From Deltaproteobacteria bacterium (GTDB taxonomy: Bacteria > Campylobacterota_A > Desulfurellia > JAGGSF01), in assembly GCA_021159235.1 (NCBI GenBank), contig JAGGSF010000026.1, positions 1-15,047 of the forward strand: 15,047 nt of DNA. The letters run 5' to 3'. The position numbers and the translations under genes were made by a program. The notes beneath the pieces were generated by a model, which made no database searches, was not told the origin of the DNA, and saw only the letters and a program-made list of their open reading frames with translations. Shown here in pieces: positions 1-15,047 of this stretch; position 1 is the first letter of the stretch; the number at the start of each line of letters is the position of its first letter.

Positions 1-1
1 A

Positions 2-487
2 GTAACAAGAAGATTGTTTTCTTCCCTCCGCAGTCCGCAGGATTTTGTAAACGCAGGAGAAGAAAAGATCAAAGAGTATATATCTTCTGTAAACATGCAT
101 GATGTCAAGGCAAGAAATATATATAGAATGTGTAAAATACTGGTTTCCGAATATGATGGAAAAGTGCCGGAGACCCAAGAAGAGCTTATGAGGTTACCGG
201 GAGTGGGAAGGAAAACGGCAAACATGGTTTTGTCTTGCGCCTTTAATATTCCCGCAATTTCTGTAGATACACATGTAGCTCGTGTTGCTCAAAGGCTTTC
301 CTTGTCTCAACACAAAAAGCCAGAAGAAATAGAAGAGGATTTGATGCGCATCTGTCCTGAGGAAAGGTGGAAAGATCTATATCTGGGTATGGTTCTTCTG
401 GGTAGATACATCTGTAAAGCGAAGAATCCATTGTGTGATGAGTGTTTTTTAAAAGATGTGTGTGTCTGGAGAAAGAATAGAATTTAG
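2..487 (+). CDS. nth: Endonuclease III (DNA glycosylase/AP lyase), 5' end outside the window
   Basis: Base-excision repair enzyme that removes oxidised pyrimidines and nicks the abasic site. The visible part holds the helix-hairpin-helix (LPGVGRKTANMVL) with the catalytic lysine in GRKTA, then VDTHVARV with the catalytic aspartate. It ends in a [4Fe-4S] loop spaced C-X6-C-X2-C-X5-C (CKAKNPLC...C...C). The frame is open to the window edge and residues before the TTG at 14 (VTRR-LFSSL) match the middle of the family, so the true start lies upstream and about 50 N-terminal residues are missing. The last 32 nt overlap the alcohol dehydrogenase gene in another frame, suggesting translational coupling. 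The identification is firm; only the start is unknown. Confidence 0.93.
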   Translation, partial: VTRRLFSSLRSPQDFVNAGEEKIKEYISSVNMHDVKARNIYRMCKILVSEYDGKVPETQEELMRLPGVGRKTANMVLSCAFNIPAISVDTHVARVAQRLSLSQHKKPEEIEEDLMRICPEERWKDLYLGMVLLGRYICKAKNPLCDECFLKDVCVWRKNRI

Positions 488-1613
488 ATACTTTATTCCT
501 ACCAGAATAGTCTTTGGCAGTGGAGTCTTTAACAATGTGGGTAAAAGTATAAGGGATATAGGGAAAAAGGCCATTGTTGTAACAGGAAAGAAACATCTTA
601 AAACCAGCGGAAGACTGGAAAACCTACTTCAGCAGTTGAAAGAAAACGATGTAGATTTTGTTTTATTTGATGAAGTGGTGCCCAATCCCGATGTTGATAC
701 AGTGGATGAGGGAGCAGAGATAAGCCAGAAGAACAGATGCGATTTTGTCCTGGCCATGGGTGGTGGTAGCCCCATGGATACGGCAAAAGCCATAGCCATC
801 TGTGCTGCTGAGAAGGGAAGAATATGGGATTATATGACAGGGAAAAGAATACCCAGAAGAGCTCTGCCCATTGTATGTATACCCACCACAGCTGGCACTG
901 GTTCAGAGGTTACAAGGTTTTCTGTTATCAACAACAACAAAGAAAGACTCAAGTTACCTATCTCTTCTGATGTTATCTATCCTCGTCTTTCTTTTGTAGA
1001 TCCCATGCTTACTTTGAGTATGTCAGAAGAGGTGACAAAAAATGTAGGTTTTGATGCATTGAGTCATGCTATAGAGGCTTATACTTCACGTTCTGCTTCT
1101 CCTCTGACAGATGGCTGGGCAACGCTGGCCATGAAACTCATCCATGAAAATCTAAAACTCTGCATAGAGGAGCCACAAAACATAAAGGCGAGAGAGAGAA
1201 TGAGTCTGGCTGCTCTACTTGCAGGTCTGGCACTGAATATAGGAAGAGCTTCCCTCCCCCATGCCTTAGAGCACCCACTTTCTGCATATAATACCTCTCT
1301 CGCACATGGAAGAGGACTGGCCCTTCTTTATGTAGCATGGATAAGATTTAGTTTTAAGGGTAACAGAGAAAAGTTTGCCCGCATTGCACAAATTCTGGGA
1401 GAGAAAAGAGATGCAGAAAGGTGTGCAGATGCCATGGAAAAATTCCTACAAAAGATAGGTATTACAGATAGACTTTCCCACTATGGATTTAATGAAAAGA
1501 CAATCTCAGATATAGTGGACAACACCTATCATACTATGATTCGTGGCATAAAAAACAATCCACTTCCTGCAACGAAAGAAGAAATTATTGAGATGTATTT
1601 GCATTCCCTGTGA
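456..1613 (+). CDS. Iron-containing alcohol dehydrogenase (group III ADH)
   Basis: Cytoplasmic NAD(P)-dependent alcohol/aldehyde oxidoreductase, 385 aa, the usual length for the family. The dinucleotide-binding loop is GGGSPMDTAKA (about residues 102-112), followed by the signature PTTAGTGSEVTR (143-154). The four metal ligands expected for the family are all present: Asp200 and His204 (FDALSHAIEAY), His269 (in LPHALEHPL) and His284 (in LAHGRG). Substrate cannot be read from sequence; ethanol/butanol dehydrogenase, 1,3-propanediol dehydrogenase and lactaldehyde reductase share these motifs. The ATG at 456 lies inside nth; a GTG at 462 would give a protein two residues shorter and is an equally plausible start. 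No strong ribosome-binding site is seen, so translation may be coupled to nth. The stop overlaps a possible GTG start of mnmA. Confidence 0.92.
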   Translation: MCVSGERIEFRYFIPTRIVFGSGVFNNVGKSIRDIGKKAIVVTGKKHLKTSGRLENLLQQLKENDVDFVLFDEVVPNPDVDTVDEGAEISQKNRCDFVLAMGGGSPMDTAKAIAICAAEKGRIWDYMTGKRIPRRALPIVCIPTTAGTGSEVTRFSVINNNKERLKLPISSDVIYPRLSFVDPMLTLSMSEEVTKNVGFDALSHAIEAYTSRSASPLTDGWATLAMKLIHENLKLCIEEPQNIKARERMSLAALLAGLALNIGRASLPHALEHPLSAYNTSLAHGRGLALLYVAWIRFSFKGNREKFARIAQILGEKRDAERCADAMEKFLQKIGITDRLSHYGFNEKTISDIVDNTYHTMIRGIKNNPLPATKEEIIEMYLHSL

Positions 1614-1615
1614 TA

Positions 1616-2635
1616 ATGAACTCAAGAAAGGTTATCGTAGGGGTATCTGGTGGCATAGACAGTTTTTATACCTGTCTGTTACTGAAAGAATGGGGTCTTT
1701 ATGTTAAAGCTGTGATGCTCAAGTTTTCTTCTAAGGACGAGAAAAGAGAAAGGCTCATGCGTGAAAAACTCCACAAATTAAACATAGAACTTGTGGTGAG
1801 AGATGCATCATCCATTTTTCAAGAAAAGGTGGTAAAGTACTTTGTGGAAAGTTATAAGAAGGGTTTTACACCAAACCCCTGTATTGTATGCAACAGTAAA
1901 GTAAAATTTCCACTACTTTTTGAAGAAGCCAGGAGGGAAGAAGCCCCCTTTGTGGCCACCGGACACTATGCCAGTATATGCAGGAAAAACAATGCATTTT
2001 TTATAAAAAGAGGGAAAGATAGAGATCAATCTTACTTTTTATGCAATCTGGATAAAGATATGCTCAAATACCTGGTGTTCCCATTGGGGAATTACAGAAA
2101 GAAATGGGTAAGAGAACAGGTTCTGGACCTTGGTTTTCATGATTTTGTTGAGAGTAAAGATTTATGTTTTGTATACAAAGATTACAGGACATTCATTGAA
2201 AAATTTTTCCCTTCAAAAAGAGGGGAAATGTTAGATACAGAAGGTAATGTTGTAGGTCATCATGAAGGCATTTCTCATTACACCATTGGACAGAGAAAAG
2301 GAGTAAAAGCGGGGAATACTCCAAAATATGTTTTGAAGATAGATGCAAAAGAGAACAGAATCATCGTGGGGAAGGAAGAAGAGCTGTTCAGCAGTGCGTT
2401 CATTGTTAAAGATTGCAATTTTTTTGTGGAAAAGGGTTTTTTTAAAGATAGAGAGATCTGGTGTCAGATACGTTTCAAAACCAAACCTAAAAAGGCTACG
2501 ATAGTTACAAGGGATAATGAGTGTGTAGTTAGATTAAGAGAAAAAGAAAGGGCAATTACTCCAGGTCAATTTGCCGTATTTTATATTGATGATACATTGT
2601 TGGGGGGTGGATGGATATATCGCATCACGGAATAA
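1616..2635 (+). CDS. mnmA: tRNA-uridine 2-sulfurtransferase (tRNA-specific 2-thiouridylase)
   Basis: Puts sulfur on C2 of the wobble uridine (U34) of Lys, Glu and Gln tRNAs, using ATP to adenylate the base and a cysteine persulfide as sulfur donor. The N-terminal PP-loop reads GVSGGIDS (SGGVDS in most homologues). The catalytic cysteine is in TPNPCIVCN (about residue 89) and the second, persulfide-carrying cysteine is in SKDLCFV (about 184). ATGHYA, DQSYFL and the HYTIGQRKG segment of the tRNA-binding part are also present. I chose ATG 1616 (MNSRKVIVGVSGG) over the GTG at 1610, which overlaps the preceding stop. Length is about 339 aa, slightly short but complete. The last 25 nt overlap the next gene. 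Confidence 0.95.
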   Translation: MNSRKVIVGVSGGIDSFYTCLLLKEWGLYVKAVMLKFSSKDEKRERLMREKLHKLNIELVVRDASSIFQEKVVKYFVESYKKGFTPNPCIVCNSKVKFPLLFEEARREEAPFVATGHYASICRKNNAFFIKRGKDRDQSYFLCNLDKDMLKYLVFPLGNYRKKWVREQVLDLGFHDFVESKDLCFVYKDYRTFIEKFFPSKRGEMLDTEGNVVGHHEGISHYTIGQRKGVKAGNTPKYVLKIDAKENRIIVGKEEELFSSAFIVKDCNFFVEKGFFKDREIWCQIRFKTKPKKATIVTRDNECVVRLREKERAITPGQFAVFYIDDTLLGGGWIYRITE

Positions 2636-3162
2636 AGAAAAGTATACTGGATCGACTTCGCTATGAAAGATATCTGCTGGATGTGCTAAAATTTATCAGG
2701 CTTAATCCATATGATAGAGTGTGCATAATCTACAGGACTGTAAACTATTTAAAATCCCTGGTGCTTGAAAACCTGAATTCCAGTGAGAACTTTACGGAAT
2801 ACAACATAGAAAAAGAAAAGGAAATACAGTTTGAGGATAAGTACGATATTTTTATTCTCTTTTTGATGGTCCATACCTTAGGTGATGAAAAATTGAGAAA
2901 ACTGTTAGGGGACATTAAAAAAGCTCTGGTAAATGGGGGGAGTGTTTTTGTGGTTGATTATGCCAAGCCAAAGGGTATAAGGGGTGCTTTTTTTAAGTTT
3001 GTCTTGAACATAACAGACAAGGATGCATGTAAGTGTTTGAATAGAGGAAATGAAATTTTCAGCGAATGTGGATTTGTAGAGCAAAAAAGAGCCATCCTTA
3101 AGAGAGGATATATAAAGGCAATACATTTCAAAACAGGTTTGGCCAGTTTTAAAAACCTATAA
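2611..3162 (+). CDS. Small protein resembling a degenerate class I SAM methyltransferase
   Basis: 183 aa, not a protein I can name. The middle part (about residues 78-120) has the layout of the second half of a Rossmann-type methyltransferase: YDIFILFLMVHTL, then a helix, then KKALVNGGSVFVVDYAKP, which resembles the common 'LKPGG-LxIxD' strand. The first strand (residues 34-47, YDRVCIIYRTVNYL) should carry the glycine-rich SAM loop (GxGxG) but has no glycine at all, so SAM binding is doubtful. A G-rich run directly before the ATG (around 2601-2609) can act as ribosome-binding site. The gene overlaps the end of mnmA by 25 nt, and its own end overlaps the convergent lptE-like gene by 14 nt. It may be a catalytically dead or structural relative. 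The fold assignment is inference from pattern only. Confidence 0.6.
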   Translation: MDISHHGIKKSILDRLRYERYLLDVLKFIRLNPYDRVCIIYRTVNYLKSLVLENLNSSENFTEYNIEKEKEIQFEDKYDIFILFLMVHTLGDEKLRKLLGDIKKALVNGGSVFVVDYAKPKGIRGAFFKFVLNITDKDACKCLNRGNEIFSECGFVEQKRAILKRGYIKAIHFKTGLASFKNL

Positions 3163-3646
3163 ATAAAAACTCTCTAATTTCCCTTGACAGGTTCTGAGTG
3201 AGTCTGCTAAGCGCCTCCTTCCTCTTCCGTTCATTTTCTTCTATATTGCTACTATTTGCCTCATAATCCTCAAATGCAGTTAATTTTCTCTTTCTCAATA
3301 CCTTTCCTTCTGTGTCTGATAATTTTACCTGTGCACAGAGGAGAGAACGAAAACGCGTAGCCGTTCCCTTCTCATTAAAAGCGATGGCATTTGTCTTATA
3401 TTCTGTTAAAGAAACGCTCAGTATCCCTTCCGCCTTATTTTCCCCCACTAATTTTATCCTTTTATCCAGATCAAGCTCCCTGGATAACACCCTTTTCATC
3501 TCTGTGTCTATACCCGGTTCTGTAGTCTGATTTTGCACCTCTATGTAGATGTATTTTATATTCTGAGGTAAACTACCGTAAGTGCCTGCAAAGTGATAAC
3601 CACATCCAGAGAGAAAAAAAAGAATAATTAGAAATCGCCACATCAT
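3149..3646 (-). CDS. lptE: LPS-assembly lipoprotein, LptE family
   Basis: Predicted outer-membrane lipoprotein, partner of LptD in inserting lipopolysaccharide into the outer leaflet. A short hydrophobic signal peptide ends in the lipobox LSGC, placing the lipidated cysteine at residue 15. This is followed at once by GYHFAG, the typical start of mature LptE. The rest (165 aa) contains the expected 'NIKYIYIEVQNQTTEPGI' strand region and a C-terminal helix rich in Lys/Glu. The start ATG overlaps the leuS stop (ATGATG, 4 nt, or 1 nt for the second ATG). leuS-lptE is also the order in Enterobacteria, which supports the call since sequence conservation in this family is low. No terminator is obvious; its 3' end runs into the convergent methyltransferase-like gene. 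Confidence 0.85.
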   Translation of the reverse strand: MMWRFLIILFFLSGCGYHFAGTYGSLPQNIKYIYIEVQNQTTEPGIDTEMKRVLSRELDLDKRIKLVGENKAEGILSVSLTEYKTNAIAFNEKGTATRFRSLLCAQVKLSDTEGKVLRKRKLTAFEDYEANSSNIEENERKRKEALSRLTQNLSREIREFLFIGF

Positions 3647-6102
3647 CTCACCACCATATTCACCAATCTGTGTTTTACAACAACAACTTTTTTAAGCTCT
3701 TTCCCCTGAATATACTTCTGTATGCGGGTTGAATTTAAGGCAAGCTCCCTTATCTTTTCCTCTGTTGCATCTTTTTCTACCTCTATTTCATCTCTCACCT
3801 TTCCATTCACAGTTACAGCCATTTTTATCGTTTCTTTAACCAATGCCTTTTCATCGTATTCAGGCCAACACTGATCTGATACAAATGGTTTTTCCCCTAT
3901 CCCTTCCCACATCTCCTCTGCAATATGAGGAGCGAAGACAGACAAAAGCATTACGAGCGTTCTTATTGCTTCCCCTATAGCAACCTTATCTTCTTCTTTC
4001 CCCTCATAATTGTATTCATATATTGCATTTGTAAGCTCCATTAAACGGGCAATGGCAGTATTAAAATGGTATCTCTTCTCTATATCCTCTGTAACATGCT
4101 TTATTGTGAAATGGGTAAGATAATGTAATCTCCTGCTTTTTTCTTCTTTTAGTTCTGCAACTCTTCCCTTTGATTTGCAAACATCCTTATACCTGTAAAC
4201 GATTCTCCACACCCGGTTTAAGAATCTGTATGACCCTTCTACCCCTTTATCACTCCAATCCAGATCCTTTTCTGGTGGAGCGGCAAACAAGATAAATAAT
4301 CGTGACGTATCTGCGCCATATTTTTCAACAATGTAGTCGGGGTCTACAATATTCCCCTTAGATTTAGACATCTTTGCTCCATCCTTTATAACCATGCCTT
4401 GAGTAAGCAATCTCTTGAATGGCTCATCTATATCTATATACTTCAAGTCTCTCAATACCTTTGTGAAATAACGCGCATATAGAAGGTGCATAATGGCATG
4501 TTCTATCCCTCCCACATACTGATCAACGGGCATCCAGTATTTTGCTTTTTCTTTGTCAAATGCTTTATCTTTTTCATGGGGTGAAACATATCTTAAGAAA
4601 TACCACGAGGATTCTACGAATGTGTCAAAGGTATCCGTTTCCCTCTCCGCTTCTCCTCCGCATTTTGGACATCTCGTTTTTACAAAACTCTCTACCCTTT
4701 TTAAGGGAGAGCCGCCTTCTCCTGTCAATGGTGCATCTTCTGGCAACTTAACGGGTAGATCTTCTTCCTTTACAGGAACAATTCCACATCTTTTGCAATA
4801 AACCACGGGAATAGGCGCACCCCAGTATCTCTGACGTGATACATTCCAATCCCTCAATGCATAGTTGACAGTTTTTTCTGCCAGCCCTTTTTCTTGTAAC
4901 CACTTTGTTATCTCCCACTTTCCCTGTTCAGAAGGTAGATCATTGAACTGACCAGAGTTTATAAGGATCCCCTCACCTTCATAGGCTTCCATCAATTTAC
5001 CATCTTTCGGTATAACCCCCTCTTTATATATTACCACCTTCAGGGGCAGATTGTATTTCTTAGCGAATTCAAAATCTCTCTGGTCGTGGGCAGGCACAGA
5101 CATAATAATGCCTGTGCCATACTCTAACAGGACAAAATTCGCCGCATAGAGCGGTATCTTCTCTCCGTTGACAGGATTCTCAGCATATATGCCTGTAAAT
5201 ACGCCTTCCTTTTCTTTTATATCCTTTGTTTTCAGGAATTTCTCAGTAAATCTTCGGACCCTTTCCTCATAAGAACTTCCCTTTACAAGTTTTTTAAGTA
5301 AGGGATGATCAGGAGCAATACACATAAATGTTGCCCCGAACAATGTATCCGGTCTGGTGGTAAATACTTCTAAAACCTCATTCTTCCCAAAAACTTTGAA
5401 CTTCACCTTTGCCCCGACGCTCTTTCCAATCCAATTTCTCTGCTGGATAAGCACTCTTTCTGGCCATCCTCCTCTTATCTGTTCCATATCTTTTAAAAGC
5501 TGTTCTGCATAATCAGTAATCCTGAAAAACCATTCATCTATCTCTTTTTTGGTTACCTCTCCTCCGCATCGCCAGCATCTTCCATCTATTACCTGTTCGT
5601 TGGCTAAAACCGTTTGACAATTAGGACAGTAGTTTACCTCTGCTTTCTTCCTATAAACCATATTCTTCTTCAGCATCTCTATAAATAACTTCTGTTCCCA
5701 TCTGTAGTATTCTGGATCAGATGTTATCACCACATCATCCCAATCGTAAGAAAATCCCATTCTCTTCAACTGTTTTGTCATGGTGGTAATATTTTCTCTC
5801 GTCCAGGTTTCCGGGTGGAGATTGTGCTCAATGGCAGCATTTTCTGCCGGCATACCAAATGCATCAAACCCCATAGGATGCATTACATTATAACCCTTCA
5901 TTCGTTTGTAACGTGCAATGACATCACCTATAGAATAATTTCTTACATGCCCCATATGTATCTTCCCGGAAGGATAAGGGAACATTTCCAATTCGTAAAA
6001 TTTTGGCTTGTCTTTTTCTATCTTAGTTTTGAAGATTTTATTCTCTTCCCACCTCTCCTGCCATTTCAATTCTATTTTATGCGGATTATATCTCTCTTCC
6101 AT
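3643..6102 (-). CDS. leuS: Leucyl-tRNA synthetase
   Basis: Class Ia aminoacyl-tRNA synthetase that charges tRNA-Leu, 819 aa, a normal bacterial length. The HIGH signature is HMGH at residues 49-52 (in PYPSGKIHMGHVRNY) and the KMSKS loop is GAKMSKSKGN near residue 577. A zinc-knuckle pair (CPNC...CWRC) comes around residue 160. The CP1 editing domain shows TTRPDTLFGATF and, further on, VPAHDQRDFEFA. A second CxxC pair (CKRC...CPKC) and TFDTFVESSWYFLRY precede KMSKS. The C-terminal part has VNGKVRDEIEV, the usual tRNA-binding domain. It starts one base after the ilvD stop, with an AGAGG ribosome-binding site inside the end of ilvD, so the two are surely co-transcribed. Confidence 0.97.
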   Translation of the reverse strand: MEERYNPHKIELKWQERWEENKIFKTKIEKDKPKFYELEMFPYPSGKIHMGHVRNYSIGDVIARYKRMKGYNVMHPMGFDAFGMPAENAAIEHNLHPETWTRENITTMTKQLKRMGFSYDWDDVVITSDPEYYRWEQKLFIEMLKKNMVYRKKAEVNYCPNCQTVLANEQVIDGRCWRCGGEVTKKEIDEWFFRITDYAEQLLKDMEQIRGGWPERVLIQQRNWIGKSVGAKVKFKVFGKNEVLEVFTTRPDTLFGATFMCIAPDHPLLKKLVKGSSYEERVRRFTEKFLKTKDIKEKEGVFTGIYAENPVNGEKIPLYAANFVLLEYGTGIIMSVPAHDQRDFEFAKKYNLPLKVVIYKEGVIPKDGKLMEAYEGEGILINSGQFNDLPSEQGKWEITKWLQEKGLAEKTVNYALRDWNVSRQRYWGAPIPVVYCKRCGIVPVKEEDLPVKLPEDAPLTGEGGSPLKRVESFVKTRCPKCGGEAERETDTFDTFVESSWYFLRYVSPHEKDKAFDKEKAKYWMPVDQYVGGIEHAIMHLLYARYFTKVLRDLKYIDIDEPFKRLLTQGMVIKDGAKMSKSKGNIVDPDYIVEKYGADTSRLFILFAAPPEKDLDWSDKGVEGSYRFLNRVWRIVYRYKDVCKSKGRVAELKEEKSRRLHYLTHFTIKHVTEDIEKRYHFNTAIARLMELTNAIYEYNYEGKEEDKVAIGEAIRTLVMLLSVFAPHIAEEMWEGIGEKPFVSDQCWPEYDEKALVKETIKMAVTVNGKVRDEIEVEKDATEEKIRELALNSTRIQKYIQGKELKKVVVVKHRLVNMVVR

Positions 6103-6103
6103 T

Positions 6104-7771
6104 TTATTTAACCTCTAAATAAGCTCCCTTGCTTGCCGATGTAACAAGCTTTGAATATCTTAAAAGATAACCCTTTGTTATTTTTGGTTCTCTGGGCTGC
6201 CATTTTTTCCTTCTCTTCTTCAACTCCTTTTCACTTACTAAAAGCTCTATCTTCTTTTTATCTACATCTATTTCAATTTCATCTCCCTCTTTAACCAGAG
6301 CGATAGTTCCTCCCTTTGCCGCCTCCGGAGAAATGTGCCCGATGGAAAGTCCCCTTGTGGCGCCGGAAAATCTGCCATCTGTAATCAAAGCTACCTTATC
6401 ACCTAAACCCATACCGGCAATAGCTGAGGTAGGGGAGAGCATCTCCTTCATTCCCGGTCCACCAGCCGGGCCTTCGTATCTGATAACTACAACATCTCCT
6501 TCCTTTATCTTCCTTTTATATATGGCATCCAATGCTTCCCCTTCAGAATCAAATACCCTTGCCTTTCCTCTAAAATGTCTGATTTTTTCACTCACTCCTG
6601 ACTGTTTTACGATACAACCTTCTTCCGCTAAATTTCCATACAGAATAGAAAGACCCCCTTTCTCTGAATAAGGATCATCCATCGGTCTTATCACCCTATT
6701 GCTTTTTACCTCAGCATCTTTGTAATTTTCATATATCGTCTTACCCGTTACCGTGATACACTTTCTGTGAATAAGTTTTTTGGTGTCCAGTCTCTTCATT
6801 ATGGCCATTACGCCACCTGCTTCATCTAAGTCCTGAACATGGTAGTTTCCTACCGGACTAAAATGACATAGAGTGGGCACCTTTTCGCTTATTTCATCAA
6901 AAGTTTTCAAATCCAGGTTTATCCCTGCCTCATGGGCAATGGCTAAAAGGTGAAGCACGGTATTTGTAGAACAGCCCATAGCCATATCCACGCATATAGC
7001 ATTTTCCAGAGAATCTTTCGTTATAATATCGCGTGGTTTGATGTTCTTTTCTACTAATTCCATTATTTTCATGCCTGAGTACTTTGCAAGACGCACCCTT
7101 TTGGCTAAGGGAGCAGGCACAGTGCCGTTACCAGGTAGAGAAAGCCCAAATGCCTCACTTAAACAGTTTATAGAATTCGCAGAATACATGCCAGAGCAGG
7201 AACCACAGCTGGGACAACCTTCATCTTCTATTTCCTTCAATTCATCTTCTGAAATCCTTCCACTGATGTAGGAGCCTACTGCTTCAAACACCTGCGCCAG
7301 ATCTATGTCTTTCTGTTTATATCTACCGGCAAGCATGGGACCACCTGAAATCATAATGGTAGGAATATTGACCCTTACAGCAGCCATGAGCATACCCGGT
7401 GTAATTTTATCGCAGGCAGGCATAATAACTAAGCCATCTACAGGATGAGCGTTGACCATTATCTCCACTGCATCTGCGATGTTTTCCCTTGAAGGAAGGC
7501 TGTAATGCATACCCAGATGACCCATAGCGATACCATCATCTACGGCAATGGTGTTAAATTCAAAGGGTGTGCCACCCATCATATAAATACCTGCTTTAAC
7601 TGCCTGGACAAGTGTCCTTAAGTGAATATGCCCGGGCACGATATCTGTAAAGGCACTGGCAATAGCAATAATGGGTCTCTTTAATTCTTCATCTGTGTAT
7701 CCATCTGCCTTCAATAACGATCTATGCGGTGCTTTCTCCACGCCTTTTACCATCACATCACTTCTTTTCAT
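6104..7771 (-). CDS. ilvD: Dihydroxy-acid dehydratase
   Basis: Fourth common step of valine/isoleucine synthesis (and so of leucine precursors): dehydrates 2,3-dihydroxy-3-methyl acids to 2-oxo acids. 555 aa, full length. Iron-sulfur ligand motifs are [10 protein letters not shown] (Cys120) and [10 protein letters not shown] (Cys186-192). The '[11 protein letters not shown]' segment has Gly-His where [2Fe-2S] versions (plants, mycobacteria) carry Cys, so this looks like the oxygen-sensitive, E. coli-like cluster type; that is inference. Also seen are [15 protein letters not shown] and the C-terminal [11 protein letters not shown], which carries active-site residues. The start has a strong AGGAGG box 6-7 nt upstream. 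It is first in an ilvD-leuS-lptE operon, which couples branched-chain amino acid synthesis with leucyl-tRNA charging. Confidence 0.97.
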
Positions 7772-7797
7772 CTCATCCTCCTACCTTTATTTTCCTG

Positions 7798-7826
7798 ATT
7801 TTAGGAAATTCAAGAAAGAAATGCAA
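7798..7826 (-). promoter_or_regulatory. Predicted ilvD-leuS-lptE promoter
   Basis: On the minus strand, TAAAAT (7798-7803) matches five of six -10 bases. It lies 17 bp from TTGCAT (7821-7826), a weak -35 that keeps only TTG. The predicted transcript starts about 20 nt before the ilvD start, too short for an attenuator or T-box. A small inverted repeat, TTTCCT/AGGAAA (7791-7796 and 7803-7808), surrounds the -10 and could be an operator. Confidence 0.5.
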
Positions 7827-7849
7827 ATGATTGGCTATGTTTTTTCACC

Positions 7850-7878
7850 TTGACCGAGATTGCAATGTGATATATAAT
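7850..7878 (+). promoter_or_regulatory. Near-consensus sigma-70 promoter of the 6S RNA
   Basis: TTGACC (7850-7855, five of six) is followed after exactly 17 bp by a perfect TATAAT (7873-7878). Transcription should start near A7885, just before the 6S RNA closing stem at 7893. It is the best promoter in the window and is not followed by an open reading frame with a ribosome-binding site, as expected for a structural RNA gene. Its -35 is only 23 bp from the -35 of the opposing ilvD promoter. Confidence 0.8.
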
Positions 7879-7884
7879 AATAAC

Positions 7885-8050
7885 AGGTGTTTTGCCCTGG
7901 GATACATGTGGTCGGAATGTGTTTTCCCTTGAGCCAACACCTAACTATGGGATGTGGGCTCATCTTGCAAGCCTGTCCTGCAAGATCGAAACATCCACCT
8001 TGTTAGTTAGGTTCAGGGAAGCTATTCGCACGGTATCCCGGGGCATTTCA
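7885..8050 (+). ncRNA. ssrS: 6S RNA
   Basis: Regulatory RNA of about 165 nt that binds housekeeping RNA polymerase by mimicking an open promoter. A closing stem pairs TGCCCTGGGATAC (7893-7905) with GTATCCCGGGGCA (8033-8045), 13 bp with one G-U. Further in, GTG (7908-7910) can pair CAC (8029-8031), and TTCCC (7924-7928) can pair GGGAA (8016-8020). The apical arm has GGATGT (7950-7955) with ACATCC (7991-7996) and a perfect 8-bp hairpin, ATCTTGCA/TGCAAGAT (7962-7969, 7979-7986). The 5' bubble strand CCCTTGAGCC resembles E. coli 6S CCCCTGAGCC, the template for product RNA, and the 3' strand GGTTCAGGG also resembles it. The next gene is the 5-formyl-THF cyclo-ligase, the classic ssrS-ygfA neighbour. 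Ends are approximate; no intrinsic terminator is seen. Confidence 0.86.
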
Positions 8051-8060
8051 GATGCAAATG

Positions 8061-8256
8061 AAGATAATTAAAAATAAATATGGGAGGAAATAAACAAAGT
8101 TGCCAGGCAAGTGGAATTTAGAGGTAGGATTTTATTGGAATAATAATGGAAGAGATAGAAGGATGGGTACTGATGCAATAATCGGGTCAGGGAATGTAAT
8201 GGCCTTGATTTTTTTAACAAGGAAAATAAATATACTTATTTTTAAGAGATTGATTT
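8061..8256 (+). other. Intergenic stretch, no convincing gene
   Basis: About 200 AT-rich bases between the 6S RNA and the next promoter. The longest open frame with any start is TTG 8100 to the stop at 8268-8270 (56 codons), with a GGGAGG box at 8082-8087 that is rather far away (12 nt). Its product is not recognisable and ends in a Phe/Ile-rich tail typical of translated non-coding AT-rich DNA. An imperfect hairpin (CCTTG 8203-8207 / CAAGG 8218-8222) and an A/T-only inverted repeat (8223-8242) are present but do not form a convincing terminator. It may be a leader, decayed gene remnant or spacer. Confidence 0.4.
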
Positions 8257-8285
8257 TTGACAATTTTTGAAATGTATCTTTATAG
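8257..8285 (+). promoter_or_regulatory. Predicted promoter of the cyclo-ligase/rny/ymdB operon
   Basis: A perfect -35 hexamer TTGACA (8257-8262) is followed 17 bp later by TTATAG (8280-8285); TTTATA one base upstream would give a 16-bp spacer. This would start a transcript about 65 nt before the ATG at 8359. It means the cyclo-ligase operon need not depend on read-through from the 6S RNA promoter. Confidence 0.5.
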
Positions 8286-8358
8286 CCCATAGAGCCATTT
8301 TTTAAATAAATCCTACAGGTAAACTCAAAATTCCATTTGCTCTTTTGTTAGAGAGAGC

Positions 8359-8919
8359 ATGAAAAAAGATAAGCTGCGTGCATGGGCATTAAAGAAGCGG
8401 ATGGGAATGTCTGAGCAAGAAGTAAGGGCAAAAAGTGCGCTTATCTGTCAGAAGTTGCTCAATTTCCTGAAAGAAAAGCAAGAAAAAAGAGTAATGCTCT
8501 ATTATGCAATCAGGAACGAAGTTGATCTAAAACCACTTGCAATCCGTCTTTTAACATTAGGGTATAAGATAAGCCTGCCCGTGGTGAAGAATGAAGGAAT
8601 AATACCCGTTTCTATTGATCACTATGATCGCTGCTGCAAAAAGGGATATAAGGGAATTTATGAACCATGCTTATTGGAAGGACGAATAGTCCATAAAAAC
8701 GAAATTGATGCAGTAGTTGTGCCGGGCATCGCCTTTAACCAGCGAGGATACAGAGTTGGTTATGGGAAGGGATTTTACGATCACTTTCTTAAAAGTCTTA
8801 AAGCAATCAAATTGGGAGCAGCTTACAACTGGCAGATTATAAGCTTTAAAGAAGAAGAGTATGACGTGCCAGTAGACATTGTATTCACGGAAAATTCAGT
8901 TTTAAGGAGAGAAAAATGA
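8359..8919 (+). CDS. 5-formyltetrahydrofolate cyclo-ligase (methenyl-THF synthetase)
   Basis: Cytoplasmic ATP-dependent enzyme that converts 5-formyl-THF to 5,10-methenyl-THF, returning a storage/inhibitory folate to the one-carbon pool. 186 aa, typical length. Family marks are the basic N-terminus (MKKDKLRAWALKKR), YYAIRNEVDL (substrate region), and the strongly conserved VPGIAFNQRGYRVGYGKGFYD phosphate-binding segment (about residues 121-141), which in most members reads VPGLAFD..GyRLGYGgGyYD. The C-terminal DVPVDIVFTE matches the family end. An AGAGAG ribosome-binding site sits just upstream of the ATG. The stop overlaps the RNase Y start (ATGA). Its place about 300 nt after a 6S RNA reproduces the ygfA (fau) neighbourhood known from proteobacteria. 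Confidence 0.93.
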   Translation: MKKDKLRAWALKKRMGMSEQEVRAKSALICQKLLNFLKEKQEKRVMLYYAIRNEVDLKPLAIRLLTLGYKISLPVVKNEGIIPVSIDHYDRCCKKGYKGIYEPCLLEGRIVHKNEIDAVVVPGIAFNQRGYRVGYGKGFYDHFLKSLKAIKLGAAYNWQIISFKEEEYDVPVDIVFTENSVLRREK

Positions 8920-10463
8920 GTGAAACAGGAATTATTGTGTGTTTTTTATCTTTTCTTCTGGGTGTTGTTGTTACCTTCTTTTACCTGCTGCAGGTTTCTA
9001 AAAATAGGAAGGAATACGGCAAGAGGATAATTTCAGATGCAAAAAAAGAGGGAGAAAGAATACTGAAAACCGCACAATTAGAAGCAAAGGAATATCTTAT
9101 AAAAGCAAAATCAGATTTTGAACAAGAAGCGAAGGAAAAAAGAAGGGAAATGCAAAAATGGGAAGATAGACTGGAATTTAAGGAAAAAGGGTTAGACAAA
9201 AGACAGGCATTGATAGAAGAAAAACTCGAAAAGTTACAAAAAGAAGCTGCATCACTGGAGGAAAAAAAGAAAATTATAGAAAGAGAAAGTAAAAAAATAG
9301 GGCAGCTTTCCTTAGAATGGCGACAAAAACTGCAGGAAATAGCAGGGATGACTGAGAACGAAGCGAAAGAGATTATCATAAAGAATATGCAGGAAAAGGC
9401 AAAAAAAGAGGCATTAAACTACATAAAAAATATGGAGGAAAAGGCAAAAGAAGAGGCAAAGAGACGCAGCCAGAATATTATCTCCCTTGCTATAGAGAGA
9501 ATGAGTGGTAATTTTATTGCCGAAAGAACCATTTCTACTGTCAGCCTACCCTCAGATGAAATGAAAGGAAGAATTATTGGCAGAGAAGGGAGAAATGTCA
9601 GAACGTTTGAAAAGGCGGCAGGCGTTGATCTAATAATCGATGATACACCGGAGGTAGTAGTAATCTCCAGTTTCAATCCTCTACGCAGGGAAACAGCAAG
9701 AATTGCTTTAGAGAGACTCGTTGCCGATGGAAGAATACATCCTGCGAGAATTGAAGAAACGATAGAAAAAGTAAGGGAAGAACTAAGTCAAGAAGCGATA
9801 GATGAGGTAAAAAAGATTATATTTGATTTGGATATCCCTGATCTACATCCAGAAATAATAAAGCACCTCTCCATGCTCAAATTCCGCACCAGCTATACCC
9901 AAAATGTGCTCATCCATTCGCAGGAGGTGGCCTACCTGGCAGGCATAATGGCAGCGGAGTTAGGATTGGATGAAAAACTGGCCAGAAGAGCGGGACTTTT
10001 ACACGACATTGGAAAATCCGTAGATCAGGAAATAGGGGGAAGTCATACTAAGATCGGTGCAGAAATAGCCAAAAAATACGGGGAATCGGAAAAGGTAATC
10101 AATGCCATACTTTCTCACCACGGCGAGGTAGAATTTAGCTGTCCAGAATCTGTACTGGTAGCTGCTGCCGATGCTCTCTCTGCCGCCAGGCCAGGAGCGA
10201 GAAAGGAAATCTTAGAACATTACATCAAGAGATTGGAGGAATTAGAAAAGATCGCACTTTCTCATGAAGGCGTAAAAAATGCTTATGCTATGCAGGCAGG
10301 AAGAGAACTGAGGGTAATTGTAGAAGAGAAAAGTCTAAGTGATACAGATAGTGTAATGTTGGCAAGGGAAATTGCTCAGGAGATTGAAGAGAAAACAACC
10401 TATCCCGGTCAGGTAAAGGTTACAGTAATCAGAGAGACAAGGGCAATTGATTATGTCAGATGA
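8916..10463 (+). CDS. rny: Ribonuclease Y
   Basis: Membrane-anchored endoribonuclease that starts mRNA decay in bacteria lacking, or in addition to, RNase E. 515 aa, the standard size. Domains in order: N-terminal membrane helix (residues 5-27), a long charged coiled coil (about 30-190, Lys/Glu rich), a KH RNA-binding domain with the GRIIGREGRN loop (218-227), and an HD metal-dependent phosphohydrolase domain. The HD domain shows His334, the His363-Asp364 pair in LLHDIGKS, His377, the HHGE pair at 401-402 and Asp419. A strong AAGGAGA box at 8904-8910 precedes the ATG. It overlaps the cyclo-ligase stop by 4 nt and the next gene by 11 nt; rny-ymdB is also the order in Bacillus. Confidence 0.97.
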   Translation: MSETGIIVCFLSFLLGVVVTFFYLLQVSKNRKEYGKRIISDAKKEGERILKTAQLEAKEYLIKAKSDFEQEAKEKRREMQKWEDRLEFKEKGLDKRQALIEEKLEKLQKEAASLEEKKKIIERESKKIGQLSLEWRQKLQEIAGMTENEAKEIIIKNMQEKAKKEALNYIKNMEEKAKEEAKRRSQNIISLAIERMSGNFIAERTISTVSLPSDEMKGRIIGREGRNVRTFEKAAGVDLIIDDTPEVVVISSFNPLRRETARIALERLVADGRIHPARIEETIEKVREELSQEAIDEVKKIIFDLDIPDLHPEIIKHLSMLKFRTSYTQNVLIHSQEVAYLAGIMAAELGLDEKLARRAGLLHDIGKSVDQEIGGSHTKIGAEIAKKYGESEKVINAILSHHGEVEFSCPESVLVAAADALSAARPGARKEILEHYIKRLEELEKIALSHEGVKNAYAMQAGRELRVIVEEKSLSDTDSVMLAREIAQEIEEKTTYPGQVKVTVIRETRAIDYVR

Positions 10464-11235
10464 ATTAAAAATATTGTTCATAGGCGATATTGTGGGAAAA
10501 CCAGGGAGAAAGGTGCTTTCCTATCTTATGCCGGGTTTAACCGAGAAATACAAACCAGATCTGGTTATTGTAAATGTGGAGAATATAGCAGGTGGGTTTG
10601 GTATAACGGTGAAAACCTACAGGGAGTTAGAAGATTTAGCAGATGTATTTACCTCTGGCAACCATGTGTGGGATAAAAAAGAAACACTTGAAAATATAGA
10701 TGGGATGCAAAAACTCTTAAGGCCATCAAATATTCATCCTTCTTTACCTGGGAGGAGATATAAGATCTTAAAGGTTAAAGGGATTAGAGTTTTAGTAACA
10801 AATCTTCTGGGTCGTGTATTCATGGAACCTGTTGACGATCCATTTCGGACCATAGACAGTCTTCTCCAGGAAGTAGAAGCAGAAGTAAGGATTGTGGACT
10901 TTCATGCAGAAGCTACATCGGAAAAAGAGGCAATGGGATGGTATCTGAATGGGCGAGTGACAGCAGTGATAGGCACGCATACCCATGTACAAACTGCAGA
11001 TGAACGCATTTTAAGCAAAGGCACAGCTTATATTACAGATGTAGGTATGACAGGCAGCCTGGATGGCATAATCGGTTTTAAAAAGGAAGAGGTAATAGAA
11101 AAGATTGTCTACGGAATACCAAAGAAATTAGAACCATGCAAAGAAAATCTGCATCTGAACGGTGTCTTTATAAAATGTGACTTAGAAGGGAAAGCACACT
11201 CTATTAAAAGAATAGATGAGGTAATGAAAGATTAA
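10453..11235 (+). CDS. ymdB: YmdB-type metallophosphoesterase (2',3'-cyclic nucleotide phosphodiesterase family)
   Basis: Homologue of Bacillus YmdB (TIGR00282 family), a di-iron phosphodiesterase that acts on 2',3'-cyclic nucleotides and affects biofilm and motility decisions. About 260 aa, full length. Metal-binding motifs appear in family order: FIGDIVGKPGR (Asp near residue 10), VNVENIAGGFGI (Asn-Glu), TSGNHVWDKKE (Asn-His), DFHAEATSEK (His) and IGTHTHVQTAD (two His). I chose ATG 10453 (MSDELKILFIGD) rather than the TTG two codons earlier. It overlaps rny, and since RNase products can carry 2',3'-cyclic ends a shared role in RNA turnover is plausible but unproven. The operon ends right after it at a hairpin terminator. 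Confidence 0.93.
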   Translation: MSDELKILFIGDIVGKPGRKVLSYLMPGLTEKYKPDLVIVNVENIAGGFGITVKTYRELEDLADVFTSGNHVWDKKETLENIDGMQKLLRPSNIHPSLPGRRYKILKVKGIRVLVTNLLGRVFMEPVDDPFRTIDSLLQEVEAEVRIVDFHAEATSEKEAMGWYLNGRVTAVIGTHTHVQTADERILSKGTAYITDVGMTGSLDGIIGFKKEEVIEKIVYGIPKKLEPCKENLHLNGVFIKCDLEGKAHSIKRIDEVMKD

Positions 11236-11268
11236 GAGGGACATAGCAGTGTTATGTCCCTCTTTTAT
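11234..11268 (+). terminator. Rho-independent terminator after ymdB
   Basis: AAGAGGGACATA (11234-11245) and TATGTCCCTCTT (11253-11264) form a perfect 12-bp stem with a 7-nt loop, followed by a short T-rich run (TTAT). The stem begins in the ymdB stop codon. On the opposite strand it lies about 13 nt past the rhodanese stop and is followed by TTAATC, so it may also stop the convergent operon, less strongly. Confidence 0.88.
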
Positions 11269-11277
11269 AAACTTAAA

Positions 11278-11718
11278 TTATTTCTCTACTTTGTAACCTG
11301 CTTTTTTCCAGCCAAATATAAAACCTTTCTCCAGGTTCTTTACATTTCCATAGCCCATGGTCATAAGTCTCAAAGTAGCTAAAGAACCTCTTCCGCCCGA
11401 CCTACAATAGACAACAATAGGTGTAGATTTGTCTGGTACAAGCTTTGCAATCTTGAATTCCAGAAGTCCTCGGGGTAAATTCTTGGCATAAGGAATATGT
11501 CCTGCTTTATACTCCGATGGTTCTCTCACATCTAAAATCACAAGCTTTCCTGCTTTTGCCTCTGAGAGTTCTGCATTTAACTCCTTTGGTGTAATCTGCG
11601 CAATGTATTCCTGCGCTATTTTGACCAAATCTCCCTTAGTTGGCCAGGCATAACTCAAAGATGCAACAAATGCCACCGCCAACCAGACCAGCAGTACAGA
11701 TTTCAGATACCTACGCAT
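11278..11718 (-). CDS. Exported rhodanese-like sulfurtransferase
   Basis: Single-domain rhodanese with an N-terminal signal peptide (MRRYLK, hydrophobic core, cleavage near SYA-WP at residue 24), so it should act in the periplasm. The domain shows VILDVREPSEYKAGHIP (about 59-75) and the active-site loop YCRSGGRG with the persulfide-forming cysteine at 105. Length is 146 aa from ATG 11718, chosen over the GTG at 11724 because the GGGGG run at 11725-11729 is then well spaced. It is last in the molybdopterin oxidoreductase operon. By analogy with the polysulfide-sulfur transferase Sud of Wolinella, it may bind and hand over polysulfide sulfur to the reductase; that role is inferred from context. 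Other rhodaneses serve thiosulfate or cyanide detoxification. Confidence 0.88.
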   Translation of the reverse strand: MRRYLKSVLLVWLAVAFVASLSYAWPTKGDLVKIAQEYIAQITPKELNAELSEAKAGKLVILDVREPSEYKAGHIPYAKNLPRGLLEFKIAKLVPDKSTPIVVYCRSGGRGSLATLRLMTMGYGNVKNLEKGFIFGWKKAGYKVEK

Positions 11719-11746
11719 AAACACCCCCTATGAAAATAATTTTTGT

Positions 11747-12085
11747 TTAACATCCCTCAAATTCTACCTCTTCCGTTTCTTTTGGTGCAATCTCCGGTCT
11801 GGCTTTCTTCTTAGGTTTTACTGTTATTTTTCCACCCGAGATTATCTTATCGTAGTTTTCCCAGGCTTCATCATTCCAGGGATTTTCCTGAATAGCCTTT
11901 TTGAAGTAAGTTCTTGCCATCTCCATGTCTCCTTCAGACACAGCCTTTTTCCCCTTTGTAATGTATTCAGCGCATGCTGCATTACTAAAAGCATAGGGCT
12001 GAACAGCAAGAGCCCCGTTTAAAGAAATTATAAACATGAAGAGAAAAATTGCAACAGCGACAATAATCAACGGTTTTTTCATCAT
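11747..12085 (-). CDS. Small exported or membrane-anchored TPR-like protein ending in cysteine
   Basis: 112 aa, not a named family. It starts MMKKPLIIVAVAIFLFMFII, a signal peptide or anchor with possible cleavage after ALA (residue 27). Residues about 41-82 form one TPR-like helix pair (ITKGKKAVSEGDMEMARTYFKKAI, then NPWNDEAWENYDKII). A Lys/Pro-rich then Glu-rich tail (85-110) leads to a final Gly-Cys; the only other cysteine is Cys38. A GAGGAGG box precedes the double ATG. It sits between the ferredoxin subunit and the rhodanese of the respiratory operon, so it probably helps assemble or tether the complex, or takes part in sulfur transfer through its cysteines. Both roles are inference. 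Confidence 0.7.
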   Translation of the reverse strand: MMKKPLIIVAVAIFLFMFIISLNGALAVQPYAFSNAACAEYITKGKKAVSEGDMEMARTYFKKAIQENPWNDEAWENYDKIISGGKITVKPKKKARPEIAPKETEEVEFEGC

Positions 12086-12094
12086 CTGTCCTCC

Positions 12095-12661
12095 TCATAC
12101 TTCCACATAATATACCAGTGGTTTTACACCTAACATATTTGCCTTTGGCTGCCATACCTTTTTTGCCTTCTGATGTAAGAGTTTATACACCTCACTGTTC
12201 TTATCGTTTAAATCACCAAATACCCTGGCTTCTGTTGGACAGGTAGATACGCAAGCCGGTTTCATGCCTGCCTTCAAACGCTCCACACAAAATGTGCACT
12301 TATCTACTATACCTTCATGCTCATTGTAGTATCTTGCGTTGTAAGGACAGGCAAGCACACACATCCTACAACCAATACACCTCTCCTTATCAATAAGAAC
12401 CATACCATCTTCATTATGATAACTTGCCGATGTAGGACAAACACTAATGCAGGGCGCATTTTCACAGTGGAAACACAAAAGCGGCATGAAATCTATGGCT
12501 GTAACCTGTCCATTCTCTATCTTCTCTCCTTCCAAAATCTGTGTTCTGAAATATTCTTTTCCCAATGGCACCTTATTTTGAGCCTTACAGGCAACAGTGC
12601 ATCCCTTACAATCTATACACCTGCCCGGGACAAGAACCATTGCGTAATCTTTTTCTTTCAT
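12095..12661 (-). CDS. Four-cluster [4Fe-4S] electron-transfer subunit (PsrB/PhsB/NrfC type)
   Basis: Electron-transfer partner of the molybdopterin subunit, 188 aa. Sixteen cysteines fall into four sets as in the DmsB/PsrB/PhsB family: 15, 18, 21, 25 (CIDCKGCTVAC); 63, 66, 71, 75 (CFHCENAPCISVC); 95, 98, 101, 105 (CIGCRMCVLAC); and 122, 125, 137, 141 (CTFC then CVSTC). All four [4Fe-4S] clusters should therefore form, with none replaced. There is no signal peptide, so it is likely carried across the membrane with the Tat signal of its partner, as is usual for this family. It follows the catalytic subunit by 9 nt and precedes the TPR-like gene by 9 nt. Confidence 0.93.
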   Translation of the reverse strand: MKEKDYAMVLVPGRCIDCKGCTVACKAQNKVPLGKEYFRTQILEGEKIENGQVTAIDFMPLLCFHCENAPCISVCPTSASYHNEDGMVLIDKERCIGCRMCVLACPYNARYYNEHEGIVDKCTFCVERLKAGMKPACVSTCPTEARVFGDLNDKNSEVYKLLHQKAKKVWQPKANMLGVKPLVYYVEV

Positions 12662-12670
12662 TTGCCCTCC

Positions 12671-14902
12671 TTATGCCCTCTCTATTTTCACAAAGCTGTC
12701 TTTATGATAAGCATAAGCACCACTTATGGGATCAACCGCTTCAGAGGCAAAATCCCCATCCGATGCACCCTTCTCATAGCAGAGGGTCAAAAATGGTGAA
12801 AATCTACCAAATCCATGAGCAATAAATATACAATCCTTTCTTATACGAGAAGTAACATAAGCCTCTACAGGTGGAGATTTTTTGTTTCCCTGCACAAGCA
12901 CTACTTTATCTCCATTTTTAATGCCCAGCATAGCTGCTTCATCTTTATTTATCCATAGCTTATTTACAGAATAAGCTTCATGTAACCAGGGATTGTTTTG
13001 AGTGCGGGCATGAGTATGCGCTGATACCCGTCCAAACAAAAGCCTGTATGAACCCTTGGGCGGGAATGAGGGCCTCTTATATACAGGTAAAGGATCATAA
13101 CCATATTTTTTAAACAATGTAGAATACAATTCAACCTTTCCTGTTGGCGTAGAAAATCGTATCTTCTCTCCCCGTGCCCTTCTGTAGGGATTACCCTCTT
13201 TTACGATTACCCCATTTTCTTTCAACTCTTTCTGCTCCTCTGAAGAAAGCTGAGATATCCTGTATTCCACAATCTCCTTCATACTCATAGGGAAATATTT
13301 CCCTAAACCCATCTTTTCAGCAATCATCCTACAGATCTCCCATTCATCTCTGGTATCGTATAGAGGTTTTACCGCCGGTTCTCTACAGGCAATGAACGGC
13401 TGAATAGCACCCCCTGCCTTTAAATCATATTTTTCCAGATATGTAGATGCAGGGAGTATAATGTCAGAATAAAGGCACATCTCCGTAGGATATACATCAA
13501 CAGTTACAATAAAGTCTAAATTTTCAATAGCTCTTTTCAGCGTTTCCCCTGGTTTTGCCACATTTGTGACAGGATTTGTACCACAAACAAACAAACCTTT
13601 AATAGGATAGGGTTTTTGTTCTACTATCGCTTTAATTAAACCATTCGTTCTTCCAAATGAGGAAGGAGCAAGAGGAAAATCCGAACCCTTACCACAACCA
13701 TCGGCTCGCTCAAAATTCTTTATCCTGGGCAATTTCGGCAACGGTGCTTTGGGGGCTTTAATTTTCGTGGGATGATAATATCCCCCCGGCATCTCCCAGT
13801 TTCCTAAAAGTGCATTCAATATTGCAATGGCTCTGGCATTCTGTGTATCATCACCATATCGGGATGTTCTCCTTGGAGGGATAACAACGGAAGATGGAGC
13901 ATATCGAGCCAATTCCCAGGCAATTCTCTTAATTGTTGCTGCAGGTATATCCGTTTCTTTTTCTGCCCATTCAGGAGTATATTTCTCTACATGCTCTCTT
14001 AATTCGTAAAAACCATAACAGTAATTCTCTACGAAATCTGCATTATACAAACCATCCCTGATAATAACATTGATCAGAGCCAGAACAAAAGCCATGTCTG
14101 TACCTGGTTTTATAGGCAGCCACTCATCTGCCTTTGCCGCTGTCTTTGTAAATCTTGGATCCACACAAACAATCTTTGCATGTCTGGATAAGGCAACACC
14201 CAGGTTCTTAGCATCACCCATCATTACCGCTTCAGCTATGTTTCTTCCCATAAGAAGAATATACCTGCTATTTGCTATATCATAGTACTCATGAGAAGAA
14301 AGGTCTCTACCATATGTACCAAACCAACCCATAAGGCGAGAGGCCCTACAGGAAGAATAAGAAGGCTCCGCAATGTTCTTTGCTCCCATCGCATCAAACA
14401 ATCTTTTAGCAGCATGCCCGGCAGTGCCATGGGGAATCAAAGCCAAAGCCTTTGCACCATGTTTTTCTTTAATTTCTGTCATTTCTTTAGCAACGGTGCT
14501 TATCGCTTCATCCCATGAAATCTTCTGCCACTTACCTTCACCCCTTTTACCTACCCTTTTTAATGGAGTCTTTAGCCTGTCTGGATCGTACAGAAGCATA
14601 ACACCAGCATTACCACGAGCACACACCTTTCCGTAGTTGTATGGATGATAAGGATTGCCCTCTATCTTTCTCACCCTTCCATTTTCCGTAAACACATCTA
14701 TACCACAGCCCCAGAAGCACATCTCACACCAGTTGTGAGTAACTTTTGGCTTAAATGGTTTTATCTCTGGATATTTACCCGGTTCCGGAAGACCAAAACT
14801 GCTGAGTATGCCTGCATGTGCCTTCTGCTTGAAGAACAACGGGTAGGACGCGGCAACGCCTATCGCTGCTCCTTTTAAAAAACCTCTTCGTGATATTCCC
14901 AT
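12671..14902 (-). CDS. Tat-exported molybdopterin oxidoreductase, polysulfide/thiosulfate reductase (PsrA/PhsA) type catalytic subunit
   Basis: Catalytic subunit of the DMSO-reductase superfamily, 743 aa. It begins MGISRRGFLKG, a twin-arginine signal with probable cleavage after KAHA (residue 30). The N-terminal [4Fe-4S] motif is C-X2-C-X3-C-X27-C (Cys59, 62, 66, 94). YSSCRASR places Cys185 where PsrA/PhsA-like enzymes have a cysteine Mo/W ligand. Also seen are FVCGTNPVTNVA, SDIILPASTYLEKYD and, near the C-terminus, THARTQNNPWLHE, the PsrA/PhsA-type cofactor loop. I chose ATG 14902 because a GAGGAGG box lies 5 nt upstream and the Tat motif follows at once; the frame also runs back to an ATG at 14929. 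The substrate is probably polysulfide, thiosulfate or tetrathionate; arsenate or other oxyanions are not excluded. It is first in a four-gene operon ending with a rhodanese. Confidence 0.9.
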   Translation of the reverse strand: MGISRRGFLKGAAIGVAASYPLFFKQKAHAGILSSFGLPEPGKYPEIKPFKPKVTHNWCEMCFWGCGIDVFTENGRVRKIEGNPYHPYNYGKVCARGNAGVMLLYDPDRLKTPLKRVGKRGEGKWQKISWDEAISTVAKEMTEIKEKHGAKALALIPHGTAGHAAKRLFDAMGAKNIAEPSYSSCRASRLMGWFGTYGRDLSSHEYYDIANSRYILLMGRNIAEAVMMGDAKNLGVALSRHAKIVCVDPRFTKTAAKADEWLPIKPGTDMAFVLALINVIIRDGLYNADFVENYCYGFYELREHVEKYTPEWAEKETDIPAATIKRIAWELARYAPSSVVIPPRRTSRYGDDTQNARAIAILNALLGNWEMPGGYYHPTKIKAPKAPLPKLPRIKNFERADGCGKGSDFPLAPSSFGRTNGLIKAIVEQKPYPIKGLFVCGTNPVTNVAKPGETLKRAIENLDFIVTVDVYPTEMCLYSDIILPASTYLEKYDLKAGGAIQPFIACREPAVKPLYDTRDEWEICRMIAEKMGLGKYFPMSMKEIVEYRISQLSSEEQKELKENGVIVKEGNPYRRARGEKIRFSTPTGKVELYSTLFKKYGYDPLPVYKRPSFPPKGSYRLLFGRVSAHTHARTQNNPWLHEAYSVNKLWINKDEAAMLGIKNGDKVVLVQGNKKSPPVEAYVTSRIRKDCIFIAHGFGRFSPFLTLCYEKGASDGDFASEAVDPISGAYAYHKDSFVKIERA

Positions 14903-14907
14903 ACACG

Positions 14908-14914
14908 CCTCCTC
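14908..14914 (-). promoter_or_regulatory. Ribosome-binding site deciding the oxidoreductase start
   Basis: GAGGAGG on the minus strand, 5 nt before ATG 14902. It favours the start that gives MGISRRGFLKG, with the Tat motif at the very N-terminus, over the upstream in-frame ATG at 14929. Confidence 0.8.
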
Positions 14915-14956
14915 TACCAAAAACCACAAATCTACAAAAAGACAAGCCTTGTTGCA

Positions 14957-14985
14957 ATCATAGTTGTTCTTGAGAAGAAAAACAA
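14957..14985 (-). promoter_or_regulatory. Predicted promoter of the molybdopterin oxidoreductase operon
   Basis: Minus strand: TATGAT (14957-14962, five of six -10 bases) lies 17 bp from TTGTTT (14980-14985, a weak -35 that keeps TTG). A weak -35 with a direct repeat reaching into it is the usual form of an activator-dependent promoter. The predicted leader is about 48 nt. Confidence 0.5.
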
Positions 14986-15031
14986 GATTGTATTTACTCC
15001 TATAAGAAAAAAAATAAGATTGTATTTACTC
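14984..15031 (-). repeat. Two direct 16-bp repeats, likely regulator-binding sites
   Basis: AAGATTGTATTTACTC occurs exactly at 14984-14999 and 15016-15031 (plus-strand reading); on the minus strand it reads GAGTAAATACAATCTT. The copies are 32 bp apart, close to three helical turns, so a protein would bind both on the same DNA face. The proximal copy overlaps the predicted -35 by two bases. The A-rich spacers beside the repeats are also similar. Further copies could lie beyond the window end. Confidence 0.65.
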
Positions 15032-15047
15032 ACTCATAATTTAACTT

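Follow-up and report, generated by a model that had tools for sequence, protein, structure and literature searches.

Does the intergenic region between ilvD and the gene of 5-formyltetrahydrofolate cyclo-ligase (fau, also called ygfA) encode a 6S RNA and, if so, how would such an RNA be released from RNA polymerase? The region lies in a stretch of 15,047 nt (contig JAGGSF010000026.1 of assembly GCA_021159235.1, hereafter the window) from a genome of the class Desulfurellia. A sequence-only reading of the window had placed a 6S RNA in this region and named a covariance search with the Rfam 6S models as one check.

Identity of the RNA and its promoter

Rfam release 15 was scanned over the whole window, and RF00013 (6S RNA) is the sole family above its cut-off. 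The match lies at 7891-8048 (+) and covers the model in full (positions 1-187) with 60 bits against a curated cut-off of 46.4 (E 5.2e-10), i.e., far beyond chance, and the 6S RNA of the sequence-only reading is thereby borne out. The same reading had held that protein-only annotation would miss the gene; this is true, but a standard Rfam scan suffices to detect it. We are nearly certain that the RNA is a genuine 6S RNA, and its function as a polymerase regulator would follow from its family. The RNA is an ordinary new representative of a known family, and its identification is routine; with it, the small genome of a sulfur-respiring organism from a poorly studied class gains a well-supported global transcription regulator. 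Searches of the literature for 6S RNA together with Hippea or Desulfurella returned no report on the subject. The features are collected in Table 1.

Table 1. Features of the 6S RNA locus in the window
Feature	Position	Strand	Basis and remarks
Sigma-70-type promoter of the 6S gene, TTGACC-17-TATAAT	7850..7878	+	11 of 12 consensus positions matched; predicted start
6S RNA gene	7885..8053	+	RF00013 whole model (7891-8048), fold z -5.2, class alignment A3; 5' end placed from the promoter, 3' end provisional
Closing stem, 5' strand	7893..7905	+	13 bp with 8033-8045 in the predicted fold, one U.G
Helix P2, 5' strand, putative pRNA template	7926..7935	+	Pairs with 8010-8019 in the fold
Central bubble, 5' strand	7936..7949	+	7940-7947 CCUAACUA, half of the possible collapse helix
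Apical arm	7950..7996	+	GGAUGU/ACAUCC (7950-7955/7991-7996) and 8-bp terminal hairpin (7962-7969/7979-7986); fold
Central bubble, 3' strand	7997..8009	+	8004-8011 UAGUUAGG, including the GG of P2, other half of the possible collapse helix
Helix P2, 3' strand	8010..8019	+	Fold and class pairing
Closing stem, 3' strand	8033..8045	+	Partner of 7893-7905; same fold and covariation basis
fau (ygfA), 5-formyltetrahydrofolate cyclo-ligase, syntenic partner	8359..8919	+	PF01812, E 1.3e-34
rny (RNase Y)	8916..10463	+	PF12072; after fau at every inspected class locus
ymdB, phosphoesterase	10447..11235	+	PF13277, E 3.7e-101; after rny in most class members

With RF00013, a single 6S copy is found in the whole genome (1.13 Mb, estimated to be 100% complete), and a search for a second copy with a model of the class (see below) gave just a chance match of 10.5 bits at 13714. 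Two further candidates were rejected: a mir-81 match (17.8 bits, cut-off 54.5) is due to chance, and the minus-strand matches of the class model (23-28 bits), which might have been taken for antisense genes, are explained by the near-palindromic rod of the RNA itself.

The near-perfect promoter read earlier from the letters is indeed in place, with TTGACC at 7850-7855, a spacer of 17 nt and TATAAT at 7873-7878. It is kept in both congeners, though the DNA upstream of it is otherwise not alignable; in the other families of the class, a consensus promoter at the right distance was not consistently found.

Fold and covariation in Desulfurellia

The minimum-energy fold of the 6S strand has -68.4 kcal/mol, compared with -48.9 kcal/mol (sd 3.7) in shuffles (z -5.2), and none of 200 shuffles is as stable. 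A rod-like architecture, i.e., closing arm, large central bubble and apical arm, appears both in the single-sequence fold and in the class consensus; the former places five weak pairs inside the bubble, and the latter keeps the bubble open. The 13-bp closing stem and the perfect 8-bp apical hairpin (AUCUUGCA/UGCAAGAU, 7962-7969/7979-7986) that had been proposed for this RNA are both part of the minimum-energy fold, at the positions where they had been drawn. Its bubble strands, however, had been misassigned: CCCTTGAGCC and GGTTCAGGG are both present, but they pair together as helix P2, which carries the GAGCC/GGUUC motif typical of 6S architecture, and the true central bubble is the next stretch inwards, before the apical arm.

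For the comparison within Desulfurellia we used 25 genomes, our own included. Please note that the order Desulfurellales belongs to this class, which NCBI places in the phylum Campylobacterota; the neighbouring RNase Y has its nearest named relatives in Desulfurellaceae (87% identity) and Hippea MAGs (63-64%). RF00013 detects a 6S RNA in 23 of the 25 genomes, and a class model was built from these 23 sequences. It revealed a 24th carrier, G003, missed by the Rfam genome search (L120:1942-2099, 58.5 bits with the class model, upstream of fau), so that 24 of the 25 genomes carry the RNA, one copy each and in the same place. In G007, which is 88% complete, neither the 6S RNA (RF00013, class model) nor fau was found.

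In the alignment of the 23 sequences (A3), 97.0% of the cells are standard pairs (98.8% within P2), and compensatory changes occur in 18 of the 38 consensus pairs; no shuffle equals the observed values. Covariation scores 0.404 in this alignment; shuffles give 0.203, and slid structures do not exceed 0.139. Both arms contribute: 8 of 10 consensus pairs in the apical arm have changed on both sides, and 7 of 15 in the closing arm show compensatory changes, so the closing-stem covariation among relatives, whose absence the sequence-only reading had set as grounds for rejection, is there.

The score of 60 bits is modest, several relatives of family f3 reach 72-98 bits, and the apical arm, which is shorter than that of the RF00013 model, has lost some 25-30 nt. 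This could be taken as the mark of a relic, i.e., a 6S RNA by descent that no longer binds the polymerase. We consider a relic highly improbable, since decay would break pairs, whereas the promoter, P2, the bubble motifs and both arms are kept in three congeners with pair-preserving changes.

The fau-rny-ymdB neighbourhood

The Pfam matches agree with the earlier assignment of the downstream genes as 5-formyl-THF cyclo-ligase, RNase Y and YmdB. In all 24 class genomes with a 6S RNA, fau is directly downstream and shares its strand; the distance is about 30-120 nt in most of the class and 310-410 nt in the genus of the window. Because the RNA is found just upstream of fau in all 24 carriers, and no fau was found in the sole genome without it, the link of 6S RNA to folate metabolism does extend to this lineage, as had been suggested. 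The order 6S-fau-rny is fixed across the whole class, and ymdB comes next after rny, save in family f2 or where the locus ends early. On the upstream side, ilvD was not found beside the 6S RNA in the congeners.

The position of the RNA raises the question of whether it might be no free-standing 6S RNA at all but a structured 5' leader of the fau-rny-ymdB operon, i.e., a riboswitch-like cis-regulatory element. The RNA and fau share a strand, with the RNA upstream, a search for an intrinsic terminator between the two found none, and the RNA is followed in the genus by a conserved spacer of 310 nt. Nevertheless, RF00013 is matched over its entire length, and all other Rfam families stay below their cut-offs; the rod, the central bubble and the P2 motif are those of a 6S RNA; and a leader switch would poorly tolerate a distance to fau that varies in the class between about 30 and 410 nt. 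In E. coli, ssrS and ygfA are likewise co-transcribed, and fau may be co-transcribed with the RNA here. A leader element is thus very improbable, and we keep to the 6S RNA.

Outside the class, 6S-fau adjacency is a minority trait among the genomes sampled (G029, G038, G044 and G052), and it is also seen in two Deltaproteobacteria MAGs (L056 and L110). The gene ygfA has been described next to 6S RNA in alpha- and gamma-proteobacteria and in some beta- and delta-proteobacteria or Firmicutes (PMC9130861), and that paper cites Barrick 2005 and Wehner 2014 for the linkage outside alpha- and gamma-proteobacteria. As this linkage is already published, the Desulfurellia case extends a known pattern and is no discovery.

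Some further observations were made around the locus. Both congeners conserve the spacer between the 6S RNA and fau (8049-8358, 310 nt), in which a small ORF may lie at 8163-8270 (+). It reads MGTDAIIGSGNVMALIF... in the window and MDTNAIIESGNVTALALLAKEIN... in genome G001, with indels in multiples of three; Pfam searches with this ORF gave nothing usable, and it may be a small protein or a gene relic. A 6S-like RNA (60 bits with the Desulfurellia model) is seen directly upstream of rny-ymdB in a Candidatus Goldbacteria MAG (L042:7599-7791), and no fau was detected there between the RNA and rny. At the far end of the window, 11278-14929 (-) encodes a molybdopterin oxidoreductase (with a weak, sub-cutoff Tat-signal match, E 0.017), a 4Fe-4S ferredoxin-type subunit, a short protein of unknown kind and a rhodanese; this cluster looks like an operon of sulfur or polysulfide respiration.

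Proposed release from the polymerase and comparison with known systems

A 6S RNA mimics an open promoter and blocks the primary-sigma polymerase, until copying of a short product RNA (pRNA) unwinds P2 and the RNA is ejected (PMC8876501). Two rearrangements have been described for this step: in E. coli-type 6S RNA, a hairpin forms in the 3' bubble strand after pRNA synthesis, and in B. subtilis 6S-1 and in Aquifex, a central bubble collapse helix arises when the distal 5' bubble strand pairs with the P2 3' strand (PMC8876501). For the RNA of the window we propose the following. Its own housekeeping promoter would give a rod-shaped transcript of about 160-165 nt, whose central bubble would occupy the primary-sigma holoenzyme once growth stops. 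When nutrients return, the 5' bubble strand and P2 would serve the polymerase as template for a short pRNA, whose synthesis would open P2. The predicted pRNA, 5'-GUUGGCUCAAGGGA, would begin with G opposite C7938, a start that we take from its position relative to U44 of E. coli; every class member has C as the template base at this position. Once P2 is open, its GG and the 3' bubble strand would become the partner of the distal 5' bubble strand; the bubble would thereby collapse and the RNA be ejected, in the manner of B. subtilis 6S-1 and Aquifex.

This last step would draw on the complementarity of the two bubble strands. In the window, CCUAACUA (7940-7947) can pair with UAGUUAGG (8004-8011) along its full length of 8 bp, and the duplex has -9.9 kcal/mol, which only 3 of 500 shuffles equal. 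Most class members likewise have a duplex stronger than nearly all of their shuffles, and 96% of the cells are paired across the class, against 7-52% when the helix is slid. With 14 template nucleotides blocked in constrained folding, as they would be by the pRNA, the C-C/G-G pairs form with a probability of at least 0.96 in 22 of 24 sequences. In the free RNA, P2 is predicted to be the dominant helix in about half of the sequences, and the collapse helix competes with it in the rest; the collapse helix may therefore not be strictly pRNA-induced.

The same complementarity could be a mere by-product of sequence conserved for sigma or start-site contacts in a working 6S RNA that is released by some other rearrangement. 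The helix itself shows weak covariation. Its variation is mostly one-sided (A-U to G-U and the like), and just two changes affect both strands, each of them in G005, a genome that otherwise makes no use of the collapse helix; moreover, G003 and G005 have a 3'-bubble hairpin in its place. Against this, pairing has been maintained through one-sided changes at five positions and, in the window, through an inserted A opposite U7946. In other lineages, whose bubbles make the same polymerase contacts, the complementarity is mostly absent (the duplex occurs in just 3 of 13 scorable sequences, L011, L021 and L056). We therefore give the by-product explanation a real but minor chance, and consider a collapse helix acting in release to be the somewhat better bet.

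Neither constrained folding nor duplex scoring gave a usable collapse helix in G003 and G005, both of family f2. In these two, the 3' bubble strand contains a hairpin of 5 bp (-7.2 and -6.1 kcal/mol), compared with at most -2.6 kcal/mol in the other class members; in the window, the extended E. coli-type hairpin is absent, with 3 pairs and -1.3 kcal/mol. It is tempting, though doubtful, to suppose that the mode of release has switched within the class, i.e., that most Desulfurellia use the collapse helix and family f2 an E. coli-like 3'-bubble hairpin. This predicted switch is the sole mildly new point of our analysis and a modest lead. If true, the class would be a natural test bed for the evolution of the 6S release mechanism, and the choice between collapse helix and 3' hairpin is a sequence-level prediction open to in vitro release assays.

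In comparison with known systems, the RNA of the window shares with E. coli ssrS (RF00013) the closing arm, P2 with its GAGCC/GGUUC motif, the central bubble, the apical arm, the single copy and the position upstream of fau/ygfA on the same strand. It differs from the 187-position model in its length of about 158 nt with the shorter apical arm, and from ssrS in that the 9-bp 3'-bubble hairpin is missing, the pRNA would start on a C template, i.e., with G, and not at U44, and the locus continues with rny and ymdB. A pRNA starting with G has also been proposed for Aquificaceae (PMC8876501, PMC4227106). The possible pairing of the distal 5' bubble strand with the P2 3' strand, after the pRNA opens P2, is shared with 6S-1 of B. 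subtilis and the 6S RNA of Aquifex aeolicus (PMC8876501, PMC4227106). What differs is the predicted helix, which numbers 8-10 pairs in most class members and would reach into the 3' bubble strand. The gene order agrees with the 6S-ygfA neighbourhood of proteobacteria and some Firmicutes (Barrick 2005 and Wehner 2014, cited in PMC9130861), with fau directly downstream on the same strand, whereas Desulfurellia add rny and usually ymdB in a fixed order.
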